A DNA stretch of 64,000 nucleotides from NCBI RefSeq assembly GCF_006539525.1, contig NZ_BJNE01000007.1, positions 1-64,000 on the forward strand. The letters are read 5' to 3'. A model generated the notes under the pieces. That model had not been told where the DNA came from, ran no database searches, and was given only the letters and a program-made list of their open reading frames with translations. Source of the DNA: Glutamicibacter nicotianae (GTDB lineage Bacteria > Actinomycetota > Actinomycetes > Actinomycetales > Micrococcaceae). A program made the position numbers and the translations under genes. Of the stretch, positions 1 through 64,000 are shown in pieces; the first letter of the stretch is position 1; each line of letters opens with the position of its first letter.

Positions 1-4
1 AAAG

Positions 5-79
5 TCGGGGTGACAGGATTCGAACCTGCGACCTCACGCTCCCAAAGCGCGCGCTCTAGCCAAGCTGAGCTACACCCCG
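5..79 (-). tRNA. tRNA-Pro (anticodon TGG)
   Basis: Read on the minus strand the sequence folds as a cloverleaf: acceptor CGGGGTG pairs with CACCCCG, the D arm begins TAGCTCAG, the anticodon loop is TTTGGGA (anticodon TGG), and the T arm contains GGTTCGAATCC. The CCA end is not encoded. It decodes CCA/CCN proline codons. Confidence 0.95.
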
Positions 80-706
80 GTGAAGTTCAGAAGAAAGCTT
101 GTTTCATCTGGACAAACCGCTTTGTAATCGGTTCGGGAATTTTTTGTTTCCCGTGCTGATCACAAGAAACTAAGTTACACGGGTTCGAACCAAAAGCAAA
201 ATCGAGGATTTTGCAAGTAGCACAATGACATCCGCGTAATTCCGCGGTTTTTCTCGTTTCACCTGCCTGGTTCGTTCCAGAAATCGCATATTCGTGAGTT
301 GAATTACAAGTGTATTCTCAACCTTCGGAATCCTCGTTCCCGGGTTAACGGACGCCGAGATCCCTCAAGGGAACCCACTGCCAGAGCCGTAAGCATAGCC
401 AAATCGATATTCCAAGGATTTGTGCACGTACGCTGCGCCTTCAAAAAAGCCGGCAGTAACCATGGGCAACTGCCGTGCACCGAGGCACGTTGGTGATTCC
501 CGGTTCACAATCTGGAAATCCGGCAAAATGTTCAAGCAATCGAAAGCGTATTTCAAGCACTCGATGGATGAGCTCGCCAGAAAACCGCGAAGCAACATCC
601 AAGGCCGATCATTTGGAGATGTCGCTCGGATAAGGGCAGCCCGTTTGAAGCGGCCAGTACCTCAGAATAAAAAGTTTGGAAGAACTGATTTTCTGCCGGG
701 TATGCG
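80..706. other. Intergenic region between two tRNA genes
   Basis: About 630 bp without a convincing gene; the small open frames here overlap each other in several frames and lack ribosome binding sites. It holds an 8-bp inverted repeat GCAAAATC/GATTTTGC at 196-214 and a plus-strand terminator-like hairpin at 232-252, described separately. The left part should contain the promoter of the minus-strand tRNA-Pro gene. Confidence 0.5.
232..252 (+). terminator. Orphan terminator-like hairpin
   Basis: CCGCG, a loop of six bases, CGCGG, then five T residues. The T run is on the plus strand, but the nearest genes (tRNA-Pro, tRNA-Gly) run on the minus strand, so no obvious transcript ends here. Short stem; could be chance. 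Confidence 0.3.
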
Positions 707-733
707 AAAAGGTCCCGCACAGCGGAACCTTTT
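707..733 (-). terminator. Terminator of tRNA-Gly
   Basis: Inverted repeat AAAAGGTTCCGC / GCGGGACCTTTT on the minus strand, 8 bp beyond the 3' end of tRNA-Gly. One position is a T-G wobble on the minus strand but an A-C mismatch on the plus strand, which favours a minus-strand transcript. Confidence 0.7.
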
Positions 734-740
734 CAAACGG

Positions 741-811
741 AGGGGATGACGGGAATCGAACCCGCGTCATTAGTTTGGAAGACTAAGGCTTTACCATTAA
801 GCTACATCCCC
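741..811 (-). tRNA. tRNA-Gly (anticodon TCC)
   Basis: Minus-strand cloverleaf with acceptor GGGGATG/CATCCCC, D arm TAGCTTAATGGTA, anticodon loop CTTCCAA (anticodon TCC) and T arm GCGGGTTCGATTCCCGT. A terminator follows and a promoter-like pair of hexamers precedes it. Confidence 0.95.
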
Positions 812-843
812 ATTTCGAAGCACCTGCGCTTCGAACAAGATTC

Positions 844-873
844 AGTCTAGACCATAAAACTCTTGCTTTGCAA
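844..873 (-). promoter_or_regulatory. Predicted promoter of tRNA-Gly
   Basis: On the minus strand a -35-like TTGCAA (868-873) is separated by 18 bp from a -10-like TAGACT (844-849). The predicted start would leave a leader of about 25 nt before the tRNA. Prediction from hexamer match only. Confidence 0.4.
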
Positions 874-997
874 ATCGAGGATTCCACGTCTCACTTGGGT
901 CCTCTCCCCTAGCACCCGTACGAAGGACTGGCCGGCAAAACACGCCGATAAGTCGGAACGAAAAGAATTCCATCCGTCTCATCGTGGCACTTACCGA

Positions 998-1966
998 CTA
1001 AGTCGAGTGGCGTTGACGAGGCCTCTTCTGACAGCGTGGGCACCAATACAACTTCCGAGCCGCGACTTCAGCCAGGGAAATCCGGGCCGAGCATTTACGA
1101 CACTGCATGCCTTGCCGTTGGTAAACGTAATACGCGTTGTCCGGCCAAATCACGCCCTGAGGGTCCCGGTCCTCGGGCAAGGTAGTAATGATCTTGCCAT
1201 CGCGAACACCGTCTTCCATGACGGAGACGATGTCCCACCAAAGTTTCTTGGTTTTCTGAGCACTTAGCTCATTCGCTGGCAGCGCCGGAGAAATACGATT
1301 CCGGAATAATGCTTCGGCACGGTAAATGTTCCCAACGCCGGAGATGACGGACTGATTCATTAGCGCGACGCCGATGGGAGTCTTCGTCTTCAACAGATTG
1401 GCACGAAATTCTTTGTGCCCTGCTTCAAGCAATGTTTCGGAGTCCGCGATGTCCGCTTGGCCCTTGGCGGCTCTAAACCGAACCGCAGAACCAATCAATG
1501 GATCCGGCCCCAGCTTATTCAGGTGCGCTTGAACCCGGTCATGATCCAACACCTCGCACGCCGTCGGCCCACGCAAATCCGCCCAACCATGCTCGGAAAC
1601 GATTCGTACCCGTACTGCGCCAACCGGCGCAGGCGGCCCGTTATACGATTCAGCGTCGGAAGTGGTGCCTGTTTCGCTTTCGCCAATCTTCCGTGGCGCA
1701 CCGATCGACGAGGCACCAGTAAAGTGCTGATCGCCGCCGAAACTGAAGGCACCATAGAGTCCTAAATGCACGCGAAGATACAAATCGTTGGAAAAACGGC
1801 AGAACAGTTGCTTGCCTTTGGCAAAGGCGTGCTCTAACTGGTGGCCATCGATTCGTTCCGCATCAGAACTGAAACGGCCTTGCGGGGACGAGACGAGAAC
1901 CCTTTGCCCGCCAAAGACATCGTCGAATTGGCGGGCAAGGCGGTGAAGGGAATGTCCTTCCGGCAC
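998..1966 (-). CDS. nei: Fpg/Nei-family DNA glycosylase (endonuclease VIII-like)
   Basis: 322 aa base-excision repair glycosylase/AP lyase. It starts MPEGHSLHRLA: the family uses the N-terminal proline (after Met removal) as Schiff-base nucleophile and the next Glu in catalysis. A C-terminal zinc finger is visible with Cys at 289, 292, 309 and 312. The His after PEG and length just above the usual ~270-300 aa fit the actinobacterial Nei2 branch rather than Fpg/MutM. It starts 2 bp after the stop of rpiB, so the two are probably co-transcribed. Nei versus Fpg substrate preference (oxidised pyrimidines versus 8-oxoG) is inferred from the N-terminus only. Confidence 0.9.
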   Translation of the reverse strand: MPEGHSLHRLARQFDDVFGGQRVLVSSPQGRFSSDAERIDGHQLEHAFAKGKQLFCRFSNDLYLRVHLGLYGAFSFGGDQHFTGASSIGAPRKIGESETGTTSDAESYNGPPAPVGAVRVRIVSEHGWADLRGPTACEVLDHDRVQAHLNKLGPDPLIGSAVRFRAAKGQADIADSETLLEAGHKEFRANLLKTKTPIGVALMNQSVISGVGNIYRAEALFRNRISPALPANELSAQKTKKLWWDIVSVMEDGVRDGKIITTLPEDRDPQGVIWPDNAYYVYQRQGMQCRKCSARISLAEVAARKLYWCPRCQKRPRQRHST

Positions 1967-1968
1967 GA

Positions 1969-2442
1969 CTACTCGATGACCTCGCCGGTAGTCTCGTATG
2001 CTGCGATCTTGCTGATGCGGCGTACATGGCGTTCAGCTTCGCTGAATGGCTCCGCAAGGAAGGCCTCGATAAGTTCTGCTGCTTCTTCCACCGAGTGCTG
2101 GCGCCCGCCTACAGCGATGACATTTGCATTGTTGTGTTCACGGGCGAGCTTGGCGGTGTCCAAGTTCCATGCCAGTGCAGCACGGATACCCTCGACCTTG
2201 TTAGCCGCAATCTGTTCGCCATTTCCCGATCCACCCAAAACGATGCCCAGCGCGTCCACGCCGGCACGCTGATCTTCGACGACCGCTAAGGCAGCGTTGA
2301 TGCAGAACGCCGGGTAGTCATCCTCTGGGTCGTAAGACTTCGGCCCATGGTTGACCATTTCGTAGCCCTTGGCCGTCAGGTGCTTCACCAGGTAATCGCT
2401 GAGCTCGAGTCCTGCATGGTCAGTGGCGATATGCACGCGCAT
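1969..2442 (-). CDS. rpiB: Ribose-5-phosphate isomerase B
   Basis: 157 aa RpiB/LacAB-family cytosolic enzyme that interconverts ribose 5-phosphate and ribulose 5-phosphate in the pentose phosphate pathway. Visible are the N-terminal ATDHAG motif (phosphate and ring-opening residues) and the GGSGNGEQIAANK segment; the Glu after GNG is the general base in actinobacterial RpiB, which lacks the catalytic Cys of the enterobacterial type. The start is supported by GAGGCA about 8 nt upstream. First gene of a probable rpiB-nei operon, divergent from pepN. Confidence 0.92.
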   Translation of the reverse strand: MRVHIATDHAGLELSDYLVKHLTAKGYEMVNHGPKSYDPEDDYPAFCINAALAVVEDQRAGVDALGIVLGGSGNGEQIAANKVEGIRAALAWNLDTAKLAREHNNANVIAVGGRQHSVEEAAELIEAFLAEPFSEAERHVRRISKIAAYETTGEVIE

Positions 2443-2731
2443 AATCTATTGCCTCATTTACTTGGGAGGGGTCTTTTACTGTCCTATCTAGGATAGCGAC
2501 CGCAGCACACACTCTCGCTACTTCGCAGCCTCACACCTTGGAGTATTAACCCAATAAGTCTTGCGCTCGTCCCAAAGCACGCAATTTACGGGAGTTATTG
2601 GAAAATTGAGTAAATTGTTCGGCCCAATGACTTGCGCAATGCCCCGTCGCAGGTGACACAATGGACAGATATTCAATATTCGTTTCACAACTTCCGCTGA
2701 TGGATAACCATCACCAAGAATTGGAGAACCC

Positions 2732-5287
2732 ATGCCAGGAATGAACCTCACTCGCGCGGAGGCCAGCGAACGCGCGAATCTGCTCAACGTTGACAGCTAC
2801 GAGGTAAGCCTGGATCTCACTCAGGGTGAGCGCGTCTTTTCTTCAAAAACTGTTGTTCGCTTCACCGCCACTGCCGGCGCGTCGACCTTCATTGATGCAG
2901 TCACCGATTCGGTACGCTCGATCAATCTCAACGGAGTAGAGCTGGACCCTGCCGAGCATTCCGATGGCATCCGCATTCAATTGCCGAACCTCGCCGCAGA
3001 AAACCTGCTGGTGATTGACGCAGACGCGCTGTACATGAACACCGGCGAGGGCCTGCATCGATTCGTTGACCCAGTGGACCAGGAAGTATACCTGTATACC
3101 CAGTTCGAGGTTGCGGACTGCCGGCGCATGTTCGCCGTCTTCGAACAACCCGATTTGAAAGCCACTTTCCAGTTCTCGGTAACCGCACCAAAATACTGGA
3201 ACGTAGTCTCCAACGCACCTACTCCCGAGCCAATCGAAAACGGCGATTCCGCTACCTGGGACTTTGCGCCGACCCAGCGCATCTCCTGCTATATCACCGC
3301 CCTGATTGCTGGCCCCTACCAAGTGGCCCGCGATTCCCTGGTTTCCTCCAGCGGACGCACCATTGAGCTCGGCGTCTTCGCCCGCGCATCAATGATGCAA
3401 TACCTGGACGTCGAGAACATCATGACTATCACCCGACAGGGCTTCGAATTCTATGAGAAGAACTTCGGCACTCCGTACCCGTTTGAGAAGTACGACCAGC
3501 TTTTCGTGCCGGAGTTCAACGCCGGAGCCATGGAGAACGCGGGAGCAGTGACCTTCCTCGAAGAATACGTCTTCCGGTCCCGGCCCACCGGCGCCATGGT
3601 GGAACGCCGCGCCATCACCATCCTGCACGAACTGGCCCACATGTGGTTCGGCGACCTGGTCACCATGAAGTGGTGGAACGATCTGTGGCTGAACGAATCA
3701 TTCGCCGAATTCATGTCCACGCTGGCCGCAGCGCAGAACACCGAGTTCACCAGTGCCTGGACCACCTTCAACACCTTGGAGAAGAACTGGGCCTACCGCC
3801 AGGACCAGCTGCCATCCACCCACCCAATCGTCGCCCCGATCAATGATCTGGAAGACGTCGAGGTCAACTTCGACGGCATCACCTACGCCAAGGGCGCTAG
3901 CGTTCTGCGACAGCTGGTAGCTTTCGTGGGCCAGGAAGAATTCATGTCAGGCGTGCGCGAGTACTTCTCCAAGCACGCCTGGTCAAACACCGAGCTGCCA
4001 GACCTGCTCAAGGAATTGGAAGCAGCCAGCGGCCGAGATCTGAGCGGTTGGGGCGCTCAATGGCTGGAAACTGCTGGAGTGAACACGCTCAAGGCGGAGA
4101 TAGCTATCGATGAAGACGGCGCCATCTCTTCCTTCGCCATCCGCCAGTCCGCAGTGGCGGAGCATCCGACCCTGCGCCAGCATCGTCTAGCCGTAGGCTT
4201 CTACTCGCTGGGCGAGGCTGGCGTGCTGCAGCGAGTGCACCGCGAGGAACTTGATATCGATGGCGAACTCACCGAAGTTCCAGCGCTTGTTGGCCGGCAA
4301 CGTCCGGATTTGGTCCTGCTCAACGACGATGACCTGACGTATGCCAAGATTCGCTTGGATGAAGTTTCCTTGGCCACTGCCACAGAGCATCTGAAGGACT
4401 TCGAAGAGTCGCTGCCTCGGACCTTGGTCTGGTCTGCGGCCTGGGATTCTGTGCGAGATGCCGAAGCACCTGCGAGCACATACGTCCAATTGCTGCTGAA
4501 CAACATTGGCCACGAAGTAGATTCCACCGTGATCATGGTGCTGCTGCGCCAGCTGAACACCTCACTGGACCTCTACGTCGCGCCCGAACACAGCGAAGAG
4601 CTTTCGGTTCAGGCTGCAGACCGTCTGTGGCAACTGGCCTCCGAGGCTGAAGCCGGTTCGGACGCACAGCTGCAGTTCGTAAAGGCCTTTGCCCACCGCT
4701 CGCGCACCACCGCGCAGCTGGACCAGGTCAAAAGCCTGTTCGACGGCTCGGCAAGCTTGGCAGGCCTCGTAGTGGACACCGATTTGCGTTGGTCCTTGGC
4801 CATTGCGCTGAGTGCTGGCGGCTACATGAGCGATGCCGATCTCGACGCCGTTCTGGCCAACGACGATACCGCCAAGGGCAAGGCGTCGTGGTACACAGCG
4901 CGGGCTTCCCGACCCACTGCTGAATCGAAAGCAGAGGCATTCGCGGCTGCAACCGCAGCCAACCTGTCCAACGATCAGCAAAGCGCAGTTATTACCGGTT
5001 TCAACAACGTGCACGACAACACGCTGATCGCCGGCTACGCAGAGGAGTACTTCGGGTTGCTCGTCAATGCCTGGGAATCCTACTCCCACGAGATGGCCAA
5101 GCAGATCCTGCTGGGCTTCTACCCTAGCTCCAACGTTTCGGAGGAAACCTTGAAGCAGACGGATGAATTCCTGGAGTCCTTGGGCTCCAAGCACGCCGCG
5201 ATGCGCCGATTGCTGGTGGAGTCGCGTGCCGACGTCGTCCGCGCGCTAGCCGCACGCAAGGCCGATGCGTTGGTTCCAGGAATCTAG
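2732..5287 (+). CDS. pepN: Aminopeptidase N (M1 family)
   Basis: 851 aa cytosolic zinc aminopeptidase that removes N-terminal residues from peptides. The exopeptidase motif GAMENAG lies near residue 264 and the zinc site HELAH near 298 with its downstream Glu in the WLNESFAEF segment. A long C-terminal ERAP1-like helical domain follows from about residue 530. Length is typical of actinobacterial PepN. GGAGAA precedes the ATG. Divergent from rpiB across about 290 bp that must carry both promoters; a strong hairpin follows the stop. Confidence 0.95.
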   Translation: MPGMNLTRAEASERANLLNVDSYEVSLDLTQGERVFSSKTVVRFTATAGASTFIDAVTDSVRSINLNGVELDPAEHSDGIRIQLPNLAAENLLVIDADALYMNTGEGLHRFVDPVDQEVYLYTQFEVADCRRMFAVFEQPDLKATFQFSVTAPKYWNVVSNAPTPEPIENGDSATWDFAPTQRISCYITALIAGPYQVARDSLVSSSGRTIELGVFARASMMQYLDVENIMTITRQGFEFYEKNFGTPYPFEKYDQLFVPEFNAGAMENAGAVTFLEEYVFRSRPTGAMVERRAITILHELAHMWFGDLVTMKWWNDLWLNESFAEFMSTLAAAQNTEFTSAWTTFNTLEKNWAYRQDQLPSTHPIVAPINDLEDVEVNFDGITYAKGASVLRQLVAFVGQEEFMSGVREYFSKHAWSNTELPDLLKELEAASGRDLSGWGAQWLETAGVNTLKAEIAIDEDGAISSFAIRQSAVAEHPTLRQHRLAVGFYSLGEAGVLQRVHREELDIDGELTEVPALVGRQRPDLVLLNDDDLTYAKIRLDEVSLATATEHLKDFEESLPRTLVWSAAWDSVRDAEAPASTYVQLLLNNIGHEVDSTVIMVLLRQLNTSLDLYVAPEHSEELSVQAADRLWQLASEAEAGSDAQLQFVKAFAHRSRTTAQLDQVKSLFDGSASLAGLVVDTDLRWSLAIALSAGGYMSDADLDAVLANDDTAKGKASWYTARASRPTAESKAEAFAAATAANLSNDQQSAVITGFNNVHDNTLIAGYAEEYFGLLVNAWESYSHEMAKQILLGFYPSSNVSEETLKQTDEFLESLGSKHAAMRRLLVESRADVVRALAARKADALVPGI

Positions 5288-5296
5288 GGTCGTTCA

Positions 5297-5345
5297 GGTG
5301 GTGGCTTCTTCCGCTCAATGCGGAAGTAGCCACCACCTTGTGGTT
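5297..5345 (+). terminator. Terminator after pepN
   Basis: An 18-bp stem (one mismatch) built from GGTGGTGGCTTCTTCCGC and its complement with a 5-nt loop begins 10 bp after the pepN stop; the T-rich tail is weak (TTGTGGTT). Confidence 0.75.
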
Positions 5346-5365
5346 AAAAGTGGGAGAATGGATTC

Positions 5366-5842
5366 ATGGACCTCTCGCAACATGAATACCGGGTGGGCCT
5401 CGAATGGACCGGCAATCGTGGAACCGGAACCGAAAGCTACCGAAGCTACGGTCGCGACCATGTATTGCGTGCATCGGGGTTGCCAGAATTGCCAGGCACC
5501 GCGGATCCAACCTTCCACGGGGATCGCGATCGCTGGAATCCAGAACAGCTTTTGCTAGCTGCCCTGAGCCAATGCCACATGCTCTCGTACCTCCATGTAG
5601 CAGTCACCCATGGCGTGAATGTGACCGCTTACACGGATGATGCCTATGGAACTTTGCGCCTTAACCGAGATAACAGCGGTGAGTTCACCCAGGTCATGCT
5701 GCGGCCCACAGTCCATCTTGCCGATGAATCCCAGCGCGAGCTTGCCGATTCGCTCCACGCCCAAGCAAACAAGGTTTGCTTCATCGCCCGGTCTGTCAAC
5801 TTCCCGGTTCTCCACGAGCCGGTTGCCCCTAGCGCCTCCTGA
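5366..5842 (+). CDS. OsmC/Ohr-family protein
   Basis: 158 aa OsmC-fold protein. The two redox cysteines expected for thiol-dependent peroxide reduction are present at C70 (in LAALSQCHM) and C138 (in NKVCFIARS). Family members detoxify organic hydroperoxides in the cytosol. It is followed after 12 bp by a haemoglobin gene with its own GAGG ribosome site, suggesting a small stress-related transcription unit. Whether it is OsmC or Ohr cannot be told from sequence alone; substrate is not known. Confidence 0.88.
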   Translation: MDLSQHEYRVGLEWTGNRGTGTESYRSYGRDHVLRASGLPELPGTADPTFHGDRDRWNPEQLLLAALSQCHMLSYLHVAVTHGVNVTAYTDDAYGTLRLNRDNSGEFTQVMLRPTVHLADESQRELADSLHAQANKVCFIARSVNFPVLHEPVAPSAS

Positions 5843-5854
5843 GGAAATTTACGA

Positions 5855-6373
5855 ATGACTGAAAACCAGCCCACGGCCTCCGACCGCAAGAAGGATCCCT
5901 TCAGCAATCCGTTGGTTCTAGGCCGCTCCAGCCAAGAGTTCTTGGATGCCGCAGAGGCACCGATTGATGTTGCCGACTTCCCGGGAACCTTTTATGCAGA
6001 AGTCGGCGGCCGTGAGGTATTCGCGCAGTTAACGAAGAATTTCTATAGTTCAGTTGCCGAAGATGCAGACTTCCGGCGGATGTATCCGGAAAAGGAACTT
6101 CATGCTGCACAGGTTCGACTCCAGCTGTTCCTGGAACAATACTGGGGCGGTCCAACGACTTTCTCCGAGCATCGTGGTCACCCGCGACTGCGCATGCGCC
6201 ATGCCAACTACCCAGTGAACAGCCACTATCGTGACGTGTGGCTGGGCCACATGAATAAGGCTATCGACCAACTCGAGCTGCCGATGCTGCAAGCAGATAC
6301 TTTGCGCGATTATTTTGAGCGCGCAGCCCACTCGCTGCTGAACACTCCGGACGGACACCAGAGCCTGCTCTAG
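5855..6373 (+). CDS. glbO: Group II truncated haemoglobin
   Basis: 172 aa. The globin core (FYAEVGGREVF ... FLEQYWGGP ... HPRLRMRHANYPV) matches trHbO proteins of actinobacteria, including the YWGGP turn and the proximal-helix RMRHAxxPI/V segment that supplies the haem-ligating His. A non-globin leader of about 45 residues precedes the domain. TrHbO proteins bind O2 tightly and are linked to respiration and redox protection. Probably co-expressed with the OsmC gene upstream. Confidence 0.92.
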   Translation: MTENQPTASDRKKDPFSNPLVLGRSSQEFLDAAEAPIDVADFPGTFYAEVGGREVFAQLTKNFYSSVAEDADFRRMYPEKELHAAQVRLQLFLEQYWGGPTTFSEHRGHPRLRMRHANYPVNSHYRDVWLGHMNKAIDQLELPMLQADTLRDYFERAAHSLLNTPDGHQSLL

Positions 6374-6383
6374 AAAATATGGA

Positions 6384-6410
6384 CTAGAACCGCCAAACGG
6401 CGAATTCTAG
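6384..6410. terminator. Hairpin between convergent genes
   Basis: CTAGAA...TTCTAG outer stem and CGCC/GGCG inner stem with small bulges, between the convergent globin gene and the minus-strand gene at 6430. Weak T tract; possible shared terminator. Confidence 0.4.
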
Positions 6411-6429
6411 CCCATTTCTCTAATTCGGC

Positions 6430-7089
6430 TTAGACGAGCAGTGAAGCCTTGCGCACCAGGACGTGCCCTCGTTCGTTGCTCAGTCGAGTCCAGCTGCCGT
6501 TGCGAAGTACTCGGCACTGTCCGCCAGGAATCAAGAATCCCAGCGCATGCATGGCAAATGCAGCGCCCATCGGAATTTCCATTCCCACGTCTGGCACCTG
6601 TGTCGACCAGATTCGCTGGCGCACCTGCACTAGCACCGGCAATCCAGGGTTTTCGGGCAACGCCTGGGCCACGGCGTCGATGCCGCTTTGAGCTGAGGAC
6701 GACAATGTGTCGTTCGCTACGGCCCCAGCGTCTTCCCAACCGGAAACGGGAACTGAGATCCCGGCCCATTTTGGATTCTCTTCAACCGGCGGGAGGGAGA
6801 ATTCAACGGACGTCTCCCCCATGCGGGCAAGGCGATCTTGAATGGAAGCCAGAGAGTAACTGGCATTGACTTCCGCAGGCTGGGCCAGGCGATGCACGCG
6901 CATCCCGAGAATGGTGTAACCACCCTGCCCTAGATCAGCAGGGACAAGAATCGGTACATAGACTGCTAAAGCCGTCTTTCGGGCGACGAATTGGGCCGCG
7001 CCATCCTCAATCGTCTTCGCGCGGCTAATAAAGTTCGCTAAGTCGCTTACTGAATTGCTGTCGTCGAAATTCACTGCATCACTCGCCAT
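6430..7089 (-). CDS. Conserved-looking hypothetical protein
   Basis: 219 aa, not recognised. No signal peptide, membrane helix or obvious catalytic motif. Composition is Ala/Val-rich with alternating hydrophobic stretches (for example TALAVYVPILVPADLG), which suggests a soluble alpha/beta protein. It stands alone between the globin and tesB genes. No function is proposed. Confidence 0.7.
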   Translation of the reverse strand: MASDAVNFDDSNSVSDLANFISRAKTIEDGAAQFVARKTALAVYVPILVPADLGQGGYTILGMRVHRLAQPAEVNASYSLASIQDRLARMGETSVEFSLPPVEENPKWAGISVPVSGWEDAGAVANDTLSSSAQSGIDAVAQALPENPGLPVLVQVRQRIWSTQVPDVGMEIPMGAAFAMHALGFLIPGGQCRVLRNGSWTRLSNERGHVLVRKASLLV

Positions 7090-7263
7090 ACATTCATAAT
7101 CTCACGTAGCCACAGCGATGTGCGGCGAGTTTGCTCATGGCGTGATATCGACCGAGGATACGTATAGTTTTCCTATGAGACCGAATTTCCATGAGAAATT
7201 GTTACTTTCAAGTAACATTGACCCTGGTTCAGTTCCAGTAGCGCATGACGAGGAGCCCGCACA

Positions 7264-8157
7264 GTGACCGAAGACTTAGGCACCACCCAGATCCTGCTGG
7301 ATCTATTGAACCTGGATGGAGAAGACCAGGCGCGCACAGATGAGGATATCTTCATCGGTCATACCCCTGCTCAGAATCGACCCCGCGTTTTCGGAGGACA
7401 GGTTCTAGCCCAGTCCATAATCGCTGCCACGCGCACCATCGAGCCGACCCGTGCCATCCATTCCCTGCACGGATACTTCTTGCGCCCGGGAGACCCGAAC
7501 CAGACCATTACCTTCGGCGTACAGCGCTTGCGCGATGGCCGCTCATTCTCCGCTCGCAGAGTGCACGCTTACCAAAACGGCGAACCGATCTTGTCGATGA
7601 TCACCTCGTTCCAAGAGCCTGCCATCGGCTTGGAGCATCATGATCCGATGCCCATCGATGTCCCAGAGCCGGAGTCGCTTCCGACGACAGCGGATCTCGT
7701 GGGCCACTTTGACCACCCGGTAGCCAAGGAATGGGCATTCGAACGGCCCTTCGACGTACGTCATGTTTCCGAACCGATTTATCTACCTGGCAATTCGAGC
7801 AAGATCGCCGATAGCGCGGTCTGGCTCCGCACTACGTCGGCAATGCCAGATGACTTGTCGCTTCACCGCGCAGCTTTGGCGTATGCCAGCGACTACATGT
7901 TGCTTGAACCCGCACTGAGAGCCCATGGTGTGCCGTGGGTTCATCGCGGGTTGAGCATCGCCAGCCTCGACCACGCGATGTGGTGGCATCGAGATTTCCG
8001 TGTTGATGAATGGCTGCTCTACGTACTTCATTCTCCATCGGCGTCTTCAGCCCGTGGGCTTGGAACTGGAAAGTTCTACAACAAAGCCGGCGAGCTGGTC
8101 GCTACCGTCGCCCAAGAAGGCATGATTCGCCTGCCCGAGTTCTCGGACGGACACTAG
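7264..8157 (+). CDS. tesB: Acyl-CoA thioesterase II
   Basis: 297 aa double-hotdog thioesterase that hydrolyses acyl-CoA to free acid and CoA. Typical segments are RVFGGQVLAQSIIAA in the first hotdog, HSLHGYFLRPGDP, and the second hotdog with SLDHAMWWHRDF and WLLYVLHSP. Start is GTG with GAGGAG 8 nt upstream. Length is in the TesB range of about 285-300 aa. Monocistronic: it faces the fusion gene at 8189 tail to tail with 31 bp between stops. Confidence 0.93.
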   Translation: MTEDLGTTQILLDLLNLDGEDQARTDEDIFIGHTPAQNRPRVFGGQVLAQSIIAATRTIEPTRAIHSLHGYFLRPGDPNQTITFGVQRLRDGRSFSARRVHAYQNGEPILSMITSFQEPAIGLEHHDPMPIDVPEPESLPTTADLVGHFDHPVAKEWAFERPFDVRHVSEPIYLPGNSSKIADSAVWLRTTSAMPDDLSLHRAALAYASDYMLLEPALRAHGVPWVHRGLSIASLDHAMWWHRDFRVDEWLLYVLHSPSASSARGLGTGKFYNKAGELVATVAQEGMIRLPEFSDGH

Positions 8158-8188
8158 TTACTTATCTGAAGCGCAGCGCCCGTGCAGT

Positions 8189-9925
8189 TCATGCTCCTAA
8201 TTCAATGTCGCCCGCTGGCACAGCCATGCAGGTGAGGATCCGGTCTTGTTCCACGCGGGCGCTTGGCTCTAACGGGTACGAGACTCTGCCCCTCAGAAGC
8301 TTCACAGCGCACTCGCCGCACGAACCCGAACGGCAAAGGCTTGCAGGTTCAACGCCTTGATCTTCGAGTGCTTCGAGCAATACGCCGTCTTTGGCACTCC
8401 AAGTAAATGACCTTCGGCTGTCACGACAAGTGACCTCCGCGGATGGATAGTCCTCGAATAGCCTGTCCAGATCAGTAGTGGGCGAGGCGAAGACTTCACG
8501 GTGAATCTGCGAAGCCGGAATTCCCGCTCGTTCGCATGCCTCAAAAACCATACTGGTGAATTTTTCCGGTCCGCACACCACTACGCTGTCACAACCCTGT
8601 AGATACTGCGCTATCTCAGCAGGCCCGGGCCTGCCCTCAGTTGTGTCGATTCGGTTCAGGCAGATTGACGATTTCAGTTCAGAAGCCATCTGCTCCAAAC
8701 GGGAGTACAGAGCGCTGGCTCTTCCACGTTCAACATGAATGATCCGCAACTTGCGGCTGTCATTGGCCGCGGCCGCATCGCCGAGCAACCCCAAGGCAGG
8801 GGTAATGCCAATGCCTCCGCTGACAATCGCGGTGCAGGCTCCCAGGACCTTGGTCGAGGTCAAGACCCCGTAGGGCCCCGAAACAAGAACTTGCTCGCCC
8901 TCATTCAATTGTGCGATTTTGCTTGAGGCTTCGCCCTGGACACGTACATCGATACCAATCCTCGAGCCAGCCACGGATGTAATGGTGTAATTTCTCCACA
9001 GAGGGTCCGGCAGGTGAACCCTCAAGTGCATCCCGGCTTCATAGTGCCCGTCAATCCATCCGAAGGGATCTTCAAGCAGGAGTTCGACCACTCCGGCACC
9101 CAACTCCTGATTCCGCAATACGGTCATGAACCGTGGCGAAACCTTGGATGGCACGAGTTCTTCAGCTCCGGATGGATCGTCTTCTATTTGAATCTCAGCG
9201 CCAGTCTCCAAGACGCCTGGTTCCAAGACAGTTCCATAAATGCCACAGTGGATATGGCCAAAGTAAGTCGCCAGCAAACGTGGTCCATTCGTATCCACTT
9301 CGGTCGACACCGGATTTACAGATGTCGCTGAGCAACGAGCGATCGACTTGGTGATAGCAATACGGACATCACCTATGCGCAGCACTTTTCCAATTAGCCC
9401 GTACTCGGCATAGGCCGGCACCCCCTCAATCAACAGGTTCCCCCGGTACCGGCGCGGATCCATGTGCACACCTGATACTCTCGATAGTTCCGCAACCGTA
9501 TTCGGGTTAATGATCGAAATGCCAGACAGACGGGAATCGAACATTCCTTGCGGGGCCGACACTAATTTCCGCGGAATAGGTCCCTGCGGTGGCAAGTATT
9601 TCGACAGGTACGCACGAGCGGCATCCATGTCAGCTTGGTTATTCACGTCAAAGCTGAGAGGCGCCGCACCGGTCGAAGCAGGGGCTGTCATGGTGATCAG
9701 CGGAGGCCGAGAATGGACCCGCCACTTTTGCAAGCTCTTGTTGTTCTTTAGGATCGTGAAGCTAAGGCAGCTCTCCCACTGGTCTTCGCGATGCATGATG
9801 GTGCCATTGCCAAAGGCAACGCGACGGTCGCCTTCCAGACCGCTTCCTTTTCTCACGGCCGCCGAGTCAATTTTTTCGCCCGGCAACCCCTTAATAGGAA
9901 AACGGAATATTTGAGCAATCCTCAT
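8189..9925 (-). CDS. MOSC-domain / ferredoxin-reductase / 2Fe-2S fusion protein
   Basis: 578 aa three-part protein. Residues 1 to about 245 are a MOSC beta-barrel (start MRIAQIFRFPIKGLPGE, conserved Cys in IARCSATSVNP), a fold used for molybdenum-cofactor sulfur chemistry and N-hydroxylated substrate reduction. Residues about 265-490 are an FAD/NAD(P)-binding reductase of the phthalate-dioxygenase-reductase type. The C-terminus is a plant-type 2Fe-2S domain with Cys 531, 536, 539 and 566. The order resembles YiiM/YcbX-type MOSC proteins joined to their own electron-transfer chain. A TAGAAT element 6 nt before the ATG (9932-9937) suggests leaderless transcription. Substrate unknown. Confidence 0.88.
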   Translation of the reverse strand: MRIAQIFRFPIKGLPGEKIDSAAVRKGSGLEGDRRVAFGNGTIMHREDQWESCLSFTILKNNKSLQKWRVHSRPPLITMTAPASTGAAPLSFDVNNQADMDAARAYLSKYLPPQGPIPRKLVSAPQGMFDSRLSGISIINPNTVAELSRVSGVHMDPRRYRGNLLIEGVPAYAEYGLIGKVLRIGDVRIAITKSIARCSATSVNPVSTEVDTNGPRLLATYFGHIHCGIYGTVLEPGVLETGAEIQIEDDPSGAEELVPSKVSPRFMTVLRNQELGAGVVELLLEDPFGWIDGHYEAGMHLRVHLPDPLWRNYTITSVAGSRIGIDVRVQGEASSKIAQLNEGEQVLVSGPYGVLTSTKVLGACTAIVSGGIGITPALGLLGDAAAANDSRKLRIIHVERGRASALYSRLEQMASELKSSICLNRIDTTEGRPGPAEIAQYLQGCDSVVVCGPEKFTSMVFEACERAGIPASQIHREVFASPTTDLDRLFEDYPSAEVTCRDSRRSFTWSAKDGVLLEALEDQGVEPASLCRSGSCGECAVKLLRGRVSYPLEPSARVEQDRILTCMAVPAGDIELGA

Positions 9926-10036
9926 GGTGGCATTCTAGCTAGATCTGGGTTCATTGCGAGAATTCGGAACGGGTCGCATCGAAGTCAACCCCGCATTCAT
10001 GGAAATTTCGAGCCAGCTCCAAGGCCTGGCCTGCTG

Positions 10037-10543
10037 CTATTCCGATTCGTTCGCAACAGCTCCAGGAGTTTCCAATCGCCGCGCTCCCGCGCCCTCATGC
10101 GCTAATTGGTCTTCCGGATTCAGCAGGCTGCAGGCCTGCATCGATAGGCAGCCGCATCCGATGCACCCCATAAGCCGATCTTCTAGTTCCTCAATAGCAC
10201 GTCGCCGCGCTTCGAGAACTTTCTTCCACTCTTCAGTTGCCCGCAACCAATCGTTTTCTGTAGGGATTTTCCCCATAGGCACTGGCGCCAAGGCGCGTTT
10301 GATGTCGCTGAGTGGAATACCTAATTTGCTACCCACAGTGATCAAAGAGATCCGCCGCAACAGGTGGCGGGGAAAGCGTCGCTGATTTCCAGCCGTTCGT
10401 GTAGCCGCGATCAGGCCAATTTCTTCGTAGTAGTGCAGAGCGGACCTGGCCACGCCAGTGCGGTCACTGACTTGACCGATACTGAGCAGCTCTTGCCCGG
10501 GATATTCATTTGCACAATCGCCATGTTCCGCTGTGTGAAGCAT
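10037..10543 (-). CDS. soxR: Redox-sensing MerR-family activator SoxR
   Basis: 168 aa from the ATG at 10543, chosen because AAGGGG lies about 8 nt upstream and the longer reading frame would run through the sox box. N-terminal MerR winged helix (LSIGQVSDRTGVARSALHYYEEIGLI), dimerisation helix, then the SoxR-specific 2Fe-2S ligands C127, C130, C132 and C138 in CIGCGCLSMQAC. Oxidation of the cluster by redox-cycling compounds activates transcription. Divergent from a flavin reductase gene; a perfect sox box lies between them. Confidence 0.93.
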   Translation of the reverse strand: MLHTAEHGDCANEYPGQELLSIGQVSDRTGVARSALHYYEEIGLIAATRTAGNQRRFPRHLLRRISLITVGSKLGIPLSDIKRALAPVPMGKIPTENDWLRATEEWKKVLEARRRAIEELEDRLMGCIGCGCLSMQACSLLNPEDQLAHEGAGARRLETPGAVANESE

Positions 10544-10561
10544 CACCTGCCCCTTTCTTGA

Positions 10562-10579
10562 CCTCAAGTTTACTTGAGG
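10562..10579. promoter_or_regulatory. Sox box (SoxR operator)
   Basis: CCTCAAGTTTACTTGAGG, with 8-bp perfect arms (extendable to GACCTCA...TGAGGTC). It is nearly identical to the classical soxS operator known from enterobacteria. It sits 19 bp upstream of the soxR start and about 100 bp upstream of the flavin reductase start. Confidence 0.9.
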
Positions 10580-10676
10580 TCTTAGGGTAGAGGTATTCAA
10601 AGTTGTTGGCAAAGGCTCGGGCTTTTGCATCAGTTACTGGGGTTGGCACTCTAACTTCAGGCAAAGGAGGTACTCA

Positions 10677-11183
10677 GTGAGCGAATTATCAAGTGACTTC
10701 CGCACAGCCTTCCGTCACCACCCGGCTGGAGTAGCACTAATAACAGCAACCATCGACCAGGCATATTACGGCTTAACGATCTCTTCTCTGGCGTCGCTGT
10801 CAATCGATCCAGTTGCCGTTTCGTTTTCGCTGGCCAAAGAATCAGGAGCCGCCGGCGCCGTACTTGCTGCACAAAGCTTCGTCATCCACTTACTTGGAGA
10901 AGACCAGCAAGAGTTGGCTGGCAACTTTGCCCAGCCCGGTGCCCCGCGATTCACGCGTGATCAAAACTTCCGGATCCTCCCGACCGGTGAACCGCACTTT
11001 ATTGAAGCACCGGTTGCCTTTCGGGCCAGCATTCATTCTTCGATCAGCATTGGAGGTTCCCGACTGATCGCGGCTGAAGTCCACGAAGTCCTCCACGGTC
11101 AACGGCTGCAGCAACACTTGGTCTACCAGGATCGAGAGTATCTGAAGCTCTCCGAATTGCGTGCTGCTTCCGCATCGAATTAA
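10677..11183 (+). CDS. Flavin reductase family protein
   Basis: 168 aa FMN-binding split-barrel protein of the HpaC/flavin-reductase-like family, which uses NAD(P)H to reduce free flavin. Typical features are the N-terminal HHPAGVALIT, the SLASLSIDPVAVSFSLAKES strand-loop and FVIHLLGEDQQELAGNFA. Start is GTG with a strong AAAGGAGG. It lies immediately downstream of the sox box and divergent from soxR, so SoxR control is likely; many SoxR targets outside enterobacteria are flavin-dependent reductases. Confidence 0.88.
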   Translation: MSELSSDFRTAFRHHPAGVALITATIDQAYYGLTISSLASLSIDPVAVSFSLAKESGAAGAVLAAQSFVIHLLGEDQQELAGNFAQPGAPRFTRDQNFRILPTGEPHFIEAPVAFRASIHSSISIGGSRLIAAEVHEVLHGQRLQQHLVYQDREYLKLSELRAASASN

Positions 11184-11203
11184 CAGATGCGGGCCACACA
11201 GAG

Positions 11204-11243
11204 CATAAAATTAGCCGCCACATTCGTGGCGGCTAATTTTATG
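11204..11243. terminator. Bidirectional terminator
   Basis: A perfect 18-bp stem (CATAAAATTAGCCGCCAC and its complement) with a 4-nt loop between the convergent flavin reductase and ettA genes. The A/T-rich ends give a U tract in either direction. Confidence 0.9.
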
Positions 11244-11251
11244 ACCTGCTA

Positions 11252-12934
11252 TTAATCACGGGTCAGGCGGCGATGGGTGACACGGTGCGGCTTGGCCGCA
11301 TCGGCGCCCAGTCGTTCAACCTTGTTGCTCTCGTAGGAGTCAAAGTTGCCCTCGAACCAGTACCAGTTCGCCGGATCTTCCTCAGTGCCCTCGTAGGCCA
11401 GGATGTGGGTCGCGACTCGGTCCAGGAACCAACGATCGTGCGAGACCACGACAGCGCAGCCCGGGAACTCGAGCAATGCGTTTTCCAACGACGAAAGAGT
11501 TTCGACATCCAAGTCGTTAGTAGGCTCATCGAGCAGCAACAGATTGCCGCCCTGCTTAAGGGTCAAGGCCAGGTTGAGTCGGTTGCGCTCACCGCCGGAG
11601 AGCACACCTGCCTTCTTCTGCTGGTCTGGACCCTTAAAGCCGAAGGCCGAAACGTAGGCACGCGACGGCATCTCAACCTGTCCGACGTTGATGTAGTCAA
11701 GACCATCCGAGACTACTTCCCACAACGACTTCTCAGGGTCAATATTCTCGCGGTTCTGGTCGACGTAGGAGATCTTGACGGTGTCGCCGATCTTGAGCGT
11801 TCCGCCGTCAAGCTCTTCAAGTCCAACAATGGTCTTGAAGAGAGTCGACTTGCCAACACCGTTAGGACCGATGACACCAACGATGCCGTTACGAGGAAGA
11901 GAGAACGACAGGCCATCGATCAGCACACGATCGCCGAAGCCCTTCTTCAAGTTCTCGGCCTCGATGACTACCTGGCCAAGACGCGGGCCTGGTGGGATCT
12001 GAATTTCCTCGAAGTCCAGCTTGCGGGTGCGCTCGGCCTCCGCTGCCATTTCTTCGTATCGTGCCAAACGGGCCTTGGACTTGGTCTGACGGCCCTTGGC
12101 ATTCGAACGAACCCATTCAAGCTCTTCTGCCAGGCGCTTAGCAAGCTTCTGGTCCTTCTTTCCCTGTACTTCCATGCGTTCGCGCTTCTTCTCCAGGTAA
12201 GTGGAGTAGTTGCCCTCGTATGGGTGCAGGCGACCACGATCAACTTCACAGATCCATTCGGCGACATGGTCAAGGAAGTAGCGGTCGTGGGTTACGGCCA
12301 ATACGGCACCTGGGTACGATGCCAGGTGCTGTTCCAGCCACAGGACGGACTCGGCATCCAAGTGGTTAGTGGGCTCATCGAGCAGCAGCAGATCCGGCTT
12401 CTGCAGCAGAAGCTTGCACAATGCTACGCGTCGACGTTCACCACCGGAGAGATGGGTGACTTTCTCGTCGCCCGGTGGGCAGCGCAGGGCGTCCATTGCC
12501 TGCTCTAGCTGGTTGTCGATGTCCCATGCGTCGGCTGCGTCGATCGCTTCCTGCAGCTTCCCCATCTCTTCCAGGAGCGCGTCGAAATCGGCGCCTTCCT
12601 GAGCCATCTCTTCAGAGATCTCGTTGAATCGGGTGATCTTTTCGTAGATTTCTCCGACGCCTTCCTGGACGTTGCCCAGAACGGTCTTTTCTTCATTTAG
12701 TGGTGGTTCCTGCAGGAGGATGCCTACCGAGTAGCCGGGTGAAAGACGTGCTTCACCGTTCGACGGGGTATCGAGTCCCGCCATGATCTTCAGGATCGTT
12801 GACTTACCAGCGCCGTTTGGGCCCACGACACCAATTTTGGCACCGGGGAAGAACGACATGCTGACATTGTCAAGGATGACTTTGTCACCAACGGCCTTGC
12901 GGGCCTTGGTCATCGTGTAAATGAATTCCGCCAT
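11252..12934 (-). CDS. ettA: Energy-dependent translational throttle protein EttA (ABC-F)
   Basis: 560 aa soluble ABC-F ATPase. Two ABC domains are visible: the first with Walker A GPNGAGKST near residue 40 and signature LSGGERRR, the second with GPNGVGKST and LSGGERNR, joined by a charged linker (KGRQTKSKARLARYEEM). The arm insert in domain 1 is of EttA type. The family binds the ribosomal E site and gates elongation according to ATP/ADP. No membrane segment. Its stop lies 9 bp from a strong bidirectional terminator. Confidence 0.93.
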   Translation of the reverse strand: MAEFIYTMTKARKAVGDKVILDNVSMSFFPGAKIGVVGPNGAGKSTILKIMAGLDTPSNGEARLSPGYSVGILLQEPPLNEEKTVLGNVQEGVGEIYEKITRFNEISEEMAQEGADFDALLEEMGKLQEAIDAADAWDIDNQLEQAMDALRCPPGDEKVTHLSGGERRRVALCKLLLQKPDLLLLDEPTNHLDAESVLWLEQHLASYPGAVLAVTHDRYFLDHVAEWICEVDRGRLHPYEGNYSTYLEKKRERMEVQGKKDQKLAKRLAEELEWVRSNAKGRQTKSKARLARYEEMAAEAERTRKLDFEEIQIPPGPRLGQVVIEAENLKKGFGDRVLIDGLSFSLPRNGIVGVIGPNGVGKSTLFKTIVGLEELDGGTLKIGDTVKISYVDQNRENIDPEKSLWEVVSDGLDYINVGQVEMPSRAYVSAFGFKGPDQQKKAGVLSGGERNRLNLALTLKQGGNLLLLDEPTNDLDVETLSSLENALLEFPGCAVVVSHDRWFLDRVATHILAYEGTEEDPANWYWFEGNFDSYESNKVERLGADAAKPHRVTHRRLTRD

Positions 12935-13047
12935 ACCTTTAAGGCTAGTCGGTTACCGTGGTCATTTCCGAATCCACACACCACTATTTTGAGTCGGTGG
13001 TGCCCGGATTCACACGAAACCATCGAACACCACCAAAACGTGCTTGT

Positions 13048-13497
13048 TTAGGCCGCTTCCCCATCATCGTTTTGCCAGCTTCCTTCGGTGTCCGCCGAGC
13101 GTGATGGATGCTGAACTCGATCGATTTCGCCGGTGTCTGCCCGCACTCGGCTGAATGAACTGGTCCCGAAACGAAGATCGTGACCAATTGAATACGCTTC
13201 GATGTCTGCGCTGATTCCGCGAGTTCCATCGGCGCGTTCAAAGTCCCGGATCTGCAGTTTTCCAAAAATCATAACGTGGTCGCCTTGCGCCAACGATTCC
13301 ATGGAGTTCTCCCCCAGCGTGCGGAAGGCCGAGACGGCATACCAATTGGTCGGCCCATCAGCCCACTGCCCGGTTTCAAGGTCGCGTTTACGCTCATGTG
13401 TAGCTACGCGGAATTTCAGGATTGAAACGCCCTTCGGCGTAATGCTGAGTTGAGGCTCCGTTCCAACAATGCCTCGGATTGTCACAAGGTCACTCAT
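13048..13497 (-). CDS. ssb: Single-stranded DNA-binding protein
   Basis: 149 aa, one OB fold (TIRGIVGTEPQLSITPKGVSILKFRVATHER ... GDHVMIFGKLQIRDFERADG). The acidic DDDxPF-type tip that recruits partner proteins is absent; the tail ends DDGEAA, so this is probably a secondary SSB rather than the replicative one. Monocistronic between ettA and the CPBP gene; an imperfect GAATCC/GGATTC hairpin downstream (about 12972-13012) may terminate it. Confidence 0.88.
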   Translation of the reverse strand: MSDLVTIRGIVGTEPQLSITPKGVSILKFRVATHERKRDLETGQWADGPTNWYAVSAFRTLGENSMESLAQGDHVMIFGKLQIRDFERADGTRGISADIEAYSIGHDLRFGTSSFSRVRADTGEIDRVQHPSRSADTEGSWQNDDGEAA

Positions 13498-13587
13498 GAA
13501 CCTGTCTCCTTCTTGACCCGAATGCCAGAAACTTTTTCTGCCATTGGATCTGATGGTGGCCCACTAAAAGTGACGATGGTATTGGAA

Positions 13588-14487
13588 TCAGCGGAGTGGG
13601 GATAAGTTCTTTGTTCTTTGCTGCTTGAAAGCCCCGAACGGAATCATTACTGCTATGACCAGACCTGGGAGTATCCAGCCGGACCACCCTAAAATAGATC
13701 CTTTTGTTGCATCCAGTGGTAGTCCCAGCACCATGAATAGCGAGACGAGTCCGGCGCTCGCATTGAAGGCGCCGTGTGCTAAGGCCGTTGGCCACACGGA
13801 ATCGCTGTAAGTTCGCAACCAACCAAGGAATGCACCAAATACGATGCACATGCCGCACATGGCCAGGACACCCCATGGCCCCGTCGCCATCGGATAGTTG
13901 TACCCCAACAGAACCAGTGGCGCATGCCAAGCGCCCCAGATAGCGCCGGATATCAAGATGGCAGGGAGCTGTCCGTACGATTGCAACCGAACCCAAAGCC
14001 AACCACGCCACCCGATCTCCTCGCCTAAGGCGAACAGCGTGTTGAAGAGACTGGCGATAACTATCACCCCGGCTTGCCCTACGAGGTACTTGGCTGGTCC
14101 GGCCTCGCCGGAAACGAAGTGCAGAACTGTAAAGTTCTCCAGATCCCCGGGGAATACGCCTAGCCACGTTCCTACGAGCGGCGCCTGGAGAATGAGAGCT
14201 AGCGGAATCATGTAAGACAGCACCAGAGCAATTAGGAACTTTCCAGGTCGCTTGATAGGCCACAGCCCGACATCCACGGGGAAGCTCTTCACCCGTCGCT
14301 CTGCAATTGCGATCATTAGAGCAGCTACTGTCGGGGTAAACATCATGGCCGTGGCGATGCCCGGCAACCTGGCATCGTTAATGCCATCTCCTCGCCAAAG
14401 TGGAAGTGCAACCGCCCAGGCCAGCGCCATGCTGAGTACACAGAAGTAAACGATGCTCAAAATGCCACCGATTCTCAATTTCGGCAA
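13588..14487 (-). CDS. CPBP-family intramembrane metalloprotease
   Basis: 299 aa with about eight hydrophobic helices. The CPBP/Abi motifs are present: EEIGWRGWLW at 156-165 and WHAPL with His near 188, expected to form the intramembrane metal site. Members cleave membrane substrates or process bacteriocins and prenylated peptides. It is the last host gene before the tRNA-Arg integration site, transcribed toward ssb. Substrate unknown. Confidence 0.88.
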   Translation of the reverse strand: MPKLRIGGILSIVYFCVLSMALAWAVALPLWRGDGINDARLPGIATAMMFTPTVAALMIAIAERRVKSFPVDVGLWPIKRPGKFLIALVLSYMIPLALILQAPLVGTWLGVFPGDLENFTVLHFVSGEAGPAKYLVGQAGVIVIASLFNTLFALGEEIGWRGWLWVRLQSYGQLPAILISGAIWGAWHAPLVLLGYNYPMATGPWGVLAMCGMCIVFGAFLGWLRTYSDSVWPTALAHGAFNASAGLVSLFMVLGLPLDATKGSILGWSGWILPGLVIAVMIPFGAFKQQRTKNLSPLR

Positions 14488-14589
14488 CTTAACTACCCCA
14501 GATCAGATGATGATGCGCGTACATCTCACCAGCCTAACGGCCTCAAGTCGTATTTTTGGGGAACAATGAGCTAAACTATTTTCGGTTAT

Positions 14590-14663
14590 GCCTCCGTAGC
14601 TCAGCTGGATAGAGCAAGAGCCTTCTAATCTCTAGGTCGCCGGTTCGAATCCGGCCGGGGGTA
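14590..14663 (+). tRNA. tRNA-Arg (anticodon TCT), phage-reconstituted 3' end
   Basis: Acceptor GCCTCCG pairs with CGGGGGT (G-U at positions 1-72 and T-G at 4-69), D arm TAGCTCAGCTGGATAGAGC, anticodon loop CTTCTAA (TCT), T arm GCCGG-TTCGAAT-CCGGC. The 3' half comes from the prophage: the downstream att copies carry a different T stem, GCGCG/CGCGC. The replacement keeps a fully paired T stem but weakens the first acceptor pair from G-C to G-U. Confidence 0.95.
14622..14640 (+). repeat. attL core of the prophage
   Basis: CTTCTAATCTCTAGGTCGC, covering the anticodon loop to the variable region of tRNA-Arg, identical to 53338-53356. Beyond it the sequences diverge in the T arm. Confidence 0.85.
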
Positions 14664-14674
14664 CAAAAGAGAAA

Positions 14675-14718
14675 ACCGCCGTTCACTTGGTCAAACAAGT
14701 GAGCGGCGGTTCTTTTTT
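14675..14718 (+). terminator. Terminator of tRNA-Arg (phage-borne)
   Basis: A 15-bp stem ACCGCCGTTCACTTG / CAAGTGAGCGGCGGT with a 6-nt loop, followed by TCTTTTTT. Stem and loop are almost identical to the hairpin at 56443-56489. Confidence 0.9.
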
Positions 14719-14748
14719 GCCCTCAAATCTGGGTCGATAATCGGCAAA

Positions 14749-14771
14749 TTACCACAGTTTTACCACAGTTT
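14749..14771 (+). repeat. Arm-type sites, prophage left end
   Basis: Two directly adjacent copies of TTACCACAGTTT with an 11-bp period, between attL and the int stop. Related pairs occur at 53214-53237 and 56512-56532. The helical period and position suggest integrase arm sites; inferred. Confidence 0.6.
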
Positions 14772-14776
14772 TGTTT

Positions 14777-16120
14777 TTAAGCGCCGCCGCCGAGGCGTTG
14801 CTTCCGGGCATCTGCAAGGGAAATGATGTTGCTCGTCGGTTCTGGTTCAGGGGTCCAGTGGCTGGTGAGTTTCTTGGCGACATCATCATGCATCTCGTCC
14901 AGCACATGCTGGTACCTGGTCAGCATTGCGACTTGCGACCATCCGAGAATCTCCATCACTACGCGTGGGTCGATGCCAAGAAGCAGGAGTGTCGTGGCCG
15001 CGGTATGCCGGCCGTCGTGGACGCGCCCGTCTGGGACTCCGGCTGACTCTAGAAAGTTCTTCCAGGCTTGCCAGTCGGCACGGTGATCTATCGGCTGGCC
15101 GTTCGGCCGGCAGAACACCAATTCGTGGGCCATCCCTGCCTGGTCGGTGTACGGCGCCCAATCTGCCGTGCGCTGCAGAACCTGGACTTTGCGGTGCTCC
15201 TTCAGAGCCGACAAAAGCTGGTCCGGCATTGGCACGCTTCGATTGCCTGCAGCACTCTTCGGTGGACCCGTAAAGAATCCGCCACCCTTCCGAGCAGGAC
15301 AGTTCGAACCGTACCTGCGCCCGCACTCGGAGACCTCGGCGCAACCATGCTTCCAAGGTAGAGAGAACACCTCACGCACAATCTTGATACGCCCGGTGTC
15401 GAAATTGATGTCCGACCAGGATAGACCGAGCGCTTCACCCTGCCTCGGGCCAAGCGTCAGATTCAGAATCCACCGAGCACCATCATCCAGCTCGACCGCG
15501 GCAGCAAGCATCTTCCGCACTTCCCCGGTCGTGTAAACCTGCGGCTCAAAATCAGACCGCCCAGCAACATCAACACGCAAAACCGGATTGCTACCCAGGA
15601 CACCACGATTCACAGCAACATTGAGCGCTCGCCGTAGGACTCGGTGAAGGCCAAGGATTGTGCTTGGTGATAGCGGGTCTGCAGTAGACCCTCGCTTGGT
15701 GGAGCGCTTCCTGCTCCCCCGCGCATCTTGGTAGAGAATATCGATGTCGGTCGGGGTGAGCTTGTCTAGACGCTTAGATGCGATCCTGTGGCCGCGCACG
15801 TAGTTGTCGATTTTGGAGCGATGCGCGTTGATAGTGCGTTCCTTGATGTCGTTGGGCGCGATCACGTCAAGATAGTGATCCAGCCACTCGATCATCCTCG
15901 GCGCACGCGATAGGGCCACCGAGCCACCCGAGGCCTTGTTGATCGCAGCGCGTAGCTTGGCAGCGCACTCGGCCTTGGTCTTGCCGTAGACGGATTTGCG
16001 GACAGGCTTGCCACTTGGGAGGTAGCCGGCAACGTAGTTCGATTGCCATTGGCCGTCTTTCCGCTGACGCGGCACCGTACCTTCGTTGTTGCTGCGCCTG
16101 GTTTGCCCTGAGGTAGTCAT
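14777..16120 (-). CDS. int: Prophage tyrosine integrase
   Basis: 447 aa site-specific recombinase for integration into tRNA-Arg and excision. N-terminal AP2-like arm-binding region, SAM-like core-binding domain (about 75-190), then the catalytic domain with Arg226 (LGPRQGEAL), His368 and Arg371 (HDGRH), Trp394 and the nucleophile Tyr403 (TRYQHV). A Cys-containing insert (Cys 250, 256, 264) lies between catalytic strands. ATG is preceded by AAGGAGGG. Its 3' end faces attL, 137 bp from the core. It follows the immA-like gene by 79 bp on the same strand, so they may share the SOS-box promoter. Confidence 0.95.
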   Translation of the reverse strand: MTTSGQTRRSNNEGTVPRQRKDGQWQSNYVAGYLPSGKPVRKSVYGKTKAECAAKLRAAINKASGGSVALSRAPRMIEWLDHYLDVIAPNDIKERTINAHRSKIDNYVRGHRIASKRLDKLTPTDIDILYQDARGSRKRSTKRGSTADPLSPSTILGLHRVLRRALNVAVNRGVLGSNPVLRVDVAGRSDFEPQVYTTGEVRKMLAAAVELDDGARWILNLTLGPRQGEALGLSWSDINFDTGRIKIVREVFSLPWKHGCAEVSECGRRYGSNCPARKGGGFFTGPPKSAAGNRSVPMPDQLLSALKEHRKVQVLQRTADWAPYTDQAGMAHELVFCRPNGQPIDHRADWQAWKNFLESAGVPDGRVHDGRHTAATTLLLLGIDPRVVMEILGWSQVAMLTRYQHVLDEMHDDVAKKLTSHWTPEPEPTSNIISLADARKQRLGGGA

Positions 16121-16199
16121 GGATCTTCCCTCCTTGGGGAAATTGTGCGCGCCAAATAGTCCCCCTTGGCGCGGTTGGTTACGAGATGTGGATAAGTGG

Positions 16200-16601
16200 T
16201 TAGGCGATGTGATCGCCCGGTGGCCACAGCGCCTGGATCTGGTCGCCGTCGAGGGTGGCCAGGCGGTCTAGGAGTACTTGCTCGGTGACTCCGAGCTCCT
16301 CGGCCATTTCGATCGGGCACCGGGACCAACCAGCAACGTCCTGCAGCGCTTCGAAGCTGACGAGGAATCGAGCTACTTCCAGGCAGACCTGCCGCTCGAT
16401 AGCCGGCGGCTGGCAGCCGGTGTGGCCGCGCTGGATATGGATCGACTCATGGGCCAGAAAGCACTTGCGCTCCACTGACGTGAGTTTCGGGTCAATCCAA
16501 ATGCGCCGACCGTCAGTGGCCGCGACTATGTCCGGGTACGGACGATTCCAAATAATCATGACGTGCGCGAGTGAGCGCAGCATGCCCCATACATTCTGCA
16601 T
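16200..16601 (-). CDS. ImmA/IrrE-type zinc metalloprotease
   Basis: 133 aa from the ATG at 16601. The zinc motif HESIH is at 51-55, preceded by a short beta region (RRIWIDPKL) and followed by the helical IrrE/ImmA tail. ImmA proteins of ICEs and phages cleave the cognate repressor on induction; the repressor gene lies three genes upstream on the same strand. No Shine-Dalgarno is present; a -10-like TATGTT ends 6 nt before the ATG, so the gene is probably leaderless, and an SOS box overlaps that promoter. A TTG start at 16658 would run through the SOS box and is less likely. Confidence 0.82.
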   Translation of the reverse strand: MQNVWGMLRSLAHVMIIWNRPYPDIVAATDGRRIWIDPKLTSVERKCFLAHESIHIQRGHTGCQPPAIERQVCLEVARFLVSFEALQDVAGWSRCPIEMAEELGVTEQVLLDRLATLDGDQIQALWPPGDHIA

Positions 16602-16604
16602 AAC

Positions 16605-16636
16605 TAGAACATATGTTCGAATATCAGTTTCGCCAA
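16605..16636 (-). promoter_or_regulatory. SOS (LexA) box overlapping the immA-int promoter
   Basis: TAGAACATATGTTCGA at 16605-16620 contains the perfect 12-bp palindrome GAACATATGTTC and matches the actinobacterial LexA consensus TCGAAC-N4-GTTCGA in all but two outer bases. On the minus strand it overlaps a predicted promoter: TTGGCG (16631-16636), 17-bp spacer, TATGTT (16608-16613). The ATG of the ImmA-like gene begins 6 nt later. LexA binding would block this promoter directly. Confidence 0.75.
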
Positions 16637-16675
16637 GTATGACGAATGAATTCGTCAAACTGTCAGAAGGTGATG

Positions 16676-17086
16676 CTAAAGCATAGCGATTGAGATGCCT
16701 TCAAGTTCGTGTTTGAACTCCGTACCGTCGGCATTGAATGCGCGATTTCTCGATTCGTCCATCAAGCGGATCCATCCCTCGACAGACAGGCCACCAGGTA
16801 TGGACACGGCACCACCGGACGCCTCCGGCGTATGCTTCATGATAATGACGCGAATCTGGTCATCCATCAACGTCGCCAGGGCGATTGTCTCGTGCGGCGA
16901 CTTCTCGAATCGATGAACAGTAACTACAGCAGATTCATCCTTGTCCGCCGCCATAACCACCGCGTCACCATCTTCATCAACGGGCGCTACAGACATGAGG
17001 CGGTCATGGAATTTCTTACTGAGAAGATCCGCATTCAAGCGCGCCGCAACAGCTGCGCGCCGCGCTAATTGCTCGTTGGCAACCAC
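16676..17086 (-). CDS. Phage hypothetical protein
   Basis: 136 aa from a GTG at 17086 with GGAGAG 6 nt upstream. Mixed charged protein, no membrane segment; not recognised. It overlaps the end of the next upstream gene by 22 bp and is part of a leftward unit repressor-17065-16676. Alternative TTG start at 17098. Confidence 0.65.
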   Translation of the reverse strand: MVANEQLARRAAVAARLNADLLSKKFHDRLMSVAPVDEDGDAVVMAADKDESAVVTVHRFEKSPHETIALATLMDDQIRVIIMKHTPEASGGAVSIPGGLSVEGWIRLMDESRNRAFNADGTEFKHELEGISIAML

Positions 17087-17487
17087 TGTTCTCTCCAATC
17101 GACGGCCTGCCCAGAGATGCGATGAGTCGAATCAATAAAGCAGTTGTGGACCTGTAGGACAGAGTCTAGCTGACAGAGCGACTCCGCCGGAAGATCGCGT
17201 CGAGGGTACTGGAAATCCCAGCGGTGCCAATGGTAATTCGCATGGCTACTGCAACCGCGAATAACATCCGCGGGCTTAGGCATGTCCGGATGCTCACTCT
17301 GTACTCCGACGCTAAAGTCGACGACCAGGTCTCCCACGGACTTGCAGCGCTTTACCCGTGTGACCGTCCTGAGGCCCTCTCCCAAATCGACCTTCACGGC
17401 CCGCGAATCATCACTGCAACCAGCGCATTCTCCGTGCCAGAACGCTCCTGGCACTAACCGATCATGGGGCTTGCGGCTCTTGGCCAT
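17065..17487 (-). CDS. Phage hypothetical protein, Cys/His-containing
   Basis: 140 aa, not recognised. CAGC near residue 21 together with later Cys and His residues (CSSHANYHWH) could bind metal; that is only a possibility. The ATG overlaps the stop of the repressor gene (TAATG), which indicates translational coupling with it. Confidence 0.65.
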   Translation of the reverse strand: MAKSRKPHDRLVPGAFWHGECAGCSDDSRAVKVDLGEGLRTVTRVKRCKSVGDLVVDFSVGVQSEHPDMPKPADVIRGCSSHANYHWHRWDFQYPRRDLPAESLCQLDSVLQVHNCFIDSTHRISGQAVDWREQWLPTSN

Positions 17488-18182
17488 TATTCACCTCCTG
17501 GATAATCGCCACGCTCGGCGGTTTCTTCGTCGAGCTGCTCGCGCTTAGTCTTTACCTTCGGGTGAGCCGCGAGTTGCTCGCGTGGCGGTACTGGGATGTT
17601 CCTGGCTTCGTCACCATGGAGTTCGACAACGGAGAAGTTTTCCGGATCCGCTTCTTCCCTCGCTTCGCTAGCTTTGCGAATTAGATCAAGGGTCTTCTGT
17701 TTCGAGCCATCTGGATCATCCGCAGTCCAACTAGCCCGAACTGCCCGCCGCTCCTGCTTAGCCTGTTCAAATTTTCCGCGAGCTTGTTCGCGGCCCGTTT
17801 CACGAATTGTTTGAGTGTCATTGTTAATCGTTTCAAGGTCGACGAGGACCCGAACCATTTCGACAACGGCCTTCCGTGACTTCGGCGAGAGATTGTCTGC
17901 ACCCGGTGGAAGTTCGTCGGCTAGTGGCGGGCCGGGGACTGGTTGTCCCGCTGCTGCGAACGCTACGGATTCCTCGACGCCGGCCAGGTATGCAATCGCC
18001 TTGAGAGTCACCTCGCTAGGCTTCGACTTATAGATGCCGTTGCGAATCTGGTTGATCGTCGTATAGACGATCTTGAAACCGGCTTCTTGCGCCTTGAAGG
18101 CTAGCTGCCGAGCGGACGTCTGGTGTCGCTCGATCGCCATTTCAATTAGGCCCTTGAGGGTTTCTGTCTCGTTCACAACCAC
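17487..18182 (-). CDS. Putative prophage repressor (HTH protein)
   Basis: 231 aa. The N-terminal 75 residues (SARQLAFKAQEAGFKIVYTTINQIRNGIYKSKPSEVTLKAIAYLAGV) form an XRE-type helix-turn-helix. The middle is Pro-rich, followed by a long charged, probably coiled-coil, region and a hydrophilic tail. No LexA-like Ser/Lys protease motif is seen, which fits inactivation by the neighbouring ImmA-type protease. It is divergent from an XRE gene at 18403 across a 220-bp switch region. GTG start with AGGAAAG; a GTG two codons downstream is also possible. Confidence 0.72.
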   Translation of the reverse strand: MVVNETETLKGLIEMAIERHQTSARQLAFKAQEAGFKIVYTTINQIRNGIYKSKPSEVTLKAIAYLAGVEESVAFAAAGQPVPGPPLADELPPGADNLSPKSRKAVVEMVRVLVDLETINNDTQTIRETGREQARGKFEQAKQERRAVRASWTADDPDGSKQKTLDLIRKASEAREEADPENFSVVELHGDEARNIPVPPREQLAAHPKVKTKREQLDEETAERGDYPGGE

Positions 18183-18402
18183 GACTTTCCTAGATGAACT
18201 CTCACTTGCTCAATAGTGGAAACGACTTTCTTGAAAAGTAGAAAACACTACTCCCGCATAGTTTACGGGGAGATTTCACTTTTCGCCTTGACAAGCTAGT
18301 GCGAAGCGGTGTGTACTTAGGTTGTCAAAATGAAAAGCGAAGGGAATACTGGTTATGCGTGGAACACGTCGACATCTCAATCTCGTTCGAAAGGAGAGTT
18401 GG
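18183..18402. promoter_or_regulatory. Lysogeny switch region with rightward promoter
   Basis: A predicted rightward promoter has TTGACA at 18288-18293, an 18-bp spacer and TGTACT at 18312-18317. Three copies of GAAAAG-type sequence occur at 18233-18238 (plus), 18279-18284 (minus) and 18332-18337 (plus), flanking the promoter, and ACTTT-N5-AAAGT forms a small palindrome near 18225-18239. These are candidate operators for the repressor; inferred from position and repetition. Confidence 0.5.
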
Positions 18403-18681
18403 ATGCGTGTCATAGATCCGGCTGCGCTGCGGCGCAAGCGAATCAATCAGCGGTTCAGCCAGCGTGATCTGGCTGGCTTGGTGCGCCGGTCGCAGGCGAC
18501 CATTCACCAGCTGGAAACCGGCAAGATGAAAACCCTGACGGAAGATCTGGCCCTACTCATTTCGGCGCGCCTCTTCACTCCCTGGGAGGAATTGTTCACC
18601 CTTGAAGAGCATGAAATCGCGCCTCGTGTTGCAAGTGGTGTTAACACCAAAACTACGGCTTCGGAATCGAGGGTGGCATGA
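18403..18681 (+). CDS. XRE-family helix-turn-helix protein (Cro-like)
   Basis: 92 aa from the ATG at 18403, supported by GAAAGGAGAG upstream. HTH FSQRDLAGLVRRSQATIHQLETGKMKTLTEDLALLISARL covers most of the protein, with a short hydrophilic tail. First gene of the rightward early operon, divergent from the repressor, so a Cro-like role is probable. Its TGA overlaps the ATG of the next gene. Confidence 0.78.
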   Translation: MRVIDPAALRRKRINQRFSQRDLAGLVRRSQATIHQLETGKMKTLTEDLALLISARLFTPWEELFTLEEHEIAPRVASGVNTKTTASESRVA

Positions 18682-19055
18682 AAAAGAACCTCACACCCCT
18701 CGCAGTCGCAGCCCTCGTGCTCGCCGGTTGCGCACCGGCCCAGGCTGACGCTGGCCGCGTTGCCAGCACCGCAGCCGTCGAGCATCACGCGGTGGGCAAC
18801 AGCTCGAACAGCATCGACGAGGTCCGCGAAGCACTAGAGCAGGATTCCATGCGCGCCCAGGTCCACACGAACTTGGATTCGCTGTTGTCCAGCTCCGAGG
18901 CGTACGAGACGCCTTTCGAGTTCGAACGCGATCTGTTCGTCTGCGAGCACCTCCACCCGGTGCCGGCCGACCACGAGGCCGACCACCCGGAGTCCAACCC
19001 GCTCGCAACCTGCGTCCGGCACACCTTCGAGGCGCACCAGATAGGCCGGTCATGA
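18678..19055 (+). CDS. Small predicted lipoprotein
   Basis: 125 aa with a lipoprotein signal: MKKN, a hydrophobic stretch and lipobox LAGC with Cys at 18. The mature part is hydrophilic with two more Cys (CEHLH, LATCVRH) that could form a disulfide. ATGA overlap with the XRE gene shows coupling. Lipoproteins beside phage switch genes often act in superinfection exclusion; here that is inference only. Confidence 0.72.
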   Translation: MKKNLTPLAVAALVLAGCAPAQADAGRVASTAAVEHHAVGNSSNSIDEVREALEQDSMRAQVHTNLDSLLSSSEAYETPFEFERDLFVCEHLHPVPADHEADHPESNPLATCVRHTFEAHQIGRS

Positions 19056-19522
19056 GTGAGTTCAAATGCCCGGAGCCGGGCTGCGATTACCACGTCGGCA
19101 TCGGCGGTCCAGTCGTCACCGACGAGGACTTCGAACTGCAAGAGAGCTACTTCCAAGAAATCGAGAATCACCAGCAGATGCATGAACAATCGCGGGAGGT
19201 GTCGACGTCGGAAGTATCTTCGAGGCTGAGAGCACACTGGCTTCGGGCCGATGTCGATGCGCTGGCTGACCCGCGGTGGTCGATTGTCGTGATGGCAGTT
19301 CTCATTCTGTCGATGGCAGTGGCTTTCCTGAGCGATCTACCCCTTGCGCAGTTGGTATTCGGTCTAGTTGGCCCCGGTGTCGTCGTGTGGCGATTAGCTG
19401 GAATATGCCTTTTGGGCCGACGAGTTGGGCGGGACCTAGTGTGGCTCGTCTCTTCCACTTCAATCGCTGGAAAGCGGACTGTTGCTGCCGATGGATATCT
19501 CCGAGCGGGCCGAAATGGTTGA
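19052..19522 (+). CDS. Phage hypothetical membrane protein with N-terminal zinc-finger-like motif
   Basis: 156 aa. The first 45 residues contain CPEPGCDYH followed by HQQMH, a C2H2-like spacing; residues about 76-125 form two hydrophobic segments. ATG overlaps the preceding stop. The last 220 bp overlap the end of a well-supported gene on the other strand, so the C-terminal part is less certain. Confidence 0.5.
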   Translation: MSEFKCPEPGCDYHVGIGGPVVTDEDFELQESYFQEIENHQQMHEQSREVSTSEVSSRLRAHWLRADVDALADPRWSIVVMAVLILSMAVAFLSDLPLAQLVFGLVGPGVVVWRLAGICLLGRRVGRDLVWLVSSTSIAGKRTVAADGYLRAGRNG

Positions 19523-19913
19523 GCGGATACCAGCCGATGGTGAGAAGACGGGCGCGACCTGGACCCTGCGTCATGTAAGTGCAGTAAGCCGCGTCGAAAT
19601 CTTTCGAATCGATCATGAGTCGTTGCCTATCACCGGGGGGCAGAACGTCCGGATGCGAGAATCCATCGGCAACGATGATGTCTCCGCCATGAACAATCAG
19701 GGGGTTGTAAAAGTGTGCGATCCCAGAGCCACGATTGACGATCTCTACCAAGCGGAACTGTTTGCCTTGGTAATCAGCTGTTCCGATTGGCCGAATTTCG
19801 ATCTCTGGTACCGGCTGATCTCGGCGTGCTTTGAAACTCTGCCCGGCCATATAAACCAGGGTCAACGTCGAGGCAGCAGCTGCGATCCAAGCCGCCAGGT
19901 CAGATCCATCCAT
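19302..19913 (-). CDS. Membrane-anchored hypothetical protein on the opposite strand
   Basis: 203 aa. A single N-terminal membrane helix (AAWIAAAASTLTLVYMAG) is followed by a soluble domain with several beta-type stretches. The ribosome binding site GGAGGAAG, 4 nt before ATG, is among the best in the phage. It runs against the rightward early operon, which suggests independent expression in the lysogen. Function not recognised. Confidence 0.65.
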   Translation of the reverse strand: MDGSDLAAWIAAAASTLTLVYMAGQSFKARRDQPVPEIEIRPIGTADYQGKQFRLVEIVNRGSGIAHFYNPLIVHGGDIIVADGFSHPDVLPPGDRQRLMIDSKDFDAAYCTYMTQGPGRARLLTIGWYPLNHFGPLGDIHRQQQSAFQRLKWKRRATLGPAQLVGPKGIFQLIATRRHRGQLDRIPTAQGVDRSGKPLPSTE

Positions 19914-20002
19914 AATCTTCCTCCGTTGGTAGATGGTTCGTGTAGGGGTACTCGAATCCTATCGGCGGAGCGTCTAAGCCCCGTATTTCGGGCAAATAAG
20001 AA

Positions 20003-20030
20003 GCACCCAGCAGTAGCAGCTGCTGGGTGC
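20003..20030. other. Strong hairpin upstream of the excisionase-like gene
   Basis: Perfect 11-bp stem GCACCCAGCAG / CTGCTGGGTGC with a 6-nt loop, 40 bp before the next start codon. The minus-strand side is followed by TTCTTATTT, the plus side lacks a T run. Role unknown. Confidence 0.5.
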
Positions 20031-20070
20031 GATGAAACCAATAACCAACGGTAAGAAAGGCGTGATTTCA

Positions 20071-20358
20071 ATGACCAGTGTAGTCAATTTCCCGCAGACC
20101 CGCAGAGGTGAGCGGGTGATCGATGTGGAACCAGGCATTCCGATGTCCCAGCGTCCTGTCCGGTTGCTGTACTCGGTGATCGAGGCAGGCGAGCTGCTCT
20201 CAGTGAGCAAGCAGACCATTTACAACCTGATCGACCAGGGCGACCTGCCCAAGGTGATGATCGGCCGGACAGGCAAGACCATCCGCATCGCGGCGTCTGA
20301 CTTGCAGGCGTACATCGATAACCAGCGTGTGGAGGTGCAGCCATCATGGGCGATCTGA
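20071..20358 (+). CDS. Excisionase-like helix-turn-helix protein
   Basis: 95 aa from the ATG at 20071, preceded by AAGAAAGG. A MerR/Xis-like winged helix (YSVIEAGELLSVSKQTIYNLIDQGDLPKVMIGRTGKTIRIAASDLQAYIDN) occupies residues about 30-85, as in excisionase-family DNA-binding proteins. It could direct excision with Int or regulate early genes; the int gene is about 4 kb away, so it may instead be a regulator. Confidence 0.78.
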   Translation: MTSVVNFPQTRRGERVIDVEPGIPMSQRPVRLLYSVIEAGELLSVSKQTIYNLIDQGDLPKVMIGRTGKTIRIAASDLQAYIDNQRVEVQPSWAI

Positions 20359-20663
20359 TCCTCACCGTCATCCTTGCCTGTGTCGGCTTGACCGCGATCG
20401 GCACGCTCGGCTGCGGAATGTACTTCCTCCTCACCGGGGCCGAGGCCAACGCCAAGACTGCCGAGCTTCGCGATACCGAGGCCAAGCTGAACAAGCAGCG
20501 TGTGGAGTCCGCGAAGGTCGCGAACCGCGTGGCAAACGAGATGGGACGGAAGCTGGCGTCGGTGGACGGTCTGGGCGAGTTCGCCCTGGGCTTCTCCCCC
20601 AACGCGGACGAGCAGTGTCAGTGCCGCAAGTGCAAAGCGAGAAGAGGAGAGTCCGATGTCTAA
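20346..20663 (+). CDS. Small membrane protein of the early operon
   Basis: 105 aa. N-terminal membrane helix (LILTVILACVGLTAIGTLGCGMYFLL), then a charged helix that may form a coiled coil, then a C-terminal CQCRKC cluster. Overlaps the excisionase-like gene by 13 bp and the next gene by 8 bp. Not recognised. Confidence 0.68.
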   Translation: MGDLILTVILACVGLTAIGTLGCGMYFLLTGAEANAKTAELRDTEAKLNKQRVESAKVANRVANEMGRKLASVDGLGEFALGFSPNADEQCQCRKCKARRGESDV

Positions 20664-21111
20664 GTTCTGGTTCCGGAAGAATCACCAGCTGGACGGCCCT
20701 GCACGTCTGGCCGAGACGCAAGCTGTCGTTACTCGCCAAGAGTCCTACGACCGGGCGAAGGAAGCCACCATCCATTTGCTGACTGCGTTGAAGCAGTGGC
20801 CAGGCTTCGACTCCACCGGCAACATCAACGGCGTCATCGACCACACGTTGGTGAACATCGACCGCTTGGACGATGCCCTCGACGAGCTGCGCGACCAGAT
20901 CGACAAGCTTCGTGGCCAGCAAGTGGCCGAGATGATTCGCCAGTCGGGCCATCCGTCTATGCGCTCGCCTGAAAATGCTTTGGTCCAGCCTAGTGGGCAG
21001 ACTATCCGCGTATCGCTGGGCGGCCCGGTGGCGGCCACGCCGAAGTCTGTGGCAGATCAGGTCACCAAGAGACTCGACGAGGTCTTGAAGCAGAAGGGCG
21101 TAGTGCGATGA
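20656..21111 (+). CDS. Phage hypothetical protein
   Basis: 151 aa from the ATG at 20656 (GAGGAGAG upstream). Helical, with a coiled-coil-like stretch DRLDDALDELRDQIDKLRGQ. It is in the tightly overlapping early operon (4-bp overlap with the next gene). Not recognised. Confidence 0.7.
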   Translation: MSKFWFRKNHQLDGPARLAETQAVVTRQESYDRAKEATIHLLTALKQWPGFDSTGNINGVIDHTLVNIDRLDDALDELRDQIDKLRGQQVAEMIRQSGHPSMRSPENALVQPSGQTIRVSLGGPVAATPKSVADQVTKRLDEVLKQKGVVR

Positions 21112-21407
21112 GCCGGGTCGATGGGCGCGTGATCATCAATCCGAAGGGCTCCGGCCGGCCGTCTGCCACGCTGCACACGTCCTGGTTGGACTCGCCAAAG
21201 TCTGAACGTGCGAAGGCCGCGAAGGCGACGGTGAGTGCTTGGGCGAAGAACAAGTACCGCGGCTGCAGCGTCTATGTGGAGGTCGGCACCATCGCGGACG
21301 GAGACCACGGAGTGGGCCACCTGCACGTGAACGGGTTGGAGATCGCGGACTTCTCCGCGGTTCCCGCTCCTCCCCCGGTTCCTACCCAGTCCTTGTTCGA
21401 AGGGTGA
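21108..21407 (+). CDS. Phage hypothetical protein
   Basis: 99 aa, basic N-terminal half, Pro-rich end. ATGA overlap with the preceding gene. Not recognised; no membrane segment. Confidence 0.65.
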   Translation: MSRVDGRVIINPKGSGRPSATLHTSWLDSPKSERAKAAKATVSAWAKNKYRGCSVYVEVGTIADGDHGVGHLHVNGLEIADFSAVPAPPPVPTQSLFEG

Positions 21408-21622
21408 TTCCCGTGAGCTCTGCAGACGTTCTCCGTTTCGCGGTGCGCCGCATGTTCTGGGCTCATATGCCTGGCATCGGTTTGCTCCTGCTTCTCTGCT
21501 CGCTGACCGCGCAGCTGCCTTCGGGATTCAGCGGGTTGTGTGCGATCGCCGCGTTCGCGTGGGTTGTCCTGGCCTTGGGGGACTGGATAACCGCCGAACT
21601 GCGCGCTGATCGCATCAGCTGA
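21404..21622 (+). CDS. Small membrane protein
   Basis: 72 aa from a GTG that overlaps the stop of the preceding gene (GTGA). Two hydrophobic helices (MPGIGLLLLLCSLTA and GLCAIAAFAWVVLALG). Too small for assignment; early position argues against it being a holin. Confidence 0.55.
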   Translation: MIPVSSADVLRFAVRRMFWAHMPGIGLLLLLCSLTAQLPSGFSGLCAIAAFAWVVLALGDWITAELRADRIS

Positions 21623-21675
21623 CCGCCCCGCATTTTCCTTATCAAACTTTTTTGACGCACTAGAGGTGTATTTTC

Positions 21676-23202
21676 TTGGCTAAATTCAACGGCAGACTCG
21701 AAGTTCTTGCCCTTTCCGCAGTGCACCAGCACCCTGACAACATCCGCGAGGACCTGGGCGATCTGGCCCAGCTGGCCGGAGAGATCAAGTCCTTGGGCTT
21801 GCTGAACCCGCTGCTTGTCTACCCGCATCCAGACCGCGAGGGCGACTTCGTGGTGCAGGACGGTAACCGTCGCCGCGCCGCGGCTGCGCAGGCCGGCCTG
21901 ACCGAGGTTCCATGCGTGGTGCTCCCGGAGCCCACCGAGGAGCGTGGCGCTCGCGCTGACATCGAGACCATGCTGACCACCGGCCGCAACCACCGACCAT
22001 TAACCGAGGCCGAGGTGTCGAAGGGCATCCAGGGCCTGCTGGATCTGGGCATGGACATCACGACGGTGGGCAAGAAGTTCAAGATGTCTCGCAAGGAGGT
22101 GCAGGCCCGTGCCAAGGTCGCCCAGAAGGACGACGGCGTCTCCAAGGCCTACTCTGCCGGCCGTCTCACCTTGGAGACGGTGCAGCGCCTGCAGGAACTG
22201 GAAGAGAAGTCTGATGATCCTCAGATTTACGAGCGTACCGTGGCCCGTATCGAGGACCTGTCGAACGGTGCCAGCTTGGATACCGTTGAGCGCATCATCG
22301 AGCAAACCGAGCGTTCGGTGGCGAAAGACCGCAACCGGGAGAAACTGCAGGAACTGGGCGCCGAGGAAGCACCTGAACATGCTTCGTGGTCCAACCAGTA
22401 CAGGCGCATCGAGGACGAGCTGTCATTCGAGGAGCATCAAGCGGCAGGCCACCAGTGGCGCATCGACTACTACGAGTCGGAGCCTACTTGGTTCTCCAAG
22501 AAGGAGACCGAGGAGTACGTGGCGCCGGAGCCCACGGCCGAGGAGATCGCCGAGAAGAAGTACCAGGACCGTATGGCCTCGAAACTGCCGATCATCCGCG
22601 CATCCCGAGACAAGTACGTAATCAGCGTGCTGCAGTCGAAAGACTTGGCCGAGTCCCTGGCTAAGCATGAATTGGTTGACTCGATCTTCAAGGCGAACGA
22701 GGAAGACGCGGACGCCCTGGCACGGATAGGGCAGATTATCGATGTACCCACGCCCGAGCAGGCCGAGGATCAGCTCGATGACGACTTCGAAGAGGAAATC
22801 GCGAAGTGGACATTGAAGGCCCGGCGCAATCTGGAAAAGATGACACTCGCTCAGCTCATTTTCATCATGAAGTACCTGGAAGTCGCAGGACTCTCCAATG
22901 GTCTTGGCAACATCAGAGCCTTCGAACGATCTAGCAATGAGGGACTGCATTGGTTCAACGGATGGAACATGTACGTCCGGTACTACAACTACGTCACCGA
23001 GAGTCTGGGATACGAGCTGGATCCAGATGAGGTGGACCTCATGCAGCACTTCGCCAAGAAGAATCCAAACCGCGAATTAGCTTACGACCTGGTCGCGGTG
23101 CCCGACGAAGTCACCGCGACCTGCGGCGGCTGCAACCAGGAAGTCGTGGCCGACTCCGAATGGCAGGGCCTGTGCATTGACTGCAACAAGGAGAGCGAAT
23201 AG
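21676..23202 (+). CDS. ParB/Spo0J N-terminal domain protein
   Basis: 508 aa from a TTG start with AGAGGTG 6-12 nt upstream. Residues about 1-110 form a ParB-type nuclease/CTPase fold (IREDLGDLAQLAGEIKSLGLLNPLLV and QDGNRRRAAAAQAG in place of GERRxxA), followed by an HTH linker (MDITTVGKKFKMSRKEVQARAKVA). The long acidic remainder is unique; two Cys pairs near the C-terminus (CGGC, CIDC) look zinc-binding. No parA is nearby, so plasmid-style partition is unlikely; phage ParB-like proteins are often DNA-binding or nuclease proteins of replication modules. Confidence 0.78.
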   Translation: MAKFNGRLEVLALSAVHQHPDNIREDLGDLAQLAGEIKSLGLLNPLLVYPHPDREGDFVVQDGNRRRAAAAQAGLTEVPCVVLPEPTEERGARADIETMLTTGRNHRPLTEAEVSKGIQGLLDLGMDITTVGKKFKMSRKEVQARAKVAQKDDGVSKAYSAGRLTLETVQRLQELEEKSDDPQIYERTVARIEDLSNGASLDTVERIIEQTERSVAKDRNREKLQELGAEEAPEHASWSNQYRRIEDELSFEEHQAAGHQWRIDYYESEPTWFSKKETEEYVAPEPTAEEIAEKKYQDRMASKLPIIRASRDKYVISVLQSKDLAESLAKHELVDSIFKANEEDADALARIGQIIDVPTPEQAEDQLDDDFEEEIAKWTLKARRNLEKMTLAQLIFIMKYLEVAGLSNGLGNIRAFERSSNEGLHWFNGWNMYVRYYNYVTESLGYELDPDEVDLMQHFAKKNPNRELAYDLVAVPDEVTATCGGCNQEVVADSEWQGLCIDCNKESE

Positions 23203-23204
23203 CC

Positions 23205-23489
23205 ATGGCCACCCGAAGCATGGCAAGCATTACCCGCCAAGCCCCGGACATGGTTGCCGATGACCAGGACTGGCGAGCCGAAGCGCTCTGCAAGAACTGG
23301 GATTTCAAGAAGAAGGGCGATCCCTGGCATCCCGCCAGCGAATCCCGCATAGCAGCCATCGAAGGTAAGAACCTCTGCGGAGGGTGCAAAGTCCGGTTCG
23401 ACTGCCTGATCGACGCAGTCCAATCAGACACCAGATACGGCATCCGCGGCGGCCAGACGGCCGACGAGCGAAGAAGACTCAGGAAGTAG
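23205..23489 (+). CDS. WhiB-family iron-sulfur regulator
   Basis: 94 aa. All four cluster ligands are present: C29, C58, C61 and C67 (C-x2-C-x5-C), followed by the WhiB turn GIRGG at 79-83 and a basic C-terminal DNA-binding tail (ADERRRLRK). Chromosomal WhiB proteins bind SigA; phage WhiB proteins are known to repress host whiB or cause superinfection exclusion (mycobacteriophage TM4 WhiB). It directly follows the ParB-like gene. Confidence 0.9.
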   Translation: MATRSMASITRQAPDMVADDQDWRAEALCKNWDFKKKGDPWHPASESRIAAIEGKNLCGGCKVRFDCLIDAVQSDTRYGIRGGQTADERRRLRK

Positions 23490-23494
23490 GAGCC

Positions 23495-24337
23495 ATGATC
23501 TTGACAGTGAACACCGCGGATCTGCGCCACGCGCTGATCGCAGTGCAACCGCACGTCCACAACGATGCGGCCACCGGGCTGGACGTCGTGCACTTCATGG
23601 CCGATGACCAGAACGTCTACGTGCAGGCAACCAACACCGCGTCGGCTGCCCTGGCCATCGTCAGCGTCTGGGAAGCTGATGGGCTCACCGGAGACCCGGA
23701 AGAGGACTCCTTCGACCTCGACCCGACCGTGGTCAAGGAACTCCTCCAAGTGTTCAAGGCATCGAAAAACCAGCCCGAGGACGAAATAGGAGATTCCCTG
23801 CAGATCAAGATCTCCACCAAGGAACTGATCTTCACCGACATCTCCGGCCTGTTCCCCGGCAAGACGTACATCGTGCCCAACGGAAACACTTCAGAGGTAT
23901 TCCCGAACCTGCCACGGCTGTTCGAAGAGGCCGTATCCGCTGCCAAGCAGGTGCCTTCCCGCATCCTGGCCAACGGCAAGCTCCTGCAGCTCTTCGCGCA
24001 CGCGGCCGCAGCCTACAAGGAACCGCTGGCGATCGAGCCAACGGCCACGCGAACCCGGATGCTGATCACCTGCGGAGAGTCCTTCATCGGTCTGCTGATG
24101 CCCATCCGCGCAGAGGAGGGCTCCGACCTCGACGTGAAGCTCATTGAAGCCCGCGACGGCTGGAACCGCCGGCTGCCCGCCCTGGCATACGCGCTGCGCC
24201 AGCGGAGCACCGGCCGGCCGGACAACGAAGCCGCACTCGCCGAAGCAGCAGCCGTAGCAGCACTCAAGGCCGCGAAAGGCGTGATCATATTCCGCGGCAA
24301 CACGACCACGCCGGCCCCAGACCCAGCCACCAGCTAA
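23495..24337 (+). CDS. Possible sliding-clamp-like phage protein
   Basis: 280 aa. The N-terminus (MILTVNTADLRHALIAVQPHV ... VYVQATNTASAALAIVSVW) and the middle FPGKTYIVPN resemble domain edges of DnaN beta clamps, and overall length suits a two-domain phage clamp. No motif is decisive. The start is 5 bp after the whiB stop with AGGAAGTAGG upstream. Expression with replication-type neighbours supports but does not prove the call. Confidence 0.45.
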   Translation: MILTVNTADLRHALIAVQPHVHNDAATGLDVVHFMADDQNVYVQATNTASAALAIVSVWEADGLTGDPEEDSFDLDPTVVKELLQVFKASKNQPEDEIGDSLQIKISTKELIFTDISGLFPGKTYIVPNGNTSEVFPNLPRLFEEAVSAAKQVPSRILANGKLLQLFAHAAAAYKEPLAIEPTATRTRMLITCGESFIGLLMPIRAEEGSDLDVKLIEARDGWNRRLPALAYALRQRSTGRPDNEAALAEAAAVAALKAAKGVIIFRGNTTTPAPDPATS

Positions 24338-24385
24338 AACCTTGTCAAGAAATTAACAAACCACCCACTTTGTAAGGAGTAATCC

Positions 24386-25177
24386 ATGGCCACCATGCAG
24401 AGCTGGATTTACCAAGAAGAAGAAGTGCGCACAGTGCTGATCAACGGCGAACCCCACTTCATCGCCAACGACCTATGCGCAGTACTCGACATCCGCAACG
24501 CACGAGACGCGGTAGCCACACTGGACGACGACGAAAAGGGCGTCGTTACTACCGACACCCTTGGTGGCAACCAGCAAATGACCTGCGTGACCGAAGCCGG
24601 CATGTACTCACTCGTCCTCCGCTCCCGCAAACCAGAAGCCAAAGCCTTCAAACGCTGGCTCACACACGAAGTACTCCCCTCCATCCGCAAAACCGGCAGC
24701 TACCAGCGCTCGCCGATGACCGAGGACGACATCGTGGCCCAGGCGCTGCAGATCACCAGTGCGCGGGTCAAGGCGCTGGAGTCGAAGGTGCAGCAGGACG
24801 CGCCGAAGGTCGACTACGTGGACACGTTCGTGGCCGACGAGGATCTGATCACGATCCGCACGTTGGCATCAGATCTGAAGATCGGCGAGAACGAGCTGCG
24901 CGCGATCCTCCTGGAACGCAAGTGGATTTACAAGCAGGAGTCCTCGCGCTGGTCGGAGAAGGAGCAGCGCAAGAAGTCGATCTACCGGTACAGCGCCATG
25001 GCGGACAAGAAGAACTACTTCCACGCAGTCCTCGCGCACGACGCGCCTCGGTTCCGAGGAGAAGTCATGCACACCCTCAAGCTCACCCCAGAGGGCGCCG
25101 TGGCCGTCACCCGGCTGATCAACCAAATGAGAAGAGCGGCGAGCACGCTCGAAGCTGTGAAAGGACCAGCAGCATGA
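24386..25177 (+). CDS. Phage antirepressor (BRO-N / KilAC type)
   Basis: 263 aa. Residues about 5-110 are a BRO-N domain (VRTVLINGEPHFIANDLCAVLDIRN ... TEAGMYSLVLRSRKPEAKAFKRWLTHEVLPSIRKTGSY). Residues about 120-263 are a KilAC/ANT DNA-binding domain (TIRTLASDLKIGENELRAILLERKWIY). Such antirepressors inactivate phage repressors. AAGGAG lies 7 nt before the ATG. Confidence 0.92.
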   Translation: MATMQSWIYQEEEVRTVLINGEPHFIANDLCAVLDIRNARDAVATLDDDEKGVVTTDTLGGNQQMTCVTEAGMYSLVLRSRKPEAKAFKRWLTHEVLPSIRKTGSYQRSPMTEDDIVAQALQITSARVKALESKVQQDAPKVDYVDTFVADEDLITIRTLASDLKIGENELRAILLERKWIYKQESSRWSEKEQRKKSIYRYSAMADKKNYFHAVLAHDAPRFRGEVMHTLKLTPEGAVAVTRLINQMRRAASTLEAVKGPAA

Positions 25178-25455
25178 GCAAGCTAGTCACCCTGTACACG
25201 AAGCCCGGATCCTGCGGGCAGTGCACGGCCACCATACGCGCACTGAACAAGGCCGAGATCCCGTTCCAGGAGATCGTCGTGAATCCGTCTGATAAGGAGT
25301 CCATCGACGAGCTGAGGCGCATCGCCAAGCAGCTGGGCGAATCAGCGACCATGCCCTACGTCCTGGTGCTGGACCGCGACACCGAAGATATCAAGGGTTG
25401 GTTCGGATTCCAGCCTGACAAGATCAAGGACCTGAAGAAGGAGCTGCAGCCATGA
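25174..25455 (+). CDS. NrdH-like glutaredoxin
   Basis: 93 aa thioredoxin-fold protein. Active-site CGQC at residues 14-17 and the cis-Pro loop TMPYVLV are visible. NrdH redoxins supply electrons to class Ib ribonucleotide reductase; phages carry them to increase dNTP supply. No nrdE/F is in the prophage, so it would serve the host enzyme. ATGA overlap with the antirepressor gene. Confidence 0.85.
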   Translation: MSKLVTLYTKPGSCGQCTATIRALNKAEIPFQEIVVNPSDKESIDELRRIAKQLGESATMPYVLVLDRDTEDIKGWFGFQPDKIKDLKKELQP

Positions 25456-25688
25456 GCACGGTCATCGAAGCCCGCCGCCTCAACGGCACCGATCTGGGCA
25501 AGACGATCAGCTTCCCAGGTACTGAAGGCACCCTGCGCGGCGTCCTCCACGGCTACCTCACCGGCGAAGAAACCACGGACTCCAAGAAGCACGTCACCGC
25601 CCTCGTCGGCACAGAAACGCACGTGTTGGAACCATCCGACAAGATCACGATCACCGGCCGCATGAAGAAACCAGAGGTACAACCATGA
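25452..25688 (+). CDS. Phage hypothetical protein
   Basis: 78 aa, beta-rich small protein, no membrane helix; ATGA overlaps at both ends with its neighbours show it is translated within the early operon. Not recognised. Confidence 0.65.
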   Translation: MSTVIEARRLNGTDLGKTISFPGTEGTLRGVLHGYLTGEETTDSKKHVTALVGTETHVLEPSDKITITGRMKKPEVQP

Positions 25689-26200
25689 CCAGAGAAATTA
25701 CCATCGACGACCTGAAACGGTACCGCGCACTGGTAGAAACCGGATCCGTACTGGACAAGAACACCGTCCTGAACATCATCAGCCACGCCGGCAAAGCCGG
25801 AGAGACCATCCAGCGCAAGCAGAACGCAATCGAAACCCTGGACCGCATCATCACACAGCAGTGCCAGGCCGCCCTCGACGCGACCGGACTGCACCACCTC
25901 ATTGACGAGGACGGAGACGGCGACTGGTCCGCAGTCTGGGAAGGCCTGCAGGAACTCGGAGAGTCCAAGCGCAAAGCCGAGCAAAATCTGGGTGCTGCGC
26001 TTGATGCAAACAAGCGCTGGGCACACCGGAGCTCGCGGGAACACTCCGAACTTTTCAAGGCGAACAACGCTATCCACCGGGTGCGTGAACTCCGCAGAAC
26101 GTGGTGCGATGCTTCATACGACCCGATGAATACCGGATTGAACATCGCAGGTGTCGTGAACGCTATCGACCGAGCTCTGGCTGGTGTGCCGAATGACTAA
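25685..26200 (+). CDS. Phage hypothetical protein
   Basis: 171 aa, mostly helical and charged. Overlaps the preceding gene by 4 bp and the next by 8 bp. Not recognised. Confidence 0.65.
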   Translation: MTREITIDDLKRYRALVETGSVLDKNTVLNIISHAGKAGETIQRKQNAIETLDRIITQQCQAALDATGLHHLIDEDGDGDWSAVWEGLQELGESKRKAEQNLGAALDANKRWAHRSSREHSELFKANNAIHRVRELRRTWCDASYDPMNTGLNIAGVVNAIDRALAGVPND

Positions 26201-26546
26201 TCAGCACCCGATCAACCCCGAAGCGCTCGAAGCAGCAGCTAAAGCACTGTGGGAGTGGTGGAACCCCGAACTTCCGTGGGATGAAAACGATGACAGAACC
26301 AAGGAGCAGTGGCGCGACGAGATGGCCAAAGTCGCATTGTCCGCTTATCTCGCCGCCACGCTGCCGGAAGTGAACAGCGATACCGAGCTGCATGTTGGGA
26401 CCCTGATTGAAGACAAAACGGGCCGACACCTCTGGAATGTGTGGCGCACAGGGGGCCCGGCAGTTCATTGGATGGACGATGAAGGACGCCCAGCTACACC
26501 AGTATTCCCCGCCCGTGTGATGTACAGATCAGGAGGCACAGCGTGA
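26193..26546 (+). CDS. Phage hypothetical protein
   Basis: 117 aa from the ATG at 26193. Begins with a helical region rich in Trp (ALWEWWNPELPWD), a composition common in small actinophage early proteins. Four-base overlap with the next gene. Not recognised. Confidence 0.65.
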   Translation: MTNQHPINPEALEAAAKALWEWWNPELPWDENDDRTKEQWRDEMAKVALSAYLAATLPEVNSDTELHVGTLIEDKTGRHLWNVWRTGGPAVHWMDDEGRPATPVFPARVMYRSGGTA

Positions 26547-26824
26547 CTGAGCCAGCGAAGCCAAAGCGACCCAGGAACGATGGCCCAGTGCCCCGCCTCG
26601 ACCCGCTCCGCGACATGGACGAGATCCAAACCGGGGAACTCGGCGCCAAGCACATCGGCCTGCACGCCGTCGTGAATGCCCCCGGAGAGCCGCAGCTCTA
26701 CGGGCGCATCACCTACCTCACCCACCAGCTCCACGCCACCGTCGTAGAGCTCACCTGGAACGGCATCCAAATCAAGCACCGCAGCGACCCCGAGCAGGTA
26801 ATCAGAATCGAGGCCCACCAATGA
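26543..26824 (+). CDS. Phage hypothetical protein
   Basis: 93 aa, N-terminal basic Pro-rich segment then a beta-rich part (LYGRITYLTHQLHATVVELTW). GTG start overlapping the previous stop. Not recognised. Confidence 0.65.
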   Translation: MTEPAKPKRPRNDGPVPRLDPLRDMDEIQTGELGAKHIGLHAVVNAPGEPQLYGRITYLTHQLHATVVELTWNGIQIKHRSDPEQVIRIEAHQ

Positions 26825-27090
26825 TGCTCATAAGAGCCCTCACCGACGACACCGACAAGATCTACGTCTGCCGGAACCCGCACACCCGCCGCTGGATCAC
26901 CCTCCAACGCGGCAACGCCCTCGCAGACTCCAAGCACCCAAATGACGCGCTCGCCGTAGCCAGGGCTCAGGCCCGGAAACTGCCGAAGCCCAAGAACATG
27001 AACAGGATCGCCAATGTCGTGGTTGAAGCAGTCGGACGTATCGGCGAATCACCCGTTGGTATTGCGCGTCTTGGAGATGGACGAGGCTGA
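26821..27090 (+). CDS. Phage hypothetical protein
   Basis: 89 aa, basic. Overlaps the preceding stop by 4 bp and runs 77 bp into the next gene in another frame, an unusually long overlap for this operon; the true stop or the true start of its neighbour may differ. Not recognised. Confidence 0.5.
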   Translation: MMLIRALTDDTDKIYVCRNPHTRRWITLQRGNALADSKHPNDALAVARAQARKLPKPKNMNRIANVVVEAVGRIGESPVGIARLGDGRG

Positions 27091-28273
27091 CGACCGTCTG
27101 CTCAACGAGATGTACGGATGGGTGAACAGGTGCGCCACGCAATCGGCCGCATTTGACCGCGATTACATCGTTGAGATTGGCACGGCCAAGCAGATGGCCG
27201 GTCTCAGCCGCTACAAGGAACTTCTCAAGGCAGCACTGTCTTGCGGGATCTTCGAGGAGAAGGAGATTGAGGAGAACGGCAGTATGCGCCGGGTACTCAA
27301 GCTCGTGGAAGAGGAAGACCTCTTCCACATGATCCTCAAGTCGGACAAGGAGCGGGAGAAGAACCGCCGTGCGGACACGTACGACCTTGCCAAGAAGGGC
27401 GCCATCATCAAGCGTGATGGCTCCGAATGCCGGTGGTGTGGCCGCTTGGTCACCTTCGGCAATGACCGTAAGTCGATCAAGGCCGGCACCATTGACCACC
27501 TTGATCCGAAGGACCTGGACAACAGCGACCCGACGCCGATCGAGCGTCTCGTGGTTGCTTGCACGTCCTGCAACTCAAGCAGAAAGGATGGTGGCTTCTG
27601 GGATAAGGAACTCAGACCGGCACCACGCTCCCCGTACTTCACTGCCGACGCGGCCGCATGGCTGCGCGACAAGGCGGGAATCCTGGTCAAGGTCTCGACT
27701 GAACGTGTAGAGCTCCACGCTCCCGAACCAGCTCCGGCATCAACCCCAGTGATTGGTCCGGCATCAACTGATGCAACGGCAAGCGACGCAGCAACGGATA
27801 CCTCCGGCTCGTCCACCACCACCGGCAAGAATGCGACGGCAGCAAGCAAGGTTGAGCGCTCTGAGGCAACGGCATCCCCGGCCCAGAAAGAACGCCTGTC
27901 CACCTCGGACATGGCCACCGAGCTCCACGGCATCGAATACTCGGAAATGATCGCAGCACTTGAAAGCGAAGCCGTAGAGACTCCCCACCAGGGTGAGACT
28001 CCGGCCGGCGACGACGCAACGGATACCACCGGCTCGTCCCCCGCGCAGTCACCGATCAACTCCGAATCAAAAAATAATCAGTTGATCATCAAGAAACCTG
28101 AGGGTGTCGGATCTGGATCTGCCGGGACGGGTCGGGTCGGGACGGGCCGGGTTGGGTCTGGTAGGGCTGGGTGGCGAGATCACTCTCCTGCTGATTCCCG
28201 CCTGCCTGCTAAGCCTTCGAGCAATGCTCAGCCCCGTTCCAGACGTAGAAGACCTCGGAGGAGGAAGAACTAA
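27014..28273 (+). CDS. HNH-motif replication/nuclease-type phage protein
   Basis: 419 aa. Residues 1 to about 100 resemble the N-terminal winged-helix region of phage replisome organisers (LLNEMYGWVNRCATQS...MAGLSRYKELLKAAL). Residues about 125-205 are an HNH endonuclease fold: CRWCGR, DHLDPKD, VVACTSCNSSRKDGG. A low-complexity Ser/Thr/Ala linker follows, and the C-terminus is a Gly/Arg repeat encoded by a G-rich tract plus a basic tail RRRRPRRRKN, likely nucleic-acid binding. Start uncertain because of the overlap with the previous gene. Confidence 0.72.
   Translation: MSWLKQSDVSANHPLVLRVLEMDEADDRLLNEMYGWVNRCATQSAAFDRDYIVEIGTAKQMAGLSRYKELLKAALSCGIFEEKEIEENGSMRRVLKLVEEEDLFHMILKSDKEREKNRRADTYDLAKKGAIIKRDGSECRWCGRLVTFGNDRKSIKAGTIDHLDPKDLDNSDPTPIERLVVACTSCNSSRKDGGFWDKELRPAPRSPYFTADAAAWLRDKAGILVKVSTERVELHAPEPAPASTPVIGPASTDATASDAATDTSGSSTTTGKNATAASKVERSEATASPAQKERLSTSDMATELHGIEYSEMIAALESEAVETPHQGETPAGDDATDTTGSSPAQSPINSESKNNQLIIKKPEGVGSGSAGTGRVGTGRVGSGRAGWRDHSPADSRLPAKPSSNAQPRSRRRRPRRRKN
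28124..28171 (+). repeat. Pentanucleotide GGG-N2 tract
   Basis: Runs of three G recur every 5 bp (seven consecutive at 124, 129, 134, 139, 144, 149 and 154 of the 28-kb block, then a degenerate TGG and two more). It lies inside the HNH gene and encodes Gly/Arg/Val/Ser repeats. The spacing fits G-quadruplex formation on the coding strand. Confidence 0.75.
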
Positions 28274-28629
28274 TGAAGTACAACCAACAGCCGTTCAAGA
28301 ACCCTGTCCTCTTGTGGAGTGAAGCGGAGTTCCAGTCGCATGTGCAAAACCTTGCGAAGTCTTTGGGCTACACGCAGCAGTACCACACCCATGATTCTCG
28401 GCGGTCGAATCCTGGCTTCCCGGATCTGGTGCTGATTCATGGCCGGACGAAGAAGTTGATGTTTGCCGAGTTGAAGGCCCAGGCCGGCCGAGTGAGTCCA
28501 GCGCAGGAATCGTGGCTGAATGATCTCCGCTTGGGTGGTCAGGTGGCTGAGGTGTGGCGCCCTTCGGATTGGGTGTCTGGCCGGATTCTTCAAGTGCTGC
28601 GAGGAGGTGCGACAGTTGCCAGAGCATAA
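28273..28629 (+). CDS. VRR-NUC domain nuclease
   Basis: 118 aa. The PD-(D/E)XK-type VRR-NUC signature is visible: Glu in SEAEFQSHV, RRSNPGFPDLVLIH (metal-binding Asp) and LMFAELKAQAGRVSPAQ (E-x-K). Stand-alone phage VRR-NUC proteins are thought to act on branched or recombination DNA. Start overlaps the previous stop. Confidence 0.9.
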   Translation: MKYNQQPFKNPVLLWSEAEFQSHVQNLAKSLGYTQQYHTHDSRRSNPGFPDLVLIHGRTKKLMFAELKAQAGRVSPAQESWLNDLRLGGQVAEVWRPSDWVSGRILQVLRGGATVARA

Positions 28630-29353
28630 GGATGCTGCGGATTGCGGTTGCTGGGGTTGCCAGTCGATCGCTCGTGAAGGTGCTGGGGTGTGCGTGGTTC
28701 ATCTGGTGGCGGAGCAGGACAAGGTGCCACCGGCTGCATCGACTGATCTGAATCTCTGCCCTACCTGTGATGACCGGATGCGTGCCGATCTTCACCTGGT
28801 TGCCGATCGTTGGGATGAAGCCCAGGACGCATTGCACCCGTCGCGAGGTGGTGACAGCGAGCGTCACGCCCAGCGCACGGAAGCGCCGCTGCCGTTGAAC
28901 GTCTCTGTGTCGGATGCGCTCATGATCGTGCGCGACAACATCTGGTCGGTAGCGCTCCGGCTGGTCGATGATCATCCGGGCCTGTCGTTGCCGGCCGATC
29001 AGACCACGCCGAGCTTGGCCGAGTGGCTGGCCAAGTGGCAGATGCTGAAGATCGCAGGCTCTCCGGATAAGAGCTTCACCCGCCAGGCGTACTGGTGGGT
29101 TGCCGAAGCAGCCGATCAGATCGCGGCCAAGACGTACGGTGTCGAGACAACCGTCGAGATCCCGCATCAGTTCTGCAAGCGCCCCGGATGCAAGGGCCAG
29201 CTGCTCATTGCCGAGAGGTCTGATGGTGTGAAGACTGTGCGGTGCTCAGCTGATGCGCATCATGCGGTGCAGTGGGATACCTGGTCGAAGATGTTGAAGG
29301 CTTCTCGTCCCCAGCGTCGAGGTGCTCGGCCTCCCCGTCTGGGTCGAGTTTGA
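28616..29353 (+). CDS. Phage zinc-binding hypothetical protein
   Basis: 245 aa from a TTG at 28616 with GAGGAGG about 9 nt upstream. N-terminal CGCWGC, a further Cys-Val-Val-His and CPTC, then later CKRPGC and a Cys-His pair: at least two zinc-ribbon-like units surrounding a helical middle. Proteins of this layout commonly end the early region just before terminase in actinophages, and may be late-transcription regulators; that role is inference. Confidence 0.68.
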   Translation: MPEHKDAADCGCWGCQSIAREGAGVCVVHLVAEQDKVPPAASTDLNLCPTCDDRMRADLHLVADRWDEAQDALHPSRGGDSERHAQRTEAPLPLNVSVSDALMIVRDNIWSVALRLVDDHPGLSLPADQTTPSLAEWLAKWQMLKIAGSPDKSFTRQAYWWVAEAADQIAAKTYGVETTVEIPHQFCKRPGCKGQLLIAERSDGVKTVRCSADAHHAVQWDTWSKMLKASRPQRRGARPPRLGRV

Positions 29354-29378
29354 CGGACTTGACATAGTGGCGTAAATT
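29350..29378 (+). promoter_or_regulatory. Predicted promoter ahead of the packaging/late genes
   Basis: TTGACG (29350-29355), 17-bp spacer, TAAATT (29373-29378). A second -35-like TTGACA lies at 29359. This is the clearest sigma-A-type promoter in the phage, at the border between early genes and HNH-terminase. Confidence 0.55.
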
Positions 29379-29412
29379 TACTGATTGAATGGCCTTACTG
29401 GCTCAAGCGATA

Positions 29413-29440
29413 GCCCCGAATCACAGCAGTGGTTCGGGGC
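29413..29440 (+). promoter_or_regulatory. Leader hairpin downstream of the predicted promoter
   Basis: Perfect 8-bp stem GCCCCGAA / TTCGGGGC with a 12-nt loop, about 25-55 nt into the predicted transcript. No T run follows, so an antitermination or pausing role is possible but unproven. Confidence 0.4.
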
Positions 29441-29474
29441 TTCGTCGTACCCGGGCGCAGTGAGGTGAGCAGCG

Positions 29475-29846
29475 TTGCCTTCGGCGCCGAAGAAACCTTG
29501 CACGCAACCTGGTTGCACCGAGCTGGTCCAAGCTTTCGGCAGTCGTGGTCGGTGCGCCGAGCATGAGAAGGCAGCCGAAGAACACCGGGGCTCGTCTCGA
29601 TGGCGTGGGTACACCAGCCGTGGCCACCGCCGGTTCCGTGAAGAAGTTCTCGCGCGTGATCCGATATGCGTCTTGTGCATGAAGAGACCATCTCGAGAAG
29701 CCGACCACTACCCGGTATCCCGAAAGGGATTGATATCCAAGGGCTTGAACCCTGACGATCCCAAATACGGCCGCGGTTTGTGTTCGCCTTGCCACAAGAG
29801 TGAAACCGCCGAGCATCAGCCCGGAGGGTGGAACGCGAAGCAGTGA
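29475..29846 (+). CDS. HNH endonuclease (packaging-associated)
   Basis: 123 aa, TTG start with GAGGTGAG upstream. Zinc finger Cys pairs and the HNH core are visible: RFREEVLARDPICVLC, ADHYPVSR, YGRGLCSPCHKSET. HNH proteins directly upstream of terminase are required for cos-type packaging in several siphoviruses (for example HK97 gp74), consistent with the P27-type small terminase that follows. Confidence 0.9.
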   Translation: MPSAPKKPCTQPGCTELVQAFGSRGRCAEHEKAAEEHRGSSRWRGYTSRGHRRFREEVLARDPICVLCMKRPSREADHYPVSRKGLISKGLNPDDPKYGRGLCSPCHKSETAEHQPGGWNAKQ

Positions 29847-29993
29847 CACGCCTCGTAACCCTTGACTTCATGCCGATCGATGCCCCTCAAAGGGGGTGGG
29901 GGTGACCCCCTTCCGGCATTTACGACTAGCCGCCGGGCAGGCAAATCCGTAGTCCCGCAGGTTAGAGCTTTTTGATCAGGGGGTGTCGCCGTT

Positions 29994-30593
29994 ATGCCTG
30001 GTCCGATGCCGAAACCGGCGCTTTCTGTGGTGCGCGAGGGCAATCCGGGGCACCGTCCGCAGCCTGAATCGGTGGTCTTGCCGCCGGTGGAATTCGACGA
30101 ACCGGACTGGTCACGTGAATTGCCCGAGGCACAGGCCCCGAAGAAGCCGAAAGAGCCCGAACGGGAAGACGGCGAGTCGATTGAGCACTTCCAGCAGCGC
30201 ATCTATCGATATGAGAAGCAGTTGGTCTCGTATCAACTCAAGCGGCAGGCCATCAACGGCACTCGGTTTGTGAAGAAGCGCGCCAAGGAAGAGTGGGATC
30301 GGGTGGTTCCGGTGCTCGCCAACAGCGTGGGACTCGGCGCCGTGGACTTCTCCCTGGTCGTGGATATGTGCATCTGCGTGGCCCGTCTCGAATGGGCTGA
30401 GCATGAGCTGTCGCGTGAAGGCTTGATCACCATGGGCCAGCGTGGCCCTGGCAAGAACCCGCACACCACCATTGCCGGCCAGTACCGGACGCAGCTGAAG
30501 ACCTACGTCCGCGAGCTTGGCCTGTCGCCGGCTGCGCGAACCGGGCTTCCTGGTCGCGAAGACACCTCGGAAGATGACGATCCGTTCGATTAG
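29994..30593 (+). CDS. Terminase small subunit (P27 family)
   Basis: 199 aa. Starts MPGPMPKPAL...NPGHRP, typical of P27-like small terminases, followed by a central helical DNA-binding region and a C-terminal RTQLKTYVRELGLSPAARTGL segment. It recognises the packaging site and loads the large subunit. The 147 bp before it carry a G/C-rich block (AGGGGGTGGGGGTGACCCCC near 29888) where a cos site could lie. Confidence 0.88.
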   Translation: MPGPMPKPALSVVREGNPGHRPQPESVVLPPVEFDEPDWSRELPEAQAPKKPKEPEREDGESIEHFQQRIYRYEKQLVSYQLKRQAINGTRFVKKRAKEEWDRVVPVLANSVGLGAVDFSLVVDMCICVARLEWAEHELSREGLITMGQRGPGKNPHTTIAGQYRTQLKTYVRELGLSPAARTGLPGREDTSEDDDPFD

Positions 30594-30636
30594 ACGCTGG
30601 GGAGGGTGATTGCACCTCTAGAAATGGAGGTGGAGC

Positions 30637-32376
30637 ATGCTCGACTACGATTTCGACCGGCTGCCAGTGCCTTATGACGCGCTGATCGAGCTGGGCGTCG
30701 AGCATGACCAGATCATCGAAGCACTCAAGCGCGAACCGCTCACCGTCGCCAACCAAGCAGACCAGCATCCGGGCGCGTGGTTCGACGTAGGGCGGGCGCG
30801 CAAGGCCTTGACGGCACTCGGCTCCTTCCGGCACACGAAAGGCCGCTGGGCAGGCGTTCGCATGCGTCTGGGCGAAGGTCTGGACTCATGGCAGGTCGTC
30901 TGGGTACTCGCACCAGTATTCGGCTGGGTGTACCACGACGAAGAAATAGACCGCGTAGTCCGGGTCATCCGCTCAGTATGGGTAGAAATTCCGCGTAAGA
31001 ACGGAAAATCGACCTTCGCTGCAGGCTTCTCCGGCATCCTGCTCCTCGCAGACGGCGAAGCAGGAGCCGAGGTCTACAACGCTGCCGGTTCCAAGGACCA
31101 GGCACGCCGAGTATTCGACGACTCAAAAGCCATGCTGATGTCCTCACCGGCTGCGCGCAAGCGCATCGAGCCATTGACCGACGTAGTCCGCGTTCCACGC
31201 ACACTGGGCATCCTGCGCGTCCTGTCCAAGGTCGCAGAGACCGCCCACGGCCTGAACGTCTCCGGAGCTTCCATTGACGAGATCCACACCCTGCGCAACC
31301 AGGGCAAGCTGATCGAAGCAATCGAAACCGGCACCGGCGCCCGAGACCAGCCCTTGATCCTGTTCATCACCACCGCCGACGAAGCCGAAGACGGCACACC
31401 GTACGACGAGAAGCACACGTACACGATCAATATCGCCAACGGCATCATCAAGGATCCACGGTTCTACGGAGTCATCTGGGCCGCCGAAGAAAAAGACGAT
31501 CCATACGCCGAAAAGACCTGGTACAAAGCAAACCCCGGCCTTGGAAAGTCGCCCACGCTCGCCTACATGCGAGACCAAGCGACCAAGGCCCAAGGCTCCC
31601 CCGCCGCGCTCAAGACCTTCCTGCAGCTCGCACTGAACCTGCGCTCGCCGGGTTCGGCGCGCTGGGTGGATTTGAACCGATGGGATGAGCTGGGCGGCGC
31701 GAAGCGTACTCCGCTGCGTGGCCGGCGTGCCTGGGGTGGCTTGGACTTGTCCGCAACGAGCGACTTCACCGCGTGGACGGTCTGGGCCCAGTCCAATCGG
31801 CCGGGTATGAAGTTCGATCTGTTCACGCGCTTCTGGGTTCCAGAGGAGCGTATCGATGATTTGGAGAAGCAGCTGTTGATTCCGTTGCGTGACTGGGTGG
31901 ATCGCGGCTACGTGACAGCCACCGAGGGGGATGTCATCGACTACAGCGCCGTGAAATCCGCAGTTATAGGCGATTGCAAGCACTTCGACATGCAGCGCGT
32001 CTCCTATGACCGCATGTTCGCTGGCCAGCTGGTGCAGGAACTCGATGCCGAGCTGTCGGGAATCGATATTGTGCCGGTCGCCCAGACCTTCTACGGCTTG
32101 TCTCCTGCTTCCAAGGAGATGGAGCGCATGTGGAAGGCCAAGGAGATGCGCCACGACGATAACCCGGCCATGCGGTGGATGGCGTCACGCGTGGAGGTCA
32201 AGACCGATGACGCGGACAACATTCGCCCGGTGAAGCCGAACAGGCGCACTTCAACGGCTCGTATTGACGGGTTCCAGGCTGCAGTGACCGGACTGGACGG
32301 CATCGTCCGTACCTCGCTTGAGCAGAAGCGCAATCTCGTCGCAACAGGTTCCAGTACACGAAGGAGGGCGCAATGA
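30637..32376 (+). CDS. Terminase large subunit
   Basis: 579 aa packaging motor. The ATPase has Walker A RKNGKS (120-125) and Walker B SIDE (212-215). The C-terminal RNase H-like nuclease begins around 365 with GLDLSATSDFTAW (metal-binding Asp) and later DxxxxxxxA/D-type segments. HK97/lambda-like Terminase_1 type. ATG follows GGAGGTGG; its stop overlaps the portal start. Confidence 0.95.
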   Translation: MLDYDFDRLPVPYDALIELGVEHDQIIEALKREPLTVANQADQHPGAWFDVGRARKALTALGSFRHTKGRWAGVRMRLGEGLDSWQVVWVLAPVFGWVYHDEEIDRVVRVIRSVWVEIPRKNGKSTFAAGFSGILLLADGEAGAEVYNAAGSKDQARRVFDDSKAMLMSSPAARKRIEPLTDVVRVPRTLGILRVLSKVAETAHGLNVSGASIDEIHTLRNQGKLIEAIETGTGARDQPLILFITTADEAEDGTPYDEKHTYTINIANGIIKDPRFYGVIWAAEEKDDPYAEKTWYKANPGLGKSPTLAYMRDQATKAQGSPAALKTFLQLALNLRSPGSARWVDLNRWDELGGAKRTPLRGRRAWGGLDLSATSDFTAWTVWAQSNRPGMKFDLFTRFWVPEERIDDLEKQLLIPLRDWVDRGYVTATEGDVIDYSAVKSAVIGDCKHFDMQRVSYDRMFAGQLVQELDAELSGIDIVPVAQTFYGLSPASKEMERMWKAKEMRHDDNPAMRWMASRVEVKTDDADNIRPVKPNRRTSTARIDGFQAAVTGLDGIVRTSLEQKRNLVATGSSTRRRAQ

Positions 32377-33800
32377 CAGTTGATATTTTCGACCAGGAAT
32401 CAGTGGCCCGTCGTGTCGACGAGCTGGCGCGGGAACTTCAGCACCGCGGACCGGAGATCGAGAAGTACGTGAACCGCTACCAGGGCGAGGGTGAGACCCT
32501 GCGCTGGGCATCGAAGAAGTTCGACGAGTACTTCAAGAAGCAGTTCGCAGGCTTCGGCGATAACTGGTGCATGCCTGTGGTAGACGCAGCAGCGGAGCGC
32601 ATGCGCGTTCTCGGGTTCCGTGCGCACGGCGAGGATCTGAAGATCGACGAGCAGCTGCAGCGCGATTGGCTGGGTTCAAACTCGGATCTGGGCAGTTCCG
32701 AGGCGTTCACCATGCAGATGGCCGGCGGCCGGGCGTTCTCGCTCGTGCACCCCGCGGACCCTCCGGACAAAGCGCCCAGCGTCACCTGGGAGCACCCTCA
32801 GTCGGCAATCGTCAACACTGATCCTGTGACCGGCATCGACCGCGACGGACTGGTCATGTGGCAAGACGACAAGTACGACTTCGCCACCTACTACACGAAG
32901 ACCCACTTCGTGAAGATGAAGCGGGATAATGGCAAGCAGCGCTACGAGAACACCGAGCGCATCTCGCCGACTGGCGGCTGGCAACCTCGCGACGACGAGC
33001 ACCAGCCAGCAGAACACCACCTCGGCGAGGTGCCGCTGACCGAGATCCGCAACAAGACCCTGCTGGACGATAACCCGATGTCGGACATCGCCGGTGTCGC
33101 CGCCCTGCAGGACGCGATCAACCTCGTCTGGGCCTACTTGATGAACGCACTCGATCAGGCTTCCATGCCTGCCCGCGTGGCCGTGAATGCGGACGTTCCC
33201 CAAGTGCCGGTCTTGGACAAGGAAGGCCAGATAGCCGGTTACCAGGATGTCGAGCTGGACGAGCTGCTCAAGGAGAAGATCATCTTCCTGCCTGGGCAGG
33301 ACGCACGCATCGAGGAATGGACAGCCGCCAACCTCGAAGCCTTCTCGAAGGTCATCTCGCAGCTGGTCGAGCACATCGCGGCCCAGACCAGAACCCCACC
33401 GCACTACCTGGTGGCGAAGATGATCAACACCGCGGCTGAATCGCTGAATATCGCCGAAGCCGGTCTGGTGTCCAAGGTGAAGGAACGAATCCTCTACGCC
33501 TCCGTAGGTGTGAAGAAGACCTTCCGGCTCATGGCCGCGGCCCGCGCCGCTTCCAACGACCGCATCGAGGCGCTTCGCGCAGGAACGATCATCTGGGACA
33601 ACATCCAGTACCGCTCCGAATCGCAGATGGCCGACGTTGGCACCAAGTACAAGGCTGCAGGGTTTCCGACCGAGTACGTCTACGAGAAGCTCCTCACCGA
33701 CCCGGTGCAGGTTGCCCGCGTCATGGCCATGCGCCAGAAGGAACTCCAGATGGACCCGTTCTTGGCAGCAGAGGACAGGATGCGTCAAGGAGGCCTGTAA
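32373..33800 (+). CDS. Portal protein (SPP1 gp6-like)
   Basis: 475 aa dodecameric DNA gate at the capsid vertex. The N-terminus NRYQGEGETLRWASKKF...WCMPVVDAAAERMRVLGFR, the central PLTEIRN segment and the tunnel-helix region TPPHYLVAKMINTAAESLNIAEAGL are typical of the SPP1 gp6-like family. ATGA overlap with the terminase stop. Confidence 0.92.
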   Translation: MTVDIFDQESVARRVDELARELQHRGPEIEKYVNRYQGEGETLRWASKKFDEYFKKQFAGFGDNWCMPVVDAAAERMRVLGFRAHGEDLKIDEQLQRDWLGSNSDLGSSEAFTMQMAGGRAFSLVHPADPPDKAPSVTWEHPQSAIVNTDPVTGIDRDGLVMWQDDKYDFATYYTKTHFVKMKRDNGKQRYENTERISPTGGWQPRDDEHQPAEHHLGEVPLTEIRNKTLLDDNPMSDIAGVAALQDAINLVWAYLMNALDQASMPARVAVNADVPQVPVLDKEGQIAGYQDVELDELLKEKIIFLPGQDARIEEWTAANLEAFSKVISQLVEHIAAQTRTPPHYLVAKMINTAAESLNIAEAGLVSKVKERILYASVGVKKTFRLMAAARAASNDRIEALRAGTIIWDNIQYRSESQMADVGTKYKAAGFPTEYVYEKLLTDPVQVARVMAMRQKELQMDPFLAAEDRMRQGGL

Positions 33801-34922
33801 ATGGCTCAGACCATAATCGAGGCGGCGGCCGCCCACTACGCCTACGGCAAGCAGGTTCAAACACGAGCCCTGCGAGACCTGACGCGTCTGTGGGTGGCCG
33901 TCGACCGAGGCAACATCATCGAGTCATGGCAAGCCAAGCTGGCCGCGGCAACACTCATTGTGGCCCAAGCCCAGCAAGCCGTGGCGGAAGACTCCATCGA
34001 GTACACAACAGCAGTCATGGAAGCCCAAGACGCGCCAGCACCACAGCACCAGGTACTGGCCGCAGGATTCGCCGGAATCGCCTATCCCTTGGGCGACCAG
34101 CTACGCCGGCCCATCGGACTCGAAGACTCGATAGCGTCCCCCGCCTACAAAGCACTCCGCGCCATCGGCCACGGATACACCGTCGACCGCTCCATGGGCA
34201 TCGGCCTGGACAACTTGCTCCTGCGCTCTCAGATGCAGATCGCCGACGCTTCCAGGCAAGCCGAAGGCGTGGCCATGGCAACCCCGCCAGTACGCATGCA
34301 CTACGTCCGCATGCTCAACCCTCCATCCTGCGGCCGCTGCGCAATCCTCGCCGGCCGAACCTATCGCGCCCAAGACGCATTCGAACGCCACCCCGGCTGC
34401 GACTGCCGGCATATCCCGGTCAGCGAAGCGCTCGCCGGTGAAATGACCAGTGATCCGTACCGGTACTTCAACTCGTTGAGTCCCGAGGAGCAGGACAAGT
34501 ACTTCAAACCAGCGGCCGCTCAGGCCATCCGTGACGGCGCGGATATCTTCCAGGTGGTCAATGCCCAGTCCGGGGCGTACACGACCGAGGGCGGGGCGCT
34601 GGCGACCTACTACGGCACCACCAAGCGTGGCTATTGGGGTTCTACGGAGCTGCTTGAGAAGAAGAAAAGCTCGGGCAGCCGGTATCGACGCGCTACGAGG
34701 GTGCGTCTGATGCCGGAAGAAATTTACAAGCGTTCCAAGGGCAACCGTGAGCAGGCGCTCCGGATGCTTGAGGACTACGGATACATCACTGGTCTGGGGC
34801 AAAACCCGGACGGTGTTGTCCGTGGGCCCGGTGTCGGCTACCTCGGTGGCCGTAAGCCGAGCTATTCACTCGACCCTGCAACGGGGTCGTGGACCGCCGC
34901 GTCGCGCAATGCGACCGACTGA
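33801..34922 (+). CDS. MuF-like capsid morphogenesis protein
   Basis: 373 aa. The MuF signature NPPSCGRCAILAGRTYRAQDAF...HPGCDCRHIPV lies around 170-210 with its conserved Cys residues. Minor head proteins of this family sit between portal and scaffold and some carry toxin or protease tails; here the C-terminus (220-373) contains no recognisable enzyme. Starts immediately after the portal stop. Confidence 0.88.
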   Translation: MAQTIIEAAAAHYAYGKQVQTRALRDLTRLWVAVDRGNIIESWQAKLAAATLIVAQAQQAVAEDSIEYTTAVMEAQDAPAPQHQVLAAGFAGIAYPLGDQLRRPIGLEDSIASPAYKALRAIGHGYTVDRSMGIGLDNLLLRSQMQIADASRQAEGVAMATPPVRMHYVRMLNPPSCGRCAILAGRTYRAQDAFERHPGCDCRHIPVSEALAGEMTSDPYRYFNSLSPEEQDKYFKPAAAQAIRDGADIFQVVNAQSGAYTTEGGALATYYGTTKRGYWGSTELLEKKKSSGSRYRRATRVRLMPEEIYKRSKGNREQALRMLEDYGYITGLGQNPDGVVRGPGVGYLGGRKPSYSLDPATGSWTAASRNATD

Positions 34923-34935
34923 AAGGAATCATCCC

Positions 34936-35661
34936 ATGCCTAAGACCGTTCACGGTATCGACCTCACCGCACCGGGTGGGATCGAGGCACTGCTGGGCTT
35001 CCACTACCAGACCTTCGGCGATGCAGTCATGCAGGCCGACGGCGAGGAAGACGAAGACAACGACTCGGACGAAGACGAGGACGGCGAAGATCAGGACAAT
35101 TCCGGATCTGAAGACGAATCGGACGAGGACGAGGAAGAAGTTGATGGCACCGACGCTCTCGGTGATAAGGGCCAGAAGGCCTTGCGCGCCATGAAAGACC
35201 GCGTCAAAGCGTCCAAGAAGGCTGAACGCGAAGCCAAGGCCGAGCTGGAACGGCTCAAGAACTCCGCGGGAAAGTCCGAGGAGCAGCTGGCCGAACAGCA
35301 GCAGCGGGAACAGCGCGAAGCGGCGATCCTCAACAAGGCCAACGAACGCATTGTGCGTTCGGAGATCAAGTCGGCTGCTGCAGGCAAACTGCAGAACCCG
35401 GCTCTTGCCATCCGTTTGCTCGACCTCGCAGATTTCGAGGTGGACGAGGACGGCAACGTAGACGAAGACGAGATCGCTCAGGCGATTGACGAGCTTCTGG
35501 AACGGGAACCGTATCTGGCCGTGCAAAGCGGCTCGGGTCCCAAATTCGACTCAGCTCGCGGCAAACGCAAGGTGGCGAAGAAGTACACCCGTGACGATCT
35601 GAAAAACATGTCCTCGGAGGAAATCGCTAAGGCGTACGACGAGGGCAAGGTCAAACTCTAA
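34936..35661 (+). CDS. Capsid scaffold protein
   Basis: 241 aa from the ATG at 34936 with GAAAGGA upstream. Extremely acidic stretch at about 35-75 (EDEDNDSDEDEDGEDQDN), then a coiled coil (SKKAEREAKAELERLKNSAGKSEEQLAEQQQ), then a basic C-terminus expected to bind capsid subunits. No protease domain is seen, so maturation may rely on a host or another phage protease, or the scaffold exits intact. Confidence 0.85.
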   Translation: MPKTVHGIDLTAPGGIEALLGFHYQTFGDAVMQADGEEDEDNDSDEDEDGEDQDNSGSEDESDEDEEEVDGTDALGDKGQKALRAMKDRVKASKKAEREAKAELERLKNSAGKSEEQLAEQQQREQREAAILNKANERIVRSEIKSAAAGKLQNPALAIRLLDLADFEVDEDGNVDEDEIAQAIDELLEREPYLAVQSGSGPKFDSARGKRKVAKKYTRDDLKNMSSEEIAKAYDEGKVKL

Positions 35662-35679
35662 CTCTGAAAGGAGATTGCC

Positions 35680-36507
35680 GTGGCAATCACCAATGCAATC
35701 CCCGAGATCTGGTCCGCCAAGATCTTGGAAGAATTCCGCCAGAAGGCTATCTTCGCCGGTCTTGCCAACCGCGAGTATGAAGGCGAAGCCAAGCAGGGCT
35801 CGTCGGTGCATATCACCGGCATCAGCCCGATCATCATCAAGGACTACAAGGCTGCCGGCCGTGTAACTAACCCTGATGAAGTCACTGACACCGGAATCAT
35901 CCTGCCAATCGACAACGAGAAGTCCTTCGACTTCATCGTGGACGACATCGACGCGGCACAGGCGAAGCCTCGCCTGCTGAACGCCTACTCGAAGTCGGCT
36001 GGCGAAGGCCTGGTCGAGGACGCAGACAAGACTCTGGCAGCTCTGCTGATCGCCCAGGGTACTGCTGTCACGCCAGCCGCACCGGCAACTGACGGCGCAA
36101 CCGCCTGGAACGTCATCCGCGACATCAAGAAGGCCATGGCGAAGGCCAAGGTTCCTGCTTCCGAGCGCGTGCTGATCTTCAACGCGGAGTTCGCCGCGCT
36201 GCTGGACGAGAACGACTCCAAGCTGATGAAGGCCAACGAGTCGGCTACCACCGCGGGCCTGCGCAATGCCTCGTATGGCAAGATCCTGACCTTCGACACC
36301 TACGAGTCGGAGAACCTGCCACAGGTGACAGTCCCGCAGGTTGTTGGCTTCCACCGTTCGGCGCTGGCTTACGCCTCGCAGATCGACAAGACCGAGGCCA
36401 TGCGCGCTCAGTCCAAGTTCGGCGACCGCCTGCGCGGCCTGCACGTCTACGGTGCGAAGAACCTGCGTCCAGACGCAGTCTTCCACTGGACCGCAGCGGT
36501 GGTGTAG
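35680..36507 (+). CDS. Major capsid protein (HK97 fold)
   Basis: 275 aa, GTG start with AAAGGAGA. Starts AITNAIPEIWSAKILEEFRQKAIF, followed by the GSSVHITGI strand, E-loop/P-domain regions and FHRSALAYASQIDKTEAMRAQSKFGDRLRGLHVYGAK, characteristic of small HK97-fold coat proteins of actinophages. Directly after the scaffold. Confidence 0.92.
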   Translation: MAITNAIPEIWSAKILEEFRQKAIFAGLANREYEGEAKQGSSVHITGISPIIIKDYKAAGRVTNPDEVTDTGIILPIDNEKSFDFIVDDIDAAQAKPRLLNAYSKSAGEGLVEDADKTLAALLIAQGTAVTPAAPATDGATAWNVIRDIKKAMAKAKVPASERVLIFNAEFAALLDENDSKLMKANESATTAGLRNASYGKILTFDTYESENLPQVTVPQVVGFHRSALAYASQIDKTEAMRAQSKFGDRLRGLHVYGAKNLRPDAVFHWTAAVV

Positions 36508-36511
36508 CCCA

Positions 36512-36919
36512 ATGGCCGCATACATCGGACAGTCCAAGACGTTGATGACCAACCTGGGTGAACATGTCGCGTCGTCCCTGCTGGCCAACGGCACCATCGT
36601 GGAAGTTCCCGAAGGAGCCTCGGCCGAGCAGATCGACGCCGCATGGGAACGCAAGTTCGGTGCCGAGCCGGTGGTAGAGGTAGCGTCCACTGCCCCGGCC
36701 ACCACCTTGGAGAAGCCACGCGGGAACTCCTCCCGCGAGGACTGGGAAGCATACGCCCTGTCCATCGGCATCTCCGAGGACGATCTGAAAGGCCTGAAGC
36801 AGACCGAGATCCGCGATCTGGTCGGGCAGAAGGAAACCACCGCCGATCCGGAAAAGGACGGAAACACCGAGGAACCTGCTGATCCAAAGGACGCGGATCC
36901 AGCTGGTTCCGACGACTAG
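36512..36919 (+). CDS. Head protein with SAP/Rho-N-like C-terminal motif
   Basis: 135 aa from the ATG at 36512. The segment NSSREDWEAYALSIGISEDDLKGLKQTEIRDLVG resembles a SAP/LEM-type helix pair that can contact nucleic acid; the end is acidic. Position between capsid and connectors suggests a head decoration or completion role; not certain. Confidence 0.65.
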   Translation: MAAYIGQSKTLMTNLGEHVASSLLANGTIVEVPEGASAEQIDAAWERKFGAEPVVEVASTAPATTLEKPRGNSSREDWEAYALSIGISEDDLKGLKQTEIRDLVGQKETTADPEKDGNTEEPADPKDADPAGSDD

Positions 36920-36934
36920 TAGGAGGTGGGCCTG

Positions 36935-37531
36935 TTGGCACTGATCACTGTCCCGGATCTGGAACAATATCCGCTTCCCGCGGATGTGAACTTGGCCGAT
37001 CCCATCGTGCAGGTGCTGATCGACTCGGCCTCGGCCGAGGTGGTCGACGCGGCAGGCTCACCCATCGTCTCCACCCGCAGCACGGTCGCCCTCCTGGCCG
37101 GCCGTGCTCGCCTCCTTCGGCTGCCAGGCTTGCCGGTAACAGAGATCCACTCGGTCACTGTTGCCGGCCAGCCGGTGGTCGACTGGAAGCAGGCCGCCGG
37201 CGGACTCTACCGGCCGTCAGGCTGGGGCGAAGACGGTGCAGAGATCGTTACCGTGGACTACACACACGGCCTGCCAGCGCTCCCGGCTGACATCAAGGAC
37301 ATGGTCTGCCGAATGGTCATCTCAGGCCTCCTGAACGCGTCGGAAGGCGCGGACGGGTTCGCCCTGGATAACGGCCGCTTGTCCTCGGTGGCCATCGACG
37401 ACTACAAGGAGTCCTACGCCACCGGAGACACCGTGGACGCGATCACCGAGATGTCCCTCCCCCAGCGCACGCGTGAGCGACTCGCCAAGCGGTTCGGAAA
37501 CTACGGCGCCAAGGTGGTGGGAAGCCTGTGA
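36935..37531 (+). CDS. Head-tail connector (adaptor)
   Basis: 198 aa from a TTG at 36935, chosen because AGGAGG lies 8 nt upstream; an in-frame GTG at 36926 would overlap that site. Helix-rich gp15/gp6-type adaptor pattern (DLEQYPLPADV ... VLIDSASAEVVDAAGSPI ... DIKDMVCRMVISGLLNA). Joins portal to stopper. Confidence 0.8.
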   Translation: MALITVPDLEQYPLPADVNLADPIVQVLIDSASAEVVDAAGSPIVSTRSTVALLAGRARLLRLPGLPVTEIHSVTVAGQPVVDWKQAAGGLYRPSGWGEDGAEIVTVDYTHGLPALPADIKDMVCRMVISGLLNASEGADGFALDNGRLSSVAIDDYKESYATGDTVDAITEMSLPQRTRERLAKRFGNYGAKVVGSL

Positions 37532-37926
37532 GCGTGCAACGCCGAGCCATAGCCGCGGCACGCCGTGGCCGCGAACGCGCCAAGATGCTGATGATCGCCG
37601 AATGCACCATTAAGCGGCCTACTGGCAACACCTACGACCCCGCACTGGGGCACGAGGTCGCCACCTACGGCACCATCTACACCGGCAAGTGCGGGTACGA
37701 AGTGGACTCCACCCAGCCAGCAGAATTCGTGCTGGCAGCCACGGAATTCACAGTCACCAACGCCCTGGTGAAACTCCCGATCGGCTCCGGCGCAATGCAA
37801 GGAGACCTTGTGGAGATCACCAGCTCCCAGCTGGACCTGCCTCGGCCGGGAACCAAGGCCAAGCTCATTGAGCTGGCCGAGGGCACCCACCGCACGGCAG
37901 AACGATGGAGGGCGGTGAGCGTGTGA
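37528..37926 (+). CDS. Head-closure / stopper protein
   Basis: 132 aa, GTG start overlapping the previous stop. After a basic leader, a beta-barrel pattern (ECTIKRPTGNTYDPALGHEVATYGTIYTGKCGYEV ... QGDLVEITSSQLDL) matches the actinophage head-to-tail stopper type. Position between adaptor and gp10-like gene supports the call. Confidence 0.72.
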   Translation: MSVQRRAIAAARRGRERAKMLMIAECTIKRPTGNTYDPALGHEVATYGTIYTGKCGYEVDSTQPAEFVLAATEFTVTNALVKLPIGSGAMQGDLVEITSSQLDLPRPGTKAKLIELAEGTHRTAERWRAVSV

Positions 37927-38318
37927 GCCTCGACGATTCCGAGCTGCGCCTGCTATCCCAAGACCTCGGACTCGTACCTGACGGAATCATCCCGAAGGTG
38001 CGCGGCGTGGTCCGCAAGGGCGCTCTCAACGTCAAGAACGCGATGCAGCGGGATTTCCGGGCATCGTCCTCCTTCCGCCATGCAGCCCGGTCAGTCGACT
38101 TCGAGGAGATCAGCTCCGGCGCTTTTGGGCGAACCAATATTGCCGCGGAGATTGGTCCTAACAAAGCCCGAGCCAACACCGCTGGTCTGGCAGGCTTCGC
38201 CTACTTCGGCGGCTCGCTCGGCGGTGGCGGCACAGTCCGCGACCCAGCCGAAGCGCTCGCCGATGAAGCTCCGAACTTCGAGAAGTACTTGCTGGATGTC
38301 TTGGAGGGGCTGATATGA
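37923..38318 (+). CDS. HK97 gp10-like tail completion protein
   Basis: 131 aa from a GTG overlapping the previous stop. VRKGALNVKNAMQRDFRASSS followed by a short beta region and a helix at the end is the usual gp10-like layout (neck/tail completion). GTG choice rests on the 4-bp overlap pattern of the operon. Confidence 0.75.
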   Translation: MSLDDSELRLLSQDLGLVPDGIIPKVRGVVRKGALNVKNAMQRDFRASSSFRHAARSVDFEEISSGAFGRTNIAAEIGPNKARANTAGLAGFAYFGGSLGGGGTVRDPAEALADEAPNFEKYLLDVLEGLI

Positions 38319-38740
38319 GTCTGGAAGTGCTCCAAGGGGTCAAGGACATGTTCCCGGCCGGCACGCGGGTGCATCTCCACGAAGCCAAGTTGTTCAGTCC
38401 TCCGCAGCTCTCCGACTTCCCGTACGTGGTGCTGCACGGCGGGTGGGGCGAGGAGACCTCGGGTGAGCGCGGCGACCGGTCCAGTGATGACATTCCGGAC
38501 CAGACGGCGTTCACGTTGCGCTGCACGGTCGTGGCGTTGTCGCTGGAAGGGCTGAACGCGTTGGCCCGTATCTCGCGGACTGCGTTGAACCGGCAGCGGC
38601 CGGTGGTTGCTGGCTGGAAGTTCTCTCGCCTTCGCCAAGTCGAAGTACTCACGGCTGAACCGGATAACCGGGTCTCCGTGGAAACCATCAACCCCGTGTA
38701 CCTCGTGGACGAATACCCGTTCATGGGCTCTCGGGTCTAA
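38315..38740 (+). CDS. Tail terminator protein
   Basis: 141 aa. Typical tail-terminator size and layout: N-terminal helix, FPYVVLHGGWG strand, LRCTVVALSLEGLNALARISRTAL central strand-helix, C-terminal strand with the TINPVYLVDEYPF end. Caps the tail tube at the head-proximal end. ATGA overlap with the previous gene. Confidence 0.8.
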   Translation: MSLEVLQGVKDMFPAGTRVHLHEAKLFSPPQLSDFPYVVLHGGWGEETSGERGDRSSDDIPDQTAFTLRCTVVALSLEGLNALARISRTALNRQRPVVAGWKFSRLRQVEVLTAEPDNRVSVETINPVYLVDEYPFMGSRV

Positions 38741-38758
38741 CCGAAAGGACACATCACC

Positions 38759-38935
38759 ATGGCTAAGCCTGGCTTTGTGGAAGCCCGACCCAAAGGGGGC
38801 GGGGAAATCCGGCTGGTTCCGGAGCATTACCTGACCAATCCGGCACTCGGCTTCGTCGAAGTGCCGTCCATTCGCAATACCGGCGTGAAGGCGAAGGCCA
38901 AGCCGGCCAGCAACGCTGAGGAGGATGCCAAGTGA
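38759..38935 (+). CDS. Small phage protein between tail terminator and tail tube genes
   Basis: 58 aa (starts MAKPGFVEARPKGGGEIRLV), with CCGAAAGGAC upstream of the ATG and a 4-bp overlap with the tail tube start. Ends in Lys/Ala-rich sequence. Small genes at this spot occur in many actinobacterial siphoviruses; function unknown. Confidence 0.75.
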   Translation: MAKPGFVEARPKGGGEIRLVPEHYLTNPALGFVEVPSIRNTGVKAKAKPASNAEEDAK

Positions 38936-39444
38936 AGACTTCCGCAGACGGCAAGAAGAAGTGGGCCATGCTGCTTACCAAGCCAGCTGGTCCGATCCCT
39001 ACCGCTACTGAGCTGAACGCCGGCATCGACTTCTCGTGCGTGGTTCTCGAATCGGACATCACCTGGTCGCCGACCGCGTCGGACCGGTTCAACGAGAAAG
39101 TGTCCTGCCAGAAGGGCAACGCCCAGGCGCTCGGCGCCAGCAACTACGAGACCGCGCTGACCTTCGTCCGCGAGTGGCTGACCACCGGCTCCGGAGCGGA
39201 CGTCGCAGAACTCGATGCTGCCTACCAGGCAGTCATGGTCAAGGACACCACCGTGTGGATCTACATGCGCGAGACCGACAAGGACTCGACCGAGGACTGG
39301 GCCGCGGGAGATGAAATCTTCCTCGGTGGCGAATTGAAGACCGACTCGCCGACCCGGCCGGGCAACGATGGCAACATCAAGCGCCGCGTCGAGTTCTTGG
39401 GCCAGAACATGGTCAGCGAAGTGCTGGTGCCTGCAGGCGCTTAG
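38932..39444 (+). CDS. Major tail (tube) protein
   Basis: 170 aa from a GTG that overlaps the previous stop; GAGGAGG is just upstream. Beta-rich with segments GIDFSCVVLESDITWSPTASDRFNEKVSCQKGNAQ and DTTVWIYMRETDKDS...FLGGELKTDSPTRP, as in actinophage tail tube subunits. Followed by a hairpin and then the tail chaperones, the canonical order. Confidence 0.85.
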   Translation: MKTSADGKKKWAMLLTKPAGPIPTATELNAGIDFSCVVLESDITWSPTASDRFNEKVSCQKGNAQALGASNYETALTFVREWLTTGSGADVAELDAAYQAVMVKDTTVWIYMRETDKDSTEDWAAGDEIFLGGELKTDSPTRPGNDGNIKRRVEFLGQNMVSEVLVPAGA

Positions 39445-39460
39445 CCGGCACCCCTTGACT

Positions 39461-39498
39461 AGCCCGGTGACGTGGATGGGCTCCTGCGTCACCGGGCT
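39461..39498 (+). terminator. Hairpin after the tail tube gene
   Basis: Perfect 12-bp stem AGCCCGGTGACG / CGTCACCGGGCT with a 14-nt loop, not followed by a T run. It probably attenuates transcription or stabilises the 3' end of the highly expressed tube mRNA. Confidence 0.55.
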
Positions 39499-39543
39499 TC
39501 CCCATCCCCATAAAGAGCCCGCACACCTGAAATGGAGCCCACC

Positions 39544-40128
39544 ATGACTGAACTGAACCCTGCCGAGTTCGACTTCGAGGCGTGGATCGACGACGCACGC
39601 CTGCCCGAGGATTCGGAAACCGTGTACAAGCGCGGCGACCTCGTCGCGAAGATCAACCACCTGGCCCGCCAGATCCGCGTGGAGACCGATGCGATCGGCA
39701 TCGAGAAGGTCAGTGGAGGTTCCCCGCTGCTGGCCAAGCTGAAGAAGGAACGCGAGGAGCTGATGAAGGCCTTCGCCCGTTCCGAGGTCACCTTCTACCT
39801 GCGCGCACTCCCCCAGAACAAGATCAAGGAACTGGTCGACCAGCACCCGCTCTCCGACGATGCGTCCCGCGAGGACCAGATGGCGCAGCGGGTCGCGTTG
39901 AACCGGGCGCTGCTGGCCGAGTCCATCGTGGCGCTGGAGTCCCCGACGTTGGAGAAGCGCGACATCAAGATGACGATCCCGTTGGTCGCCACCCTGGAAG
40001 CGAAGCTCGGTGCAGCCCAGCTCTCCAAGCTCCTGGCCAAGCGTCAGCAGGTGCAGTCCGAAGCGCCAGCCCCGGACGCAGATTTTTTGCCCGATGCCTC
40101 TGGCACCAGCCAAGACTCCGGTCAGTAG
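39544..40128 (+). CDS. Tail assembly chaperone (gpG-like, unshifted product)
   Basis: 194 aa from the ATG at 39544 (an in-frame ATG at 39532 lies four codons upstream). N-terminal acidic helix region (ELNPAEFDFEAWIDDARLP), helical middle, flexible Pro/Ala end. Located between tube and tape measure. The last codons contain the slippery T TTT TTG heptamer used to make the longer G-T product. Confidence 0.85.
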   Translation: MTELNPAEFDFEAWIDDARLPEDSETVYKRGDLVAKINHLARQIRVETDAIGIEKVSGGSPLLAKLKKEREELMKAFARSEVTFYLRALPQNKIKELVDQHPLSDDASREDQMAQRVALNRALLAESIVALESPTLEKRDIKMTIPLVATLEAKLGAAQLSKLLAKRQQVQSEAPAPDADFLPDASGTSQDSGQ

Positions 40129-40466
40129 TCAACGTCCTGCGCACAGCCCGAGCCGTCCAGAAGCCGCCCATGCACTGGTTTTCCAGCCAGCGCGGCGACT
40201 GGACGGACAAGGACTACCTTCTGTCCTTGGTCCTCACCATCTACGAGGACGGCCTGTGCTACTGTGGCCAGCCCACCGAGCTGGCCCACCACCCGGACAA
40301 CGACGGCTGGTACACGGCGCACAAGAAGGTCTGCCAGTCCTGCGCAGCCCGTGAGCGCTCCACCCAGGGAATCGGCAAAGAGCCATACAAACCCGACCCC
40401 GGCGAACGGGTCTACACCAGCTACGACAGGCCCGCGGATAAGCCAATCCGAGACCTGCCGGCATAA
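39544..40466 (+). CDS. Tail assembly chaperone G-T fusion via -1 frameshift
   Basis: A 307 aa product arises if ribosomes slip -1 at 40083-40089: 182 codons are read in the first frame, then reading resumes at 40089 in the -1 frame and continues to the stop at 40466. The extension (starting FARCLWHQ, later MHWFSSQRGDWTDKDYLLSLV) includes a metal-binding-looking CYC...CQSC finger, and it has no good start codon of its own. The arrangement reproduces lambda gpG/gpGT, where the T part recruits tail tube protein to the tape measure. Confidence 0.85.
40083..40089 (+). other. -1 ribosomal frameshift slippery site
   Basis: T TTT TTG in the frame GAT TTT TTG; it obeys X XXY YYZ and allows full re-pairing of both tRNAs after a one-base back-step. 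It is 39 nt before the stop of the zero frame. Confidence 0.85.
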
Positions 40467-40481
40467 CCCGAAGGAGGGCAC

Positions 40482-43400
40482 ATGGCCGAGCGCCGAGTAT
40501 CTGCCAGGCTTGAAGCCACGGTGTCGAACTTCATCAAGGGGTTCAAGGACGCGAAGAAGTCCGTCGAGGATCTGACGCAGTCCACCCAGAACGCCAACAA
40601 GGCCACCCAGGAGAACGCACGCTTCTCCGAAGAAGCCGCGAAGAAGATCAAGCTCGTCGCCGACGCTGACCAGAAGGCAGCCAAGGCCGCCGGCCTGCTC
40701 TACAACGCCAACGGCCAGCTGGTGAACTCCAACGGCAAGATCGTGTCGTCCTCCCAGGCCGCGGCGCACGGCGTCGACGCATTCTCCGACGCCGTGTACC
40801 TGGCCAACGTCGAAGCGCAGGAAGCAGCCGCCGCCACCGAAGCGGCCGTGGCCAAGCAGGCCGAGGCCTACCAGACCCTCGCACCCGCAGTCACGATAGC
40901 CGGCGGCGCGCTCACCCTCGCCTTCGGCAAGATGCTCCACACCTACGCCGACTTCGACAAGTCCATGTCCGAAGTCCAGGCAGCCACCCACGAAACCGCC
41001 GGCAACATGGATCTGCTCCGCGAAGCAGCAGTTGGCGCCGGCGCGGACACCGCCTTCAGCGCATCCGAAGCCGCCGGAGGCATCAAGGAACTCGCCAAGG
41101 CCGGCGTCGACACCCAGGCCATCATCAACGGCGGCCTGACCGGCGCCCTGTCCCTGGCAGCCACCGACAACATCGAAGTGGCCAAGGCCGCCGAAATCGC
41201 CGCATCAGCGATGACCCAGTTCAAGCTCTCCGGCGAAGAAGTCCCCCACATCGCCGACCTCCTCGCAGCAGGCGCAGGCAAAGCCCAGGGCGGCGTCGAA
41301 GACCTCGGCATGGCCCTCAACCAATCCGGCCTCGTCGCCAACGGCGTCGGCCTCACCATCGAGGAAACCACCGGAGCACTCACCGCCTTCGCCGCAGCCG
41401 GCCTCACCGGCTCCGACTCGGGCACCAGCTTCAAGACCATGCTGCAGTCGCTCACCCCGAACTCCAAGCAAGCCGCGGAGCTCATGGACGAACTCGGCAT
41501 CAGCGCCTACGACGCCCAAGGCCAATTCGTCGGCATGTCCGAATACGCTGGCATCCTCCAAGGAGCCCTCAAGGACATGTCCGATGAGCAACGCCAGGCA
41601 ACGCTCAAGACCATTTTCGGCTCCGACGCAGTCCGCGCCGCCAACGTCCTCTACGAAGAAGGCGCCGAAGGCATCCAGAAATGGGAAGACGCCGTCAACG
41701 ACGCAGGATACGCAGCAGAAACCGCAGCCGCCATGCAAGACAACCTCGCAGGCGACCTCGAAAAACTCGGCGGAGCCTTCGACACCGTCTTCCTCCAAGC
41801 AGGATCCGGCGCCAACGACGTACTCCGCGGACTCGTCCAAACCGCCGAGAGCTTCATCGACGCCGTGGGCACCATCCCAGAACCAGTCCTCTCCATCGGA
41901 GGCATCCTCACCGGCATCGTCGGCGGCGGAGCGCTCGCCGGTGGCGCGCTGGTCACGATGGTTCCGAAGGTCAAGGAGACAGTCGACGCGTTCAAGGACC
42001 TGCGATCCTCTGGCAGCAAGGTTCCTGGGGTACTGGGCAAGGTGGGTAAAGCGGCCGGCATTGCTGCCATTGCGTTGGGAACTTTCGAGCTCGCAGCGCA
42101 GATCGCAGGCACCGGTTTGGACGAGCTGGGCGACTCCGCGGACTACATCGAGAAGCTCACCAACGGTGCGCCTTCGGTAGAAGCGCTGACCAAGCGTCTC
42201 AACGACCTGTCCTCTGCCAGCGGTAACGGCGGTGCCGGCATCGTTGGCATCGGCCAGGCAATCGAGACACTGAACCAGCCTGGCGGTCTCAAGGCGCTGG
42301 ACTGGGTGGCATCACTCGGTGGCATCCTCGACTCGGACGCGAAGCTCGCTTCAAAGGCTGTCGGCGAATACGACACCGCGCTGAAGCAACTGCTCGACTC
42401 CGGCGCCGAGGCAGAGGCGTTCAAGGGCTTCCAGGTCGCAGCGCAGCAAGGCGCGGACTACGGACAGACCCTCGAAGAGGTCGCAGGCCAGTTCCCGGAG
42501 TTCATCGGCGGGCTCCAAGGCCAGGCGGATGCCGCAGGCGTGACCATAGAGAAGCAAGAACTGCTTAACTGGGCTCTCACCGGCACCAAGCCCGCTGCTC
42601 TCGAAGCCGCGCAAGGTGCAGACGTGGCCCAAACAGCACTCGAAGAAGTCGGCGTCACCGCAGAAGGCACCGTAGACGACATCAAGAAGTTCCTCGATGT
42701 CCTCTTCGAAGCCGGCATCATCACACGCGACCAGAACGCCGCCTACCGCGACTACCAAGCCGCAATCGACGAGGTCGGAGAATCGATCACGAAGAACGGC
42801 CAGACCCTCGACGTAACCACCGAAAAGGGACGAGCCAACCAGGCAGCATTCGAAGGACTCGCCCAATCCGGCGAAGACTACTTCCGGGCGCTCGCCGAGG
42901 GCGATGCTTCCGAGAAGGAGCTTCAAGGGTCCCTGCAGTCGACGTATGAATCCCTGATCAACGCAGCTGGCCAGTTCGGAATCACGGGCGAAGCCGCCGA
43001 CAAGATGGCGCGCGAGGTCATGGGCATCCCGGAGGATGTCAAGGTCGAGTCGTGGATGTCTGAGGCGGCGCGTCTGGAAGCTGAAAAGACCAAGGCAGCG
43101 GTCGATGAGGTGGACGGGAAGACGGCTCACGTGTGGATCACCACGCATGAGAACTCGATCTACTCGGAGACACATGTATCCACCGGCCGCGGTGGAACCG
43201 GTGGCCAGACGAAGGCCACCGGCGGTGCGATCTTCGGGCCCGGCTCCGGCACGTCGGATGATGTGCCGATCTGGGCTTCCAACGGCGAGCACATGCTCAC
43301 CGCCAAGGAAGTCCAGCTCATGGGCGGCCACGACGCGGTCTACCAGTTCCGCGCCAGCCTGCAGGCAGGTTCCATCCGTGGCCACGCCACCGGCGGCGAG

Positions 43401-43595
43401 ATCGGAGGCATCCCCGTGGGCATCCCTACGGCTTCGGTCATGCAGTCTACCGTGGCCACGGCGGTCCCGGCTGGATCGAGCCTCCCGGAAATCAGCATCC
43501 AGATCAATGGTGCGACCGATGCCACCCGGGTGGCGCGCGAAGTCACCGACGCTATCAGCTACAAGCTCGCGAAGGTAGGGATGCGCATTGGCTAA
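40482..43595 (+). CDS. Tape measure protein (TP901 family)
   Basis: 1037 aa. N-terminal helical/coiled-coil region (FIKGFKDAKKSVEDLTQSTQNANKATQENARF), TP901 core about 165-430 (MSEVQAATHETAGNMDLLREAAVGAGADTAFSASEAAGGIKELAKAG), hydrophobic segments near 480 and 520, helical middle, and a Gly-rich C-terminus with GPGSGTSDDVPIWASNGEHMLTAKEVQLMGGH typical of actinophage tape measures. It sets tail length, about 150 nm by the usual 0.15 nm per residue. No lytic domain is seen. Confidence 0.95.
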   Translation: MAERRVSARLEATVSNFIKGFKDAKKSVEDLTQSTQNANKATQENARFSEEAAKKIKLVADADQKAAKAAGLLYNANGQLVNSNGKIVSSSQAAAHGVDAFSDAVYLANVEAQEAAAATEAAVAKQAEAYQTLAPAVTIAGGALTLAFGKMLHTYADFDKSMSEVQAATHETAGNMDLLREAAVGAGADTAFSASEAAGGIKELAKAGVDTQAIINGGLTGALSLAATDNIEVAKAAEIAASAMTQFKLSGEEVPHIADLLAAGAGKAQGGVEDLGMALNQSGLVANGVGLTIEETTGALTAFAAAGLTGSDSGTSFKTMLQSLTPNSKQAAELMDELGISAYDAQGQFVGMSEYAGILQGALKDMSDEQRQATLKTIFGSDAVRAANVLYEEGAEGIQKWEDAVNDAGYAAETAAAMQDNLAGDLEKLGGAFDTVFLQAGSGANDVLRGLVQTAESFIDAVGTIPEPVLSIGGILTGIVGGGALAGGALVTMVPKVKETVDAFKDLRSSGSKVPGVLGKVGKAAGIAAIALGTFELAAQIAGTGLDELGDSADYIEKLTNGAPSVEALTKRLNDLSSASGNGGAGIVGIGQAIETLNQPGGLKALDWVASLGGILDSDAKLASKAVGEYDTALKQLLDSGAEAEAFKGFQVAAQQGADYGQTLEEVAGQFPEFIGGLQGQADAAGVTIEKQELLNWALTGTKPAALEAAQGADVAQTALEEVGVTAEGTVDDIKKFLDVLFEAGIITRDQNAAYRDYQAAIDEVGESITKNGQTLDVTTEKGRANQAAFEGLAQSGEDYFRALAEGDASEKELQGSLQSTYESLINAAGQFGITGEAADKMAREVMGIPEDVKVESWMSEAARLEAEKTKAAVDEVDGKTAHVWITTHENSIYSETHVSTGRGGTGGQTKATGGAIFGPGSGTSDDVPIWASNGEHMLTAKEVQLMGGHDAVYQFRASLQAGSIRGHATGGEIGGIPVGIPTASVMQSTVATAVPAGSSLPEISIQINGATDATRVAREVTDAISYKLAKVGMRIG

Positions 43596-44334
43596 CGAGC
43601 TAGTCACACTCGACGGCTACCCGCTGACCGGTGCCACCCGAGACGGCGTGTGGAAGCGCCTGGGCGAGATCGAGGGGTGGTGGGACAGCCCGCCACCCCG
43701 CCGGCAGCGCGCCGACCGCACGAACGGCGACGGCAGCTTCAGCACCCCGATCGAGTACGGCAACCGCCTGATCACCTACGAAGGCCGCGTCATCTCGAAG
43801 AACCACGACTACCTGCACCAGGCGGCGGGGATCCTCACCGCGCTGGGGCATCGCGGAAACTCCAAGTTCCTGGTGCAAGGCCACGGACCAACGCAGTGGG
43901 CCATGGTCGATCCCCGCGGCCCGGTGAAGACCAGCTTCGAGACGGATTCCTACCTCAACTTCCAGATCCCTCTGGAAGCGATCGACCCGTTCAAATATGG
44001 CGAGTCGTACACGGTTGCCGGTTCTTCCAGCACTCCGGCAGCACTGTTCCACCGTGGCAGGGTTCCTGCGTGGCCGGTGGTCACGGTGACTGGTACATCA
44101 GCGGGTGGTTACACGCTGACGTTGAACGGAAAATCAGTGGTGGTTACCCAGGCTCTTGTTTCTGGGTCGCCGCACACGATTGATTTCAGGACTGGGATTC
44201 TACGGGCCGGCGGTGCGGTGGTTCGCGGCGGTCTGTCTACCGCGAACTTTTCGCCGGTCAATCCGGGGCTGTCGCAGAACATGACCATTACCGCGGGGCT
44301 GTTCACGGCCAAATACAGCGACACTTACATTTAG
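43588..44334 (+). CDS. Distal tail protein (Dit-like)
   Basis: 248 aa, TTG start overlapping the tape measure stop by 8 bp. N-terminal Dit-type domain (LVTLDGYPLTGATRDGVWKRLGEIEGWW ... ITYEGRVISKNHDYLHQAAGIL) and a C-terminal galectin-like beta domain (VVTVTGTSAGGYTLTLNGKS). Forms the hub ring below the tube. Confidence 0.85.
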   Translation: MANELVTLDGYPLTGATRDGVWKRLGEIEGWWDSPPPRRQRADRTNGDGSFSTPIEYGNRLITYEGRVISKNHDYLHQAAGILTALGHRGNSKFLVQGHGPTQWAMVDPRGPVKTSFETDSYLNFQIPLEAIDPFKYGESYTVAGSSSTPAALFHRGRVPAWPVVTVTGTSAGGYTLTLNGKSVVVTQALVSGSPHTIDFRTGILRAGGAVVRGGLSTANFSPVNPGLSQNMTITAGLFTAKYSDTYI

Positions 44335-44343
44335 GAGGCCAGC

Positions 44344-45444
44344 GTGGGTTACCGGGTGTGGAGTGTTTCCTCGAAGACTTGGGCTGACCGTGTCGAACTT
44401 AGACCTCAGTCCACGTCGTGGGAGCGGACGTTCAACCACAGTGCTGGCGGATCCACTTCGCTGGTTTTGTCGGATCCTGACGTGGCAGCGGTCGCCGGGT
44501 TGAATGATTCGTATCCTGGGCAGCGTGCCATCGTCGTGGATTACGACAATGTTGTGGTCTATGCGGGGATCATCTGGGAAGCCCACTATGAGCGCGATAC
44601 TCAGCAATTGAATCTGACTCACGAGGATATTTGGTCTTTGTGGGATGCGCGTCTGATCAGTGAAGTGCGTACTGAGGACATCGTGAACTGGGAGAAAACG
44701 TATTCCGGGTTGGAGTACGACACCATCGTGAAGCGGATAATTCAACTCGCGGTGGCTGGTTCTGGGCGTGGTGTGCCGATGGTGTACGAGAACGACTACA
44801 GTGGTGGCCGCTCTCGCACCTACAACGGGTACAACATGGACACGGCGCTGTCTGCGATGGAAGAAATCATGGACCTCACCGATGGCCCAGATGTGGACTT
44901 CCGCCCAGAGTGGGACGGTGCGGGCGGTGTGCGCTTCACCTTACGTACTGGTGATCTGTCGTTGAACACGATCGAGGTGAACTTCTCGGCTCCGGAAACC
45001 CCAGCGCAGGGATTGTGGATCAAGACTGATGCCCGCGACGTAGCAACACAGATGTTTGCGGTCGGTGAAGGATCCGGCAAGAAAACCGCTAAGAGTCCTG
45101 GGATGCTGGTGCGCGAATCACAGTCCGCGAACATCGCTGACTATCCGGCGTTGGAACGGGTGGAGCAGTTCAAGAACACCAAGAAGGGGCCTGAGCTTTA
45201 CGAGCAGGCTGTGTCTGCTTTGGTTGCGAATAATCAGGCGGTGCGTCAGGCCGGCTTCGAGTTGAAACTTGATTCTCCAATTCTTGGGAACCTGTGGGAG
45301 CTGCGTCCTGGCACGATTGTCCGCTGGTATATCCGCGATGACCCGTACTTCATCACCGGTTGGCGTGAATGGAGGGTGCTCAAGTACTCCGGCGATATTG
45401 ACAGTGACTTCGTGAAGATCGAGTTCCAACCCAAGGGAGGTTAG
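44344..45444 (+). CDS. Tail-tip protein (Gp37-like / Tal-like)
   Basis: 366 aa, GTG start with TAGGAGG upstream. YRVWSVSSKTWADRVELRP at the start and the beta-rich baseplate hub pattern correspond to the siphovirus ReqiPepy6 Gp37-like family of actinophages. No peptidase motif is visible. It follows Dit directly. Confidence 0.82.
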   Translation: MGYRVWSVSSKTWADRVELRPQSTSWERTFNHSAGGSTSLVLSDPDVAAVAGLNDSYPGQRAIVVDYDNVVVYAGIIWEAHYERDTQQLNLTHEDIWSLWDARLISEVRTEDIVNWEKTYSGLEYDTIVKRIIQLAVAGSGRGVPMVYENDYSGGRSRTYNGYNMDTALSAMEEIMDLTDGPDVDFRPEWDGAGGVRFTLRTGDLSLNTIEVNFSAPETPAQGLWIKTDARDVATQMFAVGEGSGKKTAKSPGMLVRESQSANIADYPALERVEQFKNTKKGPELYEQAVSALVANNQAVRQAGFELKLDSPILGNLWELRPGTIVRWYIRDDPYFITGWREWRVLKYSGDIDSDFVKIEFQPKGG

Positions 45445-45446
45445 CA

Positions 45447-46334
45447 GTGGCAAGAGTCATTGACCTCACCGGAGAGAACATCACTCGGCAACGGCGTAAG
45501 GAAAGGAACTACGGCACCAAGACCGACCTTCCGTCCACAACGGTTGAACGCGGCAACACGCACTGGGCCGAGGGTTCGAATGTTCATATTGATGGGTTGC
45601 TGGGTGTTGCTGGTACGGCGACGGTTTCGGGCACTCTATCGGTTACTGGGACGTTGAATGCGTCTGGGCAGATCAACTTGTCTGGCAGTACGGCGATTAC
45701 TGGTCCGTTGAACGTTACGGGTACGACGACTATCGGCGGTAACACGAACATCACGGGAGAGCTGAACGTCACCGGGCCCACCACTTTGGACGGCGTTCTG
45801 GATATTGGTGGAGACACCACGATCACGGGCAAGCTCGATGTGACCGGGCCTATGGCCACCAAGGGCACCCTGTCGGTTGAGGGCGTGACCACGATCAAGA
45901 ACGATCTGAACGTCACCGCCGAGGGGCGCATCACCGTTGGTGATCTGGTCATTGACCAGTCCAGCCCAGGCGGGAACATCGGGTTTGACGGTGCTGGTAT
46001 CACCTCGGGGCTCCTGGGTTTCCGGTTTACGGCAACTACGAAGGATGCCGTGGTGGAGAGCACTAGCGCGTCTGGTAAGGCTCAGCTCACGGCGGGCGGG
46101 TCTACCGTGACGGCACGGGCTAACGCAATCGATTTGGATGCTCCTAAGGTGTGGGTGAATGGCGAGTTGGAAGCCACAGGAATTTCCCGTTTCCCAAGGA
46201 TTTTCATCGGGAGTGGTTTCGGCACTGAGATTTCACCGACACGTTTGAAAATCGGTTCTTTGCCAACAACAACGACGGCAACAGCGAATGTTCATTGCGA
46301 TTCCAACGGCTACTTCTACCGAATCGTTACTTAG
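45447..46334 (+). CDS. Minor tail protein with beta-solenoid repeats
   Basis: 295 aa, GTG start. Residues about 48-170 consist of repeats of the form LxVTGTLxxxGxxxIxGxT (for example ITGPLNVTGTTTIGGNTNIT), with Thr/Gly/Val/Ile alternating, predicting a right-handed beta-solenoid or trimeric fibre shaft. A capping region follows. Likely a receptor-binding or shaft component. Confidence 0.82.
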   Translation: MARVIDLTGENITRQRRKERNYGTKTDLPSTTVERGNTHWAEGSNVHIDGLLGVAGTATVSGTLSVTGTLNASGQINLSGSTAITGPLNVTGTTTIGGNTNITGELNVTGPTTLDGVLDIGGDTTITGKLDVTGPMATKGTLSVEGVTTIKNDLNVTAEGRITVGDLVIDQSSPGGNIGFDGAGITSGLLGFRFTATTKDAVVESTSASGKAQLTAGGSTVTARANAIDLDAPKVWVNGELEATGISRFPRIFIGSGFGTEISPTRLKIGSLPTTTTATANVHCDSNGYFYRIVT

Positions 46335-46345
46335 AAGGACTGAAA

Positions 46346-46558
46346 ATGGCACAACCGGCCGATGATGAAGCTTTGGCTGAAGCACTCGCGTGGGTCGAGG
46401 AACTCCAAGCCGAGAATGAGAACTTGCGCCGACAAGTATTCCGGGCGGAATCGATCATCGTGGAGTATCGGCAGGAGCTCGATGCGCAGGGGTTCGAGCT
46501 GAAGAAGCTCAGCGCAGAACTCAAACTTCAATCACAACTCGCACAAACCACCGCTTAG
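46346..46558 (+). CDS. Small coiled-coil phage protein
   Basis: 70 aa from the ATG at 46346 (GAAGGA upstream). Heptad pattern over almost its full length (ALAWVEELQAENENLRRQV and AELKLQSQL). Position within the fibre genes suggests an assembly or trimerisation helper; unproven. Confidence 0.72.
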   Translation: MAQPADDEALAEALAWVEELQAENENLRRQVFRAESIIVEYRQELDAQGFELKKLSAELKLQSQLAQTTA

Positions 46559-46571
46559 CCGGTGGGTTTTC
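46548..46571 (+). terminator. Terminator overlapping the stop of the coiled-coil gene
   Basis: CCACCG, 6-nt loop, CGGTGG, then GTTTTCT. The stem includes the stop codon region. Confidence 0.6.
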
Positions 46572-46587
46572 TCGTTAAGGAGGCGCA

Positions 46588-47049
46588 ATGCCTACAGTGA
46601 CCGGCCATCTGCGGGAAATAGCTGGTGGAACCTTGTCCGAGGAGATCGGGCAACTGGTTTTCCGGCTCAACCGCCCCAACGTCGGAGTGTCAGGTTTTTC
46701 CAAAGACTTCGTGCTTCCCACGAAAGAACATCCAGTCACCCCAAGCTCGGACGGTTCTTTCAGCGTCAACCTGAACGCCACGGACCAGCTCGCCTACGAA
46801 GCCTGGTATGACGTCGGCATCGTCTGGAACGAAACCGAGGGGACTTTCTGGGACTTCGGTCTGAAAATCCAAGTTCCCAACGCAGGAGGAACGTTCGGCG
46901 ACCTGCTCTACCACGGCGGAGGCAACAGTGGTGGCGGTGGCGGAGGTAATCAGCTGCTCGTCTGGGTGGACGAAAACCCACCTACCAATCCGCAACGAGG
47001 CCAATGGTGGTTCCAGCCATCAACCAACAATCTTTCCAGATGGGAGTAA
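46588..47049 (+). CDS. Minor tail/baseplate protein
   Basis: 153 aa with AAGGAGG before the ATG. N-terminal beta-sandwich pattern (GHLREIAGGTLSEEIGQLVFRLNRP), then a Gly-rich linker (HGGGNSGGGGGG) and a short C-terminal motif WVDENPPTNPQRGQWWFQ, a carbohydrate-contact or attachment motif common in actinophage tail proteins. Exact role unknown. Confidence 0.7.
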   Translation: MPTVTGHLREIAGGTLSEEIGQLVFRLNRPNVGVSGFSKDFVLPTKEHPVTPSSDGSFSVNLNATDQLAYEAWYDVGIVWNETEGTFWDFGLKIQVPNAGGTFGDLLYHGGGNSGGGGGGNQLLVWVDENPPTNPQRGQWWFQPSTNNLSRWE

Positions 47050-47052
47050 CAA

Positions 47053-48789
47053 GTGGCATGGATTCTAATCGCCAACCTCAAAGGCGGTAAGGGCGACAAG
47101 GGCGACACCGGCAACACCTACATGGGGCAGTTGGCCAGCGGAACAAACCTAGACACTTGGTTCGGCCTGGACTACGTTGGTTCGTGGGGTGTTCCAACAC
47201 AGGCGATTGTTGACACAATCGGCGGACGGCCAACTGGTGCTAAGCCTGGCAGTGTGTTCGTTATGCCGATCGGGTCTTCAGCATCGATACAGACATGGAC
47301 TGAATACGGTGCAGAGGGCCGCGTCTGGTCGTCCAGCATCAGCAACGGTGCTCGGCTCAGCCCGTGGAAAGAACTCAGCGCGAGCGCTGACTTCGGCAAC
47401 ATTGCACTGACCACGATCGCGCATATCGACGACATTACGTGGAATTCTGAGTACACGATTTGGAACGGTACGGTTGCCGGGAACATGGGCGCGCCAGCCC
47501 CGAATGCTGGCAAGATCAAAACCGAGATCCTCGGCAACACGAGACTTCAGACGTGGACGAGCTTCGTTGCTGTTGCCCCTGGCCCGTCGATCTACATTCG
47601 TGCAGCTGGTTCTACGGGTTATGGTCTTTGGTACAAGGTCCACCCTTCCGCTCAACCGTCTCCGTCTGGCTCGTCTACTGCACGCTCCGGCTTCAAGAAC
47701 GTCCCGCTCGCACTCACCCAGCAGACTGGCAATGCTACCGAAACTGTCTCTGACGCCACGGTGCGTTTCCCAGTCCAGTACAGCGTGGCCGGAAAGCGTG
47801 CTCGATTGCATATCCGCAACTGGAACTACTATAACGGCACCTCGTACAACGGTGCCGTGAGCTTCACTGGGGCGTGGTTCGGGCCAGCTTCCGGCGCGAA
47901 TTTCACTAGCACCCCTTTGCAGGTACTCCCAGCGTTCACGACCCCAACCGATGGTACAGAGTATGTGTCTCCATGGTTCAACATCACGATTCTTGAAGAC
48001 CGCTACCAGCTGCTCAGCCTCGGATTCACGAACACTGCTGGGCAGGTCAATGCATTGTCACGTGGTGGTGGATACCGTTCCACTAATAGTGCAGACGCAA
48101 GCCTTGCCACTGGATTCACCGGGGCTGCCGCTACTGATATGCCGTTTGACTGGTATCTGGAAGTTGAGGTACCGGCAGATACAAATGTTGTTGCTGGCTT
48201 CGGCGATTCAAACACAGTTGGAACTGGAACCACACTCCCCGTCTTTGACTCGTGGCTGTCCCAGTTCTGCCGGGGCAATCAGGCATTGCCTTATTTCATG
48301 GCGGTGCATGGTTCGAATTCGGACTCGTGGGATGACCCAGCATCACCCGCATGGGGCCACTACGCCGGGTCTGCTCGGCCGGACAGTGTCGTGTACTTCC
48401 TTGGTCAGAATGACCTTCAGGAAGGCGTCTCACTGTCCACCATGCAGGCCAATATTGGGCGAGTGCTTCCGATCGTCCGAGACAAGCTCGCCCCTGACGT
48501 GTATGCAGCCTACATCACGCCGGCGAACAATAAGAGCAATGCTGTGAATGATGTGCGAAAGGCCTACAACTCGTGGCTTGGTACCAAGCCGCTCGGTTTG
48601 AAAGACGCTTTCAACTTCAGTGCTGCTGTATCTGATGATGATGCCACGATTCGTGCATCTGATAACTTTGACGGTCTGCACATGCTAACCAGTGGCCACA
48701 CCAAAATGGCCGCTGTACTGGAGTCTCGCCCGATAATGCCAGTAGTGCTGTCACAGGCTGATGTGGTCGCTTTGAAGGCGCTCGTATAA
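47053..48789 (+). CDS. Tail fibre with SGNH-hydrolase domain
   Basis: 578 aa, GTG start. Short collagen-like segment GGKGDKGDTGN (11-21), a beta-rich fibre region to about 375, then an SGNH/GDSL esterase domain: GFGDSNT with Ser386, a Gly near 420, GQND at 451-454 and the catalytic pair in DGLH (Asp540, His543). Such domains deacylate surface polysaccharides or teichoic acids, so it may modify the receptor during adsorption. Substrate unknown. Confidence 0.88.
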   Translation: MAWILIANLKGGKGDKGDTGNTYMGQLASGTNLDTWFGLDYVGSWGVPTQAIVDTIGGRPTGAKPGSVFVMPIGSSASIQTWTEYGAEGRVWSSSISNGARLSPWKELSASADFGNIALTTIAHIDDITWNSEYTIWNGTVAGNMGAPAPNAGKIKTEILGNTRLQTWTSFVAVAPGPSIYIRAAGSTGYGLWYKVHPSAQPSPSGSSTARSGFKNVPLALTQQTGNATETVSDATVRFPVQYSVAGKRARLHIRNWNYYNGTSYNGAVSFTGAWFGPASGANFTSTPLQVLPAFTTPTDGTEYVSPWFNITILEDRYQLLSLGFTNTAGQVNALSRGGGYRSTNSADASLATGFTGAAATDMPFDWYLEVEVPADTNVVAGFGDSNTVGTGTTLPVFDSWLSQFCRGNQALPYFMAVHGSNSDSWDDPASPAWGHYAGSARPDSVVYFLGQNDLQEGVSLSTMQANIGRVLPIVRDKLAPDVYAAYITPANNKSNAVNDVRKAYNSWLGTKPLGLKDAFNFSAAVSDDDATIRASDNFDGLHMLTSGHTKMAAVLESRPIMPVVLSQADVVALKALV

Positions 48790-48838
48790 GTAAGCCAAGC
48801 GCTCACAGGGGGCGCCTGCGCGCATGCGGCGGAAGGCT

Positions 48839-49687
48839 CTAGAAGAATAGTCCTTCGTATGGGTCGTAAGTTGTCGTCCATCGTGGAGCGGACTGAACCA
48901 ATGACTTCAGTGGCTCGATATAGGCGGTGCGGGGTGGCGTAACGTGCCCCGCACCCCAATTGCCGGTGATGAATTGAACTTCTGAACGCCCTTCCACGCT
49001 CTTCTTGAAATGCGAGTAGTGGTGCCGGGTGTAGTTCTGATCCTGCAGATTTTGCAGATAGAACACATGGTTCGGTTGCGGAGCCGAATAGACCTTAGCC
49101 AGGTTCAGGGGAAGCTGCTTATTCAGGTCCACTACATCGATGCCTGGGAATGCGACTGGCCCGTACTTGGGAAGTCTTTTGGGTTCGTTGAGAACGTTGA
49201 CTCGCGGGTTCATGACGAGCGCAGCGGATTCTGGGAACATTCGACTGTAGTTGAGTGCTGCGAAGCCTCCGGCGGAAGATCCGAAGAAGATCAGGTGCTT
49301 GCCGGAGCCGGTATCAAGCGCGTGCTGGATAATCCTTGGAATGATCTCGACGGAGTTTATTCTGCTTGTTCCCAGGTGCCAGAAAGTGGGGAGGTTCTCT
49401 TCTCCGCCGTTCGCAGGGTCCGAGAAGGATAGCCAGTTCGCGCTGAGTTCGTTGGTCATTTTCCGTCCGGAGAAGAACGGGTATTCATTCATGCTTTGCG
49501 GCATTGCTGCGCTGAAAGTGACGATGGTGACGTTGCTGCCGCGATCTCGGTAGAAATAGTCAAATTCGCGCCCGTTGACCTGAATCGTATTCAGTCCGTC
49601 GCTCAGCGGGATGGATACGGCTTCGTCGAGTGACGGAAAAATGTGATGTCCGAACTCGTTGTACTTGTCCGTATTGCGGGTGCGCAT
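48839..49687 (-). CDS. Putative alpha/beta-hydrolase-like moron protein
   Basis: 282 aa from the ATG at 49687 (GGGGGA 8 nt upstream); a longer frame starts at 49867 but lacks a better site. A nucleophile elbow GSSAGGFAALNYSRMFP and a C-terminal His in GAGHVTPP suggest an alpha/beta hydrolase; the layout recalls Asp2-like or glycan O-acetyl-processing proteins. It is transcribed against the late operon between the tail fibre and lysis genes, and its base composition is less GC-rich than its neighbours. No signal peptide is seen. Confidence 0.7.
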   Translation of the reverse strand: MRTRNTDKYNEFGHHIFPSLDEAVSIPLSDGLNTIQVNGREFDYFYRDRGSNVTIVTFSAAMPQSMNEYPFFSGRKMTNELSANWLSFSDPANGGEENLPTFWHLGTSRINSVEIIPRIIQHALDTGSGKHLIFFGSSAGGFAALNYSRMFPESAALVMNPRVNVLNEPKRLPKYGPVAFPGIDVVDLNKQLPLNLAKVYSAPQPNHVFYLQNLQDQNYTRHHYSHFKKSVEGRSEVQFITGNWGAGHVTPPRTAYIEPLKSLVQSAPRWTTTYDPYEGLFF

Positions 49688-49801
49688 ATGAAATTCCCCC
49701 ATGAATGATAAATGCGTGAATTCCCAGCTAATCACAAGGTTGAGGTTTTTGAAAAATTGATCATCCAATCGTTGCGCGAAAGTTATAAAGCGAGGTAAAC
49801 A

Positions 49802-50284
49802 ATGCCTACCCATGTTTTTCAGCCGTCCCGTAACCCGCCGAGGTGGTGGGACCGCCTGCTGGTTCACCCGTTGGATATGACGGTGGCTGTCGTCGCCGTA
49901 ATCTTCGGTTTACTGGTGATTGCGAGCTTGTTCATCCCCGAATTCATCCCGTCCAAGAGCATGGACAAGATGCCAGACCCGGTGATCATCCTGGTCTCCG
50001 GGTTCCTCGGCACTGGTGGGTTCCTGAGCTTGGTCGGGTTGAATTGGTGGGGTGACAAAGTATCGCACGGCTGGAGCATCGAGCAGTTCGGGTGGTGGCT
50101 CGCGGCAGGAGGTTTCGCCACCTACGCGATCAGTGTCGCTTGGCATTACCCCGGATCCGCTTTCTCCTGGGGTGTGCCCTTATCGCTGGGCCTCGGCTCT
50201 GTGATCCGGGCTGTTTCGATCATCATGATCGAGCAGTCAGTGCGCCGGACTTTGGCTGAGGTGGAGGATCACAAGCATGAGTGA
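49802..50284 (+). CDS. Phage membrane protein near the lysis genes
   Basis: 160 aa with three to four hydrophobic helices (about 27-46, 62-80, 96-112, 118-135) and charged ends. AGCGAGG precedes the ATG. Located where holin-like or lysis-control membrane proteins occur; role not assigned. Confidence 0.7.
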   Translation: MPTHVFQPSRNPPRWWDRLLVHPLDMTVAVVAVIFGLLVIASLFIPEFIPSKSMDKMPDPVIILVSGFLGTGGFLSLVGLNWWGDKVSHGWSIEQFGWWLAAGGFATYAISVAWHYPGSAFSWGVPLSLGLGSVIRAVSIIMIEQSVRRTLAEVEDHKHE

Positions 50285-50687
50285 AACTTCCATCGTTGCA
50301 ATCATCGTCGCTGTCCTGGCGCTCCTTGGTGGAGGCGGTTTCTGGGGTTATCGACAGTTCGCTAAGGAAGCGCCGGTACGGAAGCGTGATGCGGATATTG
50401 CTGTGGCTGAGAAGTCACAGCAGATGGCTTTGGCTGTTGCTGATGACCTGCGCGAGGACTACACACGGTTGCGCACGGATCTGAATGCTGAGCGAGAAGA
50501 ACGGCAGAAGCTCACCGGACGCGTGGACTCGTTGGAGACCCATATCCGGGAACAGGACAAAACGATCCGCCGGCTGCGTGATGCTGTCCGCCTGTTCACC
50601 GCCGCTTGGGATGACCTGACTAGCCGCTGGCAGCATTACCGCCAGTCCGAGCATCCACCGCCACGACCGAACATCACCATCGACTGA
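50277..50687 (+). CDS. Membrane-anchored coiled-coil protein of the lysis region
   Basis: 136 aa. One N-terminal helix (SIVAIIVAVLALLGGGGFWGY) followed by a long coiled coil (RTDLNAEREERQKLTGRVDS). The shape is that of minor-tail-linked or spanin-like lysis proteins common in Arthrobacter phages (DUF2746-like). Overlaps the previous gene by 8 bp; two terminators follow. Confidence 0.75.
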   Translation: MSETSIVAIIVAVLALLGGGGFWGYRQFAKEAPVRKRDADIAVAEKSQQMALAVADDLREDYTRLRTDLNAEREERQKLTGRVDSLETHIREQDKTIRRLRDAVRLFTAAWDDLTSRWQHYRQSEHPPPRPNITID

Positions 50688-50740
50688 CCGCCGTTAGCGG
50701 TCTTTTCTTATGCCCAGGCACAAAGCGTGACTGGGCTTTT
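50686..50740 (+). terminator. Tandem terminators before the lysin unit
   Basis: First hairpin GACCGC-CGTTA-GCGGTC followed by TTTTCTT (50686-50709), second GCCCAG...CTGGGC followed by TTTT (50712-50740). They would separate tail transcription from the lysis genes unless read through. Confidence 0.7.
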
Positions 50741-50762
50741 GCATACCCGAAAGGAGCCCGCC

Positions 50763-50900
50763 GTGGCTAAGGATCTGAACCCGATGGAAGCCATAGACCA
50801 GGACGACTACGACGACCCGAACCCCGAAGAAGTCACCGACCCAGACCACCGCGACTACGTCGAACCGGCGAAGGGCATCAAGCCGCTAGGAGGCAAGTAA
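50763..50900 (+). CDS. Very small acidic phage protein
   Basis: 45 aa, GTG start with GAAAGGAG upstream (starts VAKDLNPMEAIDQDDYDDPN). Strongly acidic, no membrane segment. Two bases before the endolysin start. Unknown function; may only couple translation. Confidence 0.65.
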   Translation: MAKDLNPMEAIDQDDYDDPNPEEVTDPDHRDYVEPAKGIKPLGGK

Positions 50901-50902
50901 GC

Positions 50903-51847
50903 ATGGCGATCCACCGAGGCTATGCCGGCGCCAAGACCTGCACCCAAGGCCCAACCACCGGTGCGAAGGGCGCCATGTCCTGGTTCCTGGCCAAGTACAA
51001 GGAACAGGGTGGCCGGAACTCCGGAATCTACAACTGTCGGCCGGTGCGCGGATCCACCCGCACCACCAGCTTGCACGGTGAAGGCCGCGCCTTCGACCTC
51101 GGCCTAAAGTGGTACGACAAGATCGAGGTGTTCCAGGAGCTAGCCGAGCAGCTGCGCCTGAACTCCAAGGAGCTGGGCATCCAGTGCATCATCTTCAACC
51201 GGAAGATCTTCTCCGGCGGATACAAGTACACCGGATGGTACAAGTACACCGGCGTGAACCCGCACACCGACCACCTGCACGTCGAGTTCTCCTGGACGGC
51301 GGCTAACCGCAGCGTCGAGGACACCGTGGCCCTGTGGGAGCGCGAATTGGGCGGCAAGGTCACCGGCGAGACGGTGCCCGTGGCGTCGCGGCCGAAGGTC
51401 AAGGACCAGTCGCCGACCAACACCCCGGATGGTTCCACGAACTTCCCGGACAACTACGCCGATCTGAAGATCAACGGCAACTTCAAGTCGTGGGAGATCG
51501 GTGCCCTGCAGATCCTCCTGCAAAACATCTTCGAAGAGGATTCGAAGAACCAGCGGTGGGATGGCAAGTTCGAGAAGCTGACCATCACAGACACGATGAC
51601 GCTGATGCAGCGCAACGGCTACTACGAGGTGACCCCGTTCGCTGCCCGTGGTGTCAAGAAGGGCACCCCGCTCAAGAAGGACGGCAAGGACGGGTACTGG
51701 TTCTGGGTCGAGTTCCAGCGCATGCTGGCCGACGACCTGGGCCACCGCGGCAAGGTCTACTACGACACCCGCAAGTGGCGGTTGGACGGCAAGCCGTTGA
51801 AGGAAACCGGCAAGGCCATCCAGCGCTGGCTCAACGACAACAACTAA
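50903..51847 (+). CDS. Endolysin with M15-type peptidase domain
   Basis: 314 aa. N-terminal peptidase with the M15 zinc motif: His58 and Asp65 (HGEGRAFD) and Asp123/His124/His126 (HTDHLHVEF). The C-terminal about 140 residues contain a peptidoglycan-binding-like helical repeat pattern (SWEIGALQILLQNIFEED ... FQRMLADDLG). No signal peptide, so export depends on a holin. GGAGGC is 7 nt before the ATG. Confidence 0.9.
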   Translation: MAIHRGYAGAKTCTQGPTTGAKGAMSWFLAKYKEQGGRNSGIYNCRPVRGSTRTTSLHGEGRAFDLGLKWYDKIEVFQELAEQLRLNSKELGIQCIIFNRKIFSGGYKYTGWYKYTGVNPHTDHLHVEFSWTAANRSVEDTVALWERELGGKVTGETVPVASRPKVKDQSPTNTPDGSTNFPDNYADLKINGNFKSWEIGALQILLQNIFEEDSKNQRWDGKFEKLTITDTMTLMQRNGYYEVTPFAARGVKKGTPLKKDGKDGYWFWVEFQRMLADDLGHRGKVYYDTRKWRLDGKPLKETGKAIQRWLNDNN

Positions 51848-51858
51848 GGAGACGCATC

Positions 51859-52140
51859 GTGTCTGAAGCTTTCTCTGCCCTCTGGGCATCCATCGTCCGA
51901 ACCGTGGTGCCGATCGTCGTCGGCTCCGTGCTCGGCTGGTTTGCCAGCGCGAACCTGCCACTGGATAAGGAGTTTGAAGGGGCGCTCACCGCCCTGATCA
52001 CGCTCCTGCTAACCATGGCTTACTACGTGGCCGTCCGACTATTCGAAACCTACATCAGCCCTAAAATCGGCTGGCTGCTTGGTTACGCGAAGTCACCGGA
52101 TTCGTACTCTGCCGATAAGCCAGGTAAGCACGAAGCATAG
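51859..52140 (+). CDS. Putative holin
   Basis: 93 aa, GTG start with AAGGAG. Two membrane helices (TVVPIVVGSVLGWFA and GALTALITLLLTMAYYVAV) and a charged, hydrophilic C-terminus, the class II holin shape. Directly follows the endolysin and is followed by a strong terminator. Confidence 0.85.
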   Translation: MSEAFSALWASIVRTVVPIVVGSVLGWFASANLPLDKEFEGALTALITLLLTMAYYVAVRLFETYISPKIGWLLGYAKSPDSYSADKPGKHEA

Positions 52141-52148
52141 GAACCAAA

Positions 52149-52185
52149 AACCGCCCCACCCTCAAACGAGGGTGGGGCGGTTTTC
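52149..52185. terminator. Strong bidirectional terminator at the end of the lysis cassette
   Basis: Perfect 13-bp stem CCGCCCCACCCTC / GAGGGTGGGGCGG with a 4-nt loop, followed by TTTT on the plus strand and TTTTTGG on the minus strand. It serves both the holin and the convergent accessory operon. Confidence 0.9.
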
Positions 52186-52196
52186 TGCGTTCAGGC

Positions 52197-52535
52197 TTAG
52201 TGACTAATCAATGTACTTTTGAACATGGAGTTACTTTGATTAGAGGAAACTCCATCAGTTCCGGTGGAGAAAGTTGCAAACGAGGAGACAGTGGGCTGCA
52301 CCATCTGAAGTTGGGCAATCACATCGGAATGTATGTGAAACTGATCTCGCAGTGTACTAAACGGAACCTCAGCGTGAAGCGACAAAATTTCGATGCCGAC
52401 AGCTACATTCATTTCGTCAAGGTCAACAAGGACTTGTTGGGAAACCTCAACAGTCTTTGAGACAGGGGAATTTGTGAGTTGAATGTAGGCAGCGTTGGCA
52501 TCATGGTCCATTTCGAGTTCGAAATAAGGGATCAT
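52197..52535 (-). CDS. DUF2283-like protein, possible antitoxin partner
   Basis: 112 aa from the ATG at 52535 (ATGA overlap with the upstream gene). The DUF2283 pattern is clear: ELEMDHDANAAYIQLTN, VLVDLDEMNVAVGIEILS. A hydrophilic tail of about 45 residues follows. DUF2283 proteins are often encoded with DUF4258 proteins, as here, in a layout resembling toxin-antitoxin pairs. Last gene of the minus-strand cassette. Confidence 0.78.
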   Translation of the reverse strand: MIPYFELEMDHDANAAYIQLTNSPVSKTVEVSQQVLVDLDEMNVAVGIEILSLHAEVPFSTLRDQFHIHSDVIAQLQMVQPTVSSFATFSTGTDGVSSNQSNSMFKSTLISH

Positions 52536-52768
52536 GGCTGTTCTCTTTTCCAAGCGGTCTTGATTACGAGCGTACTCGAATCACCAGATTTTACAATACC
52601 AGCGACACAAATGACTTCGACATCACGTACACGTCCGTGGTAGACAGTGGAGCCGTTTTCACCTGGAAGAGTCATAAAGTGATTGTTGATAACACTCCTA
52701 ACATCATCCATGGTCACCCCACGCCGCTCCATCCTCATTTTCGCATGGCGAGTGATTTCTAGATTCAT
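52532..52768 (-). CDS. DUF4258-like protein, possible toxin partner
   Basis: 78 aa. ITRHAKMRMERRGVTMDDVRSVINN, followed by a beta hairpin (VYHGRVRDVEVICVAGI) and VIKTAW, is the DUF4258/BrnT-RelE-like fold pattern: helix-start RHAxxRMxxR then antiparallel sheet. It begins 2 bp after the upstream stop and overlaps the DUF2283 gene. Toxicity is not shown by sequence. Confidence 0.78.
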   Translation of the reverse strand: MNLEITRHAKMRMERRGVTMDDVRSVINNHFMTLPGENGSTVYHGRVRDVEVICVAGIVKSGDSSTLVIKTAWKREQP

Positions 52769-52770
52769 GA

Positions 52771-53172
52771 CTACCCGCGGCGAAGCTCAACAGAGAATGC
52801 GAGTCGGCGTACAAGACGATCTTCTAGGAATAGGTTGATCTCGTATAAGCCTTCGCTTGGAAGCGGAAGGTTAATTCCCATCGAGAACAGCAAACCGACT
52901 TTTCCATCGTAAGGACGGATCTCTCCTTGGTGACCTAGGGTTAGTTCACCGGCGATCTCGAATTCCTTGTTGGGCGGTGACGCCACGATCTTCAGCGGAA
53001 CTTCTTGGAGATTTTCAGGACACCGAATCCGACCTGCAATATAAAGTAGATGCCCACCAGGGACACTGCTGGTATATACGTGTGTGTAGCTCGCCCCTAC
53101 TGTAGTCAGTTTATTGTCACTAACCTGGGCAAAGTCGGCCAAGAAGGCGTAATCAAGTTCTGCAGTTTCCAT
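52771..53172 (-). CDS. DUF6941-like protein
   Basis: 133 aa from the ATG at 53172. METAELDYAFLADFAQVSDNKLTTVGASYTHVYTSSVP is typical of a small uncharacterised bacterial family; the rest is beta-rich, ending RLAFSVELRR. No ribosome binding site precedes the ATG, whereas a TAATGT element ends 7 nt before it, so leaderless translation is likely. First gene of the accessory cassette next to attR. Confidence 0.75.
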   Translation of the reverse strand: METAELDYAFLADFAQVSDNKLTTVGASYTHVYTSSVPGGHLLYIAGRIRCPENLQEVPLKIVASPPNKEFEIAGELTLGHQGEIRPYDGKVGLLFSMGINLPLPSEGLYEINLFLEDRLVRRLAFSVELRRG

Positions 53173-53179
53173 AAAAGAG

Positions 53180-53185
53180 ACATTA
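53180..53185 (-). promoter_or_regulatory. Predicted leaderless promoter of the accessory cassette
   Basis: Minus-strand TAATGT placed 7 nt before the ATG at 53172. The -35 match is poor. The region just upstream holds the phage right arm sites (53214-53237). Confidence 0.4.
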
Positions 53186-53213
53186 CCTTGTCGATTTGGA
53201 TCACCAGGTTTAC

Positions 53214-53237
53214 ACCACAATTAGCACCACAGTTTTG
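53214..53237 (+). repeat. Arm-type sites, prophage right end
   Basis: ACCACAATT and ACCACAGTTTTG with a 12-bp offset, about 100 bp from the attR core, matching the left arm pair at 14749-14771. Confidence 0.55.
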
Positions 53238-53337
53238 ATAGGAAGCAGCGTAAAACCCAGTACCCACTCCCCCGAAATACCGCGAAGGCATGCGGATTTT
53301 GACGGTGGTGGAAACGGTCGGAAACCGCTTGGAGGTT

Positions 53338-53375
53338 CTTCTAATCTCTAGGTCGCGCGTTCGAGTCGCGCCGGG
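53338..53375 (+). repeat. Middle att copy (attR of the prophage, attL of the second element)
   Basis: Contains the 19-bp core shared with tRNA-Arg (53338-53356). From 53340 to 53375 it is identical over 36 bp to 56395-56430. It keeps the T stem GCGCG/CGCGC and the acceptor end CGGGGGC. It is a tRNA 3' half without a 5' half, not a working tRNA. Confidence 0.88.
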
Positions 53376-53388
53376 GGCACAAAGAAAC

Positions 53389-53427
53389 ACCGTCCGACTA
53401 GGCATAATGCCAAATCGGACGGTTTTC
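53389..53427 (+). terminator. Terminator behind the middle att copy
   Basis: ACCGTCCGA / TCGGACGGT stem with an inner GGCAT/ATGCC hairpin, followed by TTTT. It occupies the same place as the tRNA-Arg terminators at 14675 and 56443 but differs in sequence. Confidence 0.75.
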
Positions 53428-53449
53428 AATTACCGGCCAGATACGCTCA

Positions 53450-53474
53450 ACCCAGCGGAAACCCAGCGGAAACG
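53450..53474 (+). repeat. Arm-type sites of the second integrase, left
   Basis: ACCCAGCGGAA repeated directly at 53450 and 53461 (11-bp period), the second extended to ACCCAGCGGAAACG. The same motif recurs at 56261-56285. Confidence 0.65.
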
Positions 53475-53603
53475 CCGGGTAGATTACGGTAAATTCCGGG
53501 TATGGTGTGCAACTCAACGCCACACCTCACACGAATACCTAGACCAATTGAACGCGTACAATAAGTCGTAAGTGATCGACGTGAAAGTCACTCATTACCT
53601 AAA

Positions 53604-53639
53604 AAACCATCCCACCGTTGTAAAACAGTGGGATGGTTC
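53604..53639 (-). terminator. Terminator of the small membrane protein gene
   Basis: AACCATCCCAC / GTGGGATGGTT stem; on the minus strand it is followed by TTTTTT. It begins 15 bp after the stop at 53655. Confidence 0.75.
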
Positions 53640-53654
53640 TTCGCATTCATGAAT

Positions 53655-53897
53655 CTAGGAACTGGTGCAGAAGCCACCTGCGGCGGATAGTCGAGTTACC
53701 ATGTCGTATAACACATTCGTAGTAATACCCATAAGCAACTCCCTCGCAATCTTCAGTATCCTGGCAAATTCTCCACTTATCAGATGGGAAATGATTACGT
53801 CTAGGATCATGAAAAATACGATAACAGCGACTACACACACTACGACCGGAATCGAACCGGCCCCCCAACCCCAATACCTAGATCCAAGTCGGCTCAC
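53655..53897 (-). CDS. Small membrane protein of the second element
   Basis: 80 aa or shorter. A strongly hydrophobic segment (VVVCVVAVIVFFMILDVIISHL) and a following amphipathic helix. No clear ribosome site; the internal ATG codons offer alternative starts. The well-placed minus-strand terminator supports expression. Function not recognised. The 280 bp upstream (53898-54179) show no gene. Confidence 0.45.
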   Translation of the reverse strand: MSRLGSRYWGWGAGSIPVVVCVVAVIVFFMILDVIISHLISGEFARILKIARELLMGITTNVLYDMVTRLSAAGGFCTSS

Positions 53898-54179
53898 TCA
53901 CAATAACATTTATGCATAAGCAAAGCACCTTCGATTACGGGACAAACCCCGAGGTTGCCCTGGGGGTGCGGGGTTCGGCTGCGGTCGGGATCAGATTCTC
54001 CCCCGGCATTGCCGTCTACACACAGTGAAAAAACGCAGATGAACACGTCTGGGTTATTTTTCCACACATGGATACGGGTAAAGCCACCAGCTGCGGTGTT
54101 TACTGGCGGCCTTGTAGCACCCGAAAGAAAAGTTCCTCTTTCAGTCTACGGTGATACCTGTTTTTGGCTACACGTTGGG

Positions 54180-54775
54180 TTATCTTTGTCCGGTCATCTG
54201 CCGGTTGCCGCGGCGTGCTTCCCGCTTCGCAGAGCGCATCCGCCCATCCGCCACATCAGAGACGTAAGCAGTGAACTCATGCCCATCCACGACGAGCGTC
54301 ATCCTGTCCGGGAACTGCTGTGCGCCCCGCTGCGCGAGAGTGGAGATGTCCCTCCACTGCCGGCTAGTGAGGATCGCTTCAGGCTGCCGAGTCAGGTTCA
54401 TGACCTGGCTTAGCCCCGGATTCAACACGCCGCCGTTGTCGTACAAATAGTTGCGGTAGTTGAACGGGACCCCGTTGCGCCACAGCTCCGCGTGCAAGTG
54501 CGGGCCGGTGGATCGGCCTGTGTTGCCCGAAGATGCGATACGGTCACCGGCCTTGACCTCGTCACCGGGACGCTTGCCCCAAGCGGACAAGTGCCCGTAA
54601 TACGAGCTCAGCCCGTTCGCGTGGTCAACAACCATGCCCCTACCTGTACGGCCCGGAACAACGTTAGTGCCGATCTTTCGGACGATACCGTTGAGCATCG
54701 ACCGGACAGCACTACCGATACCCACCGCGAAGTCGATACCCGCGTGTGGCCACCGGCCACGGCTAGCACTGCCAC
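54180..54775 (-). pseudogene. 3' end of a phage tail gene with M23 peptidase domain
   Basis: About 198 C-terminal residues of a tape-measure-like protein. M23 zinc motif: HAGIDF (H-x3-D) and GPHLHAE (H-x-H), followed by the tail-type ending GGVLNPGLSQVMNLTRQPEAILTSRQW. Upstream of about 54776 the reading frame stays open but loses domain character. Read as the surviving 3' part of a gene of several kilobases cut by deletion; residual lysin activity is conceivable but no start is evident. Confidence 0.7.
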
Positions 54776-55058
54776 TGAACAACAGGCCGAAGTCTTGGCG
54801 AAGAAACACCGGATCGCAAAAGACTCCCCGGAGATCCAGGCGCTTTTGAAAGACCACCCGTCGCCGGCCATGCAAGCGGCCGCCGATGCGTTGAACCTCG
54901 ACGCTCACGACTGGGTCCAAGTTGAACCGTCCGCAGATGACCGGGCCAGTAAAAAATACTTTGTCGGCAAAGACGTGTTGCACCCTGGTTCGGGTGAACA
55001 AAAACCGAACCCGACCAACTCCGGAGTTTCTTCCCAGTGGATAGAAGCTGAAGGCTAA
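54776..55058 (+). pseudogene. Truncated phage gene fragment upstream of int
   Basis: The plus-strand frame from about 54776 has protein-like composition (QQAEVLAKKHRIAKDSPEIQ ... NLDAHDWVQVEPSADD) and ends 21 bp before the integrase start. It lacks a plausible start: upstream of 54776 the opposite strand is the M23 gene. It is probably the 3' end of a phage gene joined at the same deletion point. Identity unknown. Confidence 0.45.
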
Positions 55059-55079
55059 GAGCAACAGAATGGGGGAACC

Positions 55080-56261
55080 ATGCCACGCCCACCGCTCCCA
55101 ATAGGTTCCTGGGGGAAGATCTCCCGCAAAGAGATCTCGCCCGGTGTTTGGCGTGCCATCGCACGATTCAGAGACTTCGACGGAGTCACCCGGCAACTGG
55201 AAAAGACCGTCCCAGGTCGCTCCGGCGCCGCGGCTGAACGCGCCTTCATCATCGACATGCAGGACCGCGCCAACTCAGTAGGCGCGGACATCACCCGCGA
55301 AACCCGTTTGAACGACGTCATCGAACTATGGTGGACCGAGGTCAAAGACAAGCGTCTCGCGGAGCGCACCCTCGACCGCTACGGGCAAGTCCTCGACTCG
55401 CACGTAATCCCCGGCATCGGCTCCCTGCGCGTCCGCGAAGCCACAGTGCCAGCACTAGAGCGGTTCCTGCGCGCCCTCGCGTCCAGCAGCGGACACAGCA
55501 CCGCCAAGCAGTCCAAGAGCGTCCTATCAGGCATCCTAGGGCTGGCAGTACGCCACGGAGCCCTAGAGTCGAACCCGATCCGCGACGTGTCCCCCATCCA
55601 GATCGAAACTAAGACCGTCCGCGCACTCACCGTGGAAGAAGCCCAAGCCCTGCGCGCCGGCCTGCAACATTGGCAACAGACCAAAGATGCCCAAGGCCGG
55701 CAACGTCCCCAAGACCTCTTGGAAGTAGTGGACATCATGCTTGCCACCGGCTGCCGCATCGGCGAAGCCCTAGGCATCCGCTGGTCCGATGTCGACCTGG
55801 CAGCCACCCCCGCGACAGTGACCATCAACGGCACACTGGTCTACGTGAAAGGCCAAGGCGTGAAATGGCAACCCCTCCCGAAAAGCGAGGGATCCAGACT
55901 CACCTACAGCCTGCCCTCATTCGCGCGGGACACGCTTTTCAGGCGAACCACCGAAGCGATCCGCAACCCCTATGATGTCGTGTTCCCTTCATCGGTGGAC
56001 AAGCTCAGGGATCCGAGCAGCTACAGGAAACAATGGAACATGGCGCGTGAAGCGATCGGTTTCGAGTGGGTCACTCCGCACACGTTCCGAAAGTCCGTGG
56101 GAACAATCCTGGCGAACGCCGAAGGTGTCGGAGCAGCTGCAGCCCAGCTGGGCCACTCATCGGCCAGCGTCACGACAAAGCACTACGTCCAAAAGAATAC
56201 GAATGCACCGGACCATGCCGCGGTGTTGGAGCAGTTCGCCACCAAGAACCCAGGACCGTAG
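55080..56261 (+). CDS. int: Tyrosine integrase of the second element
   Basis: 393 aa. N-terminal arm-binding domain (WGKISRKEISPGVWRAIARFRDFDG), core-binding domain about 75-170, catalytic domain with Arg226 (GCRIGEAL), His334 and Arg337 (HTFRK), His359 (LGHSS) and nucleophile Tyr369 (TKHYV). Intact, so it may still act on the flanking 36-bp att copies. It is only distantly similar to the integrase at 14777 and uses different arm repeats although it targets the same tRNA. Confidence 0.95.
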   Translation: MPRPPLPIGSWGKISRKEISPGVWRAIARFRDFDGVTRQLEKTVPGRSGAAAERAFIIDMQDRANSVGADITRETRLNDVIELWWTEVKDKRLAERTLDRYGQVLDSHVIPGIGSLRVREATVPALERFLRALASSSGHSTAKQSKSVLSGILGLAVRHGALESNPIRDVSPIQIETKTVRALTVEEAQALRAGLQHWQQTKDAQGRQRPQDLLEVVDIMLATGCRIGEALGIRWSDVDLAATPATVTINGTLVYVKGQGVKWQPLPKSEGSRLTYSLPSFARDTLFRRTTEAIRNPYDVVFPSSVDKLRDPSSYRKQWNMAREAIGFEWVTPHTFRKSVGTILANAEGVGAAAAQLGHSSASVTTKHYVQKNTNAPDHAAVLEQFATKNPGP

Positions 56262-56285
56262 CCCAGCGTTTACCCAGCGGAAACG
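56261..56285 (+). repeat. Arm-type sites of the second integrase, right
   Basis: GCCCAGCGTTT followed 11 bp later by ACCCAGCGGAAACG, just after the int stop and 110 bp before the att core. Matches 53450-53474. Confidence 0.65.
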
Positions 56286-56394
56286 TTTCATAACAGCGTC
56301 TCACGCGAACTAATTGGAACCCTCAGAAAGTGGTGAATCTCCAAGTCAATCAATGAATAGATGCGAACATGTGAGACACGATTATCGCCTTGCC

Positions 56395-56430
56395 TCTAAT
56401 CTCTAGGTCGCGCGTTCGAGTCGCGCCGGG
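56395..56430 (+). repeat. Distal att copy
   Basis: 36 bp identical to 53340-53375, then TGCAC instead of GGCAC, so one acceptor-stem base differs. A tRNA 3' half without a 5' half. Confidence 0.88.
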
Positions 56431-56442
56431 TGCACGGACAAG

Positions 56443-56489
56443 AAACCGCCGTTCACTTGGTCAAACAAGTGAACGGCGGTTTCTTTTTG
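56443..56489 (+). terminator. Terminator behind the distal att copy
   Basis: 17-bp perfect stem AAACCGCCGTTCACTTG and complement, with the same 6-nt loop GTCAAA as at 14675, then CTTTTTG. Confidence 0.88.
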
Positions 56490-56511
56490 TTTACTCGGAA
56501 ACAGGTTTTTG

Positions 56512-56532
56512 ACCATAGTTTGACCACAGTTT
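56512..56532 (+). repeat. Orphan arm-type repeat pair
   Basis: ACCATAGTTT and ACCACAGTTT with an 11-bp period, of the type found at both ends of the large prophage but lying outside it, 8 bp before the next host gene ends. Confidence 0.55.
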
Positions 56533-56539
56533 CCATTCC

Positions 56540-58222
56540 TTATTGCAGCGCTCCTACCAGTGCTCGACCTACTTGACGTCCACTGAACAAACACCCTCCC
56601 AAAAAAGTGCCCTCGAGCGCGTTATATCCATGCATCCCACCCCCACCGAACCCAGAGGCTTCACCGGCTGCATAGAGTCCGTCAAAAATGCTTCCATCTT
56701 CCTTGAGAACTCTTCCGGAAAGGTCCGTCTGCAATCCCCCTAGGGATTTTCGCGTCAGAATATGCAACTTCACTGCAATTAACGGCCCGGCAGCAGGATC
56801 AAGAATCCTGTGAGGAGCTACCGCCCGGGTGAGACGGTCGCCAATGTACTTGCGCGCATTGCGGATCGACTGAATTTGCTGATCCTTGCTGAATGGGTTC
56901 TCAATTTGTGAATCCCGGACAAGCAAATGCTGGCGGAGACGCTCCGGCTCAACAAATGCTTCTGGCGCTATGGAATTCATCTTCGTAGCAAGTTCTTCCA
57001 CGGTAGTAGCCGAAACGAAGTCAGCGCCTTTGTCCAAGAAGTCTCGAACCGGCGCCGGCGCCCCTTTGCCGAAGATCCGGTCTTTCACAACCCCGGCCTT
57101 GTCCCGATTAGTCAGGTCCGGATTCTGTTCCGAGCCGGACAGAGCGAATTCTTTCTCAACTATTCGCTGGTTCAGCACGAACCACGAGTAGTCGTACTTT
57201 CGCGCAATTGGATCCGTTCGAAGATACTTCAGCGTGCCCAGGGTGTCATGCCCCGGAAGACATGGCGCTTTGAGCCGGTTTCCCTCTGCGTCGAACCACA
57301 TGGAACTGGGACCAGGCAGGATTCGTATTCCGTGTGACGGCCAAATCGAGTTCCAATTCTGAATTCCCTCGGTGTAATGCCACATTCGATCCCGATTGAC
57401 CCAACGTGCACCAGATGCCTGCGCTAGCTCGATGCCGCTTCCATCAACGTATTCCGGAACCCCGGTGATCATGTGTTCTGGTGCATCGCCAAGCCTAGTC
57501 GGCCAGAATTTTCGCACCAGGTCGTGGTTCCCACCAATTCCACCAGTCGCAACGACCACTGCCTCAGCCGAAAATTCGAATTGGCCCAGGACGGTTCTGG
57601 TGGAACCCTGTCCCCGCGGAGCGTCATCTGGCGACAGGACCTCGCCACGAACACCGGTGACCGAGCGGCCAGTAGTCACCAGCTCGGTGACTCGATGGCG
57701 ATTGAGCAATTGAACTTGCCCCATGCGCAGTCCTTCGCGGATCCTGTCGGCGAATGGTTCTGATACGCCAGTCCCGGTTCCCCACGCGATGTGAAATCGC
57801 GGTACCGAATTCCCATGGCCCTCGGCACGCCCGTCGCCGCGCTCAGCCCAGCCCACTACTGGTGTCAGATCAATACCTTTTCGCTTGATCCAAGATCGCT
57901 TTTCAGTGGCCGCGAACTCGACATAAGCTTTCGCCCACCGATGCGCCCACACATCCTCATTTCCCAGGCGGTCGAATTGAGCGCTATGTTGCCAATCCGA
58001 CCACGCAAGATCAAATGAATCGCGGACACCTAAACGACGTTGTTCCGGGGTGTCAACCAAAAACAATCCACCGAAAGACCAGTAGGCCTGGCCGCCAAGA
58101 TTCGCCGAGTTTTCCTGATCTAGGATCCGGACTTTTAGACCGGCATCAAGTGCTTCGGCTGCAACCACCAATCCAGCCAGCCCCGCACCGATTATCAGTA
58201 CACTGCCGAATTCTGACCCCAT
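56540..58222 (-). CDS. FAD-binding dehydrogenase (KstD/fumarate-reductase-like)
   Basis: 560 aa flavoprotein. N-terminal dinucleotide motif GAGLAGLVVAAEALDAG (about 12-30), a second FAD segment VVVATGGIGGNHDLV, and the C-terminal substrate/FAD region GLYAAGEASGFGGGGMHGYNALEGTFLGGC. Matches the large group of actinobacterial FAD-binding dehydrogenases related to ketosteroid dehydrogenases; substrate unknown. Monocistronic; its stop abuts the integration scar. Confidence 0.9.
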   Translation of the reverse strand: MGSEFGSVLIIGAGLAGLVVAAEALDAGLKVRILDQENSANLGGQAYWSFGGLFLVDTPEQRRLGVRDSFDLAWSDWQHSAQFDRLGNEDVWAHRWAKAYVEFAATEKRSWIKRKGIDLTPVVGWAERGDGRAEGHGNSVPRFHIAWGTGTGVSEPFADRIREGLRMGQVQLLNRHRVTELVTTGRSVTGVRGEVLSPDDAPRGQGSTRTVLGQFEFSAEAVVVATGGIGGNHDLVRKFWPTRLGDAPEHMITGVPEYVDGSGIELAQASGARWVNRDRMWHYTEGIQNWNSIWPSHGIRILPGPSSMWFDAEGNRLKAPCLPGHDTLGTLKYLRTDPIARKYDYSWFVLNQRIVEKEFALSGSEQNPDLTNRDKAGVVKDRIFGKGAPAPVRDFLDKGADFVSATTVEELATKMNSIAPEAFVEPERLRQHLLVRDSQIENPFSKDQQIQSIRNARKYIGDRLTRAVAPHRILDPAAGPLIAVKLHILTRKSLGGLQTDLSGRVLKEDGSIFDGLYAAGEASGFGGGGMHGYNALEGTFLGGCLFSGRQVGRALVGALQ

Positions 58223-58510
58223 CGGATTATTGCCACCTCGGATGGTATGTAGTGAACGATTATTTACCTAGAGCCTACTTGCTGGTGAGCAAAGTCACCA
58301 TGGCTATACGCTCCGTCCCCATGCACCTGGCGCAGATTGCTTCCCGAGAACCAATTCCTTTGCCCTGTGCTGGCCCTCGATTCTGTGAATCTCATGACCA
58401 CCAGCGGTGCAACGGCGCATAATCAAACGGAATCCGGACTGAACAGTAACTTATCCCGCTATTTTGAGATAAACTCTAGGAATTGTAGATATCGAAAGGG
58501 ATAGTCTCTG

Positions 58511-59728
58511 ATGGTCCAACTGGTCGCCCACCTCGCGCGACAGCGAATCACGGAACGTACCAGCATCAACCTAATATTCCTTCTTGCAGGATTATCTTTT
58601 GCGACTTGGGCGGGCCGCCTATCGATCATCGATACCGTTTTCGACTTCTCTGGCCTAAGCCTTGGGTCGTTCTTGATCTGCAGCACCGTCGGCACGCTGC
58701 TCGGCATCTCTCTCATTCCAACTATCAGCAAATTTGTACCGACGCGACGATTATTGTGCTGCCTACCCATTGGACTCGCAGCATGCCTAGTCATGCTCGG
58801 CATAGCTATCTCCATAACGGCGAATGCCTCGCTTGCCTACATTGCACTCTTCTTATACGGGATCACCTTTGGCTGCCTGGACATCATGATGAATGTCAGC
58901 GGAGCGCAGGTAGAGCGACGAGTGGGGCGTAGCATCATGCCTTCCCTTCACGGCTTCTTCAGCTTGGGAACACTAATAGGTGCCGGTCTGGCAACTGCAA
59001 CCATCTCGATGCACATTCCTAGCGTCTGGCACTTTTCCCTAGTTTCAGTACTCATTGCCATTCTCGCCTACATTGCCCATAGGGGCGTCACCTGCTGGGA
59101 AAACGAGAACTTCGTTCCTATCAACCAAGATGCCCGCCAAGGTCCGGCGCAGGCCACCAGGAAGAACTCGCTATTGCTATTACTGGGTGTAATGGTTGCC
59201 GGATTGAGCTTCACAGAAGGTGCGGCCAATGATTGGATCGCCGTAACTTCAGTTGACGGACACGGCTTCGAACATGGAATCGGTGCGCTCATGTTCACCC
59301 TATTCGTCGCCGCAATGACGCTGGGACGCTTTGTCGGTGGTCGACTAGTGGACCGGCTCGGTACGAAGAACACTCTCCTGATCATGGGACTTATCGGCCT
59401 GCTCGGTGTTGCCCTGTTCATCACCGGAACAAACCCGTACCTCGTGGGCCTCGGCTCAATGATGTGGGGCTTGGGCAGTTCACTGGGATTCCCCCTTGGA
59501 ATGAGCATTGCCGCTTCCCGCGGTGAACGGCTTGGACCCAAGGCTGTGAGCATCGTGAGCGCCTTTGGCTATGGCGCGATGCTAGGTGGGCCGCCTTTTA
59601 TCGGCTTCGTCGTCGATACGCTGAAGCTGCCTCAGGCACTATGGATCTGCGCGATTGTGCTCATTACTTCTCTGCTGTTGACGCCTGCGGTAACTCGCAT
59701 TGGCAAGCCGGCGGACAAGAACTCCTAA
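58511..59728 (+). CDS. MFS transporter (YbjJ-like)
   Basis: 405 aa with twelve predicted helices. Starts after AAAGGGA. N-terminal FATWAGRLSIIDTVFDFSGLSLG and the central GCLDIMMNVSGAQVERRVGRSIMPSLHGFFSLG motif are typical of YbjJ/FucP-related MFS proteins; the motif DRLGTKNTLL is the MFS loop between helices 8 and 9. Substrate unknown. Overlaps convergently by 4 bp with the Lrp gene. The 288 bp between this gene and the divergent dehydrogenase hold both promoters; nothing else is seen there. Confidence 0.88.
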   Translation: MVQLVAHLARQRITERTSINLIFLLAGLSFATWAGRLSIIDTVFDFSGLSLGSFLICSTVGTLLGISLIPTISKFVPTRRLLCCLPIGLAACLVMLGIAISITANASLAYIALFLYGITFGCLDIMMNVSGAQVERRVGRSIMPSLHGFFSLGTLIGAGLATATISMHIPSVWHFSLVSVLIAILAYIAHRGVTCWENENFVPINQDARQGPAQATRKNSLLLLLGVMVAGLSFTEGAANDWIAVTSVDGHGFEHGIGALMFTLFVAAMTLGRFVGGRLVDRLGTKNTLLIMGLIGLLGVALFITGTNPYLVGLGSMMWGLGSSLGFPLGMSIAASRGERLGPKAVSIVSAFGYGAMLGGPPFIGFVVDTLKLPQALWICAIVLITSLLLTPAVTRIGKPADKNS

Positions 59729-60171
59729 ACCGGCAGCATGGCTCGCTCCTTGATATTCCGCATGACGATGGTGCTTGTCAGCTTTTCCACCCCAGGCAAC
59801 TCCACAAGCACCTCGTCGTATACCCGCTGGTAATGCGGCAGGTCAGTGGCGAAGACACGTAGCAAGAAATCTGGTTCGCCGAAAAGGCGTTGAGCATCAA
59901 CTATTAGCTCCTCACGCTCTACGGCTGATTCAAAGTGCTTCAGCTGCGCTCGGTCCTTCAAGGTGACGAAAACCAGAGCTTCGAACCCCAGACCTATGAG
60001 CTCGGGGTCAATTACCGCCTGGTATCCGCTGATCACCCCCTTGCGTTCAAGTTCTCTGATCCGTCGATGGCAGGGAGCCACAGATAGTCCGACTTTCGCC
60101 GCTACGGCAGTCGCGCTCATGCGCCCGTCGTTCTGCAGTTCGGCCAAAATCGCTCGATCTAAATCATCCAT
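59725..60171 (-). CDS. Lrp/AsnC-family regulator
   Basis: 148 aa. Winged helix MDDLDRAILAELQNDGRMSATAVAAKVGLSVAPCHRRIRELERKGVI and a C-terminal RAM (amino-acid-binding) domain from about 65. Divergent from a LysE-type exporter, an arrangement in which the regulator senses the exported amino acid. Stop overlaps the MFS gene end. Confidence 0.92.
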   Translation of the reverse strand: MDDLDRAILAELQNDGRMSATAVAAKVGLSVAPCHRRIRELERKGVISGYQAVIDPELIGLGFEALVFVTLKDRAQLKHFESAVEREELIVDAQRLFGEPDFLLRVFATDLPHYQRVYDEVLVELPGVEKLTSTIVMRNIKERAMLPV

Positions 60172-60327
60172 GAATTCAGATTACTGCACAAATAATTTGC
60201 GCAGAACTCATTCAGGTACTATTTTTCTTGCTTTCCGGACGGATATCCCCAGAAATTCAGCAAGCACATTTCACAAATTTTTGCCTAAGGTTGCCACATC
60301 ACTGAAATATGGATTTTTGGAGAAGCA

Positions 60328-61044
60328 TTGGACCTCGCACAGTTCGCCGGATTCCTCCTGGTATCAGTTACCTTGGCCTGCACGCCCGGAGCAGACTGGG
60401 CATACATCATTTCCTCGGCACTTGGTAAAGCGGGCTTTCGCCCAGCCGTATGGGGATTACTCGCAGGTTACTTGGTTCATACAGCCCTCTTGGTGTGTGG
60501 AATTGCTGCCTTGGTAGCGAGTTCCCCATCCATTCTCTTGTGGCTGACCGCGGCCGGATCGCTCTATTTGCTGTGGCTGGGAGTCGCGACGCTGCGTTCC
60601 TGCAAGACCGCGAGATTCTTTAATCCTGATGCGGCTTCACTCCCAGAACCTGAAGCGCTGACCGGAAATTCTTCTCAATCCTTGCCTCAACCGTCCAAGG
60701 GGTCTGTGGCCCTGCTCGATAAAGTTGAACAACGGTCGCCTCGCAGCCAATTCATTAAAGGCCTGCTCACCAGTGGCACCAATCCCAAGGCCCTATTGCT
60801 GTATGTGGCCCTCATACCCCAGTACTTGGATTCGTCCCAGCCGCTTCCGCTGTCCTTGCAAACAGGCCTGCTTGGACTGACGCATTTCTCGGTTTCAATC
60901 CCCGTCTACTTCCTCGTCGCATTGGCCGCGAGCGCACTGCTCCGCTCACGGCCGATGGCGGCCCGCGTGGTAACACTGTGTTCCGGAATCATCATGATCC
61001 TCCTTTCCGCAGGCCTGATCTACGAGCAATTCTTCGTCGCATAG
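60328..61044 (+). CDS. LysE/RhtB-family exporter
   Basis: 238 aa, TTG start. Six-helix LysE fold: FAGFLLVSVTLACTPGADWAYIIS, LLWLTAAGSLYLLWLGVATLR, FIKGLLTSGTNPKALLLYVALIPQYL. A hydrophilic insert of about 45 residues follows the third helix. Exports amino acids or derivatives; likely controlled by the divergent Lrp protein. Substrate unknown. Confidence 0.88.
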   Translation: MDLAQFAGFLLVSVTLACTPGADWAYIISSALGKAGFRPAVWGLLAGYLVHTALLVCGIAALVASSPSILLWLTAAGSLYLLWLGVATLRSCKTARFFNPDAASLPEPEALTGNSSQSLPQPSKGSVALLDKVEQRSPRSQFIKGLLTSGTNPKALLLYVALIPQYLDSSQPLPLSLQTGLLGLTHFSVSIPVYFLVALAASALLRSRPMAARVVTLCSGIIMILLSAGLIYEQFFVA

Positions 61045-61052
61045 GAAATATA

Positions 61053-61087
61053 TTGAACACTGATCAAGACAATTGAACGGTGATCAA
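61053..61087. promoter_or_regulatory. Tandem operator-like repeats upstream of bioM
   Basis: TTGAACACTGATCAA (61053-61067) and TTGAACGGTGATCAA (61073-61087) are 20 bp apart, two helical turns. Each is itself an imperfect palindrome TTGAnC-N3-GnTCAA. Candidate binding sites of a dimeric biotin-responsive regulator; regulator unknown. Confidence 0.6.
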
Positions 61088-61094
61088 GTATGCT

Positions 61095-61126
61095 CGTTAT
61101 CGATGGCACTCCGGTCATCGATAACG
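61095..61126. promoter_or_regulatory. Perfect inverted repeat upstream of bioM
   Basis: CGTTATCGATG, 10-nt spacer, CATCGATAACG. The arms recall the TTATC-nATAA-type sites of BioR regulators, but that family is known from proteobacteria. It could also be a hairpin after the exporter gene, though no T run follows. Confidence 0.6.
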
Positions 61127-61193
61127 CAAGCATGAACTACTGCCCATTCAACGAATCAGATGTTCAAGCTATGATCCTCGCGCTGGAGCATTC

Positions 61194-61883
61194 GTGGAAC
61201 TACCGCCAATACGATTCGAAAACGTCACGGTCAGCTTTGAAGAGCGCGACGTGCTCAAAGATGTCAGCCTTACGCTCAACGAGCAACGCATCGGAATTAT
61301 CGGGGCAAACGGCGCTGGAAAGAGTACGCTGTCGCGGCTCATCAATGGACTTGTACTGCCCACGCAAGGAGCCGTGTATGTTGGCGACCGGGATACGCAA
61401 AAGCATGCAAAGCAAATACGTCGCGATGTGGGTTTCGTCTTTCAGAATCCGGCAAATCAAATCATCATGCCTCTGGTTTCAGAGGACATCGCATTCGGCC
61501 TGAAGAATCTGCAGCTTCCAAAAGCCGAAAGGCAGAAGCGTGTACACGAGACTCTGGCAGAGCTGAACATCTCTCATCTTGCGGACCGTGAAAGCCACAC
61601 GCTTTCGGGCGGTGAGCAGCAAATGGTTGCGCTCGCTTCCGTCTTGGCCATGCAGCCTCGAACCATTGTGTTCGATGAACCCACCACGATGCTGGATCTG
61701 CGCAACCGCCTTGCCTTCCAACGTGAGATCGCGAAATTGGAGCAACGCGCGATAGTGGTGACGCACGATTTGGAAATCCTCGAGGATTTCGACAGAGTCC
61801 TCGTTGTCACCGATGGCCGAATCGCATTCGATGGTCGACCTGATGAAGCGATCGCGAATTACCGCCAATGGAGCCACGCATGA
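61194..61883 (+). CDS. bioM: Biotin ECF transporter ATPase BioM
   Basis: 229 aa ABC ATPase. Walker A GANGAGKST near 38-46, Q-loop VFQNPANQIIMP, signature LSGGEQQMVALASVLAM, Walker B TIVFDEPTTMLD and the H-loop VVTHD. The Q-loop form NPxxQ is typical of ECF ATPases. GTG start, with CTGGAG upstream. First gene of bioMNY; overlaps bioN by 4 bp. The partner genes give the substrate. Confidence 0.93.
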   Translation: MELPPIRFENVTVSFEERDVLKDVSLTLNEQRIGIIGANGAGKSTLSRLINGLVLPTQGAVYVGDRDTQKHAKQIRRDVGFVFQNPANQIIMPLVSEDIAFGLKNLQLPKAERQKRVHETLAELNISHLADRESHTLSGGEQQMVALASVLAMQPRTIVFDEPTTMLDLRNRLAFQREIAKLEQRAIVVTHDLEILEDFDRVLVVTDGRIAFDGRPDEAIANYRQWSHA

Positions 61884-62485
61884 TCGCTTCCAAAAATTCT
61901 TCGTACCTAGCTCGCATAAAACCCGGATGGAAATTCGGAGCCCTATTGGTACTGAGCATCAGCCTTTATTTGATTGACTCGTGGCAACTCTTGTTGCTGT
62001 CATTCATACTGAGCATTGTCCTGCTGTTGTCGGCCAAGGTTGGGTTCAAGCAACTGCGCATGCCATTGATGTCGTTGGCCATGATCCTCAGCGTGGTGTT
62101 TGTTCTCCTGGGATTGCAAACAGATTGGGGCAATGCCATAGTTTCGGTTCTGCGGCTCCTGACCATGTGCTTGTTTGCGTATTCTGTCAGCCTGACCACA
62201 AGCTTCGACGCCATGCTGGAACTGTTCCAGCAGGTTGCATCTCCCCTACGTTTCATCGGGGCGAATCCTGCGCAAATCGCCTTGGGTTTATCCATGACTA
62301 TTCGCTTCATTCCGGAATTGAAAAAGGTATATCTGGAAGTTAGCGAGGCACAGCATGCTCGTGGCCTGGGCAACAACCCGTTGGCCGTGAGCGTTCCGCT
62401 AGTGATCAGGTCACTAAAAATCGCAGACGAAACAGCTGAGGCGCTCGACGCCCGCGGCTACGATTCAGCTCCATACCGACGCTAG
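61880..62485 (+). CDS. bioN: Biotin ECF transporter T component BioN
   Basis: 201 aa from the ATG at 61880 (ATGA overlap with bioM). About five helices, and the two coupling Ala-Arg-Gly motifs SEAQHARGLG and EALDARGYD that contact the ATPases. Energises BioY-mediated biotin uptake at the membrane. Confidence 0.93.
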   Translation: MIASKNSSYLARIKPGWKFGALLVLSISLYLIDSWQLLLLSFILSIVLLLSAKVGFKQLRMPLMSLAMILSVVFVLLGLQTDWGNAIVSVLRLLTMCLFAYSVSLTTSFDAMLELFQQVASPLRFIGANPAQIALGLSMTIRFIPELKKVYLEVSEAQHARGLGNNPLAVSVPLVIRSLKIADETAEALDARGYDSAPYRR

Positions 62486-62528
62486 TCCATTTGTCCTTCA
62501 ACCTCACTCGCACTGACAAGGAATTCTT

Positions 62529-63110
62529 ATGCCAACGAAAACCGACTCAACATCGCAGACGCGCAACACTGTCTATGTAGCGGTCTTTGCCGCAATGATC
62601 GCCGCTATGGGGCTCCTCCCGCCCATAACGCTGGGAATCATCCCTGTGCCGATTACCCTGCAAACTCTCGGTGTCATGCTGGCCGGTGCGTTGCTTGGGC
62701 CGTGGCGCGGAGCATTGGCCTCACTTGTGGTGGTTGTCCTGTCATTGGCAGGATTGCCCCTGTTATCTGGTGGACGCGGAGGGCTCGGCGTCCTCTTCGG
62801 GCCGACCGGAGGTTACCTCGTTGGCTGGATTTTCGGCTCCCTCGTTATCGGAGCACTCTTCAAATACTGGGTCCTGCGCAATGAAAATAAGGGTGTCCGA
62901 TTCGTGTCCGGACTGATCTCGGTGCTCCTCGGGGGCGTCGTTGTCATCTACTTGTTCGGAGTTCCGTGGACCGCGGCTACTACCGGGCTTGGTCTGGGAA
63001 CTTCGCTGCTGGGCTCGCTCGGCTTCCTGCCAGGGGACGTCTTCAAGGCTGTCGTGACGACATTGGTGGCATTGACCGTGCATCGCAGCTACCGCGGGTT
63101 GATGGGCTAG
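62529..63110 (+). CDS. bioY: Biotin-binding S component BioY
   Basis: 193 aa, six helices. Typical BioY segments: IPVPITLQTLGVMLAGALLGPWRGALA and GGRGGLGVLFGPTGGYLVGW. It captures biotin with high affinity. AAGGAA precedes the ATG. The next gene starts 4 bp after its stop, indicating co-transcription. Confidence 0.95.
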   Translation: MPTKTDSTSQTRNTVYVAVFAAMIAAMGLLPPITLGIIPVPITLQTLGVMLAGALLGPWRGALASLVVVVLSLAGLPLLSGGRGGLGVLFGPTGGYLVGWIFGSLVIGALFKYWVLRNENKGVRFVSGLISVLLGGVVVIYLFGVPWTAATTGLGLGTSLLGSLGFLPGDVFKAVVTTLVALTVHRSYRGLMG

Positions 63111-63114
63111 TTCC

Positions 63115-64000
63115 GTGGAACTGTGGCAGTCGCTGGCGAGGTGGGCCGACCAACAACCGGATCGCCTTGCCGTGCTGACTCCTGGAAGACAGCTGACCTA
63201 CGGGCAGCTAAAGAGGAGAAGCAGCGCTATCGCCCGGCAGCTGGATTCATTGCAGAGCACTCGCATTGGTGCGCGTACCAGCGACCCAATAGAAATGGCC
63301 ATCGCCTTCTACGCCATTGCGGCCAGTGGCAAAACGTTGGTTGTCATTGACCCCGCTTGGCCCGAGAATTTGGCAAGCACGATGGCAGCGAGCCTTCACT
63401 GCAAGTACATGATTGAATCTCCCAATTTGACGACATTGCCCGGGGTATCAAGGCTCATGGCATTTCCAGAGTCGCCGGCGGACGACGACTACGTCGCGTC
63501 CGCGGCAAACTTATCCGGTTCCCGCGACTTGCTAGTCATATGCACTTCGGGAAGCTCATCGCGGCCCAAACCGGTAGTCCGGACGGTTGGCTCCTGGGAA
63601 GAATCCTTGAGTGCAGGTTCCCGAATCCTGGGCGCTTCGCTCGATCAGGCCACGCTCTGCCCGAGTCCAATATCCCATGGCCTGGGACTGTACGCGATGG
63701 TCGAATCCGTTCATTCTGGCGGCACATTCTTGGCTACCGGAAAATGGGATCTGAACGGCATGAGGTCGTTGCTCTCTCAGTCCAGTTGCACCCGCATCGT
63801 CAGTGTCCCGACAATTCTCAGGAGGGTGCTTGAGCTGGCCGAGCCGACTTTTCTGTCCAACCTGCTAGTAGTTGTCAGTGGCGGCGAGGCGCTGCACCAA
63901 GAAACAGTGCAATTGCTTCATGAGATCGCCCCTATGGCACGTTGCGTTGAATACTTCGGAAGCAGCGAACACAGCCTCATCGCCTATCGCGAACGCAAAC
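63115..64000 (+). CDS. AMP-binding acyl-CoA ligase-like enzyme (partial, runs off the window)
   Basis: At least 295 aa from a GTG at 63115. The adenylate-forming motif CTSGSSSRPKPVV (AMP-binding P-loop) lies near 141-153, HGLG near 187 and the Y-x-G-S-S-E motif (EYFGSSEHS) near 279-287. It probably activates a carboxylic acid to acyl-AMP and then acyl-CoA. Coupling to bioY suggests a substrate linked to biotin or its precursors, such as a dicarboxylate or pimelate-like acid; this is inference. The 3' part lies outside the window. Confidence 0.85.
   Translation, partial: MELWQSLARWADQQPDRLAVLTPGRQLTYGQLKRRSSAIARQLDSLQSTRIGARTSDPIEMAIAFYAIAASGKTLVVIDPAWPENLASTMAASLHCKYMIESPNLTTLPGVSRLMAFPESPADDDYVASAANLSGSRDLLVICTSGSSSRPKPVVRTVGSWEESLSAGSRILGASLDQATLCPSPISHGLGLYAMVESVHSGGTFLATGKWDLNGMRSLLSQSSCTRIVSVPTILRRVLELAEPTFLSNLLVVVSGGEALHQETVQLLHEIAPMARCVEYFGSSEHSLIAYRERK

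What the first reader, a model, noticed from the sequence alone, without database searches (positions are those of the whole stretch)
16200..16636. SOS box placed on a leaderless immA-like/int promoter
A near-consensus LexA site overlaps the predicted -10 element of an ImmA/IrrE-type protease gene that leads directly into int. In known ImmA systems induction goes through RecA or signalling peptides acting on the protein; here host LexA would control transcription of the repressor protease and integrase. That would be a direct wiring of DNA damage to both repressor removal and excision.
Basis: partly seen in the sequence, partly recalled or inferred. Interest (0 to 1): 0.75.

Follow-up and report, generated by a model that had tools for sequence, protein, structure and literature searches.

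The report
Damage-switched protease gene of a prophage
A dormant virus in a soil bacterium appears to have put the gene for its wake-up protease under the host's own DNA-damage switch, and related viruses that have swapped their repressors and integrases have kept this switch in exactly the same place.

Summary
In a ~39-kb tRNA-Arg prophage of a Glutamicibacter-type host, TAGAACATATGTTCGA (16605-16620) ends 3 nt before the ATG (16601) of a 133-aa ImmA/IrrE-type protease gene that leads into int. The motif alone is not significant: ≤1-mismatch sites are no commoner in the genome than reversed controls (24 vs 30). Comparison makes the case. In 12 of 12 loci of the window's ImmA clade the palindrome lies exactly 3 nt before the ATG, at 90% pairwise identity against 29-42% around it. 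Its centre always spells TATNTT, a -10 element at leaderless spacing, and no Shine-Dalgarno site precedes the ATG. The box stays with immA although the integrase is tyrosine or serine type and the repressor's DNA-binding half is exchanged (about 20% identity). Boxes also sit at immA starts in two other ImmA groups. The host carries like sites at recA, lexA, a dnaE2-linked gene and dinB. Host LexA most likely represses immA(-int), so DNA damage would switch on the protease by transcription. That ImmA cuts the repressor is supported only indirectly, by a conserved repressor tail (LAAH). LexA-controlled antirepressors and ImmA proteases are both known; my searches did not show the combination. 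All evidence is computational.

The parts
16605..16620 (.). LexA (SOS) box TAGAACATATGTTCGA; core GAAC-ATAT-GTTC palindrome
   Evidence: same place in 12 of 12 loci of the clade
16608..16613 (-). -10 hexamer TATGTT inside the box, at -12..-7 if transcription starts at the A of the ATG
   Evidence: TAT(G/A/C)TT in 14 of 14 loci shown (two of them chosen for having the box)
16632..16637 (-). weak -35-like hexamer CTTGGC (TTTGGT, TTGCCA, TCGACA in relatives), 18 nt before the -10
   Evidence: inference; not found by the consensus scan
16200..16601 (-). immA: 133-aa M78/IrrE-type metalloprotease, HExxH (HESIH), ATG start without ribosome-binding site; too short for a GAF domain
16147..16174 (-). 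hairpin (CGCGCCAA...TTGGCGCG) between immA and int, in like form in 6 of the 7 tyrosine-integrase loci folded; role unknown
16128..16135 (-). Shine-Dalgarno AAGGAGGG of int
14777..16120 (-). tyrosine integrase
16676..17098 (-). ORF without convincing family match; no match in the relatives' loci searched
17065..17487 (-). ORF without family match; no match in the relatives' loci searched
17487..18182 (-). immunity repressor (PHROG 12831 transcriptional repressor, 9.5e-20), presumed ImmA substrate
17523..17627 (-). conserved repressor tail VELHGDEARNIPVPPREQLAAHPKVKTKREQLDEE (residues 186-220), candidate ImmA recognition or cleavage site
18355..18681 (+). divergent Cro-like HTH gene
20032..20358 (+). 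excisionase-like HTH gene
14622..14667 (+). attL (inferred) in the 3' end of tRNA-Arg (14590-14664)
53338..53383 (+). probable attR (87% to attL, first 19 bp identical)

Best explanation
A prophage induction switch gated by transcription. In the lysogen, host LexA binds 16605-16620 and blocks a leaderless promoter whose -10 lies inside the site, so little ImmA is made (inferred). DNA damage activates RecA, LexA cleaves itself, and the immA(-int) transcript is made (inferred). ImmA, a minimal IrrE-fold metalloprotease too short to hold the GAF domain of IrrE, inactivates the repressor 17487-18182 through its conserved C-terminal LAAH tail (inferred). The divergent cro/xis/replication operon is then freed, and Int from the same transcript is available for excision (inferred). 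Shown here: box, position, promoter geometry, conservation, predicted protease fold, gene order, conserved tail. Not shown: binding, induction, cleavage.
For: Palindrome at -19..-4 in 12 of 12 loci of the clade, flanks at 29-42% identity, no Shine-Dalgarno site. It persists with tyrosine integrase (8) and serine integrase (5) in the 14 loci; the 14th, L026, ends before int and the matching locus L030 has a serine type. It persists with two repressor types of ~20% HTH identity. The regions upstream of the two repressor types show other repeats (TTGACAA/TTGTCAA; GTGTCC) and no LexA-like box at <=2 mismatches in 10 of 10 (one at 3, L023). Host sites of the same form lie at recA, lexA, a dnaE2-linked gene and a dinB-like gene. 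Boxes at immA starts also in L093/L103/L164 and L154/L155/L157. IrrE/PprI fold. Repressor tails 51-86% identical while HTH halves are 15-23% identical over 24 pairs.
Against: Motif counts alone do not exceed controls. In the clade the core is perfect in only 7 of 12; L027 and L073 carry GAATATATATTC. A site of that form lies 42 nt from a host dinB-like ORF, but LexA binding to it is untested. Two other rows of the wider starred group (L079, L177) have no box. Most distant ImmA loci, and 17 of 17 phage-collection loci scanned, lack a box (<=2 mismatches) within 200 nt upstream of the start, so the family does not need it. A sigma-70 consensus scan finds no promoter there. ImmA could also be made by read-through from the repressor operon. 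No binding, expression or cleavage data.
Confidence: 0.7

Rival explanations
1. The palindrome is an operator of the phage's own repressor (or Cro), which controls immA-int.
For: It lies inside the prophage beside the repressor operon; in the Listeria monocin element the repressor controls its own repressor-protease genes (passages).
Against: The box is kept although the repressor HTH is exchanged (~20% identity between types), and the regions upstream of both repressor types contain other repeats and no box at <=2 mismatches. The same motif stands at host SOS genes.
Confidence: 0.07
2. LexA controls the promoter, but its purpose is integrase (or immA for establishment after infection); induction uses RecA or another signal acting on ImmA protein.
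For: ICEBs1 ImmA is activated through RecA or RapI (passages); pneumococcal ImmAR prophages respond to mitomycin C in a host without LexA (passages); int is in line.
Against: The box stays with immA when int changes type or strand (G061); int has its own Shine-Dalgarno site.
Confidence: 0.15
3. Chance palindrome or plain promoter sequence without LexA function.
For: Motif frequency is no higher than in controls.
Against: Conservation and fixed position in 12 of 12 loci and enrichment at immA starts.
Confidence: 0.05

Closest known systems
LexA-controlled phage antirepressors: Tum (186), AntC (N15), GfoA/GfhA (Gifsy-1/-3)
   Same: LexA directly represses a prophage gene whose product inactivates a repressor; one antirepressor can act on differing repressors (abstract and Discussion of PMC3121763).
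   Different: Tum and the Gifsy proteins act by binding the repressor; here the gene encodes an IrrE-fold metalloprotease and lies within the repressor-to-int block.
ICEBs1 ImmR-ImmA-Int
   Same: Repressor, ImmA-type protease and int in one block, divergent xis operon (passages).
   Different: In ICEBs1 ImmA is activated by RecA-dependent damage signalling or RapI; here a LexA-box promoter lies directly before immA. Sequence distance to ICEBs1 ImmA was not measured.
Listeria MpaR / monocin repressor
   Same: ImmA-type antirepressor; mitomycin-driven excision of phi10403S needs a cleavable LexA (passages).
   Different: Overexpressed monocin repressor lowers mpaR transcription; the term 'SOS box' does not occur in that paper's main text.
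IrrE/PprI-DdrO of Deinococcus
   Same: Protease fold and cleavage of a repressor.
   Different: GAF-like domain, activation of the protein by zinc or ssDNA rather than LexA (passages).
Mycobacterium/Gordonia/Arthrobacter phage repressor - IrrE-like protein - integrase modules
   Same: Similar gene order and homologous protease.
   Different: No LexA box (<=2 mismatches) within 200 nt upstream of the protease start in 17 of 17 loci scanned, of 19 fetched.

Membership tests
LexA (SOS) regulon of the host | Site matching the actinobacterial LexA motif over the promoter | tested here: met
   motif tCGAAC-N4-GNNCGa in Streptomyces venezuelae (passages of PMC9380542)
LexA (SOS) regulon of the host | Host has LexA and like sites at recA, lexA, a dnaE2-linked gene, dinB | tested here: met
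   gene names other than lexA assigned from sequence by eye
LexA (SOS) regulon of the host | LexA binds; transcript rises on DNA damage | not testable with these tools
   needs experiment
ImmA/IrrE (M78, COG2856) metalloproteases | HExxH and the IrrE fold | tested here: met
   Pfam M78 score 19.6 is below its cut-off of 22 and NCBIfam has no fitting model
ImmA/IrrE (M78, COG2856) metalloproteases | Cleaves a neighbouring repressor | not testable with these tools
   repressor upstream; conserved tail is indirect support only
LexA-controlled antirepressor (Tum/AntC/Gifsy type) | Antirepressor gene directly under LexA | tested here: inconclusive
   site and promoter geometry fit; regulation untested
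LexA-controlled antirepressor (Tum/AntC/Gifsy type) | Antirepressor that acts by binding, not by proteolysis | tested here: not met
   the product has a predicted metalloprotease fold and active-site motif
ICEBs1-type ImmR/ImmA switch | Protease activated after translation by RecA or RapI | not testable with these tools
   post-translational control not excluded

The most novel reading that the evidence does not exclude
Damage sensing is handed entirely to host LexA, and the ImmA protease, having no sensor of its own, is active once made. It trims the repressor at the conserved tail motif (L/M)-A-A|(H/Y/D/R), leaving a C-terminal -LAA like the host ssrA tag (AESKRTDFALAA), so that ClpXP removes the DNA-binding half, as with the latent ClpX signals uncovered when LexA is cut (passages). 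The exchangeable repressor heads with a common tail would make this a portable switch, reached separately in about three ImmA groups. Against the degron part: Annalisa has ELVG and BaxterFox ELAN at this place beside an HExxH gene, L100 has MAG, and no cut site is known.
Probability: 0.12. Interest if true: 0.82.

Novelty: new variant of a known kind. Interest (0 to 1): 0.62.

Why it matters
[quoted passage not shown] In this clade there is a simple, testable answer: the gene is under LexA. It joins two separate induction strategies, LexA-controlled antirepressors and ImmA proteases, predicts a class of prophages whose induction follows the SOS regulon directly, and the shared repressor tail gives a defined candidate substrate motif for the protease.

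Tried and rejected
Motif counts as evidence: rejected, no excess over controls. TTG start at 16658: rejected, since relatives share the ATG at 16601 and the bases upstream are not conserved. Box as repressor operator: rejected as main reading. GAATATATATTC loci as counter-examples: partly resolved, since a host site TCGAATGTATATTCGA lies 42 nt from a dinB-like ORF (105 nt from a divergent ORF), and dnaE2-region sites with one GAAT arm occur in G023 and G246. Repressor tail and protease co-occurrence as statistics: too few negatives. Of 25 type-A repressor matches, by my hand reading: 20 have an AA tail motif and a homologous protease or an HExxH ORF (six by motif alone) near; G156 has the tail and only a 46-residue protease match; G077 has neither; 3 were dropped (G217 second copy and G024 truncated, G040 near a contig end). 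Phage Getalong lacks an annotated protease but its alanine-rich tail is ambiguous. L077's perfect box about 100 nt upstream of immA lies near a divergent ORF and is ambiguous. L080 and L153 were labelled 'box' in the tree by a loose rule and are probably chance. The promoter scan found nothing at the immA start. Not scanned for boxes: 22 of the 65 non-own places (one, G118, was scanned); also not scanned: places without a locus. L158 was placed by guess and left out of the tree. The tree has SH-aLRT support only (quick search), 30 of 88 inner branches open; the L093/L103/L164 group has support 80 and a long branch (L164). Of the 14 loci, L075 and L076 were picked because they carry the box, run while checking this report, repeats the count on the unpicked 12-row clade.

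Full report
What is there. The window lies in contig C7 of a 3.55-Mb assembly. The named relatives are Glutamicibacter ardleyensis, Arthrobacter sp. MYb213 and Glutamicibacter protophormiae, so I call the host Glutamicibacter-type (inference). A prophage starts at tRNA-Arg (14590-14664). The tRNA 3' end repeats at 53338-53383 (87%) and 56393-56438 (78%), and terminase, portal, head protease and tape-measure genes lie between. On the minus strand run the repressor (17487-18182), two ORFs without convincing family match, the 133-aa protease (16200-16601) and a tyrosine integrase (14777-16120).

The site. TAGAACATATGTTCGA at 16605-16620 is one mismatch from TCGAAC-N4-GTTCGA. Such sites are not rarer than chance allows: 24 in the genome at ≤1 mismatch against 30 for the reversed control. 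The case therefore rests on comparison.

Conservation. Eight viral contigs encode ImmA at 74-91% identity. More come from 395 Micrococcaceae genomes (59 with a match, own included) and three named genomes (identical in the start region to L026/L034, L027/L033 and L035). On an ImmA tree of 91 rows the window sits in a 12-row group (SH-aLRT 99). In these 12 of 12 loci the palindrome lies 3 nt before the ATG. Pairwise identity is 90% in the palindrome and 29%, 42%, 41% and 35% in the four blocks around it. The GAAC/GTTC core is perfect in 7, one base off in 3 (L025, L026, L074) and two off, symmetrically, in 2 (L027, L073). Two further loci of other genera, L075 and L076, picked because they have a box, show the same spacing; with them the figures are 89% against 30-39%. 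The -12..-7 hexamer in the 14 is TATGTT (11), TATATT (2) or TATCTT (1), and the best AGGAGG match before the ATG is 2-3 of 6. A fixed distance, no ribosome-binding site and a -10 inside the box fit a leaderless promoter that LexA would cover. Two other rows of the wider starred group (L079, L177) have no box.

Wider survey. Among 43 immA loci of the family, 5 boxes at ≤1 mismatch (4 perfect) lie within -130..+20 of the match start (6,450 bp) and 0 in 298,585 bp of flank (loci are related, so no p-value is claimed). One of the five (L077) is about 100 nt upstream and ambiguous. In the order-level search (52 of 396 genomes with a match) I scanned 27 loci: boxes at ≤1 mismatch at the start in L154, L155 and L164, 2 mismatches in L157, none at ≤1 mismatch elsewhere in those loci. 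On the 91-row tree 20 rows were labelled by a loose rule and the label needs at least 9 changes; 18 of the 20 fall into three groups, of which L154/L155/L157 has support 99 and L093/L103/L164 only 80; L080 and L153 are probably chance. In L093, L103 and L164 the box overlaps the start codon itself. None of 17 phage-collection loci scanned has a box (≤2 mismatches) within 200 nt upstream.

Who reads it. Host sites of this form stand before recA (TCGAACACCTGTTCGG), lexA (TCGAACAAGTTTTCGA), a gene linked to dnaE2 (TCGAACACATGTTCGA) and a dinB-like gene (TCGAATGTATATTCGA) (names other than lexA given by eye). The last suggests that GAAT arms, as in L027 and L073, can serve. The box does not follow the phage repressor. 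Six type-A and four type-B repressors differ in the HTH half (15-23% identity over 24 pairs), and their upstream regions carry different repeats. It does not follow one kind of int: in the 14 loci int is tyrosine type in 8 and serine type in 5; the contig of L026 ends before int, and the matching locus L030 has a serine type.

The protease and its presumed substrate. AlphaFold2 gives pLDDT 92.1, and the four best PDB matches are IrrE/PprI at probability 1.00 (E 6.4e-3 to 4.1e-2; none at E ≤0.001). At 133 aa it is too short for the GAF domain of IrrE. The repressor tail (E-L/F-H-G...LAAH-PK...) is 51-86% identical between repressors whose HTH halves are about 20% identical. The two ORFs between repressor and immA have no match in the 40 loci searched, 11 of which reach past the repressor, so tail and immA are not conserved by simple adjacency. 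In wider loci the tail is mostly (L/M)-A-(A/G)-x, in many followed by an acidic end such as GEES; phage repressors vary more (KAAR, AAAR, EAAR, VAAQ), and Annalisa (LVG) and BaxterFox (LAN) depart from it. The host ssrA tag ends ALAA, which suggests, and does not show, a hidden ClpX signal.

Known context. LexA-controlled antirepressors are established (abstract and Discussion of PMC3121763; passages of PMC12637031). ImmA-type proteases are described as activated through RecA, RapI, zinc or ssDNA (passages of PMC10233336, PMC11841131, PMC7907104, PMC12637031). In Listeria, excision of phi10403S under mitomycin C needs a cleavable LexA (passages of PMC6872733). In Streptomyces venezuelae LexA binds tCGAAC-N4-GNNCGa, and genes of a predicted prophage cluster are among the targets with the highest upregulation (passages of PMC9380542). 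The listings of searches (several capped at 10-20 rows), and the passages above, showed no LexA box at an immA gene; only open-licence PMC papers were covered and few were opened.

Verdict. Real, conserved, most likely a LexA-repressed leaderless promoter of an ImmA antirepressor protease. New variant of a known kind. Binding, induction and cleavage remain to be tested.

Noticed in passing
53338-56489: A second tyrosine integrase (55080-56261) and a further copy of the tRNA end plus the 47-nt hairpin repeat (56393-56489) suggest a second, small element in tandem behind the prophage.
   Followed up: partly
16147-16174 and relatives L023, L024, L025, L028, L035: A hairpin between immA and int (CGCGCCAA...TTGGCGCG) recurs before tyrosine integrases, in several loci followed by a second one over the int Shine-Dalgarno site; it may hold back int translation.
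   Followed up: partly
16640-16680 and relatives: An upstream pair GACA-TTT ... GTCA-ATT recurs before immA in loci of either repressor type; possible site of a phage regulator or integrase.
   Followed up: no
L062-L072, L115-L122: Many Mycobacterium, Gordonia and Arthrobacter phage protease genes share a TGTCGGTG-like element shortly before the start; no LexA box. Regulator unknown.
   Followed up: no
L093, L103, L164: The LexA-like box overlaps the immA start codon; its right half (TTCGA) encodes residues 2-3, an easy path for the box to arise.
   Followed up: partly
L188 (G156): A LAAH-tailed repressor beside only a partial protease match.
   Followed up: no
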